From: an uncultured Bacteroidota bacterium
GTDB lineage: Bacteria > Bacteroidota > Bacteroidia > Flavobacteriales > Schleiferiaceae
Assembly (NCBI GenBank): GCA_913057235.1
Contig: CAJXNI010000003.1
Coordinates: 1-64,000, forward strand
Length of the DNA: 64,000 nt
Direction of reading: 5' to 3'
Both the position numbers and the translations under genes were made by a program. Under the pieces are notes generated by a model, which worked only from the letters and a program-made list of their open reading frames with translations, was not told the DNA's origin and made no database searches. The stretch's first letter is position 1. Each line of letters starts with the position of its first letter. Below, one piece after another: positions 1 to 64,000 of the stretch.

Positions 1-158
1 AAATAGCCGAAAATTTATTCATTAGCCCCGGCATCGTGCGCAATCATATTGAAAATGTATACCAAAAACTACAGGTGCATAACAAGGTAGAAGCTGTTCA
101 GCTAGCGCTGAAGAATAGGTTGATTTAATGATTCACATTTATCCTTCGCTAATTTGAT
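1..158 (+). CDS. LuxR-type response regulator or transcription factor, C-terminal end only
   Basis: The reading frame is open from base 3 to a TGA at 156-158 and is cut by the window start. The 51 visible residues include IAENLFISPGIVRNHIENVY, which matches the second half of a LuxR/GerE helix-turn-helix: the recognition helix followed by the conserved NHIxNVYxKL segment. Such domains end DNA-binding response regulators that bind promoter DNA. The N-terminal receiver or sensor part is outside the window, so the signal cannot be named. Confidence 0.75.
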
Positions 159-282
159 TTCTGAAGGTATTTTTTTTACAAAATTTCCTTAGCCCCAGTA
201 CGTATTCTAATCCCCCCCCGCAAACTAACTGACTCTTGCAGAGGCTAAGTAAATCAGTTCCTTTATGGCTTAACCTAAAGGA

Positions 283-1857
283 ATGCCTAAGCACTTTTCA
301 ATTTACAGTATTCTAAGTGTTGTTTTTGTTGAAGGGGCGGCCGTCATGGTAGCGGAATTGACCGCTGGAATGCTGGTGGCTCCTTTTTTTGGTACCTCTT
401 TAATCTCATGGGCTTTAGTTTTATCCATTACCTTATTAGGCCTGGCCTCAGGTTATTTTTTAGGTGGGATTTTAGCTGCTAAAAAGAATATAGCCTTACT
501 ATTCACCGCAATTTTATTTTTAGGCGGAGTGCTCTGTGCCCTTATACCAATTTTAGGCTCGGTAGTAATGCCGATATTCATGGATTGGAATCTGGAGTTA
601 GGCTTGGCCGCCTCTTTGTTGATATTTCTCTTTCCCACTTTAGTTTGTTTTGGGAGCATGGGTCCATTAGCGGTGGCATTGCTTAGCTATTATTCTTCAA
701 AAGCCGGACGGTTTACAGGAATGGTGTATGCCCTTTCAACGATTGGGGGAATTATAGCAACTTTAGTCTTTGGCTTACTCCTAATTCCTAATTACGGGAT
801 TCTGATACCCTGTTTCATTACCGGTTCATTAGTTAGTTCACTAGCGGCAATAATAGCTATACAATCCAAAAGAATGTTTTGGGTGGCAACAATTGTTTAC
901 CTCATACTTGGTTTCAGCTGGGTACGGGAAAAGTCTCAAGCGGAAAGTTCTACTGGTCCAATGAAAGTCTTGCATAGCTCCTCTGGAATCATGGGAGAAG
1001 TAAAAGTGGTTGATTTTCCCTGGAAAGTGAGTCATAGTAATGAGGTGGTTTTAGCCAGGGCCCTTACGGTAAATGGTGTTTGGCAAACGGCAGTGAGTTT
1101 AAAAGATGGTACATCCATACTTAATTATGTGTATCACGTGCTTCCGTTGGTGCAAAAGTACCCACAAGAAAGTGAAATCCTAGTGGTTGGCCTGGGGGGT
1201 GGTGGCCTAGTGGGTGAAATGGAGAGAAAAGGCTATAAACCACTGGTAGTAGAGATTGATGAACGTTTACCGGAATTGACTAAATCCTACTTTTCGGCTG
1301 ATCTAACCCAGCGGGTAGTGGTTGATGACGGCAGGCACTTTTTAAATAAGAGCTCCAGGCAATTTGAGATCATCATTCTAGATGTATTTCAAGGCGAAAC
1401 ACCTCCGTGGCATCTGTTGACTTTAGAAACATTTAAATCGGTAAAAGCCTGCTTAAAGCCTAATGGTATGTTTATCATTGAGTTTTTTGGGGGAGTAGAA
1501 CAAGAAGGTAATGAGGCGCAGGCTTTTCTATCGGTTTTAAAAACTTTGAAAAAGGCCGGTTTGCTAGTGAAGGTTGTGCAAGTAGAGGACCGGGAAAATG
1601 TAATTATTGCCAGTAAAAAAGAAATAAATCTAAGAGGCGTAGGCTACTCTGGTAATACCTTTGTACCAAAACCTATTGATGACCTTAGCCAGCACGAAAT
1701 TTCTTTGAACAGTTTAGACTTGAGTAAAGCTAAAATATTAACGGATGACTTACCGATTTTGGAAAAGATGAGCTACCCTGAAGCTAAACAATGGCGGAGA
1801 TATCAAAATAAAATTTTCAGAGACAATTTTATAAGACAAGGTATTAGTTTGCTTTAA
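283..1857 (+). CDS. Membrane protein fused to a spermidine-synthase-like (SAM-binding) domain
   Basis: 524 residues. Roughly the first 215 are very hydrophobic with about seven predicted membrane segments, like the half-size transporter part of fused MFS/spermidine synthase proteins. The rest is a Rossmann-type domain: VVGLGGGGLVGEM (about 305-317) is the SAM-binding glycine loop, VVEIDERL holds the acidic ribose-binding residue, and VVDDGRHFL follows. The segment LDVFQGETPPWHL replaces the canonical aminopropyltransferase catalytic region, so real polyamine synthesis is doubtful and the substrate is unknown. AAAGGA lies directly before the ATG. The gene stands alone and is AT-rich compared with the dcw operon. 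Confidence 0.75.
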   Translation: MPKHFSIYSILSVVFVEGAAVMVAELTAGMLVAPFFGTSLISWALVLSITLLGLASGYFLGGILAAKKNIALLFTAILFLGGVLCALIPILGSVVMPIFMDWNLELGLAASLLIFLFPTLVCFGSMGPLAVALLSYYSSKAGRFTGMVYALSTIGGIIATLVFGLLLIPNYGILIPCFITGSLVSSLAAIIAIQSKRMFWVATIVYLILGFSWVREKSQAESSTGPMKVLHSSSGIMGEVKVVDFPWKVSHSNEVVLARALTVNGVWQTAVSLKDGTSILNYVYHVLPLVQKYPQESEILVVGLGGGGLVGEMERKGYKPLVVEIDERLPELTKSYFSADLTQRVVVDDGRHFLNKSSRQFEIIILDVFQGETPPWHLLTLETFKSVKACLKPNGMFIIEFFGGVEQEGNEAQAFLSVLKTLKKAGLLVKVVQVEDRENVIIASKKEINLRGVGYSGNTFVPKPIDDLSQHEISLNSLDLSKAKILTDDLPILEKMSYPEAKQWRRYQNKIFRDNFIRQGISLL

Positions 1858-1945
1858 GGAGATGTTGAGATACTTTATGTTCTCGACTCAACTAAGCGTC
1901 TTTAACTATTAGAGAATAGTTGAAACTCTAATTGCACTTTAAACC

Positions 1946-2162
1946 ATGAAACGCCTATTAATTATTTCTGCTTTTCACCTTTTTTTTGAAAGGCTGCACC
2001 ACGGCCAAAGATTGCTACAACATAGAAATGGCGTATCAGGTAAGGATAGGCTGCCCTACAAATATTGCTCCGGTTTGTGCCTATAATGGGGAAACTTACC
2101 AAAATGAATCTTATGCTAATGCTGCAGTTTTTAAAGTGGTGTATGAGGGCCGTTGCAGATAA
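1946..2162 (+). pseudogene. Kazal-like small lipoprotein gene, frameshifted in a T8 tract
   Basis: The ATG at 1946 opens a short hydrophobic signal sequence, then the frame is lost at the run of eight T at 1980-1987. Removing one T gives a 71-residue product ending at the TAA 2160-2162: signal sequence, a lipobox-like LFLKGC, then a Kazal-type stretch with CPTNIAPVCAYNGETYQNES and a final GRC. Kazal domains are small disulfide-rich folds that often inhibit serine proteases. The cysteine usually found after TYxN is a serine here, so one disulfide would be missing even in the repaired product. The gene is either decaying or switched by slippage in the T tract. As written, the first frame ends after 47 residues. 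Confidence 0.6.
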
Positions 2163-2238
2163 TTTTCACTTCTTTTATTTTACTCGCCAGAGCGCACAAA
2201 ACTGGTAAATAATATACCGTATTTAGTTTGAACTTTTT

Positions 2239-2787
2239 TTATTCTCTTTTACTTGACCAATATACTTTTTTGCCTTCAGCCCTCACGAGGTAAAATGTAT
2301 AGGATCCATTTTTTAGATAGTAAGAATTAGTTGAGCACTTTAAAGTTGGAGAAGGGTTTATTTCGGTTGAATCCTTTAGTACTGCGTTAAGGTGGTAAGG
2401 TTCTCCCGTTGAGGCCATTTTGATAACGCCTTTTACCATAGTTTTCTTCGTTTGGCCCTTAGCTACTTCACCTATAAATGTTTCACCTATCCTAAGAGAA
2501 TCAACATCAATTCCAGATAAGTTAACTATGCTCAGCTCAACATTGGTGGCGTAAAACTTGGACGAGTCTGTAAAATCATCTGCCGCATGAAGAATAGGGG
2601 CATCGTAGATTAAATCTACCTCAAAATCGCTGGCAAGGGAGTCTGGATTTTGTGCACAAAGAGTAAAGCACCAACCCAGAGTTACCAGAGCCAACAGAAC
2701 TTTTTGTGCGATGGGCTTACTAATAATACCAGTATTTAATATGAAAGTCCTAAAACTTCCACAATGTAGTTCCCAGGCTAAAAACAT
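2239..2787 (-). CDS. Hypothetical secreted protein
   Basis: 182 residues, family not recognised. A hydrophobic stretch KVLLALVTLGWCFTLCAQ at about residues 29-46 looks like a signal peptide ending at an AQ cleavage site. The roughly 28 residues in front are unusually long for a signal peptide n-region, so the true start may be a non-ATG codon further inside; no better ATG exists. The mature part has alternating beta-strand-like segments and two cysteines, consistent with a small periplasmic or surface domain. There is no close partner gene: the Kazal-like pseudogene lies downstream on the other strand and yqeY upstream with its own signals. Confidence 0.5.
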   Translation of the reverse strand: MFLAWELHCGSFRTFILNTGIISKPIAQKVLLALVTLGWCFTLCAQNPDSLASDFEVDLIYDAPILHAADDFTDSSKFYATNVELSIVNLSGIDVDSLRIGETFIGEVAKGQTKKTMVKGVIKMASTGEPYHLNAVLKDSTEINPSPTLKCSTNSYYLKNGSYTFYLVRAEGKKVYWSSKRE

Positions 2788-3011
2788 AATATTGACAAGT
2801 ATTAAATATTAAGTTGCAGGTTTTCCTTTCCTACATTTTAAACTTCAGTCTACATAATCATAATCAACCCAAAGGAAGTATTTACTTACCTGGGTAAACT
2901 AAAACTGGTAAAAAAGAAATTGTGCTGTAAGGGCGATTAAGTGTTTCATGTTTAGATACTTAATTCAATTAGACCCATTCAGCCAGCTAGGTTGCCTAAA
3001 AAGGCTCAATA

Positions 3012-3464
3012 CTAAGAATTCAGCAAATCCTTTGCTACACTAGAAATGGCCTTACCATCCGCACGGCCGGCCAGTTCTTTGTTGGCCATGCCCATAACCT
3101 TGCCCATGTCTTTTGGTCCTTGCGCACCGGTTTTTTCAATTACCGTTTGCACGTAGCTACGCAACTCAGCTTCACTCATTTGTTGAGGTAAAAAGCTTTC
3201 AATAATGGCCAGTTGGGCTTCTTCATCCTGTGCTAAGTCTGAGCGGTTTTGCTCTTGGTAAATTTCCAGAGAGTCTTTGCGTTGCTTCTGCAAACGTTGC
3301 AGTAATTTCAACTCTTCAGCTTCGCTTAGCTCCGCCTGGGCGCCTTTTTCAGTTTTGGCGGTCATAATGCTAGACTTAATGCCGCGTAGTGCTTCCAGTT
3401 TGGTTTTATCTTTGGCTTTCATGGCTTCCTTCATCTGGTCCACCACTTTCTTTTCTAAGCTCAT
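3012..3464 (-). CDS. GatB/YqeY domain protein
   Basis: 150 residues when started at the ATG 3462-3464 (MSLEKKVVDQMKEAM). The open frame runs 13 codons further upstream, but that would place the start upstream of the promoter box at 3479-3486. The sequence has the YqeY layout: a helical N-terminal half with KLEALRGIKSSI, then the C-terminal helical module with ESFLPQQMSEAEL and GPKDMGKVMGMANKELAGRADG. This domain resembles the tRNA-binding tail of GatB, but the freestanding protein has no settled function. It sits just after ftsZ, separated from the dcw operon by a terminator. Confidence 0.88.
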   Translation of the reverse strand: MSLEKKVVDQMKEAMKAKDKTKLEALRGIKSSIMTAKTEKGAQAELSEAEELKLLQRLQKQRKDSLEIYQEQNRSDLAQDEEAQLAIIESFLPQQMSEAELRSYVQTVIEKTGAQGPKDMGKVMGMANKELAGRADGKAISSVAKDLLNS

Positions 3465-3478
3465 TGTGAAATTTTTTA

Positions 3479-3486
3479 CAAAAGTA
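3479..3486 (-). promoter_or_regulatory. Bacteroidota -7 box before yqeY
   Basis: On the minus strand this reads TACTTTTG, an exact TAnnTTTG match, 14 bases before the ATG at 3464. It gives yqeY its own promoter downstream of the ftsZ terminator. No clear -33 TTG at the usual spacing was found. Confidence 0.6.
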
Positions 3487-3579
3487 ACTAAAGTGCCGCT
3501 CAATAAACAGTAACCGCGGTTAAGCTTAGAGGCTGGCTCATGGAAATGAAAACAGCAGATTAAATTCGGGCATAACCCT

Positions 3580-3615
3580 AAAAAAAGAAGCTGCCTTTGT
3601 TAGAGACAGCTTCTT
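3580..3615 (-). terminator. Intrinsic terminator of the dcw operon after ftsZ
   Basis: A perfect 9-bp stem, AAGAAGCTG at 3585-3593 with CAGCTTCTT at 3607-3615, has a 13-base loop that can pair further. Read on the minus strand the stem runs into seven T (3586-3580). It begins 33 bases after the ftsZ stop codon, as expected for an operon end. Confidence 0.85.
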
Positions 3616-3648
3616 GCGCTAAACGGAGTTGAGTAGAATTCTCACGTT

Positions 3649-5628
3649 TTAGTCTACGTTATCGTGTAAAAAACTATTGTTGGTTTTAATATCCGTTTGT
3701 CCATCATTATCATCAATAGTAAAGCGGCTCTGCGTGGTGCGCGCGCTGTACTTTTCATTGCTGATGTCTACCCCATGCCTTTTATAGGCCGGTTCATTAT
3801 CCATACCGTTTGGGTTGTTCTTAAACCGATAGTTAAAGGCTTTGAGCTGGGCTCTGCGTTCCTCGGCTTTCAGCTGCATGCTTTCTTCAATGGTAGACTC
3901 CAAAGGATTGGCACGGCCCTTATTTTTAGGCGTTTCATGCTCAGCCTCCACCTTGCGCACTTCAAAATTGAAATCTTCTTCAGTTTCTGCTGGCTGCTTA
4001 GAAGATTCAGGTTTGGCTTGGTTTTGCGACTGATCCTGCGGGCCAGCTGCCTTTAGCCGAGCTTCCAACTCTTGGTAATCATCTAAAGTATAGCGCTTAA
4101 CCTTGGGCTCTTCTTTTTCAGGCTTTGGTTCCTGGGGCTTTTCAGCCGATGGCTCCTGGGTTGACTTAGAAGGCTCATCTTTTAAACGGGGCTCCAACTC
4201 GTTATCCTGGGGCGAGTCAATTTCAAAGACCGGCCCGCTTTCCTGTGCTTCGGTTGGCGTTTCGGCCTCAGCTTCAAAGGCGGTGGTTTCTTCTTCCTCT
4301 TCTGTTTCTTCCAAGGAGAAGACCTTACGATCTTCCTTTTCGGCTTCAGGCTGGGGTGCTACCGAAGGAGTTTCGGGTTCTTCTTCCTTTTGCGCTCGGG
4401 GCAACGGTTGCTCGGTAGTGCTGTTTTCAAATGGATCTTCCAATTCAAAAAGTCGGGCTTGCTGCTCTTTTTCGGCTTTAGCCTCCTTTTCACGAGCCTT
4501 GGCTAGTTCGGCATCCAGTAAGCTGTCTTCATCTTCCTCATCCAGCTCAATGGGTTTGTTGTACACCGATGAGCTCACCTCCTGGTCGTCTTCCAGGGTG
4601 TGGATCACCTTTTCAGGGGCGCGTCCAATAGTGCTTTGCTGCTGCTCTGGGTTAAAACCGGTGGCCACAATGGTTACCCCAATTTCATCTTCCAGGTTTT
4701 CGTTTTCGCCAATACCCATAATGATGTTGGCATTGCCGCCTGCTTCCATTTGAATGTAATCATTGATCTCACCAATCTCATCAATGGTAATTTCTTCCTT
4801 GCCGGAAACAATGAGCAAGAGCACGTTTTTGGCGCCTCTAATGTGATTGTCGTTCAAAAGCGGAGAGTCTAATGCTGCGGTAATGGCCATATTGGCGCGA
4901 TTTTCACCGCTGGCGGTAGCGGCTCCCATAATAGCAGTACCCGAATTGGCCAGCACCGTTTTGGCATCGCGTAAATCAATGTTGGCGGTGTAGTGGTGGG
5001 TAATTACCTCGGCAATTCCGCGGGCGGCCGTGGCCAAAACTTCATCGGCTTTAGCAAAACCCGCTTTAAAGCCTAAATTCCCGTATACCTCGCGGAGCTT
5101 GTTATTGTTAATCACCACTAAAGAGTCTACGCTGTTGCGCAGGGCATCCACGCCTTTTTCGGCTTGCTGCTTGCGGTTGTTCCCTTCAAAAATAAAGGGA
5201 ATGGTAACAATGCCTACGGTTAAAATACCCAGCTCTTTGGCGGTTTTGGCGATTACCGGAGCGGCTCCGGTGCCCGTACCACCGCCCATACCTGCGGTAA
5301 TAAATACCATTTTGGTATTGCTGTTGAGTAAGTTTTTAATGTCTTCAATGCTTTCCTGAGCGGCCTGCTCACCCACCTCAGGGTTGGCACCAGCTCCTAA
5401 TCCTTCGGTTAGGGATACCCCCAACTGAATTTTATTGGGCACGGGGCTGTTTTCAAGGGCTTGGGCATCGGTATTGCACACGCAAAAGTCTACGCCTTTG
5501 AGGCCTAAACCGTACATGTGATTTACGGCATTGCTACCACCGCCACCCACTCCAATTACTTTTATTACGCTAGATTGGTTTTTGGGTAAATCAAACTTGA
5601 GGTTGTCGTTGGCGCTATTATCCATCAT
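3649..5628 (-). CDS. ftsZ: Cell division GTPase FtsZ, long-linker form
   Basis: 659 residues. FtsZ polymerises with GTP at midcell and scaffolds the divisome. Visible motifs: IGVGGGGSNAVNHM near residues 25-38, the tubulin signature GGGTGTG at 115-121, and the T7 loop NIDLRDAKTVL, which keeps the Asn and two Asp that complete the GTPase site of the neighbouring subunit. The GTPase core ends near residue 330. A linker of about 280 residues rich in Glu, Pro, Gln and Lys follows, then a conserved tail peptide NEPAYKRHGVDI and about 30 more residues. Many bacterial FtsZ are about 350-400 residues; long linkers are common in this phylum. The start MMDN is separated from ftsA by 10 bases. Confidence 0.98.
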   Translation of the reverse strand: MMDNSANDNLKFDLPKNQSSVIKVIGVGGGGSNAVNHMYGLGLKGVDFCVCNTDAQALENSPVPNKIQLGVSLTEGLGAGANPEVGEQAAQESIEDIKNLLNSNTKMVFITAGMGGGTGTGAAPVIAKTAKELGILTVGIVTIPFIFEGNNRKQQAEKGVDALRNSVDSLVVINNNKLREVYGNLGFKAGFAKADEVLATAARGIAEVITHHYTANIDLRDAKTVLANSGTAIMGAATASGENRANMAITAALDSPLLNDNHIRGAKNVLLLIVSGKEEITIDEIGEINDYIQMEAGGNANIIMGIGENENLEDEIGVTIVATGFNPEQQQSTIGRAPEKVIHTLEDDQEVSSSVYNKPIELDEEDEDSLLDAELAKAREKEAKAEKEQQARLFELEDPFENSTTEQPLPRAQKEEEPETPSVAPQPEAEKEDRKVFSLEETEEEEETTAFEAEAETPTEAQESGPVFEIDSPQDNELEPRLKDEPSKSTQEPSAEKPQEPKPEKEEPKVKRYTLDDYQELEARLKAAGPQDQSQNQAKPESSKQPAETEEDFNFEVRKVEAEHETPKNKGRANPLESTIEESMQLKAEERRAQLKAFNYRFKNNPNGMDNEPAYKRHGVDISNEKYSARTTQSRFTIDDNDGQTDIKTNNSFLHDNVD

Positions 5629-5638
5629 GCTGTTGATT

Positions 5639-7042
5639 TTAGAGGTCTTCGTTTAAAAATTTGCGAAACTTTTCGGCCCAGTTTTCCAGAAAACCGCTGC
5701 GTTTGGCTTTGGCTTCTTTGGCGGGTGTGTTGGTTTCATTTTCTTGCTTCTGTTCTTGGTTCTCCACTTCGGTGGGCTCCTCGGCTGCGTCTTTTGCCTG
5801 CTGAGCTGTAGCCGTGGCATCCTCGGTATTTTCTTCTTCGGCCTGGCCTTCCGGTGCAGCTTCCTGCGATTTTTGATGCTGTATTTTTTGGAGGCCTTTC
5901 ATCACCAATCCCACGGCAGTGGCATAACTGGGCGTAGAAAACTCCTTATCACTTTGGCTGGCCAAATGCTCATTGGGGTAGCCAATGCGGGTGTCCATTC
6001 CGGTAACAAATTCCACCAGTTGTTTAATGTGTTTTAGTTGGCTGCCGCCCCCGGTAAGCACAATGCCAGCTATGAGTTTTTTCTTGTTTTCATCATAGCC
6101 GTAGTTCTTGATTTCCAGGTACACCTGCTCAATAATTTCTACCACACGTGCGTGGATGATTTTGGAGAGCATTTTCATGGAAATCTCCTTAGGCTCGCGG
6201 CCACGCAAACCCGGGATGCTTACAATTTCATTGTCTTTGTTTTCCCCCGGCCAGGCGCTGCCAAATTTGATTTTTAGCAGTTCGGCCTGTTTTTCAATAA
6301 TGGTGCAGCCTTCTTTAATATCTTCAGTAATAACGTTGCCACCAAAAGGAATTACTGCGGTGTGCCTGATGATGCCGTCTTTAAAAATGGCAATATCCGT
6401 AGTGCCGCCTCCAATGTCTACCAATACCACCCCAGCTTCTTTTTCTTCCTGGCTTAGTACCGCCTCCGCGGAAGCGAGGGGTTCCAGGGTAATATCAGCC
6501 ACCTCCAGGTTGCTGCTGCGTACGCAACGGAAAATATTTTTAATGGAGCTGATTTGCCCTACCACAATGTGGAAATTAGCTTCCAGACGGCTACCGTACA
6601 TGCCGCGGGGTTCGCGAATTTCGGACTGACCGTCTACTTTAAACTCCTGGGGTAACACGTGAATGATTTCTTCACCCGGCATCATTACCAGGTTGTGCAC
6701 GTTTTCAATCAGCTCATCAATGTCTTTGTTTTCAATTACATCGTCTGCGTTAGGTCGTACAATGTAATCGGCATGTTGCAGGCTGCGTATGTGCTGACCA
6801 GCAATGCCAACCACCACGCTGCTAATGCTTTGTCCGCTTTGGTTTTCAGCCTCTTCAACGGCCTGTTTTATAGATTCAATGGTTTGGGTAATATTGGTGA
6901 CCACCCCGCGGTGTACCCCCAAAGAGCGTGCTTTACCCATCCCTATAATCTCCAATTTACCGTACTGATTGGTTTTTCCAATCATAGCGGCAATTTTGGT
7001 GGTTCCTATGTCTAGCCCTACGGCAATTTCATCAGGGTTCAT
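5639..7042 (-). CDS. ftsA: Cell division protein FtsA
   Basis: 467 residues. FtsA is the actin-like membrane anchor for FtsZ. Visible: the phosphate-1 loop VGLDIGTTKIAAMIG near the N terminus, the inserted SHS2 (1C) region after it, the phosphate-2 loop VLVDIGGGTTDIAIF near residue 210, and an adenosine-binding GIVLTGGGSQL region. After about residue 390 comes a low-complexity spacer rich in Glu, Gln and Ala, then a terminal amphipathic helix, SGFLENWAEKFRKFLNEDL, which fits the membrane-targeting sequence. The spacer makes it longer than the usual 410-420 residues. It lies between ftsQ and ftsZ with 3- and 10-base gaps. Confidence 0.97.
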   Translation of the reverse strand: MNPDEIAVGLDIGTTKIAAMIGKTNQYGKLEIIGMGKARSLGVHRGVVTNITQTIESIKQAVEEAENQSGQSISSVVVGIAGQHIRSLQHADYIVRPNADDVIENKDIDELIENVHNLVMMPGEEIIHVLPQEFKVDGQSEIREPRGMYGSRLEANFHIVVGQISSIKNIFRCVRSSNLEVADITLEPLASAEAVLSQEEKEAGVVLVDIGGGTTDIAIFKDGIIRHTAVIPFGGNVITEDIKEGCTIIEKQAELLKIKFGSAWPGENKDNEIVSIPGLRGREPKEISMKMLSKIIHARVVEIIEQVYLEIKNYGYDENKKKLIAGIVLTGGGSQLKHIKQLVEFVTGMDTRIGYPNEHLASQSDKEFSTPSYATAVGLVMKGLQKIQHQKSQEAAPEGQAEEENTEDATATAQQAKDAAEEPTEVENQEQKQENETNTPAKEAKAKRSGFLENWAEKFRKFLNEDL

Positions 7043-7045
7043 AAT

Positions 7046-7771
7046 TTAGTTTTTACGGCATACTACCTGATTGCTGAACTTCAGATTCAGGGTTTTTATG
7101 CTATCCAGGTTCTTTGAGTTTACGGCTTGTTGGTAAAAAATTTCCAGCTTTTTAAGCTTACGGTCCAGGTGTTGGGGCTGGCCCAGCAGTACCTTATGCT
7201 GCCCCGGTAATGGATGTAAAATCCAATCGCCATTTTGGGCTACCGTAATTCCCGAAAAAAAGTCGGCAAAGAACGCATGGCTCTCTACGGTGTTCCAAAA
7301 GTTTGATAGTGAGCCTAATAGGCTGTCTGGCACAGCTCCGGTAATCAGCGGAACCTTGGCCGAGTAATTGGTGCTTAAGGGCATAGTACCTCCATCATTT
7401 AAAAGGTAAAAGCTGCGCCCGGCACTCAACACCCGGGCCTTGGGCTCATGTTGTTGAACGGCAACATGCAATGTTCCGTTCCATAACGAATATACCTCTG
7501 CCTTTTTGATAGATGGGTGATTATCAAGGCTTTCTTCTAACAGAGCGATGTTAATTTCTTGCAGGGGAATTCCCTCAGAAAGTGGGTAGTGCCTGGCGAT
7601 AATACTTCGCACTTCTTGCTGCGTGACAAAAGGCCGACTTTGTTCTTGGGCAACACTGATTTGCGTTTGCTGCCAAAGCACCTGTTTTTTGCGGTTGTGG
7701 GCAAAGCTCATAAGGCCCAGAACCACCGCCATTCCCAGACTCCAAAGCAATATGTGCTTATACTTGATCAT
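7046..7771 (-). CDS. ftsQ: Cell division protein FtsQ
   Basis: 241 residues. FtsQ is a bitopic inner-membrane protein linking early and late divisome proteins. One membrane segment (ILLWSLGMAVVLGLMSFA, residues 7-24) follows a short cytoplasmic start. A POTRA-like periplasmic part follows: FVTQQEVRSII, then HPSIKKAEVYSLWNGTLHVAVQQHEPKARV, which has the pattern of POTRA followed by the start of the beta domain. Sequence conservation is weak, as usual for FtsQ; position between murC and ftsA carries much of the identification. Its start overlaps the murC stop by 4 bases. Confidence 0.9.
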   Translation of the reverse strand: MIKYKHILLWSLGMAVVLGLMSFAHNRKKQVLWQQTQISVAQEQSRPFVTQQEVRSIIARHYPLSEGIPLQEINIALLEESLDNHPSIKKAEVYSLWNGTLHVAVQQHEPKARVLSAGRSFYLLNDGGTMPLSTNYSAKVPLITGAVPDSLLGSLSNFWNTVESHAFFADFFSGITVAQNGDWILHPLPGQHKVLLGQPQHLDRKLKKLEIFYQQAVNSKNLDSIKTLNLKFSNQVVCRKN

Positions 7772-9105
7772 TGCAGCAGGGCCAGTTTAAGAGGTGATAC
7801 CAATTGATCAATATCCCCCGCGCCTATGGTAAGAATTACGGCTGGTTTTTCGGTTTTAAACCGATGGATAATTTCCGCGCGAGTAAGCAAACTCTTATGC
7901 GGGGCTTTTATTTTTTCCAGGAGGGCTGCTGAGGTGACACCAGGAATGGGCCGCTCACGGGCGGGATAGATATCCAGTAAAATAACCTCCTCAAAACTGG
8001 AGAGGGCCTCTGCAAAACCATCCATAAAATCTTTGGTGCGGCTAAAGAGGTGCGGCTGAAAAATAGCTTTTACGGCCGCATTAGGGTATAGGTTTTTAAC
8101 CGCATTCGCCAGGGCGTTTATTTCTTTGGGATGGTGCGCATAATCATCAATAAAAACCATTTTGTTGGTTTTTACATGAAATTCAAACCTGCGTTTTACG
8201 CCTTTAAAACTTTCAATGCCGGCTTTTACGTCTGCGGGGCTAAGCCCATAATTTAAGGCAATGGCCGCAGCTGCTAAGGTGTTTTCAATATTGTGCCGGC
8301 CCGGTAGCTTGCTAACGATGTTAATGATGCTCCCATGTGGATACACCAGGTCAAAAACAAAATGATGCTCTTCTACGCGAATGTTTTCGGCCCGGTAGGG
8401 CGTGTTTTCCTGCAGCCCGTAGCTTGTGCCTCCGCTAAGGCTAAGGCTGTCTTGCACCAATAATTGCTCCGATACCTTATCGGCAAAAGCCTGGAAAGTT
8501 TGGCGCAAGCTCTCACCACTGCCGTAAATATCCAGATGGTCAGCATCAGTGGAAGTAATAGCCGCGGCAGCTGGGTTCAGTTGCAAAAAGCTACGGTCAA
8601 ACTCATCGGCTTCTACTACCAATAGCTTAGCTTCTGGGCTGCCCCAAAAGTTGGATTGGTAATTGGTGCTCAGTCCACCTAAAAAGGCCACTACCGGAAT
8701 TTCCGCATGACGGAATAAATGCGCCAAAAGTGCCGAGGTGGTGGTTTTCCCATGGGTGCCCGCAATGGCCAGGGTAGTGTATTCTTGCGCAATGGCGCCC
8801 AAAACCTGTGCTCTTTTTTCAATGGTAAAACCATTTTCCTTGAAAAAGGCCATCTCTAGAGAATCAGCCGGCAGGGCGGGCGTGTAAATCACCAAAGTGT
8901 CTTCGGGGCTGAGCTTTTTGGGTACTAGGTCTGGGTTATCTTCGTAATGAATTTTCAGACCTTCTTCTTCCAGGGCTTCACACAAGGGTGAGCGGTAGCG
9001 GTCATAGCCAAAAACCTTGCGCTTCTGAGTTTTAAAGTAGCGCGCCAGGGCACTCATGCCAATTCCGCCAATGCCTAAGAGGTAGATGTTGGGTTTCTCA
9101 AGCAT
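7768..9105 (-). CDS. murC: UDP-N-acetylmuramate--L-alanine ligase MurC
   Basis: 445 residues. It adds L-alanine to UDP-N-acetylmuramate with ATP in the cytoplasm, the first peptide step of peptidoglycan synthesis. The N-terminal Rossmann domain has YLLGIGGIGMSALA, the central ATP site has AGTHGKTTTSAL (about 114-125), and the Mur ligase features FGVKRRFEFH-like FKGVKRRFEFH and DDYAHHPKEI are clear. Length is near the family norm of 450-490. It overlaps murG by 8 bases and ftsQ by 4, so translation is probably coupled. Confidence 0.97.
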   Translation of the reverse strand: MLEKPNIYLLGIGGIGMSALARYFKTQKRKVFGYDRYRSPLCEALEEEGLKIHYEDNPDLVPKKLSPEDTLVIYTPALPADSLEMAFFKENGFTIEKRAQVLGAIAQEYTTLAIAGTHGKTTTSALLAHLFRHAEIPVVAFLGGLSTNYQSNFWGSPEAKLLVVEADEFDRSFLQLNPAAAAITSTDADHLDIYGSGESLRQTFQAFADKVSEQLLVQDSLSLSGGTSYGLQENTPYRAENIRVEEHHFVFDLVYPHGSIINIVSKLPGRHNIENTLAAAAIALNYGLSPADVKAGIESFKGVKRRFEFHVKTNKMVFIDDYAHHPKEINALANAVKNLYPNAAVKAIFQPHLFSRTKDFMDGFAEALSSFEEVILLDIYPARERPIPGVTSAALLEKIKAPHKSLLTRAEIIHRFKTEKPAVILTIGAGDIDQLVSPLKLALLQ

Positions 9106-10198
9106 TGGGCAGCAGTTTTTGAATTTCGTCTACAATGGTTTCAGCGGCATGGGGTAGGGCCAGCTTGGCAATATTTTCTTCCAGGCTTTTCCTTTTCAGG
9201 GGATCCTGGCAGAGGTTCACTACCAATTTGCTAAAGTCATGAGCTGCACCACTTTCCTTAAAAAGAAGGGCGGCCTCTTTTTGGCTTAACGCCTGAGCGT
9301 TCTTGGTCTGATGGTCTTCGGCTACGTTGGGTGAGGGTACTAAAACCGAAGCCTTTTTTACCACCGCCAGTTCAGAGAGAGTGCCGGCTCCGGCACGGCT
9401 TACCACTAAATCAGCGGCAGCAAAAGCGGTAGGCATATCTTCTAAAAAGGCTTGCAGTTGCACATTCTTGCTTAATGAGAGCTGCGTGCTCAAAGCCTGG
9501 TGGTACAGTTTGCCACACTGCCATAGCGTCTGCAAACCAGCTTCTTCAAAATCAGATAGGCTGTCTTGCACCAACTCATTAATTCTTCGGGCACCCAGGC
9601 TGCCGCCCAAAATTAAAAGCAGCGGGGCATCGGCTGAAAAGCCTAAGGATTTTTTAGCGGCTTTTTGGGCCGGCAAAGCCGCTTGTAAATTCTTGCGAAT
9701 GGGATTACCGGTGAGTACAATTTTCTCTTTAGGGAAGAACCGCTTCATATTGGGGTAGGCCACGCATATTTTACGGGCCTTGGCCGCCAGTATTTTGTTG
9801 GTAATGCCCGGGTAGGAGTTTTGCTCCTGAATAAGGGTGGGGATGTTTTTACGGTGCGCCATGTAGAGCAGCGGACCACTGGCAAAACCACCCGTGCCAA
9901 TTACCGCATGGGGTTTGAACCTCCGCAGTAAGCGCGCGCTCTTACTGAGACTGCTCAAAAGCTTAAAGGGGAAAGCCAGGTTTTTGGCGCTTAAGCTTCG
10001 CTGAATGCCACTGATCCATAAGCCTTCAATTTTGTAACCTGCGGCTGGTACGCGTTGCATTTCCATGCGATCCTGAGCGCCCACAAAAAGAAACTCCGCT
10101 TCCGGATAACGTTCCTTTAGCGCATCGGCTATAGCCAAGGCCGGAAAAATGTGCCCTCCGGTGCCGCCTCCGCTAATCATGAATCGGTACTTAGGCAT
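9098..10198 (-). CDS. murG: Lipid II synthase MurG (GlcNAc transferase)
   Basis: 366 residues. MurG moves GlcNAc from UDP-GlcNAc to lipid I on the inner face of the membrane, making lipid II. The N-terminal glycine-rich motif GGGTGGHIFPALAIAD is at residues 10-25; the second, GGSLGARRINE, lies mid-protein, and the donor-site segment DLVVSRAGAGTLSELAV follows. A GT-B fold of normal length. It overlaps ftsW by 8 bases and murC by 8, in the standard dcw order. Confidence 0.97.
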   Translation of the reverse strand: MPKYRFMISGGGTGGHIFPALAIADALKERYPEAEFLFVGAQDRMEMQRVPAAGYKIEGLWISGIQRSLSAKNLAFPFKLLSSLSKSARLLRRFKPHAVIGTGGFASGPLLYMAHRKNIPTLIQEQNSYPGITNKILAAKARKICVAYPNMKRFFPKEKIVLTGNPIRKNLQAALPAQKAAKKSLGFSADAPLLLILGGSLGARRINELVQDSLSDFEEAGLQTLWQCGKLYHQALSTQLSLSKNVQLQAFLEDMPTAFAAADLVVSRAGAGTLSELAVVKKASVLVPSPNVAEDHQTKNAQALSQKEAALLFKESGAAHDFSKLVVNLCQDPLKRKSLEENIAKLALPHAAETIVDEIQKLLPNA

Positions 10199-11384
10199 GG
10201 GCAGGTTCTTGAGGGTTCAACGTTTCTTCTTCTTGGGGCTCGCCTTCTTGCGCCAGTGGATTGTTTTGCTTGCCCACACTCACACTCAGAATAATACCAA
10301 TGGCACTGCAGGTAACCCAAATGGAGGAGCCCCCCGCACTAATTAAGGGCAAGGTTTGACCCGTAACCGGAAACAGGTTTACCGCTACCGCCAAATTCAC
10401 AAAGGCTTGCATCAGTATGCCTATCGAGACCGCAAAAGCCGCCAGGCTGCCAAATTTGCTAGGTGCCTTGGTAGAAATAATCAGCACGCGCACCAGCAGC
10501 ACCAGGTAAAACGCAATGGTAATGAGCGCTCCAAACAATCCAAACTCTTCTACAATAATGGCGTAGATAAAGTCGCTATTACTTTGGGGTAAAAAGTTTT
10601 TCTGAATGCTTTTACCGGGTCCTTTGCCCAGCAAGTAGCCTTCGGCAATAGCCGTTTTAGCCTTGTTTACTTGAAAGTTATCAGCTGTATTATCGCTGCC
10701 AAAGTTTTCAATACGCGCTTTCCAGGTGGCTACCCGGTTATTCATGTTGGGGAATTTAAAAACCAAGACCAGAAATAGGCTAAGACCTACCAAGCCAGCG
10801 CCAATAAGAATTAAGAGGTTTTTAAAAGGGTAGCCGCCTACAAATAAAATGAGTAGGCAACCCGCAAAAAGCATGGCAGCTGTGCTAAAGTTTGAGGGGA
10901 GTATGAGCACGCACACCAATAAAATGGGGGCAATGGCACTCATGAAACTCAACTTGAAGCTTTTGAGTTCCCAATCTGGGGCCTTACTGAGGTAGCGCGC
11001 CAGATACAGCGGTAAAATTACCCAGGCTAAAGCCGAAGTTTGAAAAGTTTGCGAGGTGCCAGGAATGCGAATCCAGCGGGTGGCATTGGAAATATTCACA
11101 CCAAAAAACAAGGTGTAAAGCAGGAGCACAATTAGCACCGGCAGCATGAATCGGCTCAAGGAGCCCAGCAAACGGTAGTCTATGCGGTGAATCACAAACA
11201 TAATCAGCAAACCAAGAGAGATGTGGAAGGCGTGCTTGGCCAGCATTAACACCGTACTACCATTATGGCTAAAAGCCAAATTGGAGCTGGCGCTAAACAC
11301 CGGAAACATACTGGAAAGGGCCATAATGGAAACCAGGCCCCACAGTACTTTATCACCTTCTATTTTGCTGAGTATCTTCTGCAC
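10191..11384 (-). CDS. ftsW: Septal SEDS glycosyltransferase FtsW
   Basis: 397 residues with about ten membrane segments. FtsW polymerises lipid II into septal glycan together with its partner PBP (ftsI in this operon). Family features: GVNISNATRWIRIPG after the early helices, the segment AKTAIAEGYLLGKGPGKSIQKNFLPQ with the PGKS/LP pattern, and FIYAIIVEEFGLFG, followed by QTLPLISAGGSS. The C-terminal tail is acidic and cytosolic. It overlaps murG by 8 bases and starts 9 bases after the murD stop. Confidence 0.96.
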   Translation of the reverse strand: MQKILSKIEGDKVLWGLVSIMALSSMFPVFSASSNLAFSHNGSTVLMLAKHAFHISLGLLIMFVIHRIDYRLLGSLSRFMLPVLIVLLLYTLFFGVNISNATRWIRIPGTSQTFQTSALAWVILPLYLARYLSKAPDWELKSFKLSFMSAIAPILLVCVLILPSNFSTAAMLFAGCLLILFVGGYPFKNLLILIGAGLVGLSLFLVLVFKFPNMNNRVATWKARIENFGSDNTADNFQVNKAKTAIAEGYLLGKGPGKSIQKNFLPQSNSDFIYAIIVEEFGLFGALITIAFYLVLLVRVLIISTKAPSKFGSLAAFAVSIGILMQAFVNLAVAVNLFPVTGQTLPLISAGGSSIWVTCSAIGIILSVSVGKQNNPLAQEGEPQEEETLNPQEPAHA

Positions 11385-11393
11385 AGCTTCTTC

Positions 11394-12734
11394 TTAGAGA
11401 TTGCGCACCGCTTGTTTAAACTGTCGTCCGCGGTCTTCGTAATTTTCAAATTGATCAAAGCTGGCACAGGCGGGACTCAGTAGCACGGTGTCTCCTTTTT
11501 GCCCCATTTTGTAGGCCATGCGTACGGCCTCTTCCAAATTAGAAGCGTCAATCACCAGTGGCGTTTTGCCGGTAAAGGCTTTGTGCAGTTTGGCAGTGTC
11601 GTCACCAATGCAAATCAGTGCTTTCACTTTTTTCTCCACCAGGCCGTAAAGCTCGCTGTAGTCATTGCCTTTGTCTACCCCTCCGGCAATCCAAATGGTA
11701 TCTTGGGGCATGCTCTCCAAGGCGTACCAAGTGCTGTTTACGTTGGTGGCCTTACTGTCATTGATAAAGTTGATGCCGTAAATCTGCAGCACCGGTTCCA
11801 GGCGGTGTTCAATGTTTTCAAAATTGGCCAGTGACTCTCTAATCACTTCTTTGCGGATGCCCAGCAAACGCGTAGCCAGGCCGGCTGCCATGCTGTTGTA
11901 GCGGTTGTGCTTGCCCTGTAGGGCCAGTTCTTCAATATTCATTTTCTCTTGGTTTTGGGTATGTATTAGTATTTGGTCATTTTTAAGGTAGGCGCCTTGG
12001 CTTAAGATTTCCTTTTGTGAAAAGCCATACACCTGCGCTTTACTTTGGCTCAAGGCCGATGTACTACGCAGCGCTGGGTCATCAAAATTGTAGATGAGCA
12101 CATCCTCTTCCTGCTGATTTTCAGTGATGCGGTATTTGGCTGCGTAATATTTTTCAACGCTGTTTTGGTAGCGCTCTAAATGGTCTGGAGTAACGTTGAG
12201 TACTATGGCTACTTGCGGCTTAAAATGCACGATGTCGTCTAGTTGAAAGCTGCTGGTTTCCAGGGCATAGTAATCGTGCTGGCCTTGGGCCAGACTACCA
12301 CTAAAACTGTAGCCTACATTGCCCACTAGCGCCACTTTTTTACCGGCATTTTTTAAAATGTGGTACACCAGATGAGTGGTGGTGGTTTTACCATTGGTGC
12401 CGGTGATGGCAATGATGGTTCCTTGGCAATGGCGGTAGGCCCACTCCACCTCAGAAATAATTTCTTTACCCTGCTGTTTTAGGGCTTGCAGAATGGCGGC
12501 TTCACTGGGTATGCCAGGCGATTTCACCACAATGTCGCTTTGGGTCATGGCCTCCAGCGTGTGGCCGCCTTCTTCAAAGGGAATTCCAGCTGCTTCTAGC
12601 TTTTGCCGATATTCTTCTTTGAGGGTGCCCCCATCGCTCAACCATACGGTATAGCCCTGCTTTTTTGCCAGCAAGGCCGCACCGAGGCCACTTTCACCTC
12701 CGCCAAGAATCGCTATGTGCTTTACATTGGCCAC
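11394..12734 (-). CDS. murD: UDP-N-acetylmuramoylalanine--D-glutamate ligase MurD
   Basis: 446 residues. It adds D-glutamate to UDP-MurNAc-L-Ala in the cytoplasm. Visible: AILGGGESGLGAALLA (dinucleotide-like uracil-binding domain at the N terminus), VVKSPGIP, the ATP loop [16 protein letters not shown] (about 112-127), NHRYNSMAA-like KHNRYNSMAAGLA, and LLSPACASFDQFENYEDRG near the end, which is the MurD C-terminal signature. It has 3 bases to mraY upstream and 9 to ftsW downstream. Confidence 0.97.
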   Translation of the reverse strand: MANVKHIAILGGGESGLGAALLAKKQGYTVWLSDGGTLKEEYRQKLEAAGIPFEEGGHTLEAMTQSDIVVKSPGIPSEAAILQALKQQGKEIISEVEWAYRHCQGTIIAITGTNGKTTTTHLVYHILKNAGKKVALVGNVGYSFSGSLAQGQHDYYALETSSFQLDDIVHFKPQVAIVLNVTPDHLERYQNSVEKYYAAKYRITENQQEEDVLIYNFDDPALRSTSALSQSKAQVYGFSQKEILSQGAYLKNDQILIHTQNQEKMNIEELALQGKHNRYNSMAAGLATRLLGIRKEVIRESLANFENIEHRLEPVLQIYGINFINDSKATNVNSTWYALESMPQDTIWIAGGVDKGNDYSELYGLVEKKVKALICIGDDTAKLHKAFTGKTPLVIDASNLEEAVRMAYKMGQKGDTVLLSPACASFDQFENYEDRGRQFKQAVRNL

Positions 12735-12737
12735 AGC

Positions 12738-13976
12738 TTAACGGAGTTTTAGGGTTACAAAAGTGAGTACAGCTAAGAAGATGCCTACAATCCAAAAGCG
12801 GGTCACAATCTTGCTTTCGTGGTAGCCTTTCTTTTGGTAGTGGTGGTGTAAGGGCGACATCAGAAAAATTCTACGCCCTTCTCCAAACTTCTTTTTGGTG
12901 TATTTAAAGTAGCTTACCTGCAGCACCACACTGAGGTTTTCTACCAGAAAAATGCCGCATAAAATAGGGATCAAAAGTTCTTTACGGATGGCAATGGCAA
13001 AAACGGCAATGATGCCCCCAATGGCCAGAGAGCCGGTATCGCCCATGAAAACCTGAGCCGGGTGGGTGTTGTACCAAAGGAAGCCAATGCAAGCCCCCAC
13101 AAAGGCGGCAATAAACACTACCATTTCGCCCGTAAGGGGGATGTACATAATGTTGAGGTAATCGGCAAAAATGATGGAGCCCGAAACGTAGGCAAATACC
13201 CCCAGGGTTACCCCGATGATGGCCGAGGTGCCGGTAGCCAACCCATCAATGCCATCGGTGAGATTGGCACCATTGGATACGGCCGTGATGATGAAAATGA
13301 CAATGGGAATGAAAATGATCCAGGCGTATTTTTTGGCTTTTTCGCCAAACAGGCCAACCAAAGCCTCATAGTCTAACTCGTTATTTTTAAAGAAGGGAAT
13401 GGTGGTTTTCAGGCTTTTTTCCTCAGCACTGTACACCGGTAATTTTTGAATGCGGGTACCGTCTGCCTGCTCTAGAGCTATGCCGGGTGCTTGCCGCTCC
13501 TTAATGGTTACGTTGTCATTAAAGTAAAGTATGCCGCCTACAATCAGGCCCAGACCTACCTGCCCAATAACCTTAAACTTACCAGGTAGGCCCTTTTTGT
13601 TTTTGCGAAAAACCTTGATGTAATCATCGGTGAAACCTACCGTCCCCATCCACACGGTGGTAATCAAAAGCAGCACGATGTAAATATTATCCAGCTTGGC
13701 AAATAGTAAGGTAGGGATGAGGATGCCCATCAGTATAATTAGCCCGCCCATGGTTGGCGTGCCCGCTTTTTCTTTCTGGCCTCCTAAACCTAAATCCCGC
13801 ACGGTTTCGCCCACCTGCTTGCGTTGCAGCAGGTCAATGAGCTTTTTGCCAAACAAGAGGCAAATCACCAAAGAGCTAATTAAGGCCATGGCCGCTCTAA
13901 AGGTGATGAACTGAAAAACTCCGGCCCCGGGTAGGTCGTAGGTAGCGTCAAGGTATTGAAAGAGGTAGTAGAGCAT
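12738..13976 (-). CDS. mraY: Phospho-MurNAc-pentapeptide transferase MraY
   Basis: 412 residues with about ten membrane helices. MraY attaches phospho-MurNAc-pentapeptide to undecaprenyl phosphate to form lipid I. Signature segments: [11 protein letters not shown], the Asp-rich loop [32 protein letters not shown] and the histidine cluster [14 protein letters not shown]. It carries a larger insert (about 160-210) between helices than the 360-residue proteobacterial form, common in Bacteroidota. The start codon shares one base with the murE stop. Confidence 0.97.
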
Positions 13977-15439
13977 TAGGCTTCTTGTGGGTTTAAAAGT
14001 TCATGCACTATGGCCAGGTCATCAAAAGGCAGCTTTTGATCCTTTACAATTTGGTACTTCTCATGCCCTTTACCGGCAATGAGAATAATGTCTTGCGGTT
14101 GGGCCAGTTTAACGGCTGTTTTTATGGCCTGGTGGCGATTGGTCACGCTCAGGTATTTTTGCTGAAATTGCATTTCCACCCCTGTTTCCATGTCGGCAAT
14201 AATGGCTTCCGGATCTTCAAAGCGGGGGTTGTCTGAGGTAAAAATGACCTGGTCGCTGAGCTCAGTGGCAATTTGGGCCATTTCCGGTCTTTTGGTGGCG
14301 TCCCGGTTTCCGCCACAGCCCACTACCGTAATTACTTTTTCATTGCCGCTGCGTACCTGGCGGATGGTTTTCAATACGTTGGAAAGCGCATCCGGGGTGT
14401 GGGCGTAATCTACAATGGCGGTGATGCCCTCAGCTGAGCGGATGTACTGAAAACGCCCTTCCACCGATTTTAAACTGCTAATGGCGGTGGCCACTTGAAG
14501 CTCATCTTGCTCCAGCAAACAGGCTACCCCGTAAATGGCGGCTAAATTGTAGGCATTGAAGGTGCCAATCAATTTGGTCCAAACTTCATGTTTGCCCAGC
14601 TTCACCAACATGCCATTAAGCTGGTGCTCGATGATTTTGGCCTTAAAGTCGGTTTCAGTTTTTAAGCCAAAGGTGTGCACCCGGGCTTTGGTGTTTTGCA
14701 CCATAACGCCCCCGTGGCGTTCATCGGCATTGGTGAGGGCAAAAGCCGATTTGGGCAGCTCATCAAATAATTTCTTTTTAGCCTTAATGTAATTGTCAAA
14801 AGTTCCGTGGTAATCCAGGTGGTCATGCGAAATGTTGGTGAACACCGCTCCGGCAAATTTGAGACCTCCAGTGCGCTCCTGGTGAATGCCGTGGCTGCTG
14901 GCTTCCATGAAGCAATACTTTACGCCTTGCTCTACCATTTTATGCAGGCACTCATTCAGGTAAATGGGGTCTGGGGTGGTGTGCGTGGCTGGTAAGGTCT
15001 CCTGCCCAATTTTTATGTGTACGGTAGAGAGCAGGCCCGCTTTGTAACCCAGTAGGGTGAAAAGATTGAAAAGCAAGGTGGCGGTGGTGGTTTTGCCATT
15101 GGTACCGGTAATGCCTACCAGTTGTAGCTTTTCAGAGGGCTGATCATAGAAATTGGTGGCTACCAGAGAAAGCGCTAAAGCACTGTTCTTCACTTTTAGG
15201 TAGGTTACTTTATCGTTCCGCTGCTCAGGCAGCTCTTCGCAAATAATGGCCTGAGCACCCTCCTGAATGGCTTTTGCTATAAATTCATGACCATCTACCT
15301 GCGTACCTTTTACCGCTACAAACAGGCTTTGCTGACTCACCTTGCGGGAATCAAAGCAAACCTTGCTAATGGCCACGTTGGTAGATCCCAGGGTGTCTAC
15401 CAGGGGTACACGATAGAGTATGTCTCGTAATAACTTCAT
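13976..15439 (-). CDS. murE: UDP-MurNAc-tripeptide synthetase MurE
   Basis: 487 residues. MurE adds the third amino acid to UDP-MurNAc-dipeptide. The ATP loop [13 protein letters not shown] is near residues 109-121; [10 protein letters not shown] and the carbamylated-lysine region are present. The specificity motif reads [12 protein letters not shown] is the pattern of meso-diaminopimelate-adding enzymes, so the wall is inferred to be the mDAP type. It overlaps the ftsI stop by 4 bases and mraY by one. Confidence 0.97.
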
Positions 15440-17406
15440 CCTAGTTTCAGCTCAATTAATTCGTTGCCTTTAAGCAGTGTTCCTGCTGGCGGATACTGCC
15501 ACTGAATTTTGCCGTTGCCACTTATTTTCACCTTGAAGCCGCGGTTTTCCAACTCGCTCAATATGGCTGCTCCGTTGTGGCCTTTCAGGTTAGGGATCTT
15601 CTCGCCTGGTTTTATTTTAGGTTGGTCTGGACCCGGTGAAGCATCGGCCAGCGCCAAACCAGAAGCACGGGTTGGCTTAGGCATAGGTACGCTGCTGTAC
15701 ACGCGCTCGGCAATGTGCTTAAAAACAGGGGCGGCCACTGTACTGCCGTAATAGCCCTTGGTGTAATTGGGTTTGTTGATGACTACAATGCAGGAATACT
15801 GTGGATTGTCAGCCGGGAAATAGCCGGCAAAGGAAGCCTGGTAGTCTTTTGTTTCGTTTTTCCAGTAATTGAGCTGGCAGGTGCCGGTTTTTCCCGCCAA
15901 GGCTACCCGACTGTTTTTAAGGTTTTGGGCCGTACCATTTTGCACCACGCCTTCCAACATTAGCTGTAACTTTTTTAAGGTTTCTTCTGAGCAAATGGCC
16001 GGATTAAGTACTTCAGGGCTGGTTTTTTCCATCACCTTGCCGTGCTTGCGCGTGGCCTCCAAAAAGCGTGGTTTTACCATGGTGCCTTGGTTGGCCACCG
16101 CATTGTAGAGGGTTAAAATTTGCAGCGGGGTAAAGCTTACCTGGTAGCCGTAGGCCATCCACGGCAGTGAAAGACCACTCCAGCTGGGGTCGCCTGGTTT
16201 GGGAATGAGAGGCTTGCCTTCGCCTTTTATGGGCAGGTCCAGCTTTCGGTGTAAACCCAGGGTGTACAGGCGGTCTACAAAGCGACTAGGTTGATTTTGG
16301 TAATTCTGGTGAATGAGTTTAACAATTCCCACGTTGCTCGATTTTTCAAAGGCCGTCTTTACTGTTGCCAGTCCATAGCCTTTCTTGTTGCTGTCGCGCA
16401 CCTTTTTGCCGTAAATGGTAAAGACACCATTTTCGGTGTCTACTACGGTGTTGGTATCGGCTACCCCATCTTCCAGCGCAGCCATTACTGATACCAGTTT
16501 GAAAGTAGAGCCGGGCTCGGTGCTTTCCCACACCGCGTAGTTGCGTTTTTCAAAGTAGGTGCCTTCTTCGGTGCGTCCTAAATTGGCAATGGCCCGGATG
16601 GCGCCTGTTTTGGTTTCCATCAATACCGCGCAGCCGTGATCGGCTTCAAATTGGTAAAGGGCCTTCAGCAGCTCATGGTGCACAATGTCTTGCATACGGG
16701 CGTTCAGCGTGGTTACAATATCGTAACCGTCCTGCGGCTCCACTTCAAAATAATCGGTAACCGGTTTCCAGTTATTGTTGCTTACTTTTTGTTTGAGACG
16801 TGCCCCGTCTTTACCCGCCAGTACAGGATCAAAGGCGCCTTCCAGCCCCGTGGCGGAGTACCTGCGTTGACGACCAATGGTGCGTTCGGCAATTTTACCC
16901 AGGGGCATTTTGCGGTAGTTTTTTTGCTCCAGCACAAAACCTCCGCTAAAGCGACCGTAGTTAAAAATGGGGAAGCTTTTTAAAGTTTGCACCTGACTGT
17001 AGGTAAGGTCATTGGCTATGGCTACGTAGCGATTACCCTGGCTGCGTTCGTAAATAAGCGTTTTGGCCCATTCGCGCTGTGATTTACCGCCCAGGAATTG
17101 AGCCAGGTTTTGGGCTAAATCATTTACGCGCAAGGAGAAGCTATCGGACGGCACGGTAACCGGGTCAAAATGCACATCGTATACCGGCATAGTGGTAGCC
17201 AACAGATGTCCATCGGTGCTGTAAATATTACCGCGCTCAGCCTTTACCGGCTTTTCTTTAAACACCTCTTGTTTGGCTTGCGCACGCAATTCCTTGCCCT
17301 CACCAAACTGAATGCTAAACAGCTTTACCAGCACTGCTATGGCCAGTACCCCAAAGAGGCCGGCAACGGCATAGGCTCTATTTTGGATGTATTTAGACTC
17401 GTTCAT
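15436..17406 (-). CDS. ftsI: Septal penicillin-binding protein FtsI with PASTA domain
   Basis: 656 residues. A class B PBP that cross-links septal peptidoglycan as partner of FtsW. It has one N-terminal membrane segment (about 12-32), a dimerisation/pedestal region from ERGNIYSTDG, and a transpeptidase domain with STFK (catalytic Ser300), SSN (356-358) and KTG (506-508). Residues about 597-656 form one PASTA domain (KIPNLKGHNG onward), which may bind muropeptide. PASTA-bearing division PBPs are usual in Bacteroidota. The gene lies between ftsL (2-base gap) and murE (4-base overlap). Confidence 0.96.
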   Translation of the reverse strand: MNESKYIQNRAYAVAGLFGVLAIAVLVKLFSIQFGEGKELRAQAKQEVFKEKPVKAERGNIYSTDGHLLATTMPVYDVHFDPVTVPSDSFSLRVNDLAQNLAQFLGGKSQREWAKTLIYERSQGNRYVAIANDLTYSQVQTLKSFPIFNYGRFSGGFVLEQKNYRKMPLGKIAERTIGRQRRYSATGLEGAFDPVLAGKDGARLKQKVSNNNWKPVTDYFEVEPQDGYDIVTTLNARMQDIVHHELLKALYQFEADHGCAVLMETKTGAIRAIANLGRTEEGTYFEKRNYAVWESTEPGSTFKLVSVMAALEDGVADTNTVVDTENGVFTIYGKKVRDSNKKGYGLATVKTAFEKSSNVGIVKLIHQNYQNQPSRFVDRLYTLGLHRKLDLPIKGEGKPLIPKPGDPSWSGLSLPWMAYGYQVSFTPLQILTLYNAVANQGTMVKPRFLEATRKHGKVMEKTSPEVLNPAICSEETLKKLQLMLEGVVQNGTAQNLKNSRVALAGKTGTCQLNYWKNETKDYQASFAGYFPADNPQYSCIVVINKPNYTKGYYGSTVAAPVFKHIAERVYSSVPMPKPTRASGLALADASPGPDQPKIKPGEKIPNLKGHNGAAILSELENRGFKVKISGNGKIQWQYPPAGTLLKGNELIELKLG

Positions 17407-17408
17407 TT

Positions 17409-17756
17409 TTATTCTTTTTCCTCTTCCGCTTTCAGCAGAATGGGGGGCTCACTTCCTTTTATCAGTTTTAATTCTTCCTCGGCCCGCAAAAGCACTTTGC
17501 TTTCCAGGCTTTCACTCATCAGGTGCGAGTGCAATTCAATGTATTCAGAGCTCAGTTCTTTTACCCGTTCGCGCATTTCGCTAATGCGATGGGTTTTCTC
17601 ATCGGCCAGGTGGCTGCTGCTAATCATAATGAGGGCCAACAGGCTAATGAAGGTGAGTACCGGCCAGTTTTTTTCCCACTGCTCAATGGTTAAAAAGCGA
17701 CCAGTGAGCAGTCGGCTCAAGTTTCTTTTCGGATTGCTTTTATTTAGTAAGGCCAC
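17409..17756 (-). CDS. ftsL: FtsL-like division protein
   Basis: 115 residues: a basic cytoplasmic start, one membrane segment (WPVLTFISLLALIMISSSHLA, about 31-51), then a periplasmic coiled-coil-like helix (KTHRISEMRERVKELSSEYIEL) and a short acidic tail. This is the shape of FtsL, which works with the FtsB and FtsQ proteins in the divisome. Sequence similarity is poor in this family, so the call rests on size, topology and position between rsmH and ftsI, with 2- and 3-base gaps. Confidence 0.85.
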   Translation of the reverse strand: MALLNKSNPKRNLSRLLTGRFLTIEQWEKNWPVLTFISLLALIMISSSHLADEKTHRISEMRERVKELSSEYIELHSHLMSESLESKVLLRAEEELKLIKGSEPPILLKAEEEKE

Positions 17757-17759
17757 GTT

Positions 17760-18647
17760 TTACAATTTTTGAGCTACTCTAAGTTTGGCGCTGCGCGCTC
17801 TTGAGTTTTCTTCAATTTCTTCTGGGCTCGCCTCAATGGGCTTTCGGTTTACCGGCTCCAAGGGCCTGATGAGGTTCCCGTAAAAATCTTTTTCAGGCTC
17901 CCCCTGAAAGTTTCCGTAGCGGAAATAATTTTTCACCGGCCGGTCTTCTAAGGAGTGGTAGCTAAGGCATACCAAGCGACCACCTGGTTTCAGCAGGGCA
18001 GTGGCTTGTTCCAGCATTTCTTCAATTACTGCTATTTCTTCGTTCACCTCTATGCGCACCGCCTGAAAAAGACGCGCCCAAAATTGATGGGCTTTATGCC
18101 GGGGTGCCATTTTATCCAGAGCCTCCTTCAGCTCTTGCGTGGTGTTTAGGGGGCGACTGTTTATGATTTGCCGTACCAACCCGTTGGGTCGGTTAAACTC
18201 GCCAAAGTCGCGTAAGACCCGCGCCAGTTCCTCGCTGCTGTAGGTGTTCAGTACCTGATGGGCACTGAGCTCCTTATCGGGGTTCATGCGCATATCCAAC
18301 TGGGCATCAAAACGCAGACTGAAACCCCGTTCGGCTGCGTCCAGCTGATGGGAGGAAACCCCAAAATCGGCCAGCAGGCCATCTATCTCACGTACTCCAT
18401 GCAAACGCAGCATTTTTTTCAGATGCCTGAAATTGGCGGGTATCAGCGTAAAGCGCTTATCTTCTAAAGTGTTGGCCCGGGCATCTGGATCTTGGTCAAA
18501 ACCCAAAAGTTGCCCGCCTTTCAATTGCTCCAGAATCAGTTGGCTGTGGCCGCCTCCACCAAAGGTGGCGTCTACGTACACACCTCCGGTTTTAAGCTGT
18601 AATTGCCGAATACACTCCTGTAAAAGAACGGGTTTATGATAGCTCAT
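17760..18647 (-). CDS. rsmH: 16S rRNA m4C1402 methyltransferase RsmH (MraW)
   Basis: 295 residues when started at the ATG 18645-18647 (MSYHKPVLLQECI), the usual family start; the open frame continues 10 codons upstream. The enzyme N4-methylates C1402 of 16S rRNA using SAM. Visible: YVDATFGGGGHSQLIL (SAM loop), GFDQDPDA, LLADFGVSSHQLD, ERGFSLRFDAQLDMRM, and SYHSLEDRPVKNYF near the end. Its start overlaps the mraZ end by 14 bases, so the two are translationally linked. Confidence 0.97.
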   Translation of the reverse strand: MSYHKPVLLQECIRQLQLKTGGVYVDATFGGGGHSQLILEQLKGGQLLGFDQDPDARANTLEDKRFTLIPANFRHLKKMLRLHGVREIDGLLADFGVSSHQLDAAERGFSLRFDAQLDMRMNPDKELSAHQVLNTYSSEELARVLRDFGEFNRPNGLVRQIINSRPLNTTQELKEALDKMAPRHKAHQFWARLFQAVRIEVNEEIAVIEEMLEQATALLKPGGRLVCLSYHSLEDRPVKNYFRYGNFQGEPEKDFYGNLIRPLEPVNRKPIEASPEEIEENSRARSAKLRVAQKL

Positions 18648-19107
18648 CCTCAGTGTCATTGAGGCTGCCCATAACATCTTCTGCTAAATCGCCAAAGTCA
18701 ACCTCTGGGTTGCTTATGGCCTCTTCATAGCGCTGCTTGTCCCATACTTCAATTAAGCCTACGGCCGATGACAGCACTATCTCTCCCCGCAAACCGCCAA
18801 AATTCATGAGGTCTTTAGGGATGTTGATACGGCCGTTGGAATCTACTTCTACCAGTTTTACTCCGGCCGTAAACATGCGTATGAAGTCATTATTCTTTTT
18901 TACAAAGCGGTTAAGCTTGTTCACCTTGTTCATGGTGCGCTCCCACTCTTGCATGGGATACAACTCCAGGCACTTTTGAAACACACTGCGCTTGAGCACA
19001 AAACCACGCTCCAATAAGGGCAATAGCTGCTTCTTAAGAGCACTGGGTATTGCTACCCGGCCCTTGGCATCCATTTTACACTCATGTACCCCTATCAAAT
19101 TCAGCAT
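18634..19107 (-). CDS. mraZ: Transcriptional regulator MraZ
   Basis: 157 residues, first gene of the dcw operon. MraZ is a DNA-binding protein with two AbrB-like halves that form a ring and represses its own operon in E. coli. The two halves are visible: DAKGRVAIPSALKKQL (about 14-29) and VDSNGRINIPKDL (about 91-103). The acidic C-terminal tail (GDLAEDVMGSLNDTEDEL) is a little longer than in many homologues. The upstream region carries GTGG boxes at 10-bp spacing and a TAATTTTG -7 box. Confidence 0.96.
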   Translation of the reverse strand: MLNLIGVHECKMDAKGRVAIPSALKKQLLPLLERGFVLKRSVFQKCLELYPMQEWERTMNKVNKLNRFVKKNNDFIRMFTAGVKLVEVDSNGRINIPKDLMNFGGLRGEIVLSSAVGLIEVWDKQRYEEAISNPEVDFGDLAEDVMGSLNDTEDELS

Positions 19108-19132
19108 GTTAGCTATTGATGACTTCTTAGGT

Positions 19133-19140
19133 CAAAATTA
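19133..19140 (-). promoter_or_regulatory. -7 box of the dcw operon promoter
   Basis: Minus-strand TAATTTTG, an exact TAnnTTTG match, with 25 bases to the mraZ ATG. The predicted MraZ boxes start 10 bases upstream of it, where the spacer and -33 region lie, so bound MraZ would block this promoter. Confidence 0.65.
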
Positions 19141-19150
19141 AAAATATACT

Positions 19151-19196
19151 CCCACCTTTTACCACTATCCTCCACATTGTTGATAAGTTTTCCCAC
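19151..19196 (-). promoter_or_regulatory. Predicted MraZ operator array
   Basis: On the minus strand GTGGA, GTGGT and GTGGG occur at 19175-19171, 19165-19161 and 19155-19151, each separated by exactly five bases. A fourth copy, GTGGG, lies at 19196-19192, 21 bases from its neighbour, about two periods away. MraZ in E. coli binds TGGGN repeats with 5-base spacers upstream of mraZ. Position, unit and spacing all agree; binding itself is inferred. Confidence 0.65.
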
Positions 19197-19394
19197 CTTA
19201 ACGGTAAGTTTGGGTAAAAAGTATCGGTTAAAGCCTTGTTTTACAGCGATGAAGAAAAGTGGGGAAGGGTGGGGAAATGGAGCAAGACCAACGGACGGAT
19301 CATTTAGGCAAATGCCTTTTGAGGGGGTGTTTTTCGTCTTACTATTTTCTTGAAAGTTAGGCTTCGGTACAACTAGAAGAACTTACGCCAAGCG

Positions 19395-19472
19395 AAAAAG
19401 CCAGCGTACCCATAAACCTACCGCCTGGTTTTTACCAAGTGTAAGTTGAGCAGGCGGGGCGGGTGAGTACGC
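19395..19472 (-). terminator. Possible terminator of the GDSL lipoprotein gene
   Basis: CCGCCTG at 19421-19427 pairs perfectly with CAGGCGG at 19451-19457 across 23 bases. The outer arms GCGTACCC (19404-19411) and GGGTGAGTACGC (19461-19472) can pair with bulges. Read on the minus strand the structure is followed after a few bases by five T (19399-19395). The long loop and bulges make this uncertain. Confidence 0.35.
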
Positions 19473-19493
19473 AGAAATTGCTGGTGCGGTAAT

Positions 19494-20210
19494 TTAATCT
19501 AGTACCTGTTTTGCTACGGAATCAAAAATCTTATTGAGCCATAAGGCATGCATTTCTTTCGAAAAATGTAAGTCGTCATTAGCCACCAAGCTGGAGTCTT
19601 GCACGGCCGTGCGGCTGATGGGGGTTATGTTGTAATAAGAAACGCCCAAAGAATCGCTTAAGGCTTGATTGACGGCATTAAAGGTATCAATTTCTTGCGC
19701 AATTTGCGAACGGTTGGCAGCGCCTGCAGGGGTGCTACCCCAGTCTGGAATGCTGAGCACAAGCACCCTTTCTTTTCGGCCTTGAGCCAAAGTTATACTC
19801 TTGAGCAACAGTGCTCTAAACTCGCGCTCATATTCCTGCAAAGAACGCTTTTGATATTGGTTGTTTACGCCAATTAAGAGGCTCACCAGATCAAAACTTG
19901 AATCGGGTTGCGTTTGATTAATGCCCGTTTGTAAATCACCGGTGGTCCAGCCGTTTTGGGCAATAATTTTTAGGTATACTGAATCAATTTCCGATCGGCT
20001 TTCCAGACTATCGGCCAAAAGACTGGCGTAGCTATTCTCTTTGCCAATGGCCGTGCCTATGGTGTAGCTATCGCCCAAAGCCAGGTAGCGCACATTTTTA
20101 GCCAAAGCACCGGCTGGTGTGTTAGGTACGGTTTTACCCGATTCCTCGGGTGTGCAGTTGGCCAGCAAGGCAGCGGCCATAAGGTTGGAAAAAAATGTTT
20201 TGAAGCGCAT
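19494..20210 (-). CDS. SGNH/GDSL-type hydrolase, lipoprotein
   Basis: 238 residues. The N terminus is a lipoprotein signal ending LLANC (Cys19). The SGNH block I is ALGDSYTIG with nucleophile Ser48; LLIGVNNQY gives the Asn of block III (GxN), and NDDLHFSKEMH gives the Asp and His of block V. SGNH hydrolases are esterases or lipases of varied substrate; this one is a predicted membrane-anchored periplasmic or surface enzyme. It is divergent from engB, 70 bases apart, and has a near-match -7 box (TACTTTTA) just upstream. Confidence 0.85.
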   Translation of the reverse strand: MRFKTFFSNLMAAALLANCTPEESGKTVPNTPAGALAKNVRYLALGDSYTIGTAIGKENSYASLLADSLESRSEIDSVYLKIIAQNGWTTGDLQTGINQTQPDSSFDLVSLLIGVNNQYQKRSLQEYEREFRALLLKSITLAQGRKERVLVLSIPDWGSTPAGAANRSQIAQEIDTFNAVNQALSDSLGVSYYNITPISRTAVQDSSLVANDDLHFSKEMHALWLNKIFDSVAKQVLD

Positions 20211-20268
20211 GGGGTAAAAGTATTAAATCCAAAGGCTTCAAGCCTGGGGTCTTTCTGCCCAAGGCGTG

Positions 20269-20276
20269 TACCTTTG
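20269..20276 (+). promoter_or_regulatory. -7 box directly before engB, predicts a leaderless mRNA
   Basis: TACCTTTG, an exact TAnnTTTG match, is followed by only CGGC before the ATG at 20281. A -7 box this close would put transcription start on or next to the A of the start codon. Confidence 0.55.
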
Positions 20277-20280
20277 CGGC

Positions 20281-20883
20281 ATGGAAATTAAAAAAGCGGA
20301 ATTTGTTTGCAGCAGCGCTAAAATTGAGCAGTGCCCGCAAAGCGAAAGAGCTGAATATGCCTTCATCGGCCGAAGTAATGTGGGTAAAAGCAGCCTGATT
20401 AACAGCTTAGCGAACAATAAGAAGTTGGCCAAAACCAGTGGTCGCCCGGGAAAAACCCAGCTCATCAACCATTTTTTAATTAATGAAGAGTGGCACTTGG
20501 TAGATTTACCGGGTTATGGTTTTGCCAAGGTGAGCAAAACGGCCAAGCGCAAATTTCAGAAGCTTATAGAGGATTATATTTTGGAGCGCAGGCAGTTGGT
20601 GAATCTTTTTGTGCTTTTAGACAGCCGCCACCCGCCTCAAAAAATTGATTTAGAGTTTATGGAATGGCTGGGCGAGTGCCAGGTACCCTTTAGTATGGTA
20701 TTTACCAAAACCGATAAACTCAAAGACAATCAGCTGAATAAAAACATAAAGGTCTACTCCAAAAAAATGCTGGAAAGCTGGGCGGAAATGCCGGTGTTTT
20801 TTGCTACTTCGGCTGAAAATGGGGCCGGAAAAACGGAACTACTCAATTACATTGGTACCATAAACCAAGGCCTAGTCCGCTAG
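20281..20883 (+). CDS. engB: Ribosome biogenesis GTPase EngB (YihA/YsxC)
   Basis: 200 residues from the ATG at 20281; an upstream in-frame ATG at 20266 would begin before the promoter box. EngB helps assemble the large ribosomal subunit. Ordered G motifs: [12 protein letters not shown] (G1), [12 protein letters not shown] (switch I), [10 protein letters not shown] (G3), TKTDKL (G4) and ATSAENG (G5). Length is normal. It converges with gldC: the two stop codons overlap on CTAG at 20880-20883. Confidence 0.96.
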
Positions 20884-21221
20884 TTTCCGCGCTTTAGAAT
20901 ATTCATTTTTTCGCCTAATTGAATGGCGTATTCCCGTAGTTCAGCCGCCTGTTCTTTTTCGTTAGCGGCCCTTTCTAGGGTATCGGCTAAAGCCAGGAGG
21001 TTTTGATGCACAAATTTTTTCATGCGGTCTACCGGCATGTCTTTTGTCCAAAGGTCTATGCGCAGGGTTTCCTGGGCTTTGTCATCCCATACCGAAACAA
21101 TGGTGGCCTTGGTACTGGAGTTTTCAATGCCGCTATCGGGGGCACTCCACTTGATGTTCTCAGGCACTTTGTTTTCGTCTAGCTCAATGCTAAAGGTAAT
21201 ATCTGAAGTATGGCTTGCCAT
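20880..21221 (-). CDS. gldC: Gliding motility protein GldC
   Basis: 113 residues, no signal peptide. It has the GldC pattern: [20 protein letters not shown] at the start, then [31 protein letters not shown] and a helical end. GldC supports gliding in Flavobacterium, though its biochemical role is not established. It lies just downstream of gldB, the order known from gliding flavobacteria, with its own -7 box. The last base pairs overlap engB. Confidence 0.9.
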
Positions 21222-21241
21222 GGCGTTTGTTTTTAGGCGGG

Positions 21242-21249
21242 CAAAGGTA
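21242..21249 (-). promoter_or_regulatory. -7 box before gldC
   Basis: Minus-strand TACCTTTG, exact TAnnTTTG, 20 bases before the gldC ATG. It lies between gldB and gldC, so gldC may be transcribed alone as well as with gldB. Confidence 0.5.
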
Positions 21250-21253
21250 AAGT

Positions 21254-22246
21254 TTAAGGCTTGTAAGCCGATAACTTCAGGATTTTTTGCGCGTCATTTT
21301 CTGCAATGAGCTCCTGGAAACTGAGCTGCGGGTTTTGGGCGTGAAAGGCTTTCACGATTTTATAGCCAAACCAATGCCCGATTTGCCCCGGGGTATTTAC
21401 ATCCAACTCGGTTCTGAATTTAGAAAAGGGTGCCACGTCTATAAACCTGCGTTTGGCATCTGCAGAGCTTCTGAACAAAAGTTGATTTTCAATAAAATAC
21501 ACCCACATTTCTTTTTCGTGTTCCTGGGCAAATTTTAATTTATCTGGGGGGTATTGCATTAAATCGGCTTCGGTAATTTCTGGCATACTTTGCTCCAGCA
21601 GATAGTAGATCTTGCCAAAATAGACCATGGCCTCCAGCAAGGTTTCATTGACTTTTTTACGATTTACTTGATTTTCATAAAGCGTGTAGCCTAGGTCTCT
21701 TACTAAAAATTGGGGTTGCCTATTGTAGGCCAGGTATCGAGGCATGCCTTGGTAAAAGGGACTTTCTTTTCCCAGGTAAAGATCCAGGGCTACAAAATAG
21801 ACGGAGTCTGCCGGAAGAATGGGGTAGTTGAAGTCTAAGCGCGAGATATGGGTGAAAAAGCTCAGCGTGTCTTGCGTACCAAATAGGGCATAGTAATGCT
21901 TTAAAAGCAAATCGAGCTGTGCATTTTCTGGCTCTAAATCACCAAAAATTTTTTGCGCTTTTTGGTGCAATTTATTCCGCAATTCTTCCGTCCGTAAGTT
22001 GCGCCAAAAACGCAGGGTGCCGTTGTTTTGAAAAAAGAGGGGGTACTGCTTCTTTACCTCGGCTAAAGCGGTTTCGAAATGGGTGGTATCGGTTTCAAAA
22101 AAGGCCTGATCAAATCGTTTGAAACGGGTTTCAATCTGCACCGAGCGGGTGTCAATTTCGGGTTCAGAATTGCAAGCTGTAATGCTCACTCCCACAATGA
22201 GCAGCATGATGTTAACATAAAAACGATTTATTCTGTGCTGCGGCAT
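21254..22246 (-). CDS. gldB: Gliding motility lipoprotein GldB
   Basis: 330 residues. Signal sequence and lipobox SITAC (Cys25), then the GldB domain: FKRFDQAFFETDTTHFETAL, a tyrosine- and proline-rich middle with GMPRYLAYNRQPQFLVRDLGY, and a tail with PGQIGHWFGYKIVKAF. GldB is required for gliding in F. johnsoniae and is an envelope lipoprotein; the fold resembles predicted zinc peptidase-like proteins but enzymatic activity is not known. It is divergent from the beta-barrel gene at 22279 with only 32 bases between the starts. Confidence 0.92.
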   Translation of the reverse strand: MPQHRINRFYVNIMLLIVGVSITACNSEPEIDTRSVQIETRFKRFDQAFFETDTTHFETALAEVKKQYPLFFQNNGTLRFWRNLRTEELRNKLHQKAQKIFGDLEPENAQLDLLLKHYYALFGTQDTLSFFTHISRLDFNYPILPADSVYFVALDLYLGKESPFYQGMPRYLAYNRQPQFLVRDLGYTLYENQVNRKKVNETLLEAMVYFGKIYYLLEQSMPEITEADLMQYPPDKLKFAQEHEKEMWVYFIENQLLFRSSADAKRRFIDVAPFSKFRTELDVNTPGQIGHWFGYKIVKAFHAQNPQLSFQELIAENDAQKILKLSAYKP

Positions 22247-22257
22247 AGATAGCTTTT

Positions 22258-22265
22258 AAATTTGC
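22258..22265 (+). promoter_or_regulatory. -7 box of the beta-barrel gene
   Basis: TAAATTTG, exact TAnnTTTG, 13 bases before the ATG at 22279. It sits two bases from the oppositely directed gldB box. Confidence 0.55.
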
Positions 22266-22267
22266 CC

Positions 22268-22275
22268 AAAATTAA
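22268..22275 (-). promoter_or_regulatory. -7 box of gldB
   Basis: Minus-strand TAATTTTG, exact TAnnTTTG, 21 bases before the gldB ATG. A TTG lies 21 bases further upstream on the same strand, within the coding start of the neighbouring gene, and can serve as the -33 element. Confidence 0.6.
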
Positions 22276-22278
22276 GAT

Positions 22279-22914
22279 ATGAACGTGACGCGTAGCAATA
22301 TGGTACTGGCTCTATTTTTTATTCTGGGCAGTACTGCATCGGCCTTAAGCCAAAATTTTAAGTTTGGTATACACGCCACCCCCATTGTAAGTTACCTCAG
22401 CACTGATATGCCCAAGGCTGAAACCGGTGGTAAGCTGCAATTTGGCTTTGGTGGAATTGTAGAATACCGTTTTGCAGAGCAATATGCTATTAGTAGTGGC
22501 TTTGAAGTGATTAATAGAGGTGGAGAGCTACAGGTGAATGACACCTTAAGCGATTACAACCCGGGCTATCTGCAGTTTCCGATTCTATTGAAAATGCGCA
22601 CCCGCGAATTTGGCTACTTTACCTACAGCGCTGAATTTGGTTTGGTGCCCGCCTTTAGAACTTCTGATGGCGTAACTTTTGACCCTGAAATTCCCAACAA
22701 CCAGCGTCTGGATTCCTATGTAAACTTTTTTAATACCATTTTTAGATTTGGCATTGGGGCAGAATACTCGTTGGGAGGCGAAAGTTCCATACTGGTGAGT
22801 TTGACCTATAATCGTTCTTTATTTGATAATATAAGAGCGGAAGATCCCAGGTTGAATGAGCGTTTTAACTATCGCTTAGATTATGTGGCGCTCAGTTTTG
22901 GATTTCTATTCTAA
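22279..22914 (+). CDS. Outer-membrane beta-barrel protein, PorT-like family
   Basis: 211 residues. The N-terminal signal peptide ends TASALSQ. The mature part is a run of amphipathic beta strands with many aromatic residues and ends RLDYVALSFGFLF, a typical barrel terminus with a final Phe. This fits the broad PorT-like barrel family of Bacteroidota; I do not claim it is PorT of the type IX secretion system. It stands between gldB (divergent) and nadE, which starts 3 bases after its stop. Confidence 0.75.
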   Translation: MNVTRSNMVLALFFILGSTASALSQNFKFGIHATPIVSYLSTDMPKAETGGKLQFGFGGIVEYRFAEQYAISSGFEVINRGGELQVNDTLSDYNPGYLQFPILLKMRTREFGYFTYSAEFGLVPAFRTSDGVTFDPEIPNNQRLDSYVNFFNTIFRFGIGAEYSLGGESSILVSLTYNRSLFDNIRAEDPRLNERFNYRLDYVALSFGFLF

Positions 22915-22917
22915 GAA

Positions 22918-23709
22918 ATGATGAAGACGAAGGAAGTAGTAAATCATATTGTAGATTGGTTAGTAGATTATACCCGTCAGTCGGGTATGCAGGGTTTTGT
23001 AGTGGGCGTAAGCGGAGGTATTGACAGTGCGGTTACTTCGGCCTTAGTGGCCCAAACCGGCTACCCGGTAACCTGCGTGGAAATGCCTATTTACCAAAAC
23101 ACAGATCAGGTAACTAGGGCCGCACAGCACATAGCCAATTTACAAGTCCAACATTCTAATGTGAGCAAGGTGCAGGTAGACCTAACCCCTGTTTTTGATG
23201 CCTTTATTGGGGCCTTGCCCAACATTGCCGATAGTGAGCAACGCCAAATGAGTTTAGTGAATAGCCGCGCCCGTTTACGAATGAGTACCCTCTATTATTT
23301 TGCCGCTTTGGAGCGAAAACTGGTGGCCGGCACGGGCAATAAGGTAGAGGACTTTGGCGTGGGATTTTACACTAAGTATGGCGATGGCGGAGTAGATTTA
23401 AGCCCCATTGCCGATTTGCTTAAAACCGAGGTGTATCAACTAGGCGAAGAACTGGGCGTGCATAAAGCCATAATGGAAGCACCACCCACTGATGGCCTTT
23501 GGGGCGATGACCGCACTGATGAAGACCAAATAGGCGCCACCTATCCTGAGCTGGAATGGGCTATGCAGCAAAAAGAACAGGGCAAGGGCGCTGATAATTT
23601 TACTGGTCGCCAAAAGCAGGTAATGGAGATTTTTGAGAAGCACCATGGGGCTAATCAGCACAAAATGCAACCTATTCCCGTATGCCTCATTCCAAATAAT
23701 CTCAAATAA
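22918..23709 (+). CDS. nadE: NAD synthetase, ammonia-dependent type
   Basis: 263 residues. NadE amidates deamido-NAD to NAD with ATP. The PP-loop is GVSGGIDSAVTSAL (about 29-42); the family segment GTGNKVEDFGVGFYTKYGDG and LLKTEVYQLGEELGV follow. There is no glutaminase domain, so free ammonia or a separate amidotransferase supplies nitrogen. ATGATG offers two starts three bases apart. It lies 3 bases after the barrel gene; a nadE neighbour of gldB is common in flavobacteria. Confidence 0.95.
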   Translation: MMKTKEVVNHIVDWLVDYTRQSGMQGFVVGVSGGIDSAVTSALVAQTGYPVTCVEMPIYQNTDQVTRAAQHIANLQVQHSNVSKVQVDLTPVFDAFIGALPNIADSEQRQMSLVNSRARLRMSTLYYFAALERKLVAGTGNKVEDFGVGFYTKYGDGGVDLSPIADLLKTEVYQLGEELGVHKAIMEAPPTDGLWGDDRTDEDQIGATYPELEWAMQQKEQGKGADNFTGRQKQVMEIFEKHHGANQHKMQPIPVCLIPNNLK

Positions 23710-23811
23710 CTTAATTTTGTACACGTGAGTTAATTAGATTGCAGGGTAATTTAAAAAAGACTAGGGACCTTTTTTAAATAAAAATTACCCCATGAATTAA
23801 ACAGGGAACAA

Positions 23812-24411
23812 ATGGAACGTATCGTATTAGCCTATCCGCATAAATTATTGCGTAATGGGCTCAAAATGCTGTTAGAACAGCAGCCACAAATTGTTGTAGC
23901 TTCTGAGGTGGCTAGTATAGAAGAACTGCTGCAAAACAGAAAAATTAGTCAGGCTAAGTTGCTTATGGCAGATTACAACCTAAGGGCTGAAAATGACTCA
24001 GTGATCAAACAACTACGCACTAAAAACCCGGCTTTAAAGGTGCTTTGGCTGGCCGATCCGGCAGATTATAATCATTTGACCAATCAAACCAAGAAACAGG
24101 GAATTCGTTATCTAAATAAAGACGCTAAGCCTTTAGAATTATACCGCTCAGTAAAAAGAATGTTAAAGCTAAAGGAAGCGTCAAAAACCGATACTCAGAC
24201 ACACTCAGTTAAAAAGCTGAGTAAGCGAGAAAATGAGGTGCTTCGTTTGCTCTGTGCCGGTTTAAATAACCGGGCTATTGCCGAAGAGATGAAGCTCAAT
24301 GAAAAAACCATTAGCACCTACAAACAGCGTATTCTTACCAAAATTGGAGGAAACTCAGTGGTTGATATTTATGAATATGCCCAAAAGAAAAAGTTGGTAG
24401 TAAAGGCCTAA
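23812..24411 (+). CDS. LuxR-family response regulator with a degenerate receiver domain
   Basis: 199 residues. The receiver domain covers about 1-125 and a LuxR HTH about 135-195 (LSKRENEVLRLLCAGLNNRAI, then EKTISTYKQRIL). Asp54 at the expected phosphorylation site and Lys103 are kept. However, the paired acidic residues at the start are replaced (VLAYPHKLL, so Tyr8-Pro9), and the switch Thr is Ala81. The loss of the Mg-binding acids suggests it works without normal phosphorylation. No histidine kinase gene lies nearby; target genes are unknown. Confidence 0.88.
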   Translation: MERIVLAYPHKLLRNGLKMLLEQQPQIVVASEVASIEELLQNRKISQAKLLMADYNLRAENDSVIKQLRTKNPALKVLWLADPADYNHLTNQTKKQGIRYLNKDAKPLELYRSVKRMLKLKEASKTDTQTHSVKKLSKRENEVLRLLCAGLNNRAIAEEMKLNEKTISTYKQRILTKIGGNSVVDIYEYAQKKKLVVKA

Positions 24412-24434
24412 GTCTTTAGCCTACTAATATTAGT

Positions 24435-24442
24435 TACTTTTG
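24435..24442 (+). promoter_or_regulatory. -7 box before der
   Basis: TACTTTTG, exact TAnnTTTG, 17 bases before the TTG start at 24460. The short leader supports the TTG as the real start, because no in-frame ATG exists near it. Confidence 0.55.
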
Positions 24443-24459
24443 CGGCAAATTCCATAGCC

Positions 24460-25764
24460 TTGTCTAACATTGTAGCCATAGTAGGCCGCCCTAACGTAGG
24501 GAAATCCACCTTATTTAATCGCCTTACCGGCCAGCGTAAAGCCATTGTAGACTCCGTGTCTGGGGTAACCCGTGACCGCATTTATGGTAAAGGTGAATGG
24601 ATTGGCAGGCAATATTCAGTAATAGACACCGGAGGTTACATCACAGGTTCTGACGATGTTTTTGAAGGCGAAATCCGAAAACAAGTTGAAATAGCCATTG
24701 AAGAAGCTTCGCTCATAGTTTTTGTGGTAGACGCAGAAAGCGGCACCACGGGAATGGATGAAGAGGTAGCCAATCTTTTACGCAGAACCAAGAAACCGGT
24801 GATGTTGGTGGCTAACAAGGTAGATAATGCCTTGCGGCAAACCATGAGTGCTGAGTTTTACGGTTTGGGTTTAGGGGAGGTTTTCAACATATCAGCTATA
24901 AATGGTAGTGGCACCGGAGACTTCTTAGACGCGCTGGTGGAGAAACTTCCTGCGGAACAGGACCCTGAAGAATTAGACCTGCCTAAGCTGGCCATTATTG
25001 GCCGCCCCAATGCGGGGAAATCATCTTTCATTAACGCCCTAACCGGGCAAGAACGCAACATTGTTACCGAGGTGGCAGGCACTACCCGAGATGCCATAAA
25101 CACCCGCTATAAATTGTTCGGCAACGATTTTTTGTTGATTGATACGGCCGGCTTGCGCAAGAAATCGCGGGTAAGCGAAAATTTGGAGTTCTACTCAGTA
25201 CTGAGAAGCATTAGAGCCATTGAGGAAAGTGACGTTTGCCTTTTATTGGTAGATGCGGAGCGCGGATTTGAAGGGCAGGACTTATCCATTTTTTCCCTGG
25301 CAGAGAAAAACCGTAAAGGGGTGGTTGTGCTGGTTAACAAGTGGGACGCCATTGAGAAAAATACCCATACCGCCAAGCAGTATAAAAACATGATTTTAGA
25401 GCGCCTGGAGCCTTTTACAGATGTGCCGGTGATTTTTATGAGTGCCTTGAATAAGCAACGTATTTTCCAGGCTATTGAGGAAGCAGTTGCGGTTTACGAA
25501 CGCAGAAAGCAGCGTATTTCTACCAGCAAGCTCAATGATTTAATGCTGCCATTGATTCAAAACTATCCGCCCCCCGCTACCAAGGGAAAACACGTGAAGA
25601 TTAAGTTTTGCACGCAACTGCCAACCCAAACTCCCGCTTTTGCCTTTTTTGCCAATTTACCCCAATATGTAAAAGATCCGTACAAGCGCTTTCTGGAAAA
25701 TAAGCTGCGTGAGAATTTTAATTTTTCCGGGGTGCCCATTCAGATTTACATTCGTAAAAAGTAG
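24460..25764 (+). CDS. der: Ribosome biogenesis GTPase Der (EngA)
   Basis: 434 residues with a TTG start. Der has two tandem GTPase domains and a KH-like tail and is needed for 50S subunit maturation. First domain: [22 protein letters not shown]. Second domain: [28 protein letters not shown]. The KH-like part covers about 350-434. Length matches the family. The stop codon lies in the same small palindrome as the stop of the convergent MORN gene. Confidence 0.97.
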
Positions 25765-25774
25765 CTCCGCTACT
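25756..25774 (-). terminator. Terminator hairpin shared by the two convergent gene ends
   Basis: AGTAGC (25760-25765), loop TCC, GCTACT (25769-25774) form a perfect 6-bp stem. On the minus strand it is followed by TTTTT (25760-25756), so it can end transcription of the MORN lipoprotein gene. On the plus strand no T run follows. Both stop codons (25762-25764 plus, 25770-25772 minus) are inside the arms. Confidence 0.6.
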
Positions 25775-26582
25775 GACCAAACTGGAGTTTTACCTCTTTG
25801 TAAGCGCAGGCTAAGACCCCTCCGTAAATTTCGTAGTGCCCGTACAGATGTACGGTTAGATCAGCTTGTACACCTTCTGCAGCTTTAAATACATGGCTGA
25901 ATTCTCCGGAGTTATTTTTTTCCACTGCAAAGGGCTTTAGGTTGGTTATGTTGTCTTGATAGTGATCTTGTTCCACAAATAAATAGGCTTTTTGGAGCTT
26001 TGCGCCTCCATTTAGCATTATTATCCATCTCTTTAGTTGTTCTCGATTATCACCAGTACTTTCTACAATTTCCACTGAAATATCAGGTCCAGGGTTTTCA
26101 TGGCCACGCGCATCACGTTGGTAAATGCCAGGTAGGGGGAAATCCTCCAGGTATTCAATTTCCAGCTTTTTGTTGCCACTAGGGTAGTAACGGGTGTAGA
26201 GGCCACTTTTTTTCCCAGCCTTGTAGTTTACCGTTCGTACGAGGTCTCCCGCCTGATTGTAGACCTTTGCCAGTCCATCTAAGCGACCTTTTTTGTAGGT
26301 AACCTCTTTCCAAATTTTACCATTGCCAAAGTTTTGAGTGGCCTGGCCTTCTTTGAGGCCATTCACAAGCGTAAAGGTTGAAGTGGTACCACTTTTATTT
26401 TTCACGGTATAAGTGCCATTCCTTTTTAGAGACCTACCTTTTCTTCCGGTGGCTTCTTTTTTTGCTGAGTTCTCTTTAATAAGGACTTCGCTGGCCTCTT
26501 CAACTACCGTGATAGCCACTTGCTCGCAGGCCATCAGGGTTAAAAGGATTACAATGAGCAGTGTTAGGTTTAGGTATTTCAT
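25770..26582 (-). CDS. MORN-repeat (YwqK-like) lipoprotein
   Basis: 270 residues. Lipoprotein signal with LTLMAC (Cys19). Residues about 60-150 hold MORN-like repeats of the YwqK type: NGLKEGQATQNFGNGKIWKE, KKGRLDGLAKVYNQAGDLV and KAGKKSGLYTRYYPSGNKKL. Such repeats bind or scaffold other molecules; some databases label them antitoxin YwqK, but nothing here supports a toxin-antitoxin role. The last 100 residues are an unknown beta-rich domain. Its start is one base after the gldA stop, so it is likely cotranscribed with gldA. Confidence 0.8.
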   Translation of the reverse strand: MKYLNLTLLIVILLTLMACEQVAITVVEEASEVLIKENSAKKEATGRKGRSLKRNGTYTVKNKSGTTSTFTLVNGLKEGQATQNFGNGKIWKEVTYKKGRLDGLAKVYNQAGDLVRTVNYKAGKKSGLYTRYYPSGNKKLEIEYLEDFPLPGIYQRDARGHENPGPDISVEIVESTGDNREQLKRWIIMLNGGAKLQKAYLFVEQDHYQDNITNLKPFAVEKNNSGEFSHVFKAAEGVQADLTVHLYGHYEIYGGVLACAYKEVKLQFGQ

Positions 26583-26583
26583 T

Positions 26584-27489
26584 TTAAGACTGAGTGAGCT
26601 GTTGAAAAATCTGCTCTAATTTATGTTCTTCTTGTTTTATTCCCAAAACCACTAATTCATGGGCTACGGCAAATTTAAATACAGCACTGCGCACATCTTC
26701 TTGCCCCTTGGACTCTAGGCGCCATAAAGTTTTGGCGGTGTTTAGCGCTTCCGCGGATGCAATGCCCGTGATTTTACGAAGCTGAGAGGCGGTGGTAGGG
26801 GCATCAAATTCCACCTCATAAGAAGTGCCCTTGTTTAAGTTCTGTAAATCTGCCGTGGGTTTATCGGCTACTATTTGCCCTTTATTAATAATGATTACAC
26901 GATCACACAGAATTTCTACCTCCTGCATAATGTGGGTGCTAAGCATTACCGTTTTTTCGTGCCCGGCCTCTTTTATCAGGTTGCGTATTTCCACCAATTG
27001 ATTGGGATCAAGGCCGGTGGTAGGTTCATCTAAAATTAATACCTCAGGGTTGTGCAACAAGGCAGCTGCCAGGCCCACCCGCTGGCGGTATCCTTTGGAA
27101 AGTTGCCCCAGCTTTTTATGCCTTTCGGGCGAAAGCCCCACCTTTTCAATTATAGGATCTACTTGATTTTTAGCCGTTTGATGCAGCCCTCCCATAAATT
27201 GCAGGTATTCTTTCACATACATTTCCAGGTACAACGGATTGTGTTCGGGTAGATAGCCCACTTTTTTACGCACGGCTATGCTTTCTTCCATTACGTCTAA
27301 ACCACAAACTTTGGCGGTGCCGGTGCTTTGCGGTAGGTAACCCGTTAAGATTTTCATCATGGTACTTTTACCAGCGCCATTGGGCCCTAAAAAACCTACA
27401 ATTTCACCTTTACCCACCTTAAAGCTTACTTCATTTAAAGCGGCCTGCTGGCCATAAAGCTTGGTGATCTGCTGTACTTCAATTGACAT
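26584..27489 (-). CDS. gldA: Gliding-associated ABC transporter ATPase GldA
   Basis: 301 residues. Walker A GPNGAGKST (about 34-42), Q-loop region VGYLPEHNPLY, signature LSKGYRQRVGLA, Walker B VLILDEPTTGLDP and the switch His in MLSTHIMQEVE. After the ATPase core there is a C-terminal extension of about 80 residues, as in GldA. GldA works with membrane proteins GldF and GldG in F. johnsoniae; neither is in this window. Without them, a generic drug/Na-type ABC ATPase is the alternative, but the overall length and context favour GldA. Confidence 0.8.
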   Translation of the reverse strand: MSIEVQQITKLYGQQAALNEVSFKVGKGEIVGFLGPNGAGKSTMMKILTGYLPQSTGTAKVCGLDVMEESIAVRKKVGYLPEHNPLYLEMYVKEYLQFMGGLHQTAKNQVDPIIEKVGLSPERHKKLGQLSKGYRQRVGLAAALLHNPEVLILDEPTTGLDPNQLVEIRNLIKEAGHEKTVMLSTHIMQEVEILCDRVIIINKGQIVADKPTADLQNLNKGTSYEVEFDAPTTASQLRKITGIASAEALNTAKTLWRLESKGQEDVRSAVFKFAVAHELVVLGIKQEEHKLEQIFQQLTQS

Positions 27490-27573
27490 AAAATGCTTTT
27501 AGTGGGGCGAATTTAAGGTTTTTGAAGCCCGGGCTGAAGGGGCTAATTTTTAACTTGCTCGCAAATTTTAGCA

Positions 27574-27906
27574 ATGAGTAAAGGCATAGAAGAACTTCAG
27601 GAAATTGTAGACCAGTGGATTCAAAATCATGGCGTGCGCTATTTTAATGAATTGACCAACATGGCACAGCTTACCGAAGAAGTAGGAGAGGTGGCCCGCA
27701 TTATTGCGCGCAGGTATGGTGAGCAAAGTGAGAAAGAAAGTGATAAGCAAAAAGACCTGGGTGAAGAATTGGCCGATGTGCTTTTTGTGGTGTTGTGTTT
27801 GGCCAATCAAACCAATACCAATTTGCAGGCCGCCTTTGATGCCAAGATGCAATTAAAAACACAGCGCGATCACCAACGCCATCAACAAAATGAAAAATTA
27901 AAATAG
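27574..27906 (+). CDS. MazG-like nucleotide pyrophosphohydrolase
   Basis: 110 residues, all alpha. The metal-binding pattern of MazG-type NTP pyrophosphatases is visible: LTEEVGEVAR (the ExxE helix) and LGEELADVLFVVL (the second ExxD helix), 26 residues apart. These enzymes cut non-canonical or excess NTPs to NMP and pyrophosphate as house-cleaning. The exact substrate is unknown. It is divergent from gldA, and the PLP enzyme gene starts one base after its stop. Confidence 0.85.
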   Translation: MSKGIEELQEIVDQWIQNHGVRYFNELTNMAQLTEEVGEVARIIARRYGEQSEKESDKQKDLGEELADVLFVVLCLANQTNTNLQAAFDAKMQLKTQRDHQRHQQNEKLK

Positions 27907-27907
27907 C

Positions 27908-28861
27908 TTGACGCTTAGCTTGCAATTACCATCGCCCTGCGAGGCGCTGCTAGAGCTGCAGGGCGTGCAAATTTGGCTTAAGCGCGATGATTTGATTCAC
28001 CCGCAGGTGAGCGGAAATAAATGGCGAAAACTGCGCTATTACTGGCAAGATTTTGAGCAAAGTACCAAGCAAGAGGTCTTGAGCTTTGGCGGAGCTTTTT
28101 CAAATCATTTGGCGGCTTTGGCTGCAGCGGGTAAGCACTTACAAATTCCTACCCGGGCCTTGGTAAGGGGGGAGGAGCTACAGCACAATCCCACCTTAGA
28201 CTTTTGCCGCGCTCAAGGTATGGAACTGGAGTTTATTACCCGCGCAGCGTATCGAGAGAAAGACGAGCCTGGCTTTATAGCTCAGCTTCAGGAGAGTTAC
28301 CCGCAAAGCTACATCATCCCAGAAGGCGGTAAAGGATCGCTAGGCATAAAGGGCTGCACCGAAATTCTAAAGGAAGTTAATGAGCCCTTTGACTGGGTTT
28401 GCGCCTCCCTGGGAACCGGCACTACCGCTAGCGGTCTGCTACTGAGCGCATATCCCACGCAGTTTCTGTTTTTTTCGGCTTTAAAAGACCAGGGGTATTT
28501 GAAGCAAACCCTTACTCAAAATGTTGAAAGTTTAGGGGAGAACTATGGCCTAAGCCCCACCGAAGTTACCAGGCGGCTGGCTAATTTTGAAGTAAATGCC
28601 GATTTCCATTTTGGAGGCTATGCCAAGGTAACAGATGAATTGATTGAATTCATGAATACGTTTTTCGAAAAAACGGGCGTTAAGCTAGATCCGGTGTACA
28701 CCGGCAAAATGCTGTTTGGCATTTACCAGTTAATACACGCAAATTATTTTCAACCTGGCACCCGCATTTTAGCCCTGCACAGTGGCGGTTTGCAAGGTAT
28801 ATCGGGCATGAACCAAAAATTAAAAAAACAGCATAAACGCACAATCATTTATGAGGCTTAA
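27908..28861 (+). CDS. PLP-dependent deaminase/desulfhydrase (ACC deaminase/D-cysteine desulfhydrase family)
   Basis: 317 residues with a TTG start one base after the MazG-like stop. The PLP lysine region reads IHPQVSGNKWRKLRYY (Lys near residue 38), followed by LSFGGAFSNHLAALAAAGK, the phosphate- and substrate-contact segment of the family. IPEGGKGSLGIKG and the C-terminal LHSGGLQGI also match. Members deaminate 1-aminocyclopropane-1-carboxylate or release sulfide from D-cysteine; the two cannot be separated here, and the short divergent C terminus makes D-cysteine desulfhydrase or an unknown amino acid more likely. Confidence 0.8.
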   Translation: MTLSLQLPSPCEALLELQGVQIWLKRDDLIHPQVSGNKWRKLRYYWQDFEQSTKQEVLSFGGAFSNHLAALAAAGKHLQIPTRALVRGEELQHNPTLDFCRAQGMELEFITRAAYREKDEPGFIAQLQESYPQSYIIPEGGKGSLGIKGCTEILKEVNEPFDWVCASLGTGTTASGLLLSAYPTQFLFFSALKDQGYLKQTLTQNVESLGENYGLSPTEVTRRLANFEVNADFHFGGYAKVTDELIEFMNTFFEKTGVKLDPVYTGKMLFGIYQLIHANYFQPGTRILALHSGGLQGISGMNQKLKKQHKRTIIYEA

Positions 28862-29729
28862 ACAATGCATCCTTTTTAGCTTAGTTACTTTTCAGCTACT
28901 GGCACAACAAAGCGCCACCGAGGCCTACATAAAAAAATGGCACAAGGTGGCTATTGCCGAAATGGAAGAGTACGGCATACCCGCCAGCATTACTTTGGCG
29001 CAGGGCATTTTAGAGAGTGGCAGCGGGCAAAGTTTCCTGGCTACCGAAGCTAAAAACCACTTTGGTATTAAGTGCCACTTAGACTGGAAGGGCGGCAAGG
29101 TTTACCACGATGACGATGCGAAAGGGGAGTGTTTCAGGAAATACAAAAACGCAGAAGATAGCTTTAGAGATCATTCACTTTTTTTAAAAAACCGCAGCCG
29201 CTATGCCGGCCTTTTTGAGGAAAACCCTACTGATTACAAGGCCTGGGCCAAAGGCTTACGCAAGGCAGGTTACGCTACGGACAGGCGCTATGCCGATAGG
29301 CTCATTGACCTGATAGAACGCTACCAACTGCATAAGTACGACTTGGAAGGTTTTGATGTAGATGAGGTAAGTCCCGAAGTTCGCAAAGAACTTTATGTGA
29401 ATGTATCGGCCAATCATGTGGAGTACGTGGTGGCCCGCGAAGGCGATAGCTTTGAAAGCATAGCCCTTTTGACTGATAAAAAACCCGATGAGTTATTGGA
29501 GTATAATGAGCTGCGGCACGATGCTCAGTTAAAGCCCGGTGATATTGTGTACCTGCAACCTAAGCGCAGAAAGTCTGCCCGGGAACACAAAACCCACGTG
29601 GTAAAAGAGGGTGAAACCATGTACAGCATTGCGCAAAAGTTTGCCATAAGGTTAGAAGAGCTTTATGAACGCAACGGCATGTACATTGGCGAAGAGGTTA
29701 AGCCGGGTCAATCGCTGGAGCTGCGCTAG
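28851..29729 (+). CDS. Secreted glucosaminidase with two LysM domains
   Basis: 292 residues. Signal peptide to about residue 18 (LLAQ). A glucosaminidase domain covers about 20-165, with the catalytic Glu in ITLAQGILESGSGQS and the family segments NHFGIKCH, GECFRKYKNAEDSFRDHS and YATDRRYADRLI. Two LysM domains follow (about 183-226 and 245-291; the second has HVVKEGETMYSIAQKF). It should cut the glycan backbone of peptidoglycan during growth or division. Its start overlaps the PLP enzyme gene by 11 bases. Confidence 0.9.
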   Translation: MRLKQCILFSLVTFQLLAQQSATEAYIKKWHKVAIAEMEEYGIPASITLAQGILESGSGQSFLATEAKNHFGIKCHLDWKGGKVYHDDDAKGECFRKYKNAEDSFRDHSLFLKNRSRYAGLFEENPTDYKAWAKGLRKAGYATDRRYADRLIDLIERYQLHKYDLEGFDVDEVSPEVRKELYVNVSANHVEYVVAREGDSFESIALLTDKKPDELLEYNELRHDAQLKPGDIVYLQPKRRKSAREHKTHVVKEGETMYSIAQKFAIRLEELYERNGMYIGEEVKPGQSLELR

Positions 29730-29884
29730 AGGGCCTTATTGAAAACCATCCCCAAAAGGATAAAAAACAAAGGTAATTTTGAAGGATGGCTACCTAGACA
29801 GTTTTTTTAAATAGCAAACTTGTTAGTTTAGTGATTGGCATTTAAGCATAAACAAAACTTTTCTCCTTGAATAGCTCTCAGTGA

Positions 29885-30310
29885 TCAGATAGCCGTTATT
29901 ACCATAATTTACGTTTAAAAGACAGCCTCAAAAAGTTTTTTAAGGCAATAAAAGAGTATGATATTCTTTTTGACTACGCAGGAGGAACTAGTGTGGGAGC
30001 GCTCATGGCTGCTACCATTGCTTTTAACAAGCCGGTTGATGAAACCATTCAGCAAATCAGGAAAGCTATCAAATATAGGCCCTCGGCAGACTTGAGTTTT
30101 TCCTATATATAATTGGTAAGAGGGTGAAATATGAAGCGCATGGTTTATGACAAGCTGCAGCAATTTTGCGAGCGAGAAAAGGTAGATATGGCAGATGCCT
30201 AGAAGCCCATGTACGGGGTAGCTTCTTACTTTTTACCAAATAAGGCCACTTTTTTTTTGAGCCCCCCTGCCTATCCTTTAATAATGGTCAGACTCCTTTG
30301 TCGGCCTTGA
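29885..30310 (+). pseudogene. Remnant of a patatin-like phospholipase gene
   Basis: One frame from 29885 to the TGA at 30308 reads as a patatin domain fragment with three internal stops (30110, 30125, 30200). First piece: LKKFFKAIKEYDILFDYAGG then TSVGALMAATIAFNKPVDE, with the GTSVG nucleophile elbow of patatins. Second piece: MKRMVYDKLQQFCEREKVDM. Third piece: KPMYGVASYFLPNKATFFLS, which fits the strand where patatins read KPLxIxATxL. The N-terminal glycine-rich oxyanion motif is absent. Because all pieces share one frame, decay has been mainly by point mutation and deletion. The rest of 29730-30340 holds no other gene that I can see. Confidence 0.6.
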
Positions 30311-30340
30311 TAAGTCAATTAATTTTCCATAGCTATTGAG

Positions 30341-32965
30341 CTAACGAATCAAATAGCAGATTAGGGTGCCATCCTTGGTGTAGGTTACCAGGTTTAATTT
30401 CCCATCTTGATCTAATGAACCCATGTCAAAAGGTCCCTGGGCAAAAATGGGAAATCCTTCCAGCAATTTTCCTTCGGTATTAAAAACTCTAATTTCTTCA
30501 GCTTCTGCGGAAAAAGCACCTACATAAAATTTGTTGGCCAGCGTAAGGGCTTTGGGTTTAACCGTAATTTCATCTTCCAGGCTAACCGTAAAAGGCTGCT
30601 GGGTTTCCTTAACGATTAACTCCTCATCATAGGTAAAAATATAACGCCCATCGCGGTAAATAAGATGGTCAGCTGGTTTGGTTTCATCTAAATAGAGAGC
30701 ATCAATTTTTCCTTGTGGATTGATCACGTACATTTTGCCCGAATTACTTCCAGCTATCAGCTCAGACTCCTTTAAGGTTTCGCCTGGGCGGAGGTAAAAG
30801 GAAGTCTTCAGTTCCTCAATTTTTTCGTCAACCACAAAGCGCTCCTGGCCCCTGCGATTGAGCTGGTAGAGTTTACCATCGGCCCTAAGGCAAACAATAA
30901 TGTCACGCTTGGCTACGCTAAAATGCTGGGGCTCACTAATAATATCACTGGCCGCGGTCTTAAAGTCCCAGCCTTTTACGGGCTGTCCCTTCACGCTGTA
31001 ATTGAACAGTTTGGGGCCACAGGGTACTACCAGGCGGTAGTTGCGGGCGTCATCATAGTTGAAAACTCCCACAGGGGCGGTAGCAGTTGCGGGTAAGCTT
31101 ACCGGAAAGCCTTCCAAATCGCGTCCCAAACGGTCTACCACATACAGTTTTTGAGCCGTGTTAAAAACCATTTGCAGTTTGTTGTTTTTGTACACGTCAA
31201 TTTGCCGGATTTCACCTAGCATGGGGCCGTCTAAGGCCCTGGACCAAAATAACTTACCATCTTTACTCAACAGGTGTAACTGGTTTTTCTCATCGGTAAC
31301 GGCCACATCAAACTTGCCCGTAACATGGTTTTTTAAAAATTGCGGTTCGCTTTGCAGCGGATGGTCCAATTGGGTGGTCCACAGTCGGCTTACCTTTTCG
31401 TCTACGGGCTTTTCATGCAAAAGCAGACCATTGGTAAAGGCCCCTTGCTCTGAAACCTTGATTTGCAGAGCCATCCATTTGAGGTTTTGCAAACTATCGG
31501 CTAAAGCCTTTTCTGTTTTTTTGAATTCAGGTGCTACATCACTTACCAGGCTTAAAAAATGGGGGTTAGCGGCCCAGACTAAAATATGGCTGTTGCCAGG
31601 GAGTTGATTTTTAAAGCTGAGGTAGGAGGGTTGATTGACCAGGGTTTTTTGGGCCAGTATGTCATTAAGCAGTGACTTTAAAGCCGGCAGGTTTTGCGCA
31701 AAAACTACATAGTTTTCGGTAAGGGTGTAATAGGGGTAATGAAAACCCTGGAATAGTCGTCCGTAGAGCCGGGGCAAGGCGTTTTGAGCCGCCAGCTTTT
31801 GCACTACATATCCTCTGTAGCCTTCCACAAAGGTGCTGTCTGTAAAGGGGGCAAGGCTATTTTTCACGGCTTCGGCACTGCCACGATGCCGCAGGTAGGC
31901 GAAACTATTGCTGATTCCTTCACTGCGCCCGGCCTTGAAAACGCCCATTTCGGTATCTACCCATTGCTCCATTAAATTTAAGGCCTTGGGGGGGAGTTTA
32001 TCTAGTAAATCCTGATGGCCGGCCCATTCTCCCCTCTGCTCCAAGTAGCTTTGGTAGGCGCGGTGGAAATCGCCAATATTGCCCACATTGTAGTTGACCC
32101 AAAAGCCAAAATTGGCCGGTATTATTTGAGCGGCCATACTTTCATGCGGACGAATGCTTTTAAAGGTTTCGGTAAAAAATGCCTGATTTTGTGGGTAAGT
32201 GATTAGACCGCTCCAAAGCAATTGATCAGCACTGGTTTGCAGGTCTACCTCGGCCCACGAGCCCATTTGCGCTAAAAATTCCGTTTCTGCCTGGGGCAAT
32301 TGTGCTTTGGCATAGGCTGGCAACTCTTCTAGATTTACAAACAAATTAGCTAAATCTTTAGCATTGCGGGTTTGCATCAGCTTTTGAAATTCTACGTTAT
32401 TCAAAAGACTTATTTCACTGCTGATCTGCCGCAGCCCTGCTTCTACCAGGTTTTTTTTAGGGCTAATAAAAAGTAAATTCTGGAAGGAACTCAGGAAAAG
32501 GCCATCACCGTTCTCTGCCTGCGTGAAGCTAAATATTTTGGCACCCGCGTAGCTAAAACTTTTGCCTGAATAGTTTTGGGCTAAGGCCTGGCTCAGGTTT
32601 TTTTCAAAAGCGGCATCGGCCTGGGTAATCAATAGCGCGTCATATTTTTGGGCCCCACTCAACAGCACGCTCACCAAAACCTGACGGCCTTTTAAAAATT
32701 GGTTGAGGGTTTCGGCTTCCAAGGCAAGGGTAAATTTTTTTAGCTGTTGCTCAAAAGCTTTAAAAACGCTGGTGTGTCTGAGGCTTTGATTGGCTACATG
32801 CGTAAGATAGGTCTCTTGAAGGGCCGGCACATTATTCATTTCTACCACGGCCACCGCGTTGGTGGGCACCGCCTGATAGAGGTTGGTGGGGGCTACTTGT
32901 TCATCTTCGCAAGCCGATAGGCCTGCCAAAAAAATGAGGGCCAGACATAGTAAGCGCAACTTCAT
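30341..32965 (-). CDS. Large lipoprotein with a C-terminal propeller-like domain, unknown function
   Basis: 874 residues from the ATG 32963-32965; the frame extends 8 codons further to a TTG, but that start lies in the -7 box. Lipoprotein signal LSAC (Cys19). The N-terminal ~540 residues begin PTNAVAVVEMNN and resemble DUF3352-type proteins, but I am not certain of this. The C-terminal ~330 residues have repeated blades such as DGKLFWSRALDG, DGKLYQLNRRGQ, SGKMYVINPQGK and QDGKLNLVTYTKDG, like a PQQ/FG-GAP beta-propeller. Probably an outer-membrane anchored scaffold. It lies 45 bases downstream of rnhB. Confidence 0.7.
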   Translation of the reverse strand: MKLRLLCLALIFLAGLSACEDEQVAPTNLYQAVPTNAVAVVEMNNVPALQETYLTHVANQSLRHTSVFKAFEQQLKKFTLALEAETLNQFLKGRQVLVSVLLSGAQKYDALLITQADAAFEKNLSQALAQNYSGKSFSYAGAKIFSFTQAENGDGLFLSSFQNLLFISPKKNLVEAGLRQISSEISLLNNVEFQKLMQTRNAKDLANLFVNLEELPAYAKAQLPQAETEFLAQMGSWAEVDLQTSADQLLWSGLITYPQNQAFFTETFKSIRPHESMAAQIIPANFGFWVNYNVGNIGDFHRAYQSYLEQRGEWAGHQDLLDKLPPKALNLMEQWVDTEMGVFKAGRSEGISNSFAYLRHRGSAEAVKNSLAPFTDSTFVEGYRGYVVQKLAAQNALPRLYGRLFQGFHYPYYTLTENYVVFAQNLPALKSLLNDILAQKTLVNQPSYLSFKNQLPGNSHILVWAANPHFLSLVSDVAPEFKKTEKALADSLQNLKWMALQIKVSEQGAFTNGLLLHEKPVDEKVSRLWTTQLDHPLQSEPQFLKNHVTGKFDVAVTDEKNQLHLLSKDGKLFWSRALDGPMLGEIRQIDVYKNNKLQMVFNTAQKLYVVDRLGRDLEGFPVSLPATATAPVGVFNYDDARNYRLVVPCGPKLFNYSVKGQPVKGWDFKTAASDIISEPQHFSVAKRDIIVCLRADGKLYQLNRRGQERFVVDEKIEELKTSFYLRPGETLKESELIAGSNSGKMYVINPQGKIDALYLDETKPADHLIYRDGRYIFTYDEELIVKETQQPFTVSLEDEITVKPKALTLANKFYVGAFSAEAEEIRVFNTEGKLLEGFPIFAQGPFDMGSLDQDGKLNLVTYTKDGTLICYLIR

Positions 32966-32986
32966 AGACTGGGGCTGAATTTTTTG

Positions 32987-32994
32987 CAAAATTA
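32987..32994 (-). promoter_or_regulatory. -7 box before the propeller lipoprotein gene
   Basis: Minus-strand TAATTTTG, exact TAnnTTTG, 21 bases before the ATG at 32965. It supports the internal ATG as the start. Confidence 0.5.
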
Positions 32995-33010
32995 CGAGAA
33001 ATAAAAGGGG

Positions 33011-33616
33011 CTAGAGCTTTAGTTTAACCTGTTTTGCCAAAAGCGTAAAACTTTTGCGGTGGTAAGGGCTTGTGCCAAATTGGGCTATGGCTTGGCGATG
33101 TTTTTGGGTGGGGTAGCCTTTGTTTTGATTCCACTGATAGTGTGGAAATTTTTGATGGGCTTTTTCCATGAATTCATCGCGATGTGTTTTGGCTAAAATG
33201 CTGGCGGCAGCAATATTTTTAAAACGGCCGTCACCCTTAATTTGGCAACTGTGCGGCACCTTGGGGTAAGGCTTAAAGCGGTTGCCATCTATCAATAGGT
33301 GCTGGGGTGTTTTTTGCAGTTGCGCTATAGCGCGATGCATGGCCAGAAAGCTTGCTTGCAGGATGTTTATAGAATCAATGGTGTTGGAATCTACTGAAGC
33401 AACGGCCCAGGCTAGGGCTTTGGCTTCAATTTCTAAGCGCAATTGCTGACGGTCCACCTCTTTAATTTTTTTTGAGTCGTTTAGCAGCGGAGCCCTGAAG
33501 TTACGAGGTAAGATTACCGCTGCCGCAAATACGGGCCCGGCCAAGCAGCCCCGGCCTGCCTCGTCTAAGCCTGCTTCCAGAAGGTCTTTATTCAAAAAGT
33601 TGCGCAGTCTGGGCAT
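33011..33616 (-). CDS. rnhB: Ribonuclease HII
   Basis: 201 residues. RNase HII cuts the RNA strand of RNA-DNA hybrids and removes single ribonucleotides from DNA. The active-site acids are visible: GLDEAGRGCLAGPV (Asp and Glu), LLIDGN (Asp) and the later KTHRDEFM (Asp); SILAKTHRD is the family signature. Length is typical. Its start is one base after the stop of the glycosyltransferase gene, so the two are probably cotranscribed. Confidence 0.95.
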   Translation of the reverse strand: MPRLRNFLNKDLLEAGLDEAGRGCLAGPVFAAAVILPRNFRAPLLNDSKKIKEVDRQQLRLEIEAKALAWAVASVDSNTIDSINILQASFLAMHRAIAQLQKTPQHLLIDGNRFKPYPKVPHSCQIKGDGRFKNIAAASILAKTHRDEFMEKAHQKFPHYQWNQNKGYPTQKHRQAIAQFGTSPYHRKSFTLLAKQVKLKL

Positions 33617-33617
33617 T

Positions 33618-34736
33618 TTAAGCTAAGGTTTTTTCAATGCTGGCCCACATCATTTCGGCAGAGCGGTCCCAACGGAAAACCTTTCCCCTTTCACGGCCTT
33701 TGGCAATAAGCTCTTTTCGCAGTTGGGCGTCATCGGTTTGTAAAAACGCTTGGGCTATTGACTCCTTGTCTCTTGAATTGCAAAGCAGGGCGGCATTTCC
33801 AGCCACTTCTGGCATGCTGGAGTTGGTGGCCGTAATTACCGGCACTTCACTTTTAAAGGCTTCCAAAATAGGAATGCCAAAACCCTCAAAATGCGAAACA
33901 AAGGCTAATGCTTGCGCAGAGGCCAACACTTCGTTCAGTTCTTCGCGCTCCAAGCGCCCCGTAAAAATGATATCGTTTTTAAACGGATGTTGTTGGTACA
34001 CTTGATCTAATTCTTGGTTCCAAAACATTTTTTCACCTACCACCACAAATTTGGCAAGGCCGCCCCTTTGCCGATAGATTTGATAGGCCTCCAGCATGCC
34101 ATCAATATTTTTACGTGGGTTTAACGCGCCAATAAAAATGAAGTAGGGCTTGCCGGCCGTTAGGGATTTTTTAATCTCATTTTGCTTTTCCCGAGCCAGG
34201 GGTTTGAAAAAGTCACCCACCCCATTGTAGACCAAGTCACATTTTTCGGCCGGCAGGCGATAGGTTTTTATTAAGTCTTCTCGTGAATACGCACTTACGG
34301 TAGCTACCCTTTTAGCAGCGTATGCATATTGTGGGAAATATTTGCGCAGGTACCAGCCTACTAGTTTACTGGTATTCTCTTTTTGATGTTCAAAATTAAT
34401 ATCGTGAATAACTGCTAAGCTGGGAGTGCTGCTTTTCAGCGGAACAAAGCCATCTGGCGAGACCAATAGTTGTGGTTTGAGTTGTTTTAATTTTTGGGGT
34501 ACGCTGTACTGAAACCACCACTGCCACAGCAAGGGGTGCCGGGTAGGAGGGTAGAGCACATGACCTTTCACGTTTTCGCCATAAATGAAATTGGGTTCAA
34601 AAGGGCGGTCAAATAAAAAATGCCATTCAATTTGCGGGTGTTGCTGCACCAGGCGCTTAAAAATTTCATGGGTGAACCAACCAATACCCTCTAATTTATG
34701 GGGGAGTAAAAACCGGGTGTTTACAGCTATTTTCAC
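33618..34736 (-). CDS. Glycosyltransferase family 4 (GT-B fold)
   Basis: 372 residues with a GTG start at 34736. The N-terminal acceptor domain starts MKIAVNTRFLLPHKLEGIGW. The donor domain has FIFIGALNPRKNIDGMLEAY, the family segment for the start of the donor half, and FVSHFEGFGIPILEAFKSEVPVITA, the EX7E region that binds the nucleotide sugar. GT4 enzymes build polysaccharides such as O-antigen or capsule; the sugar is unknown. It is divergent from the flippase gene with only 39 bases between the starts, and both starts have promoter-like boxes 4 bases away. Confidence 0.88.
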   Translation of the reverse strand: MKIAVNTRFLLPHKLEGIGWFTHEIFKRLVQQHPQIEWHFLFDRPFEPNFIYGENVKGHVLYPPTRHPLLWQWWFQYSVPQKLKQLKPQLLVSPDGFVPLKSSTPSLAVIHDINFEHQKENTSKLVGWYLRKYFPQYAYAAKRVATVSAYSREDLIKTYRLPAEKCDLVYNGVGDFFKPLAREKQNEIKKSLTAGKPYFIFIGALNPRKNIDGMLEAYQIYRQRGGLAKFVVVGEKMFWNQELDQVYQQHPFKNDIIFTGRLEREELNEVLASAQALAFVSHFEGFGIPILEAFKSEVPVITATNSSMPEVAGNAALLCNSRDKESIAQAFLQTDDAQLRKELIAKGRERGKVFRWDRSAEMMWASIEKTLA

Positions 34737-34740
34737 GCGC

Positions 34741-34748
34741 CAAATATA
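34741..34748 (-). promoter_or_regulatory. -7 box directly before the GT4 gene, predicts a leaderless mRNA
   Basis: Minus-strand TATATTTG, exact TAnnTTTG, followed by only GCGC before the GTG start at 34736. Confidence 0.5.
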
Positions 34749-34763
34749 GGCTCAAATAATATT

Positions 34764-34771
34764 TACCTTAG
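34764..34771 (+). promoter_or_regulatory. Near-match -7 box directly before the flippase gene
   Basis: TACCTTAG differs from TAnnTTTG at one base and is followed by only CCGC before the ATG at 34776, the same 4-base spacing as the exact boxes of engB, tsaE and the GT4 gene. Confidence 0.4.
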
Positions 34772-34775
34772 CCGC

Positions 34776-36224
34776 ATGCAGAAGCAGTTTGTGAGCAGCC
34801 TTAGTCTGTTGTTGTTTGTGAATTTTCTGGTGAAACCTCTTTGGATTTTTGGTATTGACCTTCAGGTGCAAAATCAGGTTGGGGTAGAGGCGTATGGTTT
34901 GTATGCGGCTATTTTTAGCCACACGCTCATGTTCAATATCTTGTTGGATTTGGGGCTTTCGCATTACAGCAATCGAAATATGGCCCAGAATCCTGAACGC
35001 TTGGCACAAAGTTTCTCAAGGCTAACCACCTTTAAATTTGCGCTGGGGCTTTTTTATTTGCTGGTGGCCTTAGTCATTGGCTTCTTTTTGGGCTATGTGC
35101 AAAAAGCCATTACGCTGTTGCTTCTGCTGGCATTTAATCAGTTCCTGCTTTCCCTTATCGTTTTTTTTCGGTCGCATTTAGCCGGGTTACACCTTTTTAA
35201 AGCGGATGCACTCATGAGCGTTTTAGACAAGCTGCTGACCATTTTGCTCTGTGGTGCAGTCCTCTACGGTTCAATGGAAAGTTGGCAAATGACCGTCACC
35301 CTTTTTGCGGCTTTGCAGGCCGTGAGCTTACTTATTGCAGCGGGCTTAGGTTTTATCATGCTTTACCGTAAAACCCAGCTATTTAAGTTTACCTTTCGCT
35401 TTAAGCGCGTTAAAAAGCAAATACGCGAAAGCTTGCCTTATGCGCTCTTAATTTTGCTCATGGCGATGTACACCCGGGTAGACAGTGTGATGCTTCAGCA
35501 AATTTCTGGGGAGTTTGAAAATGGCATTTATGCGCAGGCCTTCCGTTTGTTAGATGCCATCAATCAACCGGGTTACTTATTCTCGGTTCTGCTCTTACCC
35601 ATGTTTGCTGGAATGCTAGGGAGGAAGGAATCAGTGAAGGAATTGAGTCGCCTAGCTTTTACTTTGCTGATGGTGCTATGCGTGGGCGTGGCAGTAGCCG
35701 GAGCTACATCAGCGCGTGGCCTTATGGGTGCGCTTTACCACCACCATCCTGAACTATCTACTCCGGTTTTCCAATGGCTGGTTTTTTCTTCTATTGCCTT
35801 TGGCGCCACTTATATTTTTGGCACTTTACTAACGGCCCGGGGCAATTTGGGTACTTTAAACCGGGTAGCCTTAAGTGGTTTTGCACTAAACGTAATTTTA
35901 AATTTTATACTCATTCCCAATTACGGGGCCTATGGCGCAGCGGTAGCCACCGTAATTACCCAAAGTTTAACGGCCTTGGTGCAAATGGCCATTTCTTTTA
36001 AAATAGTAGGCTACCAATTTGCCACCAGTTTCTGGCTTCGTCTATTAGTTTTCGCTTTTTTGGCTGCCTTTTCGGCCTACTTATTAAGAGAGTGGGCTGG
36101 GCTGAATTGGATTCCCCAATTTTTAGGTGCTTTGGCATTTACCCTGCTGTGGGCCATGGTTTTAAAGCTACTTCCGCTTAAAGCGGCAATAGTTTTGGTA
36201 AAGCAACGTTTGGCATCTCATTAA
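34776..36224 (+). CDS. Polysaccharide flippase (Wzx-like, MATE/MOP superfamily)
   Basis: 482 residues with about 12-14 membrane helices. The N-terminal helix with NFLVKPLWIFGIDLQVQNQV and the later segment RVDSVMLQQISGEFENGIYAQAFR fit O-antigen/oligosaccharide flippases. These move lipid-linked sugar units across the inner membrane before polymerisation. It begins the plus-strand set of flippase, chain-length protein and O-antigen ligase-like protein, and faces the GT4 gene. Confidence 0.88.
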   Translation: MQKQFVSSLSLLLFVNFLVKPLWIFGIDLQVQNQVGVEAYGLYAAIFSHTLMFNILLDLGLSHYSNRNMAQNPERLAQSFSRLTTFKFALGLFYLLVALVIGFFLGYVQKAITLLLLLAFNQFLLSLIVFFRSHLAGLHLFKADALMSVLDKLLTILLCGAVLYGSMESWQMTVTLFAALQAVSLLIAAGLGFIMLYRKTQLFKFTFRFKRVKKQIRESLPYALLILLMAMYTRVDSVMLQQISGEFENGIYAQAFRLLDAINQPGYLFSVLLLPMFAGMLGRKESVKELSRLAFTLLMVLCVGVAVAGATSARGLMGALYHHHPELSTPVFQWLVFSSIAFGATYIFGTLLTARGNLGTLNRVALSGFALNVILNFILIPNYGAYGAAVATVITQSLTALVQMAISFKIVGYQFATSFWLRLLVFAFLAAFSAYLLREWAGLNWIPQFLGALAFTLLWAMVLKLLPLKAAIVLVKQRLASH

Positions 36225-36239
36225 AGAACTCAAATTAGC

Positions 36240-36247
36240 TATTTTTG
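36240..36247 (+). promoter_or_regulatory. -7 box before the Wzz-like gene
   Basis: TATTTTTG, exact TAnnTTTG, 21 bases before the ATG at 36269. A TTG inside the box could be read as a start for the open frame, but translation from there is unlikely if transcription begins downstream. Confidence 0.55.
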
Positions 36248-36268
36248 CCGCCTCAAAATCGGGACTTC

Positions 36269-37306
36269 ATGCCAACATCAACTCAAGACCGCGAAAATAT
36301 TTTTGACTCCACTAATCTGGTAGTGTACCTCTACAGCTGGCGCAAACCATTGCTACTAGTTACGCTGGCAGCCGCCTTGTTGGCGGCCGTATTTAGTGGG
36401 CCTTATTTTATTGAACCCAAGTATGAGTCTACGGTAACGGTATTTCCTACCACCACTAACTCTCTTTCCAAAGCCTTGCTTCCGCAGAAGTTTGCTTCAC
36501 GCGGACAGGATATTCTGGAGTTTGGGGCTGAGGAGCAAGCAGAACAGCTGCTGCAAATTTTAAATTCTGATCAGATCCGCAACCAGATTATTCAAAAATA
36601 CAATCTGGCCCGCCATTACGATATTGACAGCAACAGCAAATACTTGAAAACGGAACTGTATAAAACGTATGCTGATAATATTTCCTTTAGACGTACAGAG
36701 TACATGAGTGTGGAAATTAACGTGCTGGATACAGACCCAGATACGGCTGCCATGATTGCCAATGATATTGTGGTGCTTTTAGATCAAGTGAAAAATGACA
36801 TTCAAAAGGAACGCGCTAAAAAAGGCTTAGACATAATCAAAAGGGAGTACACAGCGCTAAAAGGCGATGTGAAAATGCTGGAAGACTCCTTGACCCTTCT
36901 ACGCTACAAAGGCGTGCATGACTATGAGTCGCAATCATCGGCCTTGAGTGAACAGCTAGCAACGGCCCTCATTGAAAAAAGCCCTAATAGCTCTGCCGTA
37001 AAAGCCATTGAGCAAAAACTAGACACCCTGGCCAAATACGGAGGTACCTACGTTTCTTTACGCGATGAGCTTACCTATTTAAAAGAGGAGGTGGTAAAAC
37101 TCAAAACTGCCTATGACCAGGCGCAGGTAGATGTTACCGAAGTTTTGCCAGCTACTTTTCAGGTGAACCGTGCCTACCCGGCTGAAAAGAAAGCCTATCC
37201 TATACGCTGGCTAATTGTGGTACTAAGTGCCTTAGGTGCTTTCACTTTAACCCTAATTGGCATTTTAATTTTAGATACTATCCGCAATTCAAGAAAAGAA
37301 GCCTAG
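36269..37306 (+). CDS. Polysaccharide chain-length determinant (Wzz-like)
   Basis: 345 residues from the ATG at 36269. Layout of Wzz/PCP proteins: a membrane segment at about residues 27-45 (PLLLVTLAAALLAAVFSGPY), a periplasmic helical part with coiled-coil character (about 60-300, including LDIIKREYTALKGDVKMLED), and a second membrane segment near the end (WLIVVLSALGAFTLTLIGIL). No cytoplasmic kinase domain is present. It probably sets chain length of the polymer made with the adjacent flippase and ligase-like proteins. One base separates its stop from the next start. Confidence 0.8.
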   Translation: MPTSTQDRENIFDSTNLVVYLYSWRKPLLLVTLAAALLAAVFSGPYFIEPKYESTVTVFPTTTNSLSKALLPQKFASRGQDILEFGAEEQAEQLLQILNSDQIRNQIIQKYNLARHYDIDSNSKYLKTELYKTYADNISFRRTEYMSVEINVLDTDPDTAAMIANDIVVLLDQVKNDIQKERAKKGLDIIKREYTALKGDVKMLEDSLTLLRYKGVHDYESQSSALSEQLATALIEKSPNSSAVKAIEQKLDTLAKYGGTYVSLRDELTYLKEEVVKLKTAYDQAQVDVTEVLPATFQVNRAYPAEKKAYPIRWLIVVLSALGAFTLTLIGILILDTIRNSRKEA

Positions 37307-37307
37307 G

Positions 37308-38765
37308 GTGAAAAATGCCTGGCTCGATAAAATTAATCGGACGCATGTTACCTTAGTGGGGCTGGCCGTGGCGCTGCTCAACGTGGTTTTCATTGTTACC
37401 GAAATGTACTGGGGTCTGCTTCTCCCGTTTATACTGGCGGTGGTGGCGCTCATTGTTTTATCGCTAGACAAGGTTCTACTTTTTCTGGTTTTTGCTACTC
37501 CGCTTTCTATATTTTATTTCAATCCAGATTTGGGTGTAGGAATTACCTTGCCCACCGAGCCCCTTTTTGTGGGCATAATGATTTTATTCTTTGCCAAGAT
37601 TCTGTACAGGGGAGGCTTTGACCGAAAGGTTTTCTTGCATCCCATTTCTCTGGCCTTGGTTTTCAACTTGTTGTGGGTATTGGTTACCAGCATTACTAGC
37701 GAGCTACCCTTGGTTTCCATCAAGTTTTTTATCGCGCGGCTGTGGTTTGTGAGTGTTTGTTTTTATCTGATGAGCCAACTCTTCAAAAAGCCTAAAAACA
37801 TAAAACTCTTTTTCTGGCTATACGCCATACCGCTTTCTATGGCCGTAATTTACACCTTGGTGGTGCACGCTCAAAATGGTTTCACACGCGAGGCTTCGGT
37901 TTGGGTGATGTTTCCTTTTTTTAAGGAGCATACGGTGTACGGGGCTGTGCTAGCGCTATTTATACCTATAACTTTCGTCTTGGCATTCATGTTAAATAAC
38001 AGCCTGAACAGCAGGTTATTGGCTAGTCTCTTATTGACCATTTTAGTGGTTGGGGTAATCATGTCATTTACCCGGGCCGCCTGGGTAAGTTTGGTAGCCG
38101 CCATAGGCGTGGCAGTGCTGGTGGTCTTAAAAATTAACCGCTTTACCTTTTTCCTAATTGTAGCGGCTTTTGCCGGATTGTTGTGGTTTTACCAGGATGC
38201 CATCTTAGACCGTTTTGAAAGCAATCAGGCTACCAGTAGTGATAACCTTACCGAACACGTTTCATCCATTAGTAATATCTCTACTGATGCCTCTAACTTG
38301 GAGCGCATTAACCGCTGGAAGTCTGCTTTACGAATGTTTCAGGAGCGCCCGCTGGTAGGCTTTGGCCCTGGTACCTACATGTTTTTGTACGCACCCTATC
38401 AAAAGCCTTATGAAAAAACCATCATCAGCACCAATGCCGGTGATTTGGGCAATGCCCACAGTGAGTACATTGGCCCTCTGGCCGAAAGTGGCGTTATGGG
38501 AATGCTGAGTGTTTTGGCACTGGTTTATTTTACTGTAACCACCAGCCTACGTGTATACTACGGTTTAGAAGATAAAGAACACAAGCGCATAGCGCTGGCC
38601 GTATTTATGGGATTAGTGACTTACTGGACGCACGGCTTGCTCAATAACTTTTTAGACATGGATAAGGCCGCTTTGCCCGTGTACGGATTTACGGCTTTAC
38701 TAGTGATTTATGAGCGGTACTATCTCCCCTCAAAACAGCAAGGACTGAAATCTGGGAAGGAGTAG
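37308..38765 (+). CDS. O-antigen ligase/polymerase family membrane protein
   Basis: 485 residues with a GTG start, about 11-12 membrane helices and one large periplasmic loop (about 300-400). The loop carries NRWKSALRMFQERPLVGFGPG and then AHSEYIGPLAESGVMG, the RxxW, GxGxG-like and HSxY/H features of WaaL/Wzy_C proteins. It is either the ligase that joins polymer to lipid A core or the polymerase itself. It ends the wzx-wzz-like set; the convergent second lpxD gene stops 5 bases away. Confidence 0.85.
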   Translation: MKNAWLDKINRTHVTLVGLAVALLNVVFIVTEMYWGLLLPFILAVVALIVLSLDKVLLFLVFATPLSIFYFNPDLGVGITLPTEPLFVGIMILFFAKILYRGGFDRKVFLHPISLALVFNLLWVLVTSITSELPLVSIKFFIARLWFVSVCFYLMSQLFKKPKNIKLFFWLYAIPLSMAVIYTLVVHAQNGFTREASVWVMFPFFKEHTVYGAVLALFIPITFVLAFMLNNSLNSRLLASLLLTILVVGVIMSFTRAAWVSLVAAIGVAVLVVLKINRFTFFLIVAAFAGLLWFYQDAILDRFESNQATSSDNLTEHVSSISNISTDASNLERINRWKSALRMFQERPLVGFGPGTYMFLYAPYQKPYEKTIISTNAGDLGNAHSEYIGPLAESGVMGMLSVLALVYFTVTTSLRVYYGLEDKEHKRIALAVFMGLVTYWTHGLLNNFLDMDKAALPVYGFTALLVIYERYYLPSKQQGLKSGKE

Positions 38766-38770
38766 GTTTA

Positions 38771-39697
38771 CTAGAGTTTTTCAATGAGTTCAGGCAGCAC
38801 ACGGATGCTCGCTAGCTCTTTCCATTTCTTACGGGCTTCTTCGGCCGGAGAGCCAAAATAGGTTTTACCACCCGCTAAAGACTTAGCCACGCCTGATTGC
38901 GCCAAAACCACGGCTTTAGAGCCGATGGTAATGCCGCTGGAAACGCCCACTTGCCCCCATAGAATAACTTCATCTTCAATAATGGCACAGCCAGCGATAC
39001 CCACTTGACTGGCAAATAAGCAATTCTTGCCAATCTTGGTATCATGGCCAATTTGCACTTGATTGTCAATTTTGGTCCCCTCCCCAATAAAAGTGCTATC
39101 ACTCACTCCCTTGTCTATGGTGCAGGCGGCTCCAATATGCACGTGGTTTTCTATAATTACGGTACCACCAGAAAGGAGTTGATCGCGGCCTTCCGGGCGA
39201 TTTTTATAATAAAAAGCATCTGAGCCAATAACCGTATTGGCGTGTATTACTACATCATCGCCAATCACCACACCATCATACAAGCTTACGTTGCTATGAA
39301 TGCGGCAGTTTTTACCAATTTGCACGTCATGGCCAATGAAGCAATTGGGCTGTATTTGGGTGCCCTCACCAATTTTAGCCGAGGTGGCAATGGCCTGGCC
39401 AGCGGATTGAAAAGGCTGGAATAACCGCGTTAGAATATTAAACTTACTGAAGGGATCCTCTGCAATGAGAAGACCCTTGCCATCAGGTGCATCCACTTCT
39501 TGATTGATTATTACCGTGGTAGCTTTACTTTCTAAAGCTTTTTGGTAATACTTGGGGTGATCCACAAATACTAAATCGCCCGGGCGCACCACATGAATTT
39601 CATTGGCACCCAACACTTGATGCATGGGGTCACCTTTAAAGCTACACTCAAGAATTTCAGCTAGCTCCTCAAGGGCGTAAGGTCTGGGAAAATCCAT
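38771..39697 (-). CDS. Second LpxD-like UDP-3-O-acylglucosamine N-acyltransferase
   Basis: 308 residues. It has an N-terminal uridine-binding-like domain (about 1-105) and a left-handed beta helix of hexapeptide repeats (about 105-270), then a helical end. The active-site histidine region reads QVQIGHDTKIG, matching QVAHNVEIG of the other LpxD in this window. It shares the LpxD layout but is about 30 residues shorter and clearly diverged. It may acylate another nucleotide sugar or use another acyl-ACP. It overlaps efp by one base; this lpxD-after-efp order is common in flavobacteria. Confidence 0.8.
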   Translation of the reverse strand: MDFPRPYALEELAEILECSFKGDPMHQVLGANEIHVVRPGDLVFVDHPKYYQKALESKATTVIINQEVDAPDGKGLLIAEDPFSKFNILTRLFQPFQSAGQAIATSAKIGEGTQIQPNCFIGHDVQIGKNCRIHSNVSLYDGVVIGDDVVIHANTVIGSDAFYYKNRPEGRDQLLSGGTVIIENHVHIGAACTIDKGVSDSTFIGEGTKIDNQVQIGHDTKIGKNCLFASQVGIAGCAIIEDEVILWGQVGVSSGITIGSKAVVLAQSGVAKSLAGGKTYFGSPAEEARKKWKELASIRVLPELIEKL

Positions 39698-40263
39698 TAA
39701 TCTTTGTGACGCTCTTTGTAATCTCCGCTGGCCGTGTCAATCACTACTTTTTCGCCCTGGGCAATAAAAAGCGGCACCCGAATTTCGGCACCGGTTTCAA
39801 CGGTGGCAGGCTTAAGGGTGTTGGTGGCGGTGTCACCTTTAATCCCCGGCTCGGTGTAGGTAATTTCTAAAGATACTTTTTGCGGTAATTCACACATTAA
39901 AGGTCGGTCTTCATCGGCATGAAAAAGCACCTGACACTCCATCCCTTCCTTTAAGAATTGTGGTGAGTTGATTAATTCCTTGGCTATGGTGATTTGGTTA
40001 AAATCGTCCATGTTCATAAAATGAAAGCCGCTGGGATCCTCGTACAAGAACTGGTAATTTCGGTTTTCAATGCGAATATCGTCTAGCTTGGTACCACTGG
40101 GGAAGGTGTGTTCAATCATGCGCCCAGTGTCTAAGTTGCGCATTTTGGTACGTACAAAGGCCGGGCCTTTACCCGGTTTAACGTGCAAAAATTCGGTGAT
40201 TTGGTGAGGAGCGCCTGAGTAGGTAATACAAAGGCCATTACGGATATCTGAAGTGTCTGCCAT
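39697..40263 (-). CDS. efp: Translation elongation factor P
   Basis: 188 residues. EF-P binds ribosomes stalled at polyproline and speeds peptide bond formation. Three beta-barrel domains are expected; the tip loop of domain 1 reads HVKPGKGPAF with Lys32 at the site that is modified in E. coli EF-P. Domain 3 ends with GAEIRVPLFIAQGEKVVIDT and ASGDYKERHKD, the conserved EF-P tail. No epmA or epmB lies in the window, so whether Lys32 is modified is open. It has its own -7 box and sits between the ABC ATPase gene and the second lpxD. Confidence 0.96.
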   Translation of the reverse strand: MADTSDIRNGLCITYSGAPHQITEFLHVKPGKGPAFVRTKMRNLDTGRMIEHTFPSGTKLDDIRIENRNYQFLYEDPSGFHFMNMDDFNQITIAKELINSPQFLKEGMECQVLFHADEDRPLMCELPQKVSLEITYTEPGIKGDTATNTLKPATVETGAEIRVPLFIAQGEKVVIDTASGDYKERHKD

Positions 40264-40283
40264 GTTTTTAATTCTTAATGCGG

Positions 40284-40291
40284 CAAAAGTA
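40284..40291 (-). promoter_or_regulatory. -7 box before efp
   Basis: Minus-strand TACTTTTG, exact TAnnTTTG, 20 bases before the efp ATG. The 288-base gap between the ABC gene and efp, with this box, marks efp-lpxD2 as a separate transcription unit. I saw no other gene in the gap. Confidence 0.55.
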
Positions 40292-40551
40292 AGGTTTTGA
40301 GGGGAAGTTAGCGAGCCGGCATCAAATGGTTAGGGACCTCAAATGCGATTTTCATCAGCGCTCTTATCGGGCAAAAGATAGTTTAGGGCCCGCAGTGTAA
40401 CTCCAACAAAGGAGAAGTAAAGGATTAAACCTCTGATTAATAGCGTTAAATCTCATTCACAACTACTAGCAAAAATACTGCTAAGAGCCTCTACCAATGC
40501 TAAGGCAATTTTAAATTTAATAGGAAGTACGTCTGCGGTTACAAAACTTGC

Positions 40552-41172
40552 TTACTGATAATCCTTCAACTCTAACTTTTCTTCACACAAAAAAGTCTCG
40601 GTCTCACTAAAGTTACTGCCCACCAAAAGGGTGCGATTCTCCAGCTCATTTTTTAAAAGCTTTTGATACCATTCCATTCCTTTGGGATCCAAGTTAGAAG
40701 TGGGTTCATCCAGCAGTACTACGGAACTATCAGAAAATAGCGCCAGGGCTAGTTTCAGGCGCTGCTTCATACCCGAGCTAAAATGGGTAATGGGCTTTTG
40801 GCGTGCTTCAGAGAGCCATGCTTGTTCCAGAATGTAAGCAGGGGTAGTATCGCCTTTAAAATCTCGGAAACGCTGGTAATATTTGAGAAAGTCCAGGGCA
40901 GTAAGTTCTTCAATCAGCTCAAAGTAGGGCCCGGCATAACTCATTTTTTGAGCCGCCTCGAAGGGCGATAGATTTTGGTTCTCCCATTGCCAAGTTACGG
41001 AGCCTTCACTAAGGGAAAGCGCTCCGTAAGTACATTTTAAAAGGGTAGACTTTCCGCTGCCATTGCCTCCTAAAACGGCCGCACGCTGGCCAGGCTCTAA
41101 ACTTAAATCTAAGTTTTTAAAAACCGTTTGGGCTCCAAAATGACGACCAGCCCTGGAAAAACTAATATGCAT
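40552..41172 (-). CDS. ABC transporter ATP-binding protein, orphan
   Basis: 206 residues: one short ATPase. Walker A VLGGNGSGKSTLL, signature THFSSGMKQRLKL, Walker B SVVLLDEPTSNLD. The family is closest to CcmA-like and other small export ATPases. No permease is encoded nearby, so its partner is elsewhere. It starts one base before the end of lpxA's downstream gap (the lpxA stop is at 41173) and is probably part of the lpxD-lpxC-lpxA operon. A role linked to envelope lipids is suggested only by this position. Confidence 0.8.
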   Translation of the reverse strand: MHISFSRAGRHFGAQTVFKNLDLSLEPGQRAAVLGGNGSGKSTLLKCTYGALSLSEGSVTWQWENQNLSPFEAAQKMSYAGPYFELIEELTALDFLKYYQRFRDFKGDTTPAYILEQAWLSEARQKPITHFSSGMKQRLKLALALFSDSSVVLLDEPTSNLDPKGMEWYQKLLKNELENRTLLVGSNFSETETFLCEEKLELKDYQ

Positions 41173-41955
41173 TTACTCCAGCCTAAAACCTTTCATGATA
41201 CCACTTTGTGAGTTGCGGATAAAGGTGAGTATCTCATCGCGCTCAGCGGTGGCTTCAAAATCGGTTTCAATAATTTCCAGGGCCTGGCTTACGTTGTAAT
41301 TTTTTTGAAAAAGGATGCGGTAGATATTTTGCACCTCATTAATTTTTTCATTGGTAAAACCCCTTCTGCGTAAGCCAATAGAATTAATACCGGCATAAGA
41401 AATGGGCTCTTTAGCGGCCTTAACAAAAGGAGGTACGTCTTTCCGCACCAGCGAGCCACCCCCTACAAAAGCATGGGTGCCCACCTTAGAAAATTGTTGC
41501 ACGGCTGTTAACCCGCCAATAATGGCCCAGTCGCCTACTTCTACGTGGCCTGCCAAAAGCACGCCATTTACCACAATGCAGTTTTTACCAATCACACAGT
41601 CATGCGCCAAGTGAGCGGTAGCCATAATCAGCGAGTTCTCACCAATGATGGTCTTACCTAAAGCCTTGGTGCCGCGGTTTACGGTTACACACTCTCTAAT
41701 GGTAACATTATCTTCAATTACCACGGTGCTGTCTTCCCCCTCAAATTTTAGATCCTGGGGTATGGCTGAAATTACAGCGCCTGGAAATATGCGGCAGTTT
41801 TTACCGATGCGCGCGCCTTCCATGATGGTTACGTTTGAGCCAATCCAGGTGCCCTCTTCAATTACCACGTTTTTATGAATGGTGGTAAAAGGCTCAATTA
41901 CTACGGTGTTGGCAATTTTAGCACTGGGATGAACGTAGGCTAGTGGTTGGTTCAT
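41173..41955 (-). CDS. lpxA: UDP-N-acetylglucosamine O-acyltransferase LpxA
   Basis: 260 residues from the ATG 41953-41955 (MNQPLAYVHPSAKI); the frame runs 16 codons further into lpxC, but this start is the family norm and its ATG shares one base with the lpxC stop. LpxA starts lipid A synthesis by adding a 3-hydroxyacyl chain to UDP-GlcNAc. Hexapeptide repeats fill the first 190 residues; the catalytic His is in MATAHLAHDCVIG. The segment GINSIGLRRRGF begins the helical C-terminal part. Length is the family standard. Confidence 0.96.
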   Translation of the reverse strand: MNQPLAYVHPSAKIANTVVIEPFTTIHKNVVIEEGTWIGSNVTIMEGARIGKNCRIFPGAVISAIPQDLKFEGEDSTVVIEDNVTIRECVTVNRGTKALGKTIIGENSLIMATAHLAHDCVIGKNCIVVNGVLLAGHVEVGDWAIIGGLTAVQQFSKVGTHAFVGGGSLVRKDVPPFVKAAKEPISYAGINSIGLRRRGFTNEKINEVQNIYRILFQKNYNVSQALEIIETDFEATAERDEILTFIRNSQSGIMKGFRLE

Positions 41956-43358
41956 TACTTTTCTTTTTGTTTTACAATTTGCGCCATCATTTTGGCTTCG
42001 CATACCAGGTTGTTACCCACAAAGGCCTCCCCGTCCATTTTCACAATGCCTCTCCGTATGGGCTCCGTCATGATTAATTTAAAAATGAGCGTATCTCCAG
42101 GAACCACTTGTCTTTTGAATTTCACCTCTTCAATTTTAATAAAGAAGGTGAGGTAGTTTTCGGGGTCAGGTACGGTGCTCAAGGCCAAAATGCCGCCCGC
42201 TTGAGCCATGGCTTCAATTTGCAAAACGCCTGGCATAACCGGTGCCCCGGGAAAGTGTCCTTGAAAGAAATCTTCGTTCATAGACACGCTCTTTACCCCC
42301 ACCACGTGATCTTCACTGAGCTCGGTAATTTTATCTACCAGCAAAAAAGGTGGGCGGTGGGGAAGGATACCCATGATTTCGTTCACATTGTAAATGGGCT
42401 TGTCATTAGGGTTGTAGCGCGGCACCTTAGCCCTGCGGCTCTCTTCTTTAATCTTTTGGGCTAAGATTTTAGCAAAATCGGTGTTGGCTTTGTGCCCGGG
42501 GCGGGTGGCAAAAATGCGGCCTTTGATGGGTTTACCCGCTAAACTTAGGTCACCAATTACGTCTAGTAATTTATGACGGGCAGCTTCATTGCTGAAGTGG
42601 AGGTCTAAATTGTCTAAAATGCCGTTAGACTTCACGGCCACATTATCTTTTTTAAAGGCCACTTTCAGTTTTTCCAGCGTGGCTTGGTCTACTTCCTGAT
42701 CTACATAAACGATGGCGTTGTTGAGGTCACCACCTTTAATGAGGCCGTTATCTAAGAGGTATTCCAATTCATGCAAGAAACTAAAAGTGCGGCAGCGCGC
42801 AATTTCTTGTTTAAAATCGGCCAGATTTTTAAGACTGGCATTTTGGCTGCCTAGCACGGTGGTGCCATATTCTACCATCACTGAAACTTCAAACTTGTCG
42901 GCTGGCACGGCCATGAGCTCTACCTCGCCATTCTCTGCTTCGTATGAAATGGGCTCGGTAATCTCAAAATATTCCCGTTCTGCATCTTGTTCCTGGGTAC
43001 CTACCGATTCAATGGCTTCAACAAAAGGCAGGGAGCTGCCATCCATAATGGGCATTTCTAGGCCGTTTATTTCCAGTAGGGCGTTGTCAATTTCTAAGCC
43101 TACTAAGGCCGCTAACACATGCTCTACGGTACTTACGGTAACATCGGGCGAAAGCCCAATTGTAGTACCACGGGCCGTTTCCAGAACATTTTTGGCCAAG
43201 GCGGCAATTTCCGGTTGGCCCTCAATATCGGTGCGTTTGAAAACTACCCCGTGATTAGCTGGCGCTGGTTTAATAGTGAGGGTAACCTTAGCCCCGGTGT
43301 GTAAACCCGTACCCGAAATACTTACCGGCTTGGCTAAAGTGTGTTGGTTTGTGCTCAT
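41955..43358 (-). CDS. lpxC-fabZ: Bifunctional LpxC deacetylase/FabZ dehydratase
   Basis: 467 residues, a fusion known across Bacteroidota. Residues 1-300 are LpxC, the zinc deacetylase that commits UDP-acyl-GlcNAc to lipid A: zinc ligands in VSTVEHVLAALVGLEIDNA and RHKLLDVIGDLSLAG. Residues about 325-467 are FabZ, the 3-hydroxyacyl-ACP dehydratase: ILPHRPPFLLVDKI, then FFQGHFPGAPVMPGVLQIEA with the catalytic His and Glu. Fusion links lipid A commitment to fatty acid synthesis, which share the hydroxyacyl-ACP pool. It is 6 bases downstream of lpxD. Confidence 0.97.
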   Translation of the reverse strand: MSTNQHTLAKPVSISGTGLHTGAKVTLTIKPAPANHGVVFKRTDIEGQPEIAALAKNVLETARGTTIGLSPDVTVSTVEHVLAALVGLEIDNALLEINGLEMPIMDGSSLPFVEAIESVGTQEQDAEREYFEITEPISYEAENGEVELMAVPADKFEVSVMVEYGTTVLGSQNASLKNLADFKQEIARCRTFSFLHELEYLLDNGLIKGGDLNNAIVYVDQEVDQATLEKLKVAFKKDNVAVKSNGILDNLDLHFSNEAARHKLLDVIGDLSLAGKPIKGRIFATRPGHKANTDFAKILAQKIKEESRRAKVPRYNPNDKPIYNVNEIMGILPHRPPFLLVDKITELSEDHVVGVKSVSMNEDFFQGHFPGAPVMPGVLQIEAMAQAGGILALSTVPDPENYLTFFIKIEEVKFKRQVVPGDTLIFKLIMTEPIRRGIVKMDGEAFVGNNLVCEAKMMAQIVKQKEK

Positions 43359-43364
43359 GGCCCT

Positions 43365-44381
43365 TTATGGTTTTTTCTTTAACTCATCTATGGTTTGCGC
43401 AAGCTGTGGCAACTTGCGGAAGTATACGTAAGACTTTTTGTAATCGCCTATAGGAAAGGCCGGGGAGCCTTGCACTATGGCGTTGTCTTTAAGGCTTTGG
43501 CCGATGCCACTTTGCGCAGCAATTTTCACATTATCGCCAATTTTTAAGTGGCCAATAATACCTACCTGACCACCAATCATGCAATTCTTGCCTATTTTGG
43601 TAGACCCGGCAATACCACTTTGTGAAGCAATTACCGTGTGCTCGCCAATCTCCACATTATGGGCTACCTGAATTAGATTGTCCAATTTCACCCCTTTACG
43701 GATGATGGTACTGCCCAGGGTGGCCCGGTCAATAACCGTGTTGGCGCCAATTTCTACCTGATCTTCAATAATTACATTACCAATTTGCGCAACTTTGCTG
43801 TAGCCTTTGGCATTGCTGGGGGCAAAACCAAAACCATCGCTACCAATAATGGCCCCTGCATGCAGGGTTACCTCATCGCCTAAAACACAATCGGGGTATA
43901 CCGTAACCCCAGAAAACAGGAGGCCTTTGGCGCCCACTTGTACGTTTTCACCCAAGGTTACATTTTGGTAAATTTTGGTGTGGTCTCCCACCTTTACCCC
44001 CGCTTCAATGCAAGCGCCTGCACCAATGTAGGCTCCTTGGCCAATTTGAGCACTTTCGTGAACGTAAGCCTTAGGGTGAACGCCCTCTTTATTATGGCGC
44101 ATTTGATTGTAAGCTTCTAAAAGCTTGGCAAAAGCACCATAGGCATCCTCTACTTTTAGCAGCGTAGTTTGCAACGGTTTTTCCGGTTCAAAATCTTTTG
44201 AGACAATTACAATGGATGCCTGAGTTTCGTATATATAAGGGGTGTATTGCGGGTTGGCTAAAAAACTTAGGGTGCCGGGTTTGCCTTCTTCAATTTTTGA
44301 GAGGCTGCTCACGGTAACGTCAGGGTTTCCCTCCACCTTTCCGTTAAGCATTTCTGCTATTTGTTGCGCTGAAAATTCCAT
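43365..44381 (-). CDS. lpxD: UDP-3-O-acylglucosamine N-acyltransferase LpxD
   Basis: 338 residues from the ATG 44379-44381 ([12 protein letters not shown]); the open frame begins 6 codons earlier inside the promoter box. LpxD adds the second acyl chain in lipid A synthesis. N-terminal uridine-binding domain to about residue 100, then hexapeptide repeats; catalytic His in [14 protein letters not shown], and [12 protein letters not shown] follows. The C-terminal helix ends the protein at normal length. It is the first gene of the lpx operon. Confidence 0.96.
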
Positions 44382-44387
44382 GGGCGC

Positions 44388-44395
44388 CAAAATTA
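44388..44395 (-). promoter_or_regulatory. -7 box of the lpx operon, very close to the lpxD start
   Basis: Minus-strand TAATTTTG, exact TAnnTTTG, only 6 bases before the lpxD ATG, so the mRNA leader would be at most one or two bases. It lies between the stop of the HD gene (44411) and lpxD, giving lpx its own start. Confidence 0.55.
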
Positions 44396-44410
44396 ACAAA
44401 TTAAGCCGCG

Positions 44411-45622
44411 TTAACTATTTATTACGCTTTTTGGGGCAAATAAAAAGTATTTGGTAACGGGTTGGCTCAAGGCCGATAGGTTCAAATGGTCAGCCGCCTG
44501 GGCAATGTCTAACAAGCTTCCGTCTTTGTATAAGAGATTAATGCGGTCTCTTTTGGGGTTATAAGCATTGTTTGAAATTTTCTCGGTAAAGCAGATATAG
44601 CGGGCTTCTTCGGGCGAGAGACCATATTTGGCCGCACTTTTCTCTTGTAAACTTTTAAGGAGCTCAGGTCCTGGCGGTTCATTGGTTATTCTTACGCCTA
44701 GTAGATCGCGGTGGAGTAGCCTTTTGGCTAACTGGCGCAGGGTTTTATCTTCTGCGTTTTGCCATTCTTTAAGGGCCGCCATAATGTCAAAATCGTCTAG
44801 CTGTGCATAGGCTTCCAGCAAGTTGCTTTTGGGGAGCGGGCCTTGCACAAAAGGTTTTAGCACGCTGGGCATTAACAGCTGACCAACCTCCTTGGCGCGC
44901 ATTAAAACCTGAATAAGGAGGAATTCTGCACTCAGTACTGTTTTATGCAAGTACACCTGCCAATACATGAGCCTGCGGGCCACCAGGAATTTTTCTACAC
45001 TGTAAATGCCTTTGGCTTCAACTACAATCTGATCGTCAGCTACATTCAACATGCTAATCAGTCGCTCGGTATTTACCCGGCCTTCGCTCACTCCAGTGTA
45101 AAAACAATCTCTTCGCAGATAGTCCAGGCGGTCCATATCCAGTTGGCTGCTGATGAGCTGGTGCAGAAATTTTTTGGGGTACATGTTTTGGAAAATCTGC
45201 AGGGCCAGATTCAGCTTACCGTTCATTTCTGCATTGAGCCGTTGCATAAATTCCAACGAAAGTTGCTCATGGCTAATGCCGGGAATAATAGAGTTTTCCA
45301 GCGCATGTGAAAAAGGACCATGGCCAATATCGTGCAATAAAATGGCCATAAGTACTGCTTCTTCTTCCGCCTCACTAATGGCCTGCCCTTTTTGCCGCAG
45401 GGTTTGCACCGCTTTACCCATTAAGTGCATCGCACCCAAGGCATGATGAAAGCGGGTATGGTAGGCTCCCGGATACACTAGGTAGGTGAGCCCTAACTGC
45501 GAAATTCGCCTGAGGCGCTGAAAATAAGGGTGTTCTACCAGATCAAAAATTAATGCGTTGGGAATTGTAATGAATCCGTAAATAGGATCGTTTAAAATCT
45601 TGAGTTTATTAGTGTGGCTCAA
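44411..45622 (-). CDS. HD-domain phosphohydrolase (dNTPase/SAMHD1-like)
   Basis: 403 residues with a TTG start at 45622; no ATG exists before residue 66. The metal-binding HD motifs are visible: [14 protein letters not shown] (His), [15 protein letters not shown] (HD) and [20 protein letters not shown] (Asp). This pattern and [27 protein letters not shown] match the SAMHD1/YdhJ-like family, which hydrolyse dNTPs or related nucleotides. The substrate is not known. It is divergent from porX with 47 bases between starts, and precedes the lpx operon. Confidence 0.85.
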
Positions 45623-45650
45623 TCCTTAATGGTATAATTGTTAACTAACG

Positions 45651-45658
45651 CAAAGCTA
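45651..45658 (-). promoter_or_regulatory. -7 box before the HD gene
   Basis: Minus-strand TAGCTTTG, exact TAnnTTTG, 28 bases before the TTG start at 45622, in the 47-base gap shared with porX. It supports the TTG start. Confidence 0.5.
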
Positions 45659-45669
45659 AAACTAAAGTA

Positions 45670-47223
45670 ATGGACAAGATTGAGATATTATGGGTAGATG
45701 ATGAGGTGGATTTATTGAAACCACACATCATGTTTCTGGAAGAAAAGGGCTACGCGGTGGATACCGTTAACAACGGTTATGATGCTTTGGATATGGTGGC
45801 TGAAAAAAATTACAGCCTGGTTTTTTTAGATGAGAACATGCCTGGTATTGACGGTTTGGAAACCCTGCAGCGGATTAAAGAAAAGCACCAAAACTTACCA
45901 GTGGTGATGATTACCAAAAGTGAAGAGGAAAGCATTATGGAAGATGCCATTGGCTCCCAAATTTCAGACTACCTCATTAAACCGGTAAACCCCAAGCAGA
46001 TATTATTGAGCTTAAAAAAGCATTTAGATACCCGCAGGCTGGTGAGTGAGAAAACTACCAGCAATTACCAACAGGAGTTCCGTCAAATTGCCATGGATAT
46101 GGCCAGTGTGAATTCAGCCCAGCAATGGTCTGATTTGTATAAGCGTCTAATTTATTGGGAGTTGGAGCTGGATAAATTAGACGATGAAGGCTTAAACGGT
46201 ATTCTGCTCTCGCAAAAACAAGAAGCCAATAGCCAGTTTTTTAGGTTTATCACTAAAAATTACCAAGACTGGTTTGAAGGCGATGAAGATGCCCCCATGA
46301 TGAGCCATAAGTTGGTGAAAGACTGGGTGAAACCCGATTTGAACGAATCTGAAAAAACCTTTCTAGTTGTAATTGATAACCTGCGTTACGATCAGTTTAA
46401 GTTACTACAGCCTGAGTTGGAAAAATACTTCACGGTTACGGACGAACAGAGTTATTACAGCATTTTACCCACCGCTACCCAGTACGCCCGTAACGCCTTG
46501 TTTGCCGGACTGATGCCCGCGGAAATAAAAAAGCGTTTCCCCGATAAATGGGTGGAAGACAATGAGGAAGAAGGCAAAAATAATTTTGAGGAAGACTTCA
46601 TCAAAGATCAGTTTAAGCGCCTGGGTTTGAGTGGCACCAGTGTGGGCTACGAGAAGGTAACCAATCACAACTACGGTAAAAAGCTGGCCGAGAACCTGAG
46701 CAATCTAATGACCAATGATTTTAACGTGATTGTCTACAATTTTGTAGACATGCTCAGCCACTCTAAAACCGACATGAAAGTGATACGGGAGTTGGCGGAT
46801 AATGACAAAGCCTACCGTTCGCTCACTTTAAGCTGGTTTCAAAACTCACCTTTGCTGGACATGCTTAAACAATTAGCCGATAAAAAAGTGAAGGTGCTTT
46901 TAACTACGGATCATGGTACGATTAACGTTACCGAGGCTACCAAGGTGGTCGGTGACAAAAGCCTCAATACCAATTTACGCTACAAAACGGGCCGGGGCTT
47001 AAGCTACCAAGACAAAGATGTGTACGAAGTGAAAGACCCTGAAGATATTCATCTGCCCAAGCAGAACATTAATAGCCTCTTTCTTTTTGCCAAAGAAGAT
47101 CTGTTTTTTGCTTACCCCAACAACTACAATCACTACGTGAAGTACTACCGCAATACCTACCAGCACGGGGGTATTAGTTTAGAAGAAATGATCATACCCT
47201 TTGTGAGGCTGCAGGCTAAGTAG
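45670..47223 (+). CDS. porX: PorX, response regulator with a PglZ phosphatase-like domain
   Basis: 517 residues. PorX is the response regulator that controls type IX secretion genes with PorY and SigP in Porphyromonas, and it has nucleotide phosphodiesterase activity in its PglZ domain. The receiver domain (1-125) is intact: acids at WVDDE, phospho-Asp54 (VFLDENMPGIDG), Thr82, Lys104. After a helical linker, the alkaline-phosphatase-fold PglZ domain runs about 210-510: FLVVIDNLRYDQFK, ILPTATQYARNALFAG and LLTTDHGT give metal-site residues. No PorY kinase gene lies beside it. Confidence 0.93.
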   Translation: MDKIEILWVDDEVDLLKPHIMFLEEKGYAVDTVNNGYDALDMVAEKNYSLVFLDENMPGIDGLETLQRIKEKHQNLPVVMITKSEEESIMEDAIGSQISDYLIKPVNPKQILLSLKKHLDTRRLVSEKTTSNYQQEFRQIAMDMASVNSAQQWSDLYKRLIYWELELDKLDDEGLNGILLSQKQEANSQFFRFITKNYQDWFEGDEDAPMMSHKLVKDWVKPDLNESEKTFLVVIDNLRYDQFKLLQPELEKYFTVTDEQSYYSILPTATQYARNALFAGLMPAEIKKRFPDKWVEDNEEEGKNNFEEDFIKDQFKRLGLSGTSVGYEKVTNHNYGKKLAENLSNLMTNDFNVIVYNFVDMLSHSKTDMKVIRELADNDKAYRSLTLSWFQNSPLLDMLKQLADKKVKVLLTTDHGTINVTEATKVVGDKSLNTNLRYKTGRGLSYQDKDVYEVKDPEDIHLPKQNINSLFLFAKEDLFFAYPNNYNHYVKYYRNTYQHGGISLEEMIIPFVRLQAK

Positions 47224-47230
47224 CAAAATT

Positions 47231-47335
47231 TAACACGCGCGGTTGTACCGCGTGCGCATTGTAACTATAAATGCTTATAATAATAGCGTAGGTAGAATAA
47301 AAATACCAACCGAACGCGCTACAAGCGCGCTCGAG
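47231..47335. repeat. Pair of REP-like hairpins in opposite orientation
   Basis: Hairpin 1: CGCGCGG (47236-47242), loop TTGTA, CCGCGTG (47248-47254), seven pairs with one G-U. Hairpin 2: CGCGCT (47315-47320), loop ACA, AGCGCG (47324-47329), whose inner bases TACAA are the complement of TTGTA, so it is the inverted form of hairpin 1. They sit between the convergent ends of porX and a lipoprotein gene. A 73-codon open frame over this area is most likely not a gene. Confidence 0.5.
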
Positions 47336-47356
47336 AAGCTTGGATTCAAGAGCGCC

Positions 47357-48088
47357 TTACTTTTCGAAAGCCAATTCCTCCACATGGAATGTCCAAAGGC
47401 CCTTGTCGCTCAATTTGAGCCAGCCGTATTTTACATTGGATCCCTTGGTGAGCTTGAAGACTAAATACTTTTCTTGTTGACGCACCCATAAACCATGCTC
47501 AAGGGCATACATGGCACGGTGGTGGTGAGCGCTGGATTTATCTTCCTTTTTTAACAGCCAGGTGCCGGTATGCCAGTTGTTTTGAGCACTGGGCTGGGCA
47601 CCCCCGGCTATAACTGAAGGGCTGTAATAGCTGGGCTCCTCATAGTAAAACTCAGAGCCACTGCCCTGGCATTGATAGGCGCCAAGGGTATTGTAAAAAA
47701 CCGAATCAAAAGCGGCATTGGTTATGTAGCAGGTGCGCACGGTATCTACAAAGATTTTGCCGGCTACTTCAATTTGCGCGTGCAGGCAAACCAGTTCAAT
47801 GGTGGTTCTTTGGCCCCCACTTTGGTTGTAGTAAAAGTCATAATCCAAACGGAGGTCATCGGTGCCGTCTTGGTCAACATCTATGGCGAAGCGGTCTCTG
47901 AGTGTATGGTTGTCAAAAACATAAAGTGGCTCTCCGGCCGAACCAGTTTGGATGCTTACCCCGGTGGTATCACCTACAGCGAGAGTTTGGGCCATGGGCT
48001 CAGCCTGGGAGGGTGCTTTAGAACTTTCTTCCTGGCAGGCCCAAAGGCTCAAAAAAAGCAAGGCCAGAAAGCTTCTTGAAAATTGCAT
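47357..48088 (-). CDS. Hypothetical lipoprotein
   Basis: 243 residues, family not recognised. Lipoprotein signal with SLWAC (Cys18). The acidic stretch RFAIDVDQDGTDDLRLDYDF looks like a calcium-binding DxDxDG loop. The C-terminal part, KYLVFKLTKGSNVKYGWLKL, recurs in the broken neighbour at 48140-48891 (GYLVVRISGKDSYRYGWVKI). Thus a small paralogous lipoprotein family is present here as one intact and one broken copy. It converges on porX across the REP-like hairpins. Confidence 0.65.
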   Translation of the reverse strand: MQFSRSFLALLFLSLWACQEESSKAPSQAEPMAQTLAVGDTTGVSIQTGSAGEPLYVFDNHTLRDRFAIDVDQDGTDDLRLDYDFYYNQSGGQRTTIELVCLHAQIEVAGKIFVDTVRTCYITNAAFDSVFYNTLGAYQCQGSGSEFYYEEPSYYSPSVIAGGAQPSAQNNWHTGTWLLKKEDKSSAHHHRAMYALEHGLWVRQQEKYLVFKLTKGSNVKYGWLKLSDKGLWTFHVEELAFEK

Positions 48089-48139
48089 ATAAATAGGATT
48101 TGCTGGGTAAGATACTAAAAAGACCTTTGAAAGTCTAGA

Positions 48140-48891
48140 TTAGCTGGATGGCTTTTGGAGTGCGTAGGCGTGAAGTATAAAAGAACCAAATTGAGTAGTC
48201 TCGATCTTAACCCAGCCGTATCGGTAACTGTCTTTCCCACTAATTCTCACTACTAAATAGCCTTCGCCAATGCCCGTAAGTTTACTTTTGGTCCAGGCTC
48301 CTTTTGGGTTATGGTTTGGGTTCCATCCTTTATTTGAGACCCGCTTTCACGAAGCAATAGGTCTAGATTAAGCTAAGTCTGCTTGTCTGTGATGCGATCT
48401 GATTCATAAAAAACCTTTGGGCTGAAATAGTGCGTAGTTTTTTGGTGCAGTTTGGAGGGACCATCACACCAAGTGCTGTCTCGGCTGCCGCTGGGGTAAA
48501 TAAGCGTGTCAAAGTAGGGAGTTTTAGCGGGGCAAATACGCATGTCTTCCTGCATTTGTACAATGGCCACGTCCAAATTGGGGTTTAAGTTTTTCAATTT
48601 TAGCGTTTGGGTGAAACCACTATCTGTATTGTCATTCTCAAAAACAAACCACAAGTCTGGACTGCCGTCCTTAAAAAAATCAATAAAGGTGCTGTCCTTA
48701 GTTGTTTTATGGCTAAAGTCAGCTAAGGGCTTATCCATCCCTTGGTGAATATTAAAAAGGCTGGTATCACTGCTTAGGGTAAAAAGGCTTTTAGGGCCTG
48801 ACGGCACCTCTTTTTTGGTTTCTTCACAAGAAATTAAAGCCAACCAAAAGCTTAAGCAAAGTAGAATGGAAAAGCTAGGTTTTAATCGCAT
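48140..48891 (-). pseudogene. Broken paralogue of the neighbouring lipoprotein gene
   Basis: From the ATG at 48891 (MRLKPSFS, lipobox LISC) the frame is open to a TAG at 48373, giving 172 residues with the same order as the 47357 gene: a DGSPDLWFVFENDN segment, cysteine-containing middle, then THYFSPKVFYES. After the stop, a different frame carries the expected C-terminal end, GAWTKSKLTGIGEGYLVVRI and then KDSYRYGWVKI, finishing at the TAA 48140-48142. At least one frameshift and several stops separate the parts. The N-terminal lipoprotein could still be made in truncated form. Confidence 0.65.
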
Positions 48892-48971
48892 GGTTAAGGT
48901 ATTAGAAATAGATAGAGTCAAAGCTAAAAAAACAAGCTCAAAAGGCCTTCAAAAAGAAGCAAGGTAAATCC

Positions 48972-48979
48972 TACTTTTG
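48972..48979 (+). promoter_or_regulatory. -7 box directly before tsaE, predicts a leaderless mRNA
   Basis: TACTTTTG, exact TAnnTTTG, followed by only CAAA before the ATG at 48984. Confidence 0.55.
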
Positions 48980-48983
48980 CAAA

Positions 48984-49412
48984 ATGGAGCAAAGCTTTAC
49001 GGTAAACTCTGAGGCCGAACTTCCGGCTACAGCCGAAAAAATTATACAACAGCTGGGCACACAAGTGGTGCTGCTGGCAGGCCCTATGGGAGCGGGTAAA
49101 ACTACCCTGATAAAGGCTTTTTGCAAAATATTGGGTGTGGCAGAGCCCGTAAGCAGCCCTACATTTTCCGTGGTGAATGAATACCTATCTCCCCAGCACG
49201 GCACCATTTACCACTTTGATTGGTATCGGTTGGAAAACCAAGAAGAGGCCCTGGACCTGGGGCTAGACAGTTACTTAGATTCTGGTGCGCTTTGTTTTAT
49301 GGAATGGCCTGAGAAAATTAGTAATTTACTGCCCCAAGCGTTTGACCTGGTTCGGATTGAATTGGATCAAACCGCCAGAGTGATAAGTCATAAGATTGTA
49401 GCCCATGAGTAA
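48984..49412 (+). CDS. tsaE: tRNA threonylcarbamoyladenosine biosynthesis ATPase TsaE
   Basis: 142 residues. TsaE is the ATPase that works with TsaB and TsaD to make t6A at position 37 of ANN-decoding tRNAs. Walker A LLAGPMGAGKTTLIKAFCK (about 34-52), the switch region SSPTFSVVNEY, HFDWYRLE, and CFMEWPEKI are all family features. Length is normal. The alanine dehydrogenase gene starts 8 bases before its end, so the pair is likely cotranslated. Confidence 0.95.
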   Translation: MEQSFTVNSEAELPATAEKIIQQLGTQVVLLAGPMGAGKTTLIKAFCKILGVAEPVSSPTFSVVNEYLSPQHGTIYHFDWYRLENQEEALDLGLDSYLDSGALCFMEWPEKISNLLPQAFDLVRIELDQTARVISHKIVAHE

Positions 49413-50607
49413 GCCAGAGTTTTTATCCTTTTCATCTTCTGAACTAATGCCTCAGGAAGAGGTGTTGGAAGTGAAACGCGGCCGGCAACGCTTGCAAATT
49501 GGTATTCCCCGGGAAACCTGCCTGCAGGAAAAAAGGGTGGTGCTTACGCCCGATGCCGTGCTGTTACTCACCGAAAACGGCCATGAAGTGCTGGTGGAAA
49601 CCAAAGCTGGCAAAAGCGCCCATTACAGCGATAAAGACTATTCAGAGGCGGGTGCTCAAATTGTCTACTCCGCTAAAGAGGTATTTGAAGCCGATTTAAT
49701 TTTAAAGGTAGAGCCGCCCTCTTTGGATGAGATTCAATTGATGAAGCACAAGCAAACGCTCATTTCCGCTTTGCAGCTTAAAACGCAAAACAAGGAATAT
49801 TTTAAAGCCTTGATGGCAAAAAAAATCACGGCCCTAAGCTTTGAAAACATTGAAGATCAGGATGGCATAATTCCCGTAGTGCGGAGCATGAGCGAGATTG
49901 CGGGTAACACCTCTATTTTAATTGCCGGAGAATACCTCAGCAATGCCAACAACGGCAAGGGGTTTTTATTAGGCGGGGTGAGTGGCGTACCGCCTACTGA
50001 AGTAGTAATTATTGGCGCAGGCACGGTGGGTGCCTATGCCGCGCGTACTGCTCTAGGCTTGGGGGCCAACGTTAAGGTTTTTGATAAGTCTCTAACCAAA
50101 TTGCGCAGGCTGCAGAGCTTGTTAAACATGCCCATTTACACCTGCGTAATTCAGCCCAAAATTTTAGAAAAGGCCCTCATGCGCTGCGATGTAGCCATTG
50201 GAGCCATACGCGCAGAAAATGGCCGTACCCCCTGCATAGTTAACGAGGAGATGGTGCGGAAAATGAAACCGGGCAGTGTGGTAGTAGATGTAAGCATAGA
50301 CCAGGGCGGGTGCTTTGAAACCTCTGAATTGACCAACCATGATGAGCCCATTTTTACCAAGTACAACATCATTCACTATTGCGTACCCAATATTGCCTCG
50401 CGCGTAAGCCGCACCGCCTCTTTTAGCCTCAGTAATATTATGGCCCCGGTGCTCTTGGATTTTTCAGAGCAAGGAGGCATAGATGAGGTGTTGGCCACCA
50501 ATAAAGGTGTGCGTAAAGGCTTATACATTTACAAAGGCAACCTGGTGAATAAGCCTATTGGCGAGTGGTTTGACCTGCCGTACACCGAGGCGCATTTGCT
50601 GTTTTAG
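49405..50607 (+). CDS. ald: Alanine dehydrogenase
   Basis: 400 residues. It interconverts L-alanine and pyruvate with NAD, and supports use of alanine as carbon or nitrogen source. The N-terminal catalytic domain has QIGIPRETCLQEKRVVLTPD and the Lys/His region KVEPPSLDEI; the Rossmann part has VVIIGAGTVGAYAARTALGLG (about 193-213). VVDVSIDQGGCFETS and HYCVPNIASRVSRTAS are alanine-dehydrogenase-specific. It carries about 25 extra residues at the N terminus compared with Bacillus enzymes, seen in Bacteroidota homologues. It overlaps tsaE by 8 bases. Confidence 0.95.
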   Translation: MSKPEFLSFSSSELMPQEEVLEVKRGRQRLQIGIPRETCLQEKRVVLTPDAVLLLTENGHEVLVETKAGKSAHYSDKDYSEAGAQIVYSAKEVFEADLILKVEPPSLDEIQLMKHKQTLISALQLKTQNKEYFKALMAKKITALSFENIEDQDGIIPVVRSMSEIAGNTSILIAGEYLSNANNGKGFLLGGVSGVPPTEVVIIGAGTVGAYAARTALGLGANVKVFDKSLTKLRRLQSLLNMPIYTCVIQPKILEKALMRCDVAIGAIRAENGRTPCIVNEEMVRKMKPGSVVVDVSIDQGGCFETSELTNHDEPIFTKYNIIHYCVPNIASRVSRTASFSLSNIMAPVLLDFSEQGGIDEVLATNKGVRKGLYIYKGNLVNKPIGEWFDLPYTEAHLLF

Positions 50608-50697
50608 CCACCTCTTTTTGCTAGTTTGTACGCGGTGCCAGTTGCGCACGTTTTTTTAAAGCAGTCAGCATTTTTTAACTTCAAAAAGATTTGCCTT

Positions 50698-51390
50698 ATG
50701 AAAAATTACCTGATGGCGATGGTCATGCTATTTTGCATTTCCCTGCATGCTCAAGATAGTTCGGCCAGCCGCGTAGAAGATTTTTTAACCTTAGGTATAG
50801 GAGCCGCTTTCACGGATTTTTCGGCTTTAGATAAGCTAGTTTACCCAAGCTCTAAGCAGTTACCGGCTGGATTTATGTTGAGCTCGCGCTTTAGCTTTAA
50901 TTTTTTGGTGAAAGAGCGGCATTACTTCGGGTCCAACCTTTTGGGTGCAGTCGCTTGGGGCGAAACACCCAGCAACAATTATTTTGAAATTAACCAAACG
51001 GCCGTAGACTTGCATTACGGTCTGGTGCTGCGCCCCCAAAAACGGTTTCAAATTTGGCCGGAGATAGGTATACTTACCAGCGCCCATCAACTTTATTTTG
51101 AGCAAAACACCGGCCCTAATGCCAAGGCAGGGGCATTACTGCAATCGGCCAACAATGCCACCCGGTTATCTTACGGGCGGATTTATGGTCAGGCTTCGGT
51201 AGCTTTTACCTGGAAGGACAAAGGCGAACCAAGCTTTCCTTTTAGTCCCAACGCCTACGGTTTGCACCTTGGCTTTCAGCAGGCTATTGGTGAGGGCTGG
51301 TGGCGTAAGTCTAACCAAAAGACCCTATCAGGCCCCGACCTTTTTGACCAGATTTATACCGTGCACTTAAGTATGCAGTGGTTTTTTTAA
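50698..51390 (+). CDS. Hypothetical secreted protein, probably outer-membrane barrel
   Basis: 230 residues from the ATG 50698, where a clear signal peptide begins (MKNYLMAMVMLFCISLHAQ); the frame is open 24 codons further upstream without a better start. The mature part has repeated amphipathic strands rich in Phe, Tyr and Trp (GFMLSSRFSFNFLVKERHYF; GLVLRPQKRFQIWPEIGIL) and ends HLSMQWFF with a terminal Phe, a barrel signature. Family not recognised. It follows the alanine dehydrogenase gene by 90 bases. Confidence 0.65.
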   Translation: MKNYLMAMVMLFCISLHAQDSSASRVEDFLTLGIGAAFTDFSALDKLVYPSSKQLPAGFMLSSRFSFNFLVKERHYFGSNLLGAVAWGETPSNNYFEINQTAVDLHYGLVLRPQKRFQIWPEIGILTSAHQLYFEQNTGPNAKAGALLQSANNATRLSYGRIYGQASVAFTWKDKGEPSFPFSPNAYGLHLGFQQAIGEGWWRKSNQKTLSGPDLFDQIYTVHLSMQWFF

Positions 51391-51435
51391 GCCCCTAGGC
51401 CAAAATCACTTTTCTTTGCGCCACAATTTTCAAGT

Positions 51436-51804
51436 ATGAATTTTTTACGCAAACTAGCTACCTACATGCTGGGAGTGGGCTTAGGGGTAATTATGGTCTA
51501 CTTCATTTTTGGCGATAGAGACATTCAGTGCAATTACTTCCCTAATGACCGCGTGCTCTACGACCTACGCAAAAAAGAGTTGCAGTACAGTGAAAGCGTA
51601 GCCGCCCAAATGCAAGCCAATAGCTTAAACGATAGTGTTGTGATGTGGGCTCTGGAGCGCGGAAAGGTAGATTTTGAGCAAAGCCAAACCGAGAAGGAGC
51701 CTTGCAAAGAATATTTTATTGAATTAAAGGAGCCCGCCTATCAAATGAATATTCGGAATTGTGATAGTGTGGCAACTGTTCTTGAGCTAAAGAAGGTGAA
51801 ATAG
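51436..51804 (+). CDS. Small membrane-anchored protein, DUF4258-like
   Basis: 122 residues. One N-terminal membrane segment (about 8-27, YMLGVGLGVIMVYFIFG), then a soluble domain with three cysteines (CNYFPNDRVLYDLRKKEL; KEPCKEYFIELK; NCDSVATVLELKK). From memory of flavobacterial genomes, a DUF4258-type protein of this length and pattern is found near alanine dehydrogenase genes; this is a recollection, not a search. Function is unknown. Its end converges with the glycan islet. Confidence 0.55.
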   Translation: MNFLRKLATYMLGVGLGVIMVYFIFGDRDIQCNYFPNDRVLYDLRKKELQYSESVAAQMQANSLNDSVVMWALERGKVDFEQSQTEKEPCKEYFIELKEPAYQMNIRNCDSVATVLELKKVK

Positions 51805-51815
51805 CACTTTAACCA

Positions 51816-53435
51816 CTATTTAGAGGGCGCTAGTAAATCAAAAATATTCCTAAAAACTCCCGTGTAGCGCCAGCTGAAGCTTTGTTCCATATGATTTATT
51901 TTTCCCTCTAAAGCAGCTATTTTTTCCAAAGCCTCACGATAGTTATTCTGATATTCAGCTACTTGAAGCTTATTCTTACTTTGTTCATTTAGGTAATTAG
52001 CCAGAATAGCCGGTTTTAGGTAGCTAAGATGCTTTTCAAAAACCTTTACTTTATGTTCTAAATGATCGCTTTTATCAATATTTGAAGAAGAGCTTTCATA
52101 ATAAGCAGTGTAGGCCCCATTAAAACCAAATGAGCCTTTTTGAATCACCTGAATGATAAAATCCCAATCCTCAAAAAGAGAAAGGTTATTATCAAATTTA
52201 CATTGTTGTAGAATGGGCTTCGCTTTAAATAACGCGCAATGCAGCGCAATGCAGTTGAGTTCTAAAAGCGTAACAAGATCCAGGTGACTTTCATAGATAA
52301 AATTAAAAAGTGGGTTGGCCAGCTTTCCTTTGACACCGCTGAAAACTGCTATATGATCCAAGTTTTTTTGGCCGTATTCTAACAGTTGACTGAGATGGTT
52401 AGAGTCCCAGGTATCATCGTCATCTAAGAATATAAAATACTCCCCCTTGGCTTCCGCTAAAGCCGCGTTTGCTGCTTGAGGTCTATTAAGTTTCCTACCT
52501 GGCTCAACCACCCGCAAAGGATGGTTTCCGCAATAAGAGCCTAGATCCAGTTCGGGCGAACCAGAGGCATTTACCACTACGATTTCCACGTTAGGGTAGT
52601 CTTGAGCTTGAATGCAGTTCAGCGTCTCAGCCAAGGAAGCTCTGTTTAAAGTTCTAACTAGTACACTTATGAGAGGCGTATCACGGGAGGTTTTAGGTAC
52701 TGTTTGAGTTTTAGCCCTAATTTTCTCCCATTGAACATCGCCTTGAAGAATCTCTTTTTTTCTTTTTACAACAAAGGCTTCTGCCAAGCGGACATCTTTG
52801 GGAAGCGTGTAAGATCGGAAACGCTTGAGCCCCAATAGCTGGTCTAAATAGTTTTGCACTGAAAGCTGACTCTTAAAGCATTGCATAGATTGGGTCAGTT
52901 GTTCTTCCAGAGAAGTAATATCTATAAGCTTATTTGGGGTTAAGGGTTGTCCTACCTCATAGTACCAGAGCTGCAAATCATCGGGGTAACCCTGTAAGGC
53001 TTGGTGCAGGCAAAAGGTGAGCTCCAGGTGGTCAGGATGTATTTCGGTTTCTGAAGGCGTAAATATGAGCGTAGGTTTGAATTCACTGACTTGTTCAGTA
53101 ATTTTTAAAACCAACGCCACTCGCTGCGAATGGAGCATACGGTCAGAAAAGTTCCAAAATTCAGGTTGGGGAAGACCTAGTAATTCTGCGGCTTTGCTGG
53201 ACTCGTGCTTCCTTCTTTGTACGTACGCTTGTTTAGTTAACTCATTAGGAATAAAGGCGCCCCCATCGGTAACAATTATAGTTTTTATCAAGCTGCCCGC
53301 CTCCCGGAAATGATGCAGCGTTGCACCACAACCAAAAATTTCATCATCGGGGTGGGGGGCTAAAACCAAGATGCGCTCTTTAAAAAATGTTTTTTGCGCT
53401 TGGTAGGGCCTGTGGTTTGATTCAAGGTTTTTCAT
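51816..53435 (-). CDS. Fusion of a PIG-L-type deacetylase and a GT2 glycosyltransferase
   Basis: 539 residues. Residues about 20-230 are a PIG-L/LmbE deacetylase: LVLAPHPDDEIFGCGATL (zinc ligands His28, Asp31) and ETEIHPDHLEL (later His). Residues about 254-470 are a GT-A glycosyltransferase: ISVLVRTLNRASLAETLNCI, then FIFLDDDDTWDSNHL, the metal-binding acidic motif. A coiled-coil-like tail (QVAEYQNNYREALEKIAALE) ends the protein. The pairing suggests that an N-acetyl sugar is deacetylated and a further sugar is added, or the reverse. It is the last gene of the islet; the sulfotransferase gene stops 5 bases upstream. Confidence 0.85.
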   Translation of the reverse strand: MKNLESNHRPYQAQKTFFKERILVLAPHPDDEIFGCGATLHHFREAGSLIKTIIVTDGGAFIPNELTKQAYVQRRKHESSKAAELLGLPQPEFWNFSDRMLHSQRVALVLKITEQVSEFKPTLIFTPSETEIHPDHLELTFCLHQALQGYPDDLQLWYYEVGQPLTPNKLIDITSLEEQLTQSMQCFKSQLSVQNYLDQLLGLKRFRSYTLPKDVRLAEAFVVKRKKEILQGDVQWEKIRAKTQTVPKTSRDTPLISVLVRTLNRASLAETLNCIQAQDYPNVEIVVVNASGSPELDLGSYCGNHPLRVVEPGRKLNRPQAANAALAEAKGEYFIFLDDDDTWDSNHLSQLLEYGQKNLDHIAVFSGVKGKLANPLFNFIYESHLDLVTLLELNCIALHCALFKAKPILQQCKFDNNLSLFEDWDFIIQVIQKGSFGFNGAYTAYYESSSSNIDKSDHLEHKVKVFEKHLSYLKPAILANYLNEQSKNKLQVAEYQNNYREALEKIAALEGKINHMEQSFSWRYTGVFRNIFDLLAPSK

Positions 53436-53440
53436 CTGCG

Positions 53441-54271
53441 CTATTGAGTTTTGGCTTTACGCAGCATGGTTTTTTCAACGTATCTAAGGCTGTGTTTTTC
53501 TTCAATAACGGGCTCAGGATTAAGGCGCCAATCGTTCGGGTAATTCCAATACTGCATATAGGGCTCAAAGTAAGGTTTAAGAAGCTCGCAATCCTCTTGG
53601 GTAAACCAGTCTTTCCACTGACCGGATACCTTTGCGCGAGGAACATGGGACCAGCGCCCGTCCTGTGCAGGTGGATTTAGTGAAAAGCCCAAATATTTTT
53701 CAAGTTCCTGAGTTTTGTCTTCAATAAAATCCTCATAGCGGATGTGAAAATAGTGATCCAGGCTGTTCAAAAACCTGATGATTGAGGCGTACCGCGACTT
53801 TAAAAAATTGAGGTCCGATAATTCTACTTCATTAGCCATAGTCATAAGAACTTTATACAACTGAACACAGCTTATTCCTTGGGGGTGCTCTATTTTAGTG
53901 CTCCATAGTTCTAAAACTTTGTTGCGCTTGTCTTTATGGTTATAAATAGCGGGATGTAGCTGCGGTATGAAGTTTAGGCCGCTTACAAACCAATCTCTTG
54001 GGTCTCTGGAAAGGACAAGCTTTTTTTCAAAACGTCTAAAACTGTCAATTCCAGTTGGCTTGTTCCAATGCCACCATTTTCCATGAGTGTACCTTGAATC
54101 AGCTGGCATTATCACTTTAGCTAAGACCCCTTGTTCACAATCACCCGGCAAAGCCCGGTACTCTTTAGCTTCAAATAGTTCACGGGGGTTATCTTTAGGA
54201 TAATTGTGATGTAAAAGCTTGTATAAGCCCGTGGTCCCTGTTTTATATTCACCAAAGATTACTGTTCTCAT
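53441..54271 (-). CDS. Sulfotransferase-like protein
   Basis: 276 residues. The PAPS 5-prime phosphosulfate loop reads FGEYKTGTTGLYKLL (residues 6-20), close to the usual KxGTT pattern, and the 3-prime phosphate motif reads LVLSRDPRDWFVSGL, matching the RxPRDxxxS pattern. HIRYEDFIEDKTQELEKYLG is the typical later segment with conserved Tyr-Glu-Asp. These features point to transfer of sulfate from PAPS to a hydroxyl or amine of a glycan. The other islet genes suggest a surface polysaccharide acceptor. No PAPS-making genes lie in the window. Confidence 0.8.
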   Translation of the reverse strand: MRTVIFGEYKTGTTGLYKLLHHNYPKDNPRELFEAKEYRALPGDCEQGVLAKVIMPADSRYTHGKWWHWNKPTGIDSFRRFEKKLVLSRDPRDWFVSGLNFIPQLHPAIYNHKDKRNKVLELWSTKIEHPQGISCVQLYKVLMTMANEVELSDLNFLKSRYASIIRFLNSLDHYFHIRYEDFIEDKTQELEKYLGFSLNPPAQDGRWSHVPRAKVSGQWKDWFTQEDCELLKPYFEPYMQYWNYPNDWRLNPEPVIEEKHSLRYVEKTMLRKAKTQ

Positions 54272-54283
54272 CTATCTGGAAAT

Positions 54284-55279
54284 CTAGTAAAGATCAGCAT
54301 CACCTAAAGTATAGAAAAAGGGTATTTGAGGAGGCTGGTCATTGGCTAATTTAAAGCAAGGCTGCCATTTCCAGGGCTCATTAAAGGATTGAAAACCTGT
54401 CTTCTTAAGACTTGAGAATAATTTATTTCTGCTGGAAAGCCAAAGCTTTAAGGTTTTGTTTTTTAAAAAAGGCAGAGCAGTCATGCTGTGAACCACCTCT
54501 CTAATGGTCTTTTCTTGAGGAGAAACAAGCAAATCAACCAATACCACTTCTTTATTGGAAATTATTCTAAAAACGGCATAGCCTTCTGTATCCCGCGAAT
54601 TTGGTCTATGCAAATAATACTTTTGATACTGAACGGCTGGCCTTTGATCAAAGCGCCAATTCAAATAAGCCAAATCACGCACTACTGCAAAGGAGTAATC
54701 TTTGCTTAGAGATTGCCAGAGCTGATCTACTCGCTGGTCAAAATGGTCTACTTCTGTAAAATGAATATTCTTCCGCTTAAAGCGATTTAGAAGATGTGAT
54801 TTTACAGGAAGCTCCAAATAGCCTGGCTCAGGGTCTGCTTTGATAAAATTTAGTAGTAAGCTACCCAGTCGGTAAGATCGCTCTCCGGGAAACCCAAACT
54901 GCGGTTTGGATCCGATGGTTTTAGCGTATTCATCAAACCATTTTGCCGTTTCAACAAATAAACCCTGTCGTCCGCTAATCAGCCCTCGGTATTTCGGATG
55001 CGACATTATATCTACCGTTTGCCACCATATGGTGGTTTGACCATTCCTATGAACTCGGTAGAGCAGACATCCATAAGCCACAACTGGGTGGCCGTCTTCA
55101 TTGAAGCATAAGACCATGATGAATCCCTCTGGATTTTTTTCATATTTCCATTGAAACTCTTCGGTAGGCATTTCCTTGTTAAAGCAGGTGGACCAGAGCT
55201 TTTTGAATTTAGCTCGGTCCTCAGCTTTGTAGGGCCTAATTAAAAAGCTCCCCTGTGAGGTGCTTAATCGTTTCTCCAT
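54284..55279 (-). CDS. GNAT-like acetyltransferase, probably two GNAT halves
   Basis: 331 residues. The N-terminal half has the GNAT order: LIRPYKAEDRAKFKKLW, strands, then IMSHPKYRGLISGRQGLFVE, in which the R/Q-x-x-G-like acetyl-CoA loop is recognisable but not perfect. The second half (about 165-331) has a similar pattern with NWRFDQRP and DTEGYAVFRI, as in tandem GNAT proteins used in polysaccharide work. It probably acylates a sugar or amino sugar. It overlaps the GT2 gene by 16 bases, which points to translational coupling. Confidence 0.7.
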   Translation of the reverse strand: MEKRLSTSQGSFLIRPYKAEDRAKFKKLWSTCFNKEMPTEEFQWKYEKNPEGFIMVLCFNEDGHPVVAYGCLLYRVHRNGQTTIWWQTVDIMSHPKYRGLISGRQGLFVETAKWFDEYAKTIGSKPQFGFPGERSYRLGSLLLNFIKADPEPGYLELPVKSHLLNRFKRKNIHFTEVDHFDQRVDQLWQSLSKDYSFAVVRDLAYLNWRFDQRPAVQYQKYYLHRPNSRDTEGYAVFRIISNKEVVLVDLLVSPQEKTIREVVHSMTALPFLKNKTLKLWLSSRNKLFSSLKKTGFQSFNEPWKWQPCFKLANDQPPQIPFFYTLGDADLY

Positions 55280-56322
55280 TGCCAGTTCTTTAAGGCTTTA
55301 GAATTCTCATCTACAAGCCGCCTGTAGAGTGTTGAGACCTTAACCCTTTTTAAAAGAGAATATTCTAAAATTAAGTCTTGCTTTGAGCGGACATCACGGT
55401 CTACAAATTGTACGAAAGTTGGACTTGGTGCTATTTGCAAGCGAAGCTTCTTATTTTCCATTGGCGTTTCAAAAGAAAGCCTAACGGTTTCGCCCTGAAC
55501 TACCTCCGCTTCAGGTTGAGTGATTTTTACCTCTGCCTTACCTTTGAAGGGTTCGGGCTTGGCACCGTAATGCTTTTGCAGGTACGCTTTACGCGATTTT
55601 TCCGAAAAGGCTTGTTTTTTAGTACTAGGTGCCTGATCCCAAAAGTGTATAACTTCGGCTTTTGGAGCCACCACCGGAAAAAGCTGTGCCGCACTTAAAC
55701 GGGCGCAGAGATCGCTATCTTCATAGTACATAAAAAACCGCTCATCAAATAGCTCTGAGTTTTTAAAAAAAGAATGCTGGTAGTGCACTAGCAGGCAGGC
55801 TTCTGACAAAAAGCTTTGTTGGAAGGCCCTACTTTGTTGCCAAAAGTAGCTATGATTTTGATGATATTGCTGAATAAGAAGGGCCTCTTCCAACTGAGAA
55901 TGAACAGTCACCTGGTGCCAAACATTCAGGTAATAACTGTAGCCCAAAGCTGGGGGCATTCTAAAAGTCTTTGCTTCGTCCCAATAAAAACGGGGCCCGG
56001 CTAAAGCGGCTTCTGTTTCTTTTAACGCTTTAGGCAGATGCCTGGTAAAACCTTTGGTTGTACGGCAATCTGGGTTAATAATTAGGTAATACTTTGATGG
56101 GTATTTTTTCACCGCTTTATTTACCGCACGCCCGAAGCCTACATTACGGAGATGGTTAAATATGCTAATTTTTGAATCTATGCCTTGAAGCTCATTTAGT
56201 TTTTCGCGTGGGCTATTATTGGCAATTACAATTTGGCTAATTTCGGTTTCTAGCAATAAATCCCTTAGCAAGGGCGGTAAGAGGGCCTGGGTCTTGTAAT
56301 TGACAATTATAGCGGTAATCAT
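55264..56322 (-). CDS. Glycosyltransferase family 2
   Basis: 352 residues. GT-A fold: ITAIIVNYKTQALLPPLLRD at the start, then HLRNVGFGRAVNKAVKKYPS and YYLIINPDCRT, with the DxD-like Asp in NPDC; FFMYYEDSDLCARL is the acceptor-side ED motif of rhamnosyltransferase-like enzymes. The last 80 residues are a beta-rich tail of unknown role. It would add a sugar to a growing glycan. First complete gene of the islet on the minus strand. Confidence 0.85.
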   Translation of the reverse strand: MITAIIVNYKTQALLPPLLRDLLLETEISQIVIANNSPREKLNELQGIDSKISIFNHLRNVGFGRAVNKAVKKYPSKYYLIINPDCRTTKGFTRHLPKALKETEAALAGPRFYWDEAKTFRMPPALGYSYYLNVWHQVTVHSQLEEALLIQQYHQNHSYFWQQSRAFQQSFLSEACLLVHYQHSFFKNSELFDERFFMYYEDSDLCARLSAAQLFPVVAPKAEVIHFWDQAPSTKKQAFSEKSRKAYLQKHYGAKPEPFKGKAEVKITQPEAEVVQGETVRLSFETPMENKKLRLQIAPSPTFVQFVDRDVRSKQDLILEYSLLKRVKVSTLYRRLVDENSKALKNWQWRND

Positions 56323-56357
56323 ATCGACTAATATAGAAAAGCTTTGTTCTGCAAAAA

Positions 56358-56636
56358 CTAGCCACGGTGAAAGAATACAAGCCGAAAACCAGCGGCTACC
56401 AGCAGATCAATTTTTCGGGTAAGCGCTGGGTCAAAGGGGTCATGCTGTAAATAGGACAAAACTGGCTCTGCCCAGTGTGGATAGGGCTCAGGGCTCACTA
56501 AAGTAGCACGGTATTTCCCTAGCTTATTCAAGCCAGCTACCATTCTGAATGGGTTTTTAATACCGCCATAAGGGCGACTGGTTTCAACCAGAAAACCAAC
56601 TTTTTTAGGTGGAAAAATTTTGACGAAAAAAGACAT
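56358..56636 (-). pseudogene. Possible N-terminal fragment of a GT4 glycosyltransferase
   Basis: 92 codons. The start KKVGFLVETSRPYGGIKN and LNKLGKYRATLVSPEPYPHW look like the first half of a GT-B enzyme: a first strand, a glycine-containing loop (YGGI) and the next strand. The remaining 250 or more residues of such an enzyme are absent; the frame ends at a TAG, and the GT2 gene starts 35 bases later. Alternatively it is a small intact protein of unknown role. Nothing in the sequence settles this. Confidence 0.4.
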
Positions 56637-56690
56637 TCGCGAACGAAGTTACGCCAAACTCTAAAACCTTAGGTAAGCAAAATTGAGCTG

Positions 56691-57857
56691 CTAATCCAGC
56701 CCCCTGCGTTTCAACTCACGCTCAATCAGTTTCATCTCGCGGCTGGTTTGGCCTCCTGCTGCTGAGTTTTCCTCGGCTCTGCGTATGAGGTAGGGCAAGG
56801 TTTCCTGTACCGGACCAAAGGGTAAATATTTCACCACGTTATAGCCTTCTTTCGCCAGGTTAAACGAAAGATTGTCACTCATACCGTAGAGTTGACTAAA
56901 CCATATTCTACGGTCATTTTTGGCCACTTCGTGTTTTTCCATCAGCTCTGCCAGGTAAAAAGAACTGTCTTCATTGTGGGTGCCGGCTACAATGCTCATT
57001 TGCTCCAGATTTTCAATCACAAATTGCACCCCATCGTTAAAACTTTTATCACTGGCCTCTTTACTGGGCTGTATCGGATCGGGGTAACCCTTTTCTTGGG
57101 CCCGTTCCCGCTCTTTTTCCATGTAGGCTCCGCGCACCAGTTTTACACCCAGTTTATAGTCTTCGGCTTTAGCCTGTTGCAACCGTTCTTTGAGGTAGTC
57201 TAACCGATCGGTACGGTACATTTGCAGGGTGTTGTAAATCTGCGCCTCTTTTTTGTTGAAGCGCTTCATCATCTCTTGGGTAAGCTCATCAATGGCGGGC
57301 TGAATCCAGGTTTCCTCCGCATCTATTAAAACCTTTAAGCCAAATTTATGGGCGGTGTAGCAAATCTCTTCCACCCGGTTTTTAGCGCGCGTCCAGGCAC
57401 GACTTTCAAACTCGGTTAGAGCATGGCCCTCACTGTATTTTTCTAAGAGGGCAAACTTGGCAATACCGGTTACTTTAAAAACGGCAAAGGGCACGCCCTC
57501 ATGCGAAGCCCCGTATTTTATGGTCTGTACAATTTTGTCTTTGGTGGCATCAAAATCGGCATCCGTTTCCTTGCCTTCCACTGAATAGTCCAACAAGGAA
57601 TAAACGTTGTGCTCCAACAGTTTTTTAATGATCTCTTCACACTCTTCAATGGTTTCCCCGCCTACAAATTGATCATAAACCGTTTGCTTAACTACCTCGC
57701 GTATGGGCAGGCGTAGTTTCATGGCCAGGCCGGCTGCTTTTTTGCCCAGACCTACCAAACTCTTACTGGCCACTAGTTTAAACAACCAGTAGGCCTTTTT
57801 TAATTGTGCATTACTCTTTAGTGAAAATGCGGTTTCCGTATCGTTAAAATCTAGCAT
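56691..57857 (-). CDS. Proline dehydrogenase
   Basis: 388 residues. A FAD-dependent enzyme that oxidises proline to pyrroline-5-carboxylate in proline use. The TIM-barrel family segments are clear: VFKVTGIAKFAL, KVLIDAEETWIQPAIDEL, KLGVKLVRGAYMEKERERA, VIENLEQMSIVAGTHNEDS and YNVVKYLPFGPVQETLPYLIRRAEEN. Length is that of single-domain eukaryote/Bacteroidota-type enzymes rather than PutA; no P5C dehydrogenase domain is fused or adjacent. It is divergent from aroB with 86 bases between starts. Confidence 0.93.
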   Translation of the reverse strand: MLDFNDTETAFSLKSNAQLKKAYWLFKLVASKSLVGLGKKAAGLAMKLRLPIREVVKQTVYDQFVGGETIEECEEIIKKLLEHNVYSLLDYSVEGKETDADFDATKDKIVQTIKYGASHEGVPFAVFKVTGIAKFALLEKYSEGHALTEFESRAWTRAKNRVEEICYTAHKFGLKVLIDAEETWIQPAIDELTQEMMKRFNKKEAQIYNTLQMYRTDRLDYLKERLQQAKAEDYKLGVKLVRGAYMEKERERAQEKGYPDPIQPSKEASDKSFNDGVQFVIENLEQMSIVAGTHNEDSSFYLAELMEKHEVAKNDRRIWFSQLYGMSDNLSFNLAKEGYNVVKYLPFGPVQETLPYLIRRAEENSAAGGQTSREMKLIERELKRRGLD

Positions 57858-57943
57858 AAGCGCTATTTAATTCAGCTTTTAGTACTTAGTGAACCAACAA
57901 AAGGGCCTATGGTTTTTACTACCTTGCCAAGCCCTGTACCGCT

Positions 57944-59002
57944 ATGATTAAGCCCCCCGAAAATAAGAACATTTACTATGCAGATGAGGCCCTGGCTCAG
58001 TTTGCTGAATTGCTGCAAAATCAGGCTTTTAGCCAAATTTTTGTGCTGGTAGATGAGAATACCCACCACCATTGTTTGCCCATTTTATTGCAAAAGGTAC
58101 CCGTTTTAAGTGATTTTGAAATACTGGAAATTCCGGCCGGGGAGGCTTCTAAAGATGTAGAGGTGTTGCAACAACTTTGGCTTACATTAGGTGATTTTGC
58201 AGCCGACCGACAATCATTGCTGGTTAATTTAGGTGGGGGCGTGGTAACTGATTTGGGCGGCTTTTTGGCGGCTACCTACATGCGCGGTATTGCCTTCGTG
58301 AATTTTCCTACTTCGCTTTTGGCTATGGCCGATGCCTCGGCTGGGGGGAAAACCGGGGTGAACTTAGCGCACTTCAAAAATAGGGTGGGGGCTTTTGCCG
58401 ATGCCCGTTTAGTGGGGGTTTGTCCGATGTTTTTAGAAACCCTGCCCCGCCAAGAGCTTTTCTCGGGCTTTGCCGAAATGCTTAAACACGGCCTCATCAG
58501 GGACGCAGATCATTTTCAAAAACTCAGTCAGCTAGACCCTACTACCACTTTACCCTTGGCTTTGATCCAGCAAACTATTGCTATAAAACAGTCGGTTACG
58601 GAAGAAGACCCCTTGGAGCAGGGGCTGCGTAAAATCCTAAACTTTGGTCATACCGTGGGCCATGCCCTGGAATCTTGCAGCTGGCAGTTAGAACAACCGC
58701 TTAGTCACGGCCACGCGGTGGCCTTGGGCATGCAGGTAGAACTGGATCTTTCGGTGCGCCATGCGGGTCTATCGCCCGAAGAGGCCAAACAAGGGCAAGA
58801 GGTTTTGGCGCAGTGGTACGCCTGGCCCGTTTGGGATTGCCCCGCGGAGGAATTTAAGCGTTACCTAAAGGGCGATAAAAAAAACCAGGACGGGGCCTTG
58901 CGGTTTAGCCTGCTGGAGCGCCTGGGCCAGGCCACTTACAATGTGGCGGTTTCGGTTGAAGAAGTACTCGAATCGCTTCAAAATTTTACGCACCTTGCCT
59001 AA
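57944..59002 (+). CDS. aroB: 3-dehydroquinate synthase
   Basis: 352 residues. Second step of the shikimate pathway, NAD- and metal-dependent. The NAD region reads IPAGEASKDVEVLQQLW and VNLGGGVVTDLGGFLAATYMRG (about 98-119); TSLLAMADASAGGKTGVN, EMLKHGLIRD (metal-binding Glu and phosphate contact), LNFGHTVGHALE and SHGHAVALGM (metal histidines) are all present. Length is normal. Its last 8 bases overlap the start of aroA. Confidence 0.96.
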   Translation: MIKPPENKNIYYADEALAQFAELLQNQAFSQIFVLVDENTHHHCLPILLQKVPVLSDFEILEIPAGEASKDVEVLQQLWLTLGDFAADRQSLLVNLGGGVVTDLGGFLAATYMRGIAFVNFPTSLLAMADASAGGKTGVNLAHFKNRVGAFADARLVGVCPMFLETLPRQELFSGFAEMLKHGLIRDADHFQKLSQLDPTTTLPLALIQQTIAIKQSVTEEDPLEQGLRKILNFGHTVGHALESCSWQLEQPLSHGHAVALGMQVELDLSVRHAGLSPEEAKQGQEVLAQWYAWPVWDCPAEEFKRYLKGDKKNQDGALRFSLLERLGQATYNVAVSVEEVLESLQNFTHLA

Positions 59003-60221
59003 GCTGAGATTAAGCCACCCCCGCCAAAAAATTATCGGCAAAATTGCCGTGCCAGGCAGTAAAAGTGAAGCCAACCGGGTGCTGATTTTAAAGCATCTTT
59101 TTTTTCCAAACCTGCTGATTCAGAATCAAAGCAGCAGTAAAGACACGGCCTTGCTCAGCCAGCTTTTAAATGACTACATCCAAAACCCAAATTTAAACGT
59201 GGCCGATGCCGGCACCGCCATGCGCTTTGGTACCGCCTTTCTGGCCACCCAAGAAGGAACCTTTACACTCAGCGGCACACCTCGCATGCACCAGCGGCCC
59301 ATTGGCATTTTGGTAGAAGCGCTGCGCGATCTGGGCGCCCCCATTGAGTACCTGGATAAGGATGGCTTCCCACCCCTGAAAATTAAGGGAGGCAACTTAC
59401 AAGGCGGGTTTTTAGAAATAGACGGCAGCGTAAGCAGTCAATTTATTTCGGCCTTAATGCTCATAGGCCCAGGCTTGCCCAAGGGCCTGCATTTGCGCTT
59501 GAACGGTTTCTCCGTAAGCACTCCTTACATTTACTTAACCGCCAACATTATGCGCAGGCTAGGCCTACAGGTTACGGTCTTGGCCGATGAAATCATCGTA
59601 AAACCCCAAAAGGTAGCAGAGCCCCCGCAAAGCTTCACCATTGAACCCGATTGGAGTGCCGCTTCGTATTGGTTTTTAATGGCCTTATTGGCTCCTAAGG
59701 CCGAAATTTACCTGCCGGGTTTTAGGCAATACAGTTTGCAGGGCGACACTTTTGTGGCCAATCTTTTTGCGCCCTTAGGCGTAGACGCCCATTTTATTGG
59801 CGCAGGCTTCCGCCTTAAAAAATCGGAGCTAAAGCAAAAGGAGTTCAGCGTAAATCTAATTCACAACCCTGATTTGGCGCAAACCCTGGCGGTGGCCTAC
59901 GCAGCGCTGGGGGTAAAGGCCACCTTAACCGGACTGCAAACCTTGCGCGTAAAAGAAACGGATCGGCTGGTGGCCTTAAAAACAGAACTGGAAAAAACCG
60001 GAGCGCAAATAACCATTGACAAAAATTCGCTGCGGGTTGAGAAGGGCATTGAAAAAGTGGCTGGCCTCAGTTTTAATACCTACCAAGATCACCGCATGGC
60101 GATGGCCTTAGCCCCTTTGGCTTTGCTGGGCCCCATAGAAATTGACAACCCGCAGGTAGTAGAAAAAAGCTACGGCAGCTTTTGGGAAGATTTGGAGAAG
60201 GTAGGGTTTGAGCTTAAATAA
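58995..60221 (+). CDS. aroA: EPSP synthase (3-phosphoshikimate 1-carboxyvinyltransferase)
   Basis: 408 residues if started at the TTG 58995, overlapping the aroB stop by 8 bases; an in-frame ATG at 58941 would add 18 residues lying entirely inside aroB. Sixth step of the shikimate pathway. Features: KIAVPGSKSEANRVLIL (substrate loop), DAGTAMRFGTAFLA, DGSVSSQFISALMLIGP, IEPDWSAASYWFLMALLA and RVKETDRLVALKTELEKTGA, then YQDHRMAMALAPLAL. Sequence is somewhat diverged from class I enzymes, as in other Bacteroidota. Several shikimate genes are absent from the window. Confidence 0.93.
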   Translation: MPKLRLSHPRQKIIGKIAVPGSKSEANRVLILKHLFFPNLLIQNQSSSKDTALLSQLLNDYIQNPNLNVADAGTAMRFGTAFLATQEGTFTLSGTPRMHQRPIGILVEALRDLGAPIEYLDKDGFPPLKIKGGNLQGGFLEIDGSVSSQFISALMLIGPGLPKGLHLRLNGFSVSTPYIYLTANIMRRLGLQVTVLADEIIVKPQKVAEPPQSFTIEPDWSAASYWFLMALLAPKAEIYLPGFRQYSLQGDTFVANLFAPLGVDAHFIGAGFRLKKSELKQKEFSVNLIHNPDLAQTLAVAYAALGVKATLTGLQTLRVKETDRLVALKTELEKTGAQITIDKNSLRVEKGIEKVAGLSFNTYQDHRMAMALAPLALLGPIEIDNPQVVEKSYGSFWEDLEKVGFELK

Positions 60222-60541
60222 GGGTGCCTTATTTTTTTGGGTTGCCTGTCATCTAGCCTGCCCGGTCTTTGGATGGGAGTGCCCCGAATGTTTTCGGGGT
60301 GTATCGCCTGCCCGACTGAGGCGTGGAAGGATGACCCGTTCAGACTTTAAAACCGCCTTCGATACGCTGCTCGTACCTCGCAGCACTCAGGCTGACAATC
60401 TGGTTTAAAACGAAAAAGTCAGTCTTCGATACTTTTTCCGCTGCGCTTCAAAATTCACTCAGGGCAACATGGCGCTGGAATTGGTTCCCTTTTGCAACAA
60501 CCAAAAAATGCCTGTTGTCTTTACGCTTCGCGACTTTTAAG
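60222..60541. other. Intergenic region with hairpin and diverged repeats
   Basis: Convergent end region between aroA and the deoxyhypusine-synthase-like gene. No gene seen. It holds a perfect 7-bp hairpin, CCCCGAA (60282-60288), loop TGTT, TTCGGGG (60293-60299), which lacks a T run but may end aroA transcription. It also holds the two diverged repeat copies at 60357-60469. Confidence 0.6.
60357..60469. repeat. Two diverged copies of an intergenic repeat
   Basis: Copy 1 (60357-60397) and copy 2 (60424-60469) both begin CTTCGATAC and end CACTCAGG, three bases, then ACA; the middles differ. The form resembles short intergenic repeats seen in many Bacteroidota genomes, recalled and not searched. 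Confidence 0.5.
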
Positions 60542-61522
60542 CTACCACCCCAACAAGTACCCAAAAATTAAAGGCGCTACAATGGTAGCATCGCTTTCTA
60601 CAATAAACTTAGGCGTGTTGATGCCGAGTTTACCCCAGGTGATTTTTTCATTGGGTACTGCGCCAGAGTAGGAACCGTAGCTGGTGGTGCTATCGCTAAT
60701 TTGGCAGAAGTAACTCCAAAAAGGGGTCTCGGTGCGCTCCATATCCTGATAAAGCATGGGCACTACGCAAATGGGAAAGTCACCGGCTATGCCGCCTCCA
60801 ATTTGAAAGAAACCTATGCCTTGGTCACCGGCATTATCGGTGTACCAGTCGGCTAGCCAGGTCATGTACTCAATGCCTGATTTTACCGTGCTGGTTTGCA
60901 ATTCGCCCTTGAGGCAGTAGGAAGCAAAAATGTTTCCCATGGTACTGTCTTCCCAGCCGGGAACAATAATAGATAGGTTCTTTTCGGCCGCAGCCAACAT
61001 CCAGCTGTTTTTAGGGTCAATTTCGTAGTACTGCTCCAAAACCCCGCTTTTGAGCATTTGGTACATGTACTCATGCGGGAAGTAGCGCTCCCCGTTTTTT
61101 TCGGCTTTTTGCCAAATTTCAAAAATGTGGCTTTGCAGGCGTCTAAAGGCTTCCTCTTCGGGGATGCAGGTGTCGGTTACCCGATTGAGTCCGCGCTCCA
61201 GTAAGTCCCATTCCTGCTGGGGCGTGAGGTCGCGGTAATGCGGTACCCGCTCGTAATGCTTGTGCGCTACCAGGTTCATCAAGTCTTCTTCCAGATTAGC
61301 TCCGGTACAGGAAATGGCTTGTACTTTATCTTGGCGGATCATTTCGGCCAGGCTTTTGCCCAATTCAGCCGTGCTCATGGCCCCCGCCAGGGTCACCATC
61401 ATTTTCTTGCCCTGTGCCAGGTGTTCTTCATAGCCTTTGGCTGCGTCAACCATTGCGGCAGCATTAAAGTGTTTGTAGTGTTCCAGCATAAACTGGCCAA
61501 TCGGTCCTTTCTTATTTTCCAT
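60542..61522 (-). CDS. Deoxyhypusine synthase-like protein
   Basis: 326 residues. The DHS fold uses NAD and spermidine to pass an aminobutyl group to an amine. Key features are kept: VTLAGAMSTAELGK, CTGANLEEDL, GWEDSTMGNIF, GFFQIGGGIAGDF, SYSGAVPNEKITWGKLG with the catalytic Lys298 (WGK), and VESDATIVAPL. Bacteria lack eIF5A, the usual acceptor, and some bacterial homologues make homospermidine from putrescine; the true acceptor here is unknown. It overlaps the agmatinase gene by 11 bases, which links it to putrescine supply from speA and speB. Confidence 0.85.
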   Translation of the reverse strand: MENKKGPIGQFMLEHYKHFNAAAMVDAAKGYEEHLAQGKKMMVTLAGAMSTAELGKSLAEMIRQDKVQAISCTGANLEEDLMNLVAHKHYERVPHYRDLTPQQEWDLLERGLNRVTDTCIPEEEAFRRLQSHIFEIWQKAEKNGERYFPHEYMYQMLKSGVLEQYYEIDPKNSWMLAAAEKNLSIIVPGWEDSTMGNIFASYCLKGELQTSTVKSGIEYMTWLADWYTDNAGDQGIGFFQIGGGIAGDFPICVVPMLYQDMERTETPFWSYFCQISDSTTSYGSYSGAVPNEKITWGKLGINTPKFIVESDATIVAPLIFGYLLGW

Positions 61523-62363
61523 AGCTAAATTTGTAGCTTAAAAGTTTGTAGTACAGTTTGGCGGCCATAAAGTTAGGGCCGTGTAAACCTTTAATGGGGG
61601 CAAGCTCTACAATATCAAAGCCTACCACGTTTTTCTGCTCAAAAAGCATTTTAAAATATTTGAGGGCCGGGTTCCATTCCAAGCCACCCGGCTCCGGGGT
61701 ACCGGTGGCCGGCATTAGGGCTGGATTAAAAGCGTCCAGGTCAATGGTTAAATAGACCGGCCCGGGAATCTGATTGAGGCTGGCTTGCATCCAGTCTTCA
61801 TTGTCCCAAATCTGATGGTCGAACCAGCATTTTTTCGGGTCTAAATGCTCTTTTTCGGAAACATCCATACTGCGTATCCCCACTTGAACCAGGTTGGCAT
61901 TTTTACTGGCATCATACACTGCGCAGGCGTGGTTGTATTTAGAGCCGTGGTACTCCGGGCGAAGATCCGCATGAGCGTCAATTTGCAACACGCTTAAATT
62001 TTCATGATGCTCATAAAAGGCCTTGATGATACCAATGCTAATGGAGTGCTCGCCCCCAAAAAAGGTGAGGAATTTATTGGTCTTCAATAAATTTTGCGTG
62101 CTGGCGTACACCGTTTCAAATACCTTTTCAGGCGATGCCGCTTCGGTAATGGCGGGCAAAATATGGATGCCCTGCAGATAGACCTCGCTATCGGTTTCAA
62201 TATCGTAGAGCTCCATGTTTTCGGCTGCTTCCAGAAAAGCACCAAAGCCATCATCAGCGCCTTTGCCCCAGGTGCTGGTACCGTCATAAGGAATGCTCTG
62301 CAACCAAACGGCTGCCTGGTCTTTTTGAGCAAATTCATCTTCTACGCCTGCGAAGTTTTTCAT
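61512..62363 (-). CDS. speB: Agmatinase (ureohydrolase family)
   Basis: 283 residues. It hydrolyses agmatine to putrescine and urea with two manganese ions. The metal ligands are visible: FGGEHSISIGI (His), LQIDAHADLRPEY (Asp-x-His-x-Asp) and TIDLDAFNPALMPATGTPEP (Asp-x-Asp). Arginase or another ureohydrolase would share these; the arginine decarboxylase next to it favours agmatinase. It overlaps the deoxyhypusine-synthase-like gene. Confidence 0.88.
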   Translation of the reverse strand: MKNFAGVEDEFAQKDQAAVWLQSIPYDGTSTWGKGADDGFGAFLEAAENMELYDIETDSEVYLQGIHILPAITEAASPEKVFETVYASTQNLLKTNKFLTFFGGEHSISIGIIKAFYEHHENLSVLQIDAHADLRPEYHGSKYNHACAVYDASKNANLVQVGIRSMDVSEKEHLDPKKCWFDHQIWDNEDWMQASLNQIPGPVYLTIDLDAFNPALMPATGTPEPGGLEWNPALKYFKMLFEQKNVVGFDIVELAPIKGLHGPNFMAAKLYYKLLSYKFSYGK

Positions 62364-62391
62364 GTATTTTTTCTAGCTTGATCTTATCACT

Positions 62392-62424
62392 TAGCCCCCT
62401 AAATCCCCCCAAGAGGGACTTTTG
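62392..62424. repeat. Intergenic element of the CCCCCTAAATCCCCC type
   Basis: In the 131-base gap between speA and speB, TAGCCCCCTAAATCCCCCCA followed by AGAGGGACTTTTG matches a short repeat I recall from many Bacteroidota and cyanobacterial genomes. CCCCC and AGAGGG can pair imperfectly, so it may act as a hairpin in the transcript. One copy in this window. Confidence 0.45.
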
Positions 62425-62494
62425 CTACGTTTTTGTGGCCTCTGTTTTTATTTGTTAAGATTTACTTTTCCTATAAACCTATAAACCAAAAACC

Positions 62495-63901
62495 CTACTT
62501 CGTATAACCCAACAACCTAAACATCTCATCAGGCGACTGCTCATTACGGTAGACATAATCTACAATATCGCCTTTTTCATCACGGTCTATAATCACGTGC
62601 TTGGGCGAGGGAATTAAACAGTGTTTAATGCCACCGTAGCCGCTAATGGCATCTTGGTAAGCCCCGGTGTGGAAAAATCCCAGGTAAAGCGGTTCCTCAT
62701 CATCGTCATCAAAAGTGGGCAAAAGCACCTCCTGGTTTAAGTCCTCAGAATTGTAATAATCGGAGTGGTCGCAGCTAATGCCGCCAATATTTACCCTGCG
62801 GTAGGGCTTATCCCATTTGTTAATGGGCAAGAGAATAAACTTCTCGTTGATACTCCAGGCATCAGGAATGGTGTTCATTAAGCTATTATTAATGATGTAC
62901 CACAGCTCGGTATCATTTTGCAGTTTTTGCTCCAGCACTTTAAAAATAACCGCCCCGGCTTCACCCACCGTGTATTTACCAAATTCGGTAAAAATATTGG
63001 GGTGGGGTACTTTTTCGGCATTGCAGGTTTCGGCAATGGTTTTTACAATTTCATTAATGATGTAATCGTAATCGTACTCAAAGCCCAGGTTGTTTCTAAT
63101 AGGGAAGCCACCGCCTAAATTAAACGAGTCTAAGCTAGGGCATTGCTTGCTGAGGCGCACGTACAGTCCCATGGCGCGTTGAAATTCTCCCCAGTAGTAC
63201 AAGCTGTCTTTAATACCGCTGTCTACAAAAAAGTGCAGCATTTTTAGTTCTACGTTGGGGTTGTCTTTGATGTTTTCATCAAAAAAGGCCTCCATCTCAT
63301 TGTGACGGATGCCCAATCGAGAGGTGTAATAAGAGGATTGCGGCTCTTCGTTTATGGCCATGCGCAAACCAATCTGTAAGCGGCTTTCGCCCGATAGTTC
63401 GGAGAGGCGTTTTAACTCGGTTTTGCTATCCAACACTACCAAAATATTGCTAAAGCCCATTTCACGCAAGGCCACAATTTTCCGCAGGTATTCATCGGTT
63501 TTATAACCATTGTTTACCACGTACTGCTGTTTGGTGATTTTCCCCTCACGATACAGGTTTAAGATCAAATCAATATCAAAGGCCGAACTCGTTTCCAGGT
63601 GCACTTTATGCTTCACCGCTTCGCTTACCACATGGCTAAAGTGGTTGCATTTGGTGCAATAGCAAAAGCGATAGGCTCCCTCATAATGGTGTTTTTTTAT
63701 GGCCCGGTTAAAGAGGTTTCGCGCCTTTTTTATTTGATCGCCAATTTTGGGGAGGTAAATAAAGCGGAAAGGCGTATCGTATTTGTCAATCAGGTGTTTA
63801 AGGGAGATGCCGTGAAAGGTGAGGTAACCATCTCTTTGATCAAAACCTTCCTGCGGGAAGTAATAACTCTGATCGATAAGGTCGAAGTAGGTATTGCGCA
63901 T
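62495..63901 (-). CDS. speA: Arginine decarboxylase, PLP fold III
   Basis: 468 residues. It decarboxylates arginine to agmatine. The alanine-racemase-fold barrel has FCYCTKCNHFSHV, where the Lys fits the PLP lysine of the family, LETSSAFDIDLILNLY, LGGGFPIRNN (phosphate loop), and YLGFFHTGAYQDAISGYGG, the C-terminal signature with the Tyr/Asp/Gly set. Ornithine or lysine decarboxylase of the same fold is the alternative; the adjacent agmatinase supports arginine. First gene of the polyamine set. Confidence 0.85.
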   Translation of the reverse strand: MRNTYFDLIDQSYYFPQEGFDQRDGYLTFHGISLKHLIDKYDTPFRFIYLPKIGDQIKKARNLFNRAIKKHHYEGAYRFCYCTKCNHFSHVVSEAVKHKVHLETSSAFDIDLILNLYREGKITKQQYVVNNGYKTDEYLRKIVALREMGFSNILVVLDSKTELKRLSELSGESRLQIGLRMAINEEPQSSYYTSRLGIRHNEMEAFFDENIKDNPNVELKMLHFFVDSGIKDSLYYWGEFQRAMGLYVRLSKQCPSLDSFNLGGGFPIRNNLGFEYDYDYIINEIVKTIAETCNAEKVPHPNIFTEFGKYTVGEAGAVIFKVLEQKLQNDTELWYIINNSLMNTIPDAWSINEKFILLPINKWDKPYRRVNIGGISCDHSDYYNSEDLNQEVLLPTFDDDDEEPLYLGFFHTGAYQDAISGYGGIKHCLIPSPKHVIIDRDEKGDIVDYVYRNEQSPDEMFRLLGYTK

Positions 63902-64000
63902 GTTCGGATTAAAATGAATTGATAAGCAACGCTTTTGAGCGATCCAAAAATTTGGCTTAAAATTACGCCAATTGTAAATGGGATTTTGAAAAAATATCAG

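Follow-up and report, generated by a model that had tools for sequence, protein, structure and literature searches.

Genes of the islet

The window, i.e. the whole stretch of 64,000 nucleotides analyzed here, contains five minus-strand open reading frames at 51816-56636 that are separated by short gaps or overlap, just as the sequence-only reading of this DNA had described them. This islet is enclosed by two core genes, and a set of genes for handling polysaccharides is located some distance away:

33618..38765, GT4 (minus strand), Wzx flippase (plus), Wzz (plus) and Wzy/ligase-like protein (plus), assigned by Pfam; probable partner in export and polymerization
51436..51804, plus strand, conserved 122-aa core protein; left boundary, set by synteny
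51816..53435, minus strand, PIG-L·GT2 fusion, 539 aa (Pfam, full-length homologues in other phyla, intact motifs)
53441..54271, minus strand, PAPS-type sulfotransferase, 276 aa (Pfam Sulfotransfer_1, invariant residues)
54284..55279, minus strand, tandem-GNAT acyltransferase with Eis-like fold, 331 aa (Pfam, AlphaFold, Foldseek, homologues adjoining PIG-L·GT2)
55264..56322, minus strand, GT2 glycosyltransferase with a C-terminal extension, 352 aa (Pfam, match to a Desulfobacteraceae GT2)
56358..56636, minus strand, GT4 N-terminal remnant, probably non-functional, 92 aa (weak match to a GT4 N-terminus)
56691..57857, minus strand, proline dehydrogenase, a core gene; right boundary, set by synteny

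The sulfotransferase gene is separated by 5 nt from the gene of the fusion and by 12 nt from that of the GNAT protein, and the GT2 and GNAT frames overlap by 16 nt. Scans for promoters and terminators gave matches no more frequent than in shuffled sequence.

The fusion protein combines a PIG-L domain (Pfam, 2.5e-25, 89.9 bits with a cut-off of 28.2) and a Glycos_transf_2 domain (3e-16, 60.1 bits; cut-off 23.3). Its motifs PHPDDE, HPDH, DDDD and EDWDF are intact: the first two, which form the zinc site, are invariant across the alignment, as expected of a PIG-L/LmbE de-N-acetylase, and the last two correspond to the DxD and ED motifs of GT2 enzymes. The protein also has a short region resembling a coiled coil and, at its C-terminus, the tail motif S-F-S-W-R-Y-T-G-V-F-R. 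Assignment to BshB1, the bacillithiol deacetylase, was rejected, the score with TIGR04001 (NCBIfam) being 75.1 bits, far under the equivalog cut-off of 182.5. The separate GT2 protein matches Glycos_transf_2 with 39.3 bits (cut-off 23.3), and its residues 2-349 are 30% identical to a Desulfobacteraceae GT2 whose gene adjoins that of a GNAT protein. The GNAT protein itself, with an Acetyltransf_9 score of 29.9 bits (cut-off 25), an AlphaFold model of pLDDT 91 and Eis-type acetyltransferases among its best Foldseek matches (TM ~0.7), has the domain and the predicted fold of a GNAT acyltransferase. The 92-aa frame, for its part, has no Pfam matches; it weakly resembles the N-terminus of a Thiohalocapsa GT4, the gene of which adjoins a GNAT homologue, and is a remnant that probably has no function. 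All four remaining genes are intact and of full length.

An empty site in related genomes

The comparison of the locus among relatives, which had been proposed together with the islet, shows that it is not conserved core sequence. Of the 17 relatives compared, which are unevenly sampled and belong entirely to genera other than the source genus, 15 (11 genera) have ald, the gene of the 122-aa protein and the proline dehydrogenase gene together and lack the islet. The 122-aa protein gene in these genomes abuts or stands near the proline dehydrogenase gene, and the spacing between the latter and ald is 0.4-1.2 kb, as against 6.1 kb in the window. The islet genes as a set occur in none of the searched relatives. 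Taken singly, the GNAT gene was not found in any other sampled genome of the family, the sulfotransferase has only relatives of 26-37% identity elsewhere in the family, and the full-length PIG-L·GT2 fusion is encoded in none of 296 genomes of the order. Thus, with the site empty across 11 genera and the set missing from every searched relative, the suggested later acquisition of the islet is well supported, and its origin would be horizontal.

Base composition points in the same direction, albeit mildly. The GC content of the islet is 41.9%, as compared to 45.3 ± 1.9% in 4.8-kb stretches of a ~210-kb sample of the source genome, so that the AT-richness previously noticed by eye is real; 3% of these stretches have a GC content as low as that of the islet. 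In the flanking genes, GC3 is 0.51-0.57, whereas the four intact islet genes have values of 0.40-0.42. Since each gene alone falls only at the 11th-22nd percentile of the sampled genes, composition is a suggestive rather than a decisive sign of acquisition. As to the vehicle, a mobile element recognizable by border repeats was considered and rejected (the edges share no direct repeat of at least 8 bp and only one 8-bp inverted match), as was a recent plasmid or phage origin: the sulfotransferase has no plasmid matches, and two phage records match the PIG-L domain only.

A module recurring across phyla

Polysaccharide loci of Pseudomonadota, Desulfobacterota, Acidobacteriota and Balneolota encode homologues that match the PIG-L·GT2 fusion over its full length. 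The homologues come from 80 loci, mostly of other phyla, and 61 of the frames span both domains. Their neighbors are mainly glycosyltransferases, Wzt, Wzm and methyltransferases. A homologue of the tandem-GNAT protein is encoded in 44 of 77 such loci, within two genes of the fusion in 32 and strictly adjacent to it in just 22; in six deltaproteobacterial loci, the order GT2-GNAT-PIG-L·GT2 is kept, with similar overlaps. GT2, GNAT and PIG-L·GT2 form a module, one that several phyla share in their polysaccharide loci. Our literature search found no description of a module of GT2, tandem GNAT and PIG-L·GT2, nor any work combining a PIG-L deacetylase, O-antigen, a glycosyltransferase and a sulfotransferase; one paper brings PIG-L, GNAT and glycans together.

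One of the closest parallels is a Desulfobacteraceae locus (L162, L170), Wzm-GT4-MT-GT2-GNAT-Wzt-PIG-L·GT2, which has the order GT2-GNAT-X-PIG-L·GT2 of the window, with Wzt filling the slot that the sulfotransferase holds here; over the full length, the GT2 and GNAT proteins are ~30% and ~31% identical to those of the window, respectively. The Methyloprofundus plasmid pINp10 (AP023241.1) encodes a PIG-L·GT2·WbsX·RgpF protein whose N-terminal part is built in the same way (32% identity, covering 90% of the query), likewise in a polysaccharide locus with a GNAT homologue nearby; unlike the islet, this locus adds the WbsX and RgpF domains, carries Wzm/Wzt, and no sulfotransferase was found in it. 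The LPS core cluster of Pseudomonas (PMC8005017) offers a further parallel: this glycan locus likewise has neighboring PIG-L and GNAT genes (PA5002 dnpA and PA5003; PSPTO_4989/4990), although reports of the cluster mention neither a fusion of its PIG-L to GT2 nor a sulfotransferase; it has been proposed that DnpA deacetylates GalNAc, whereupon L-Ala is added (PMC10579960). It should be kept in mind that the islet proteins are only 20-38% identical to their relatives and that the window fusion is a long branch of uncertain placement in the tree, so their function may have drifted.

The sulfotransferase

Although its Sulfotransfer_1 score, 23.8 bits, barely exceeds the cut-off of 22, the same family is matched by all 16 aligned homologues, the motifs KTGTT and RDPRDxxxS are intact, and GTT and RDPRD...S are invariant in 17 of 17 aligned sequences; the 5'-PSB loop and the 3'-PB motif of PAPS-dependent sulfotransferases are thus both present. 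A single-sequence structure model (pLDDT 35) was too poor to use. The source genome encodes an APS kinase (217 bits), which makes a supply of PAPS likely. The relatives of this enzyme form a small subfamily that adjoins Wzt in 22 of 23 loci. In sister genera, its members, 26-37% identical to the window protein, reside in Wzm-Wzt-sulfotransferase-GT2-GT2 loci (L062-L068), i.e. in a glycan-export context; these differ from the islet in that the exporter is present and no PIG-L or GNAT gene was seen.

That the islet serves a single glycan pathway, as originally suggested, is supported for at least three genes by the order kept in other phyla. Since no other examined PIG-L·GT2 locus clearly carries a sulfotransferase of the window type, the membership of the fourth is argued from operon-like packing and from the glycan-export context of its relatives. 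Sulfotransfer_1 families accept broad substrates, and the enzyme, missing from homologous modules elsewhere, might be a passenger that acts on a substrate other than the glycan, such as a lipid, a protein or a small molecule; given its tight packing between GNAT and PIG-L·GT2 and the occurrence of its relatives inside Wzm-Wzt-GT2-GT2 loci, we regard this as unlikely.

Export route

Neither Wzt nor ABC2_membrane is encoded in the source genome; ABC2_membrane is present in eight of eight relatives tested. At 34776-38765, the window encodes Wzx, Wzz and Wzy-like proteins, the components expected of a Wzx/Wzy-dependent system. Since Wzm/Wzt is lacking, the islet glycan would most likely leave via this set at 34-39 kb, and the earlier notion that the islet is separate from it is probably wrong in terms of function. 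The missing exporter, together with the GT4 remnant, could also be taken to mean that the islet is what is left of a larger imported polysaccharide locus whose product is no longer made. This is quite unlikely, considering that four of the five frames run full length, their catalytic motifs being intact and their start and stop sites closely packed, and that the Wzx/Wzz/Wzy set is at hand.

A proposed pathway

We suggest, as the moderately probable reading, that an acquired operon, inserted at the conserved convergent junction of the 122-aa protein and proline dehydrogenase genes, deacetylates, re-acylates and sulfates a surface glycan exported by Wzx/Wzz/Wzy. Sugar addition by the GT2 proteins would take place in the cytoplasm, on an acceptor linked to a lipid or to LPS, and would include at least one N-acetylhexosamine. 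From this amino sugar the N-acetyl group would next be stripped by the PIG-L domain, and the tandem GNAT protein would acylate the freed amine anew, with another acyl group. The sulfotransferase would transfer sulfate from PAPS onto the same glycan, probably at a hydroxyl, and the Wzx/Wzz/Wzy set would probably flip and polymerize the product. Decoration with acyl and sulfate groups, as envisaged in the sequence-only reading, is well motivated by family, motifs and fold, the chemistry itself being what we infer.

The pathway would resemble heparan NDST in joining the de-N-acetylation of a glycan to its sulfation, but the NDST deacetylase belongs to another family than PIG-L. It is improbable that the islet encodes a split version of the NDST route, with the fused GT2 adding GlcNAc, PIG-L N-deacetylating it, the sulfotransferase N-sulfating the amine to heparan-like GlcNS, and GNAT acting elsewhere: the 5-nt spacing of the two genes, the likely PAPS supply and the existence of N-sulfated bacterial exopolymers (reportedly 75-80% N-sulfated in Pontiella; PMC7356697) would fit, but the two activities reside in separate proteins and would be separable because their genes occur apart in homologous loci, where the deacetylase is paired with GNAT (in 44 loci) and sulfotransferases are not among the commonest neighbor families, while members of the sulfotransferase subfamily adjoin Wzt, and the loci read show no PIG-L gene. 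Were this route true, it would be a two-protein bacterial counterpart of heparan NDST, making an N-sulfated surface glycan with enzymes that differ in descent from those of animals.

The acyl-swap pathway that we favor has wider implications. The module predicts that N-acetyl groups on surface sugars are exchanged for other acyl groups after transfer, which is testable; the version in the window would add sulfation, in a genome that lacks the ABC exporter accompanying the homologues. As of 2020, the enzymes with which prokaryotes sulfate polymers of the glycosaminoglycan type were called unknown (PMC7356697), and a small operon joining deacetylation, acylation and sulfation would be a useful entry point.

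Location and composition of the islet

The sequence-only reading had described five minus-strand ORFs as an AT-richer, probably acquired islet for a sulfated and acylated glycan. All five are present; four of them are full-length and closely packed, with gaps of 5 nt and 12 nt and one overlap of 16 nt. The window regions considered here are:

33.6-38.8 kb: GT4, Wzx, Wzz and a Wzy/ligase-like protein
47357-48921, minus strand: two adjacent ORFs resembling related short secreted/lipoprotein genes, between the porX-like gene and tsaE
51816-56636, minus strand: the islet, with full-length PIG-L·GT2 fusion, sulfotransferase, GNAT and GT2 ORFs and a 92-aa fifth ORF

A composition scan bore out the AT-richness noted by eye: the GC content of the islet is 41.9%, as against 45.3 ± 1.9% for samples of equal length from this genome (3% of the samples are as AT-rich), and third-position GC is 0.40-0.42 in the islet genes versus 0.51-0.57 in the adjoining core genes. 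Single islet genes fall only in the 11th-22nd percentile among sampled genes of this genome, and the composition is compatible with acquisition without proving it.

Later acquisition is favored by comparison of the locus across relatives. The order conserved in relatives of the same family is porX-like gene, tsaE, ald, the gene for a 122-aa protein, ProDH, aroB and aroA. For 17 relatives, ald and ProDH could be placed together on a single contig, in convergent orientation; in 15 of these (11 genera) they lie 0.4-1.2 kb apart with no islet between them, as compared to 6.1 kb in the window genome; from the 122-aa gene to ProDH there are ~30 bp or less in relatives G012, G040, G018, G047 and G014. 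Since two relatives, G003 and G054, hold other, different inserts at or near the ald/122-aa/ProDH junction (L060:9571-14209 and L082:9203-11895), it looks like an insertion-tolerant site. By eye, the G003 insert comprises a sigma-factor gene with its neighbors and a gliding-type secreted protein. In the closest relative, G007, the 122-aa gene is upstream of aroA, not beside ProDH, and there are contig breaks nearby (L055:12495-12890); we read this junction as rearranged. No border repeats were seen at the islet edges. The islet GNAT is absent from every other sampled genome of the family, and 296 genomes of the order yielded only weak GNAT matches (in 4 genomes) and no full-length PIG-L·GT2 protein. 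Sulfotransferase relatives (26-37% identity) occur within the family only in three genera, with none among 395 genomes drawn from the phylum.

A conserved module in other phyla

A full-length homologue of the fusion was found by tblastn on a Methyloprofundus plasmid, extended there by WbsX and RgpF domains; a GNAT homologue lies close by, and the plasmid record also contains Wzm/Wzt. When ~85,000 species genomes were scanned with an alignment of two sequences, at least 80 loci matched, in Nitrosomonas and other Pseudomonadota, Desulfobacterota, Acidobacteriota, Chloroflexota and Balneolota. Among the matches listed, 61 ORFs cover both domains, and the C-terminal tail motif S-x-S-W-[RK] is found in 28 of these versus 2 of 843 other ORFs; 44 of 77 loci also have a gene for a same-family GNAT (at most two genes away in 32), and six deltaproteobacterial loci keep the order GT2-GNAT-PIG-L·GT2, with gene overlaps of the same kind. 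In two of these six, Wzt sits where the window islet has the sulfotransferase. The families encoded around the fusion are chiefly GTs, Wzt, Wzm and methyltransferases. In L126:3411-5243 and similar Nitrosomonas loci, a GNAT with a fused N-terminal methyltransferase domain directly precedes the PIG-L·GT2 gene. In the tree, the window fusion groups with a Balneolales fusion (98/90) but on a very long branch, which does not allow its source to be named. We did not find the module on which the islet builds described.

Predicted decoration and export

The sulfotransferase and the other aligned members, 17 in all, match Sulfotransfer_1 and have PAPS-binding motifs in common (in the islet protein KTGTT and RDPRDWFVS, both intact); its single-sequence model gave no usable fold. 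As APS kinase is encoded in the window genome, PAPS is likely to be available. Its relatives in sister genera adjoin Wzt at 22 of the 23 loci, in most cases accompanied by two GT2 genes. Since the enzyme stems from a separable context, sulfation would best be taken as a second decoration; that the enzyme is merely a passenger is improbable. The conserved Wzm-Wzt-sulfotransferase-GT2-GT2 loci of sister genera (L062-L068) probably make up a separate system for a sulfated glycan in this family; by eye, L062-L064 carry a second sulfotransferase-like gene.

The 92-aa ORF has no Pfam match; from its weak similarity to the N-terminal part of a Thiohalocapsa GT4 (L140) that directly adjoins a GNAT homologue, we read it as a remnant. 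The catalytic motifs of the fusion are intact (PHPDDE and HPDH in PIG-L, DDDD and EDWDF in GT2), and decay of the locus is even less probable than a passenger sulfotransferase.

The predicted GNAT model (pLDDT 91, 21 aligned sequences) is a tandem GNAT; among solved structures it comes closest to Eis-type acetyltransferases (TM about 0.7) and N-myristoyltransferases. Because both are amine acyltransferases, the model fits an enzyme that would acylate the amine freed by PIG-L. Related GNATs are also encoded at an EPS locus of Azospirillum and, in Sinorhizobium, close to a PIG-L gene at a locus that has NeuB/NeuC/NeuD-like genes (so read by eye). As PIG-L·GT2 repeatedly occurs together with an amine acyltransferase, we favor an N-acyl swap, in which PIG-L would free the amine of a glycan sugar and the GNAT would acylate it; N-sulfation of this amine by the sulfotransferase is the most doubtful alternative. 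A published proposal of such a swap concerns GalN(L-Ala) of the LPS core in Pseudomonas (PMC10579960), and in the core gene cluster, too, PIG-L and GNAT genes are neighbors (PMC8005017).

The window genome (99.97% complete) contains no match to Wzt and no ABC2_membrane (polysaccharide exporter permease), the latter being present in 8 of 8 relatives tested. With the Wzx/Wzz/Wzy-like set at 33.6-38.8 kb at hand, the islet product would therefore be expected to use that route, which would contradict the proposed functional separation of the islet from the wzx-wzz set. The earlier interpretation is partly supported, with acquisition retained and functional separation probably wrong. The islet represents a new version of known systems for glycan decoration, with a conserved gene module at its core.
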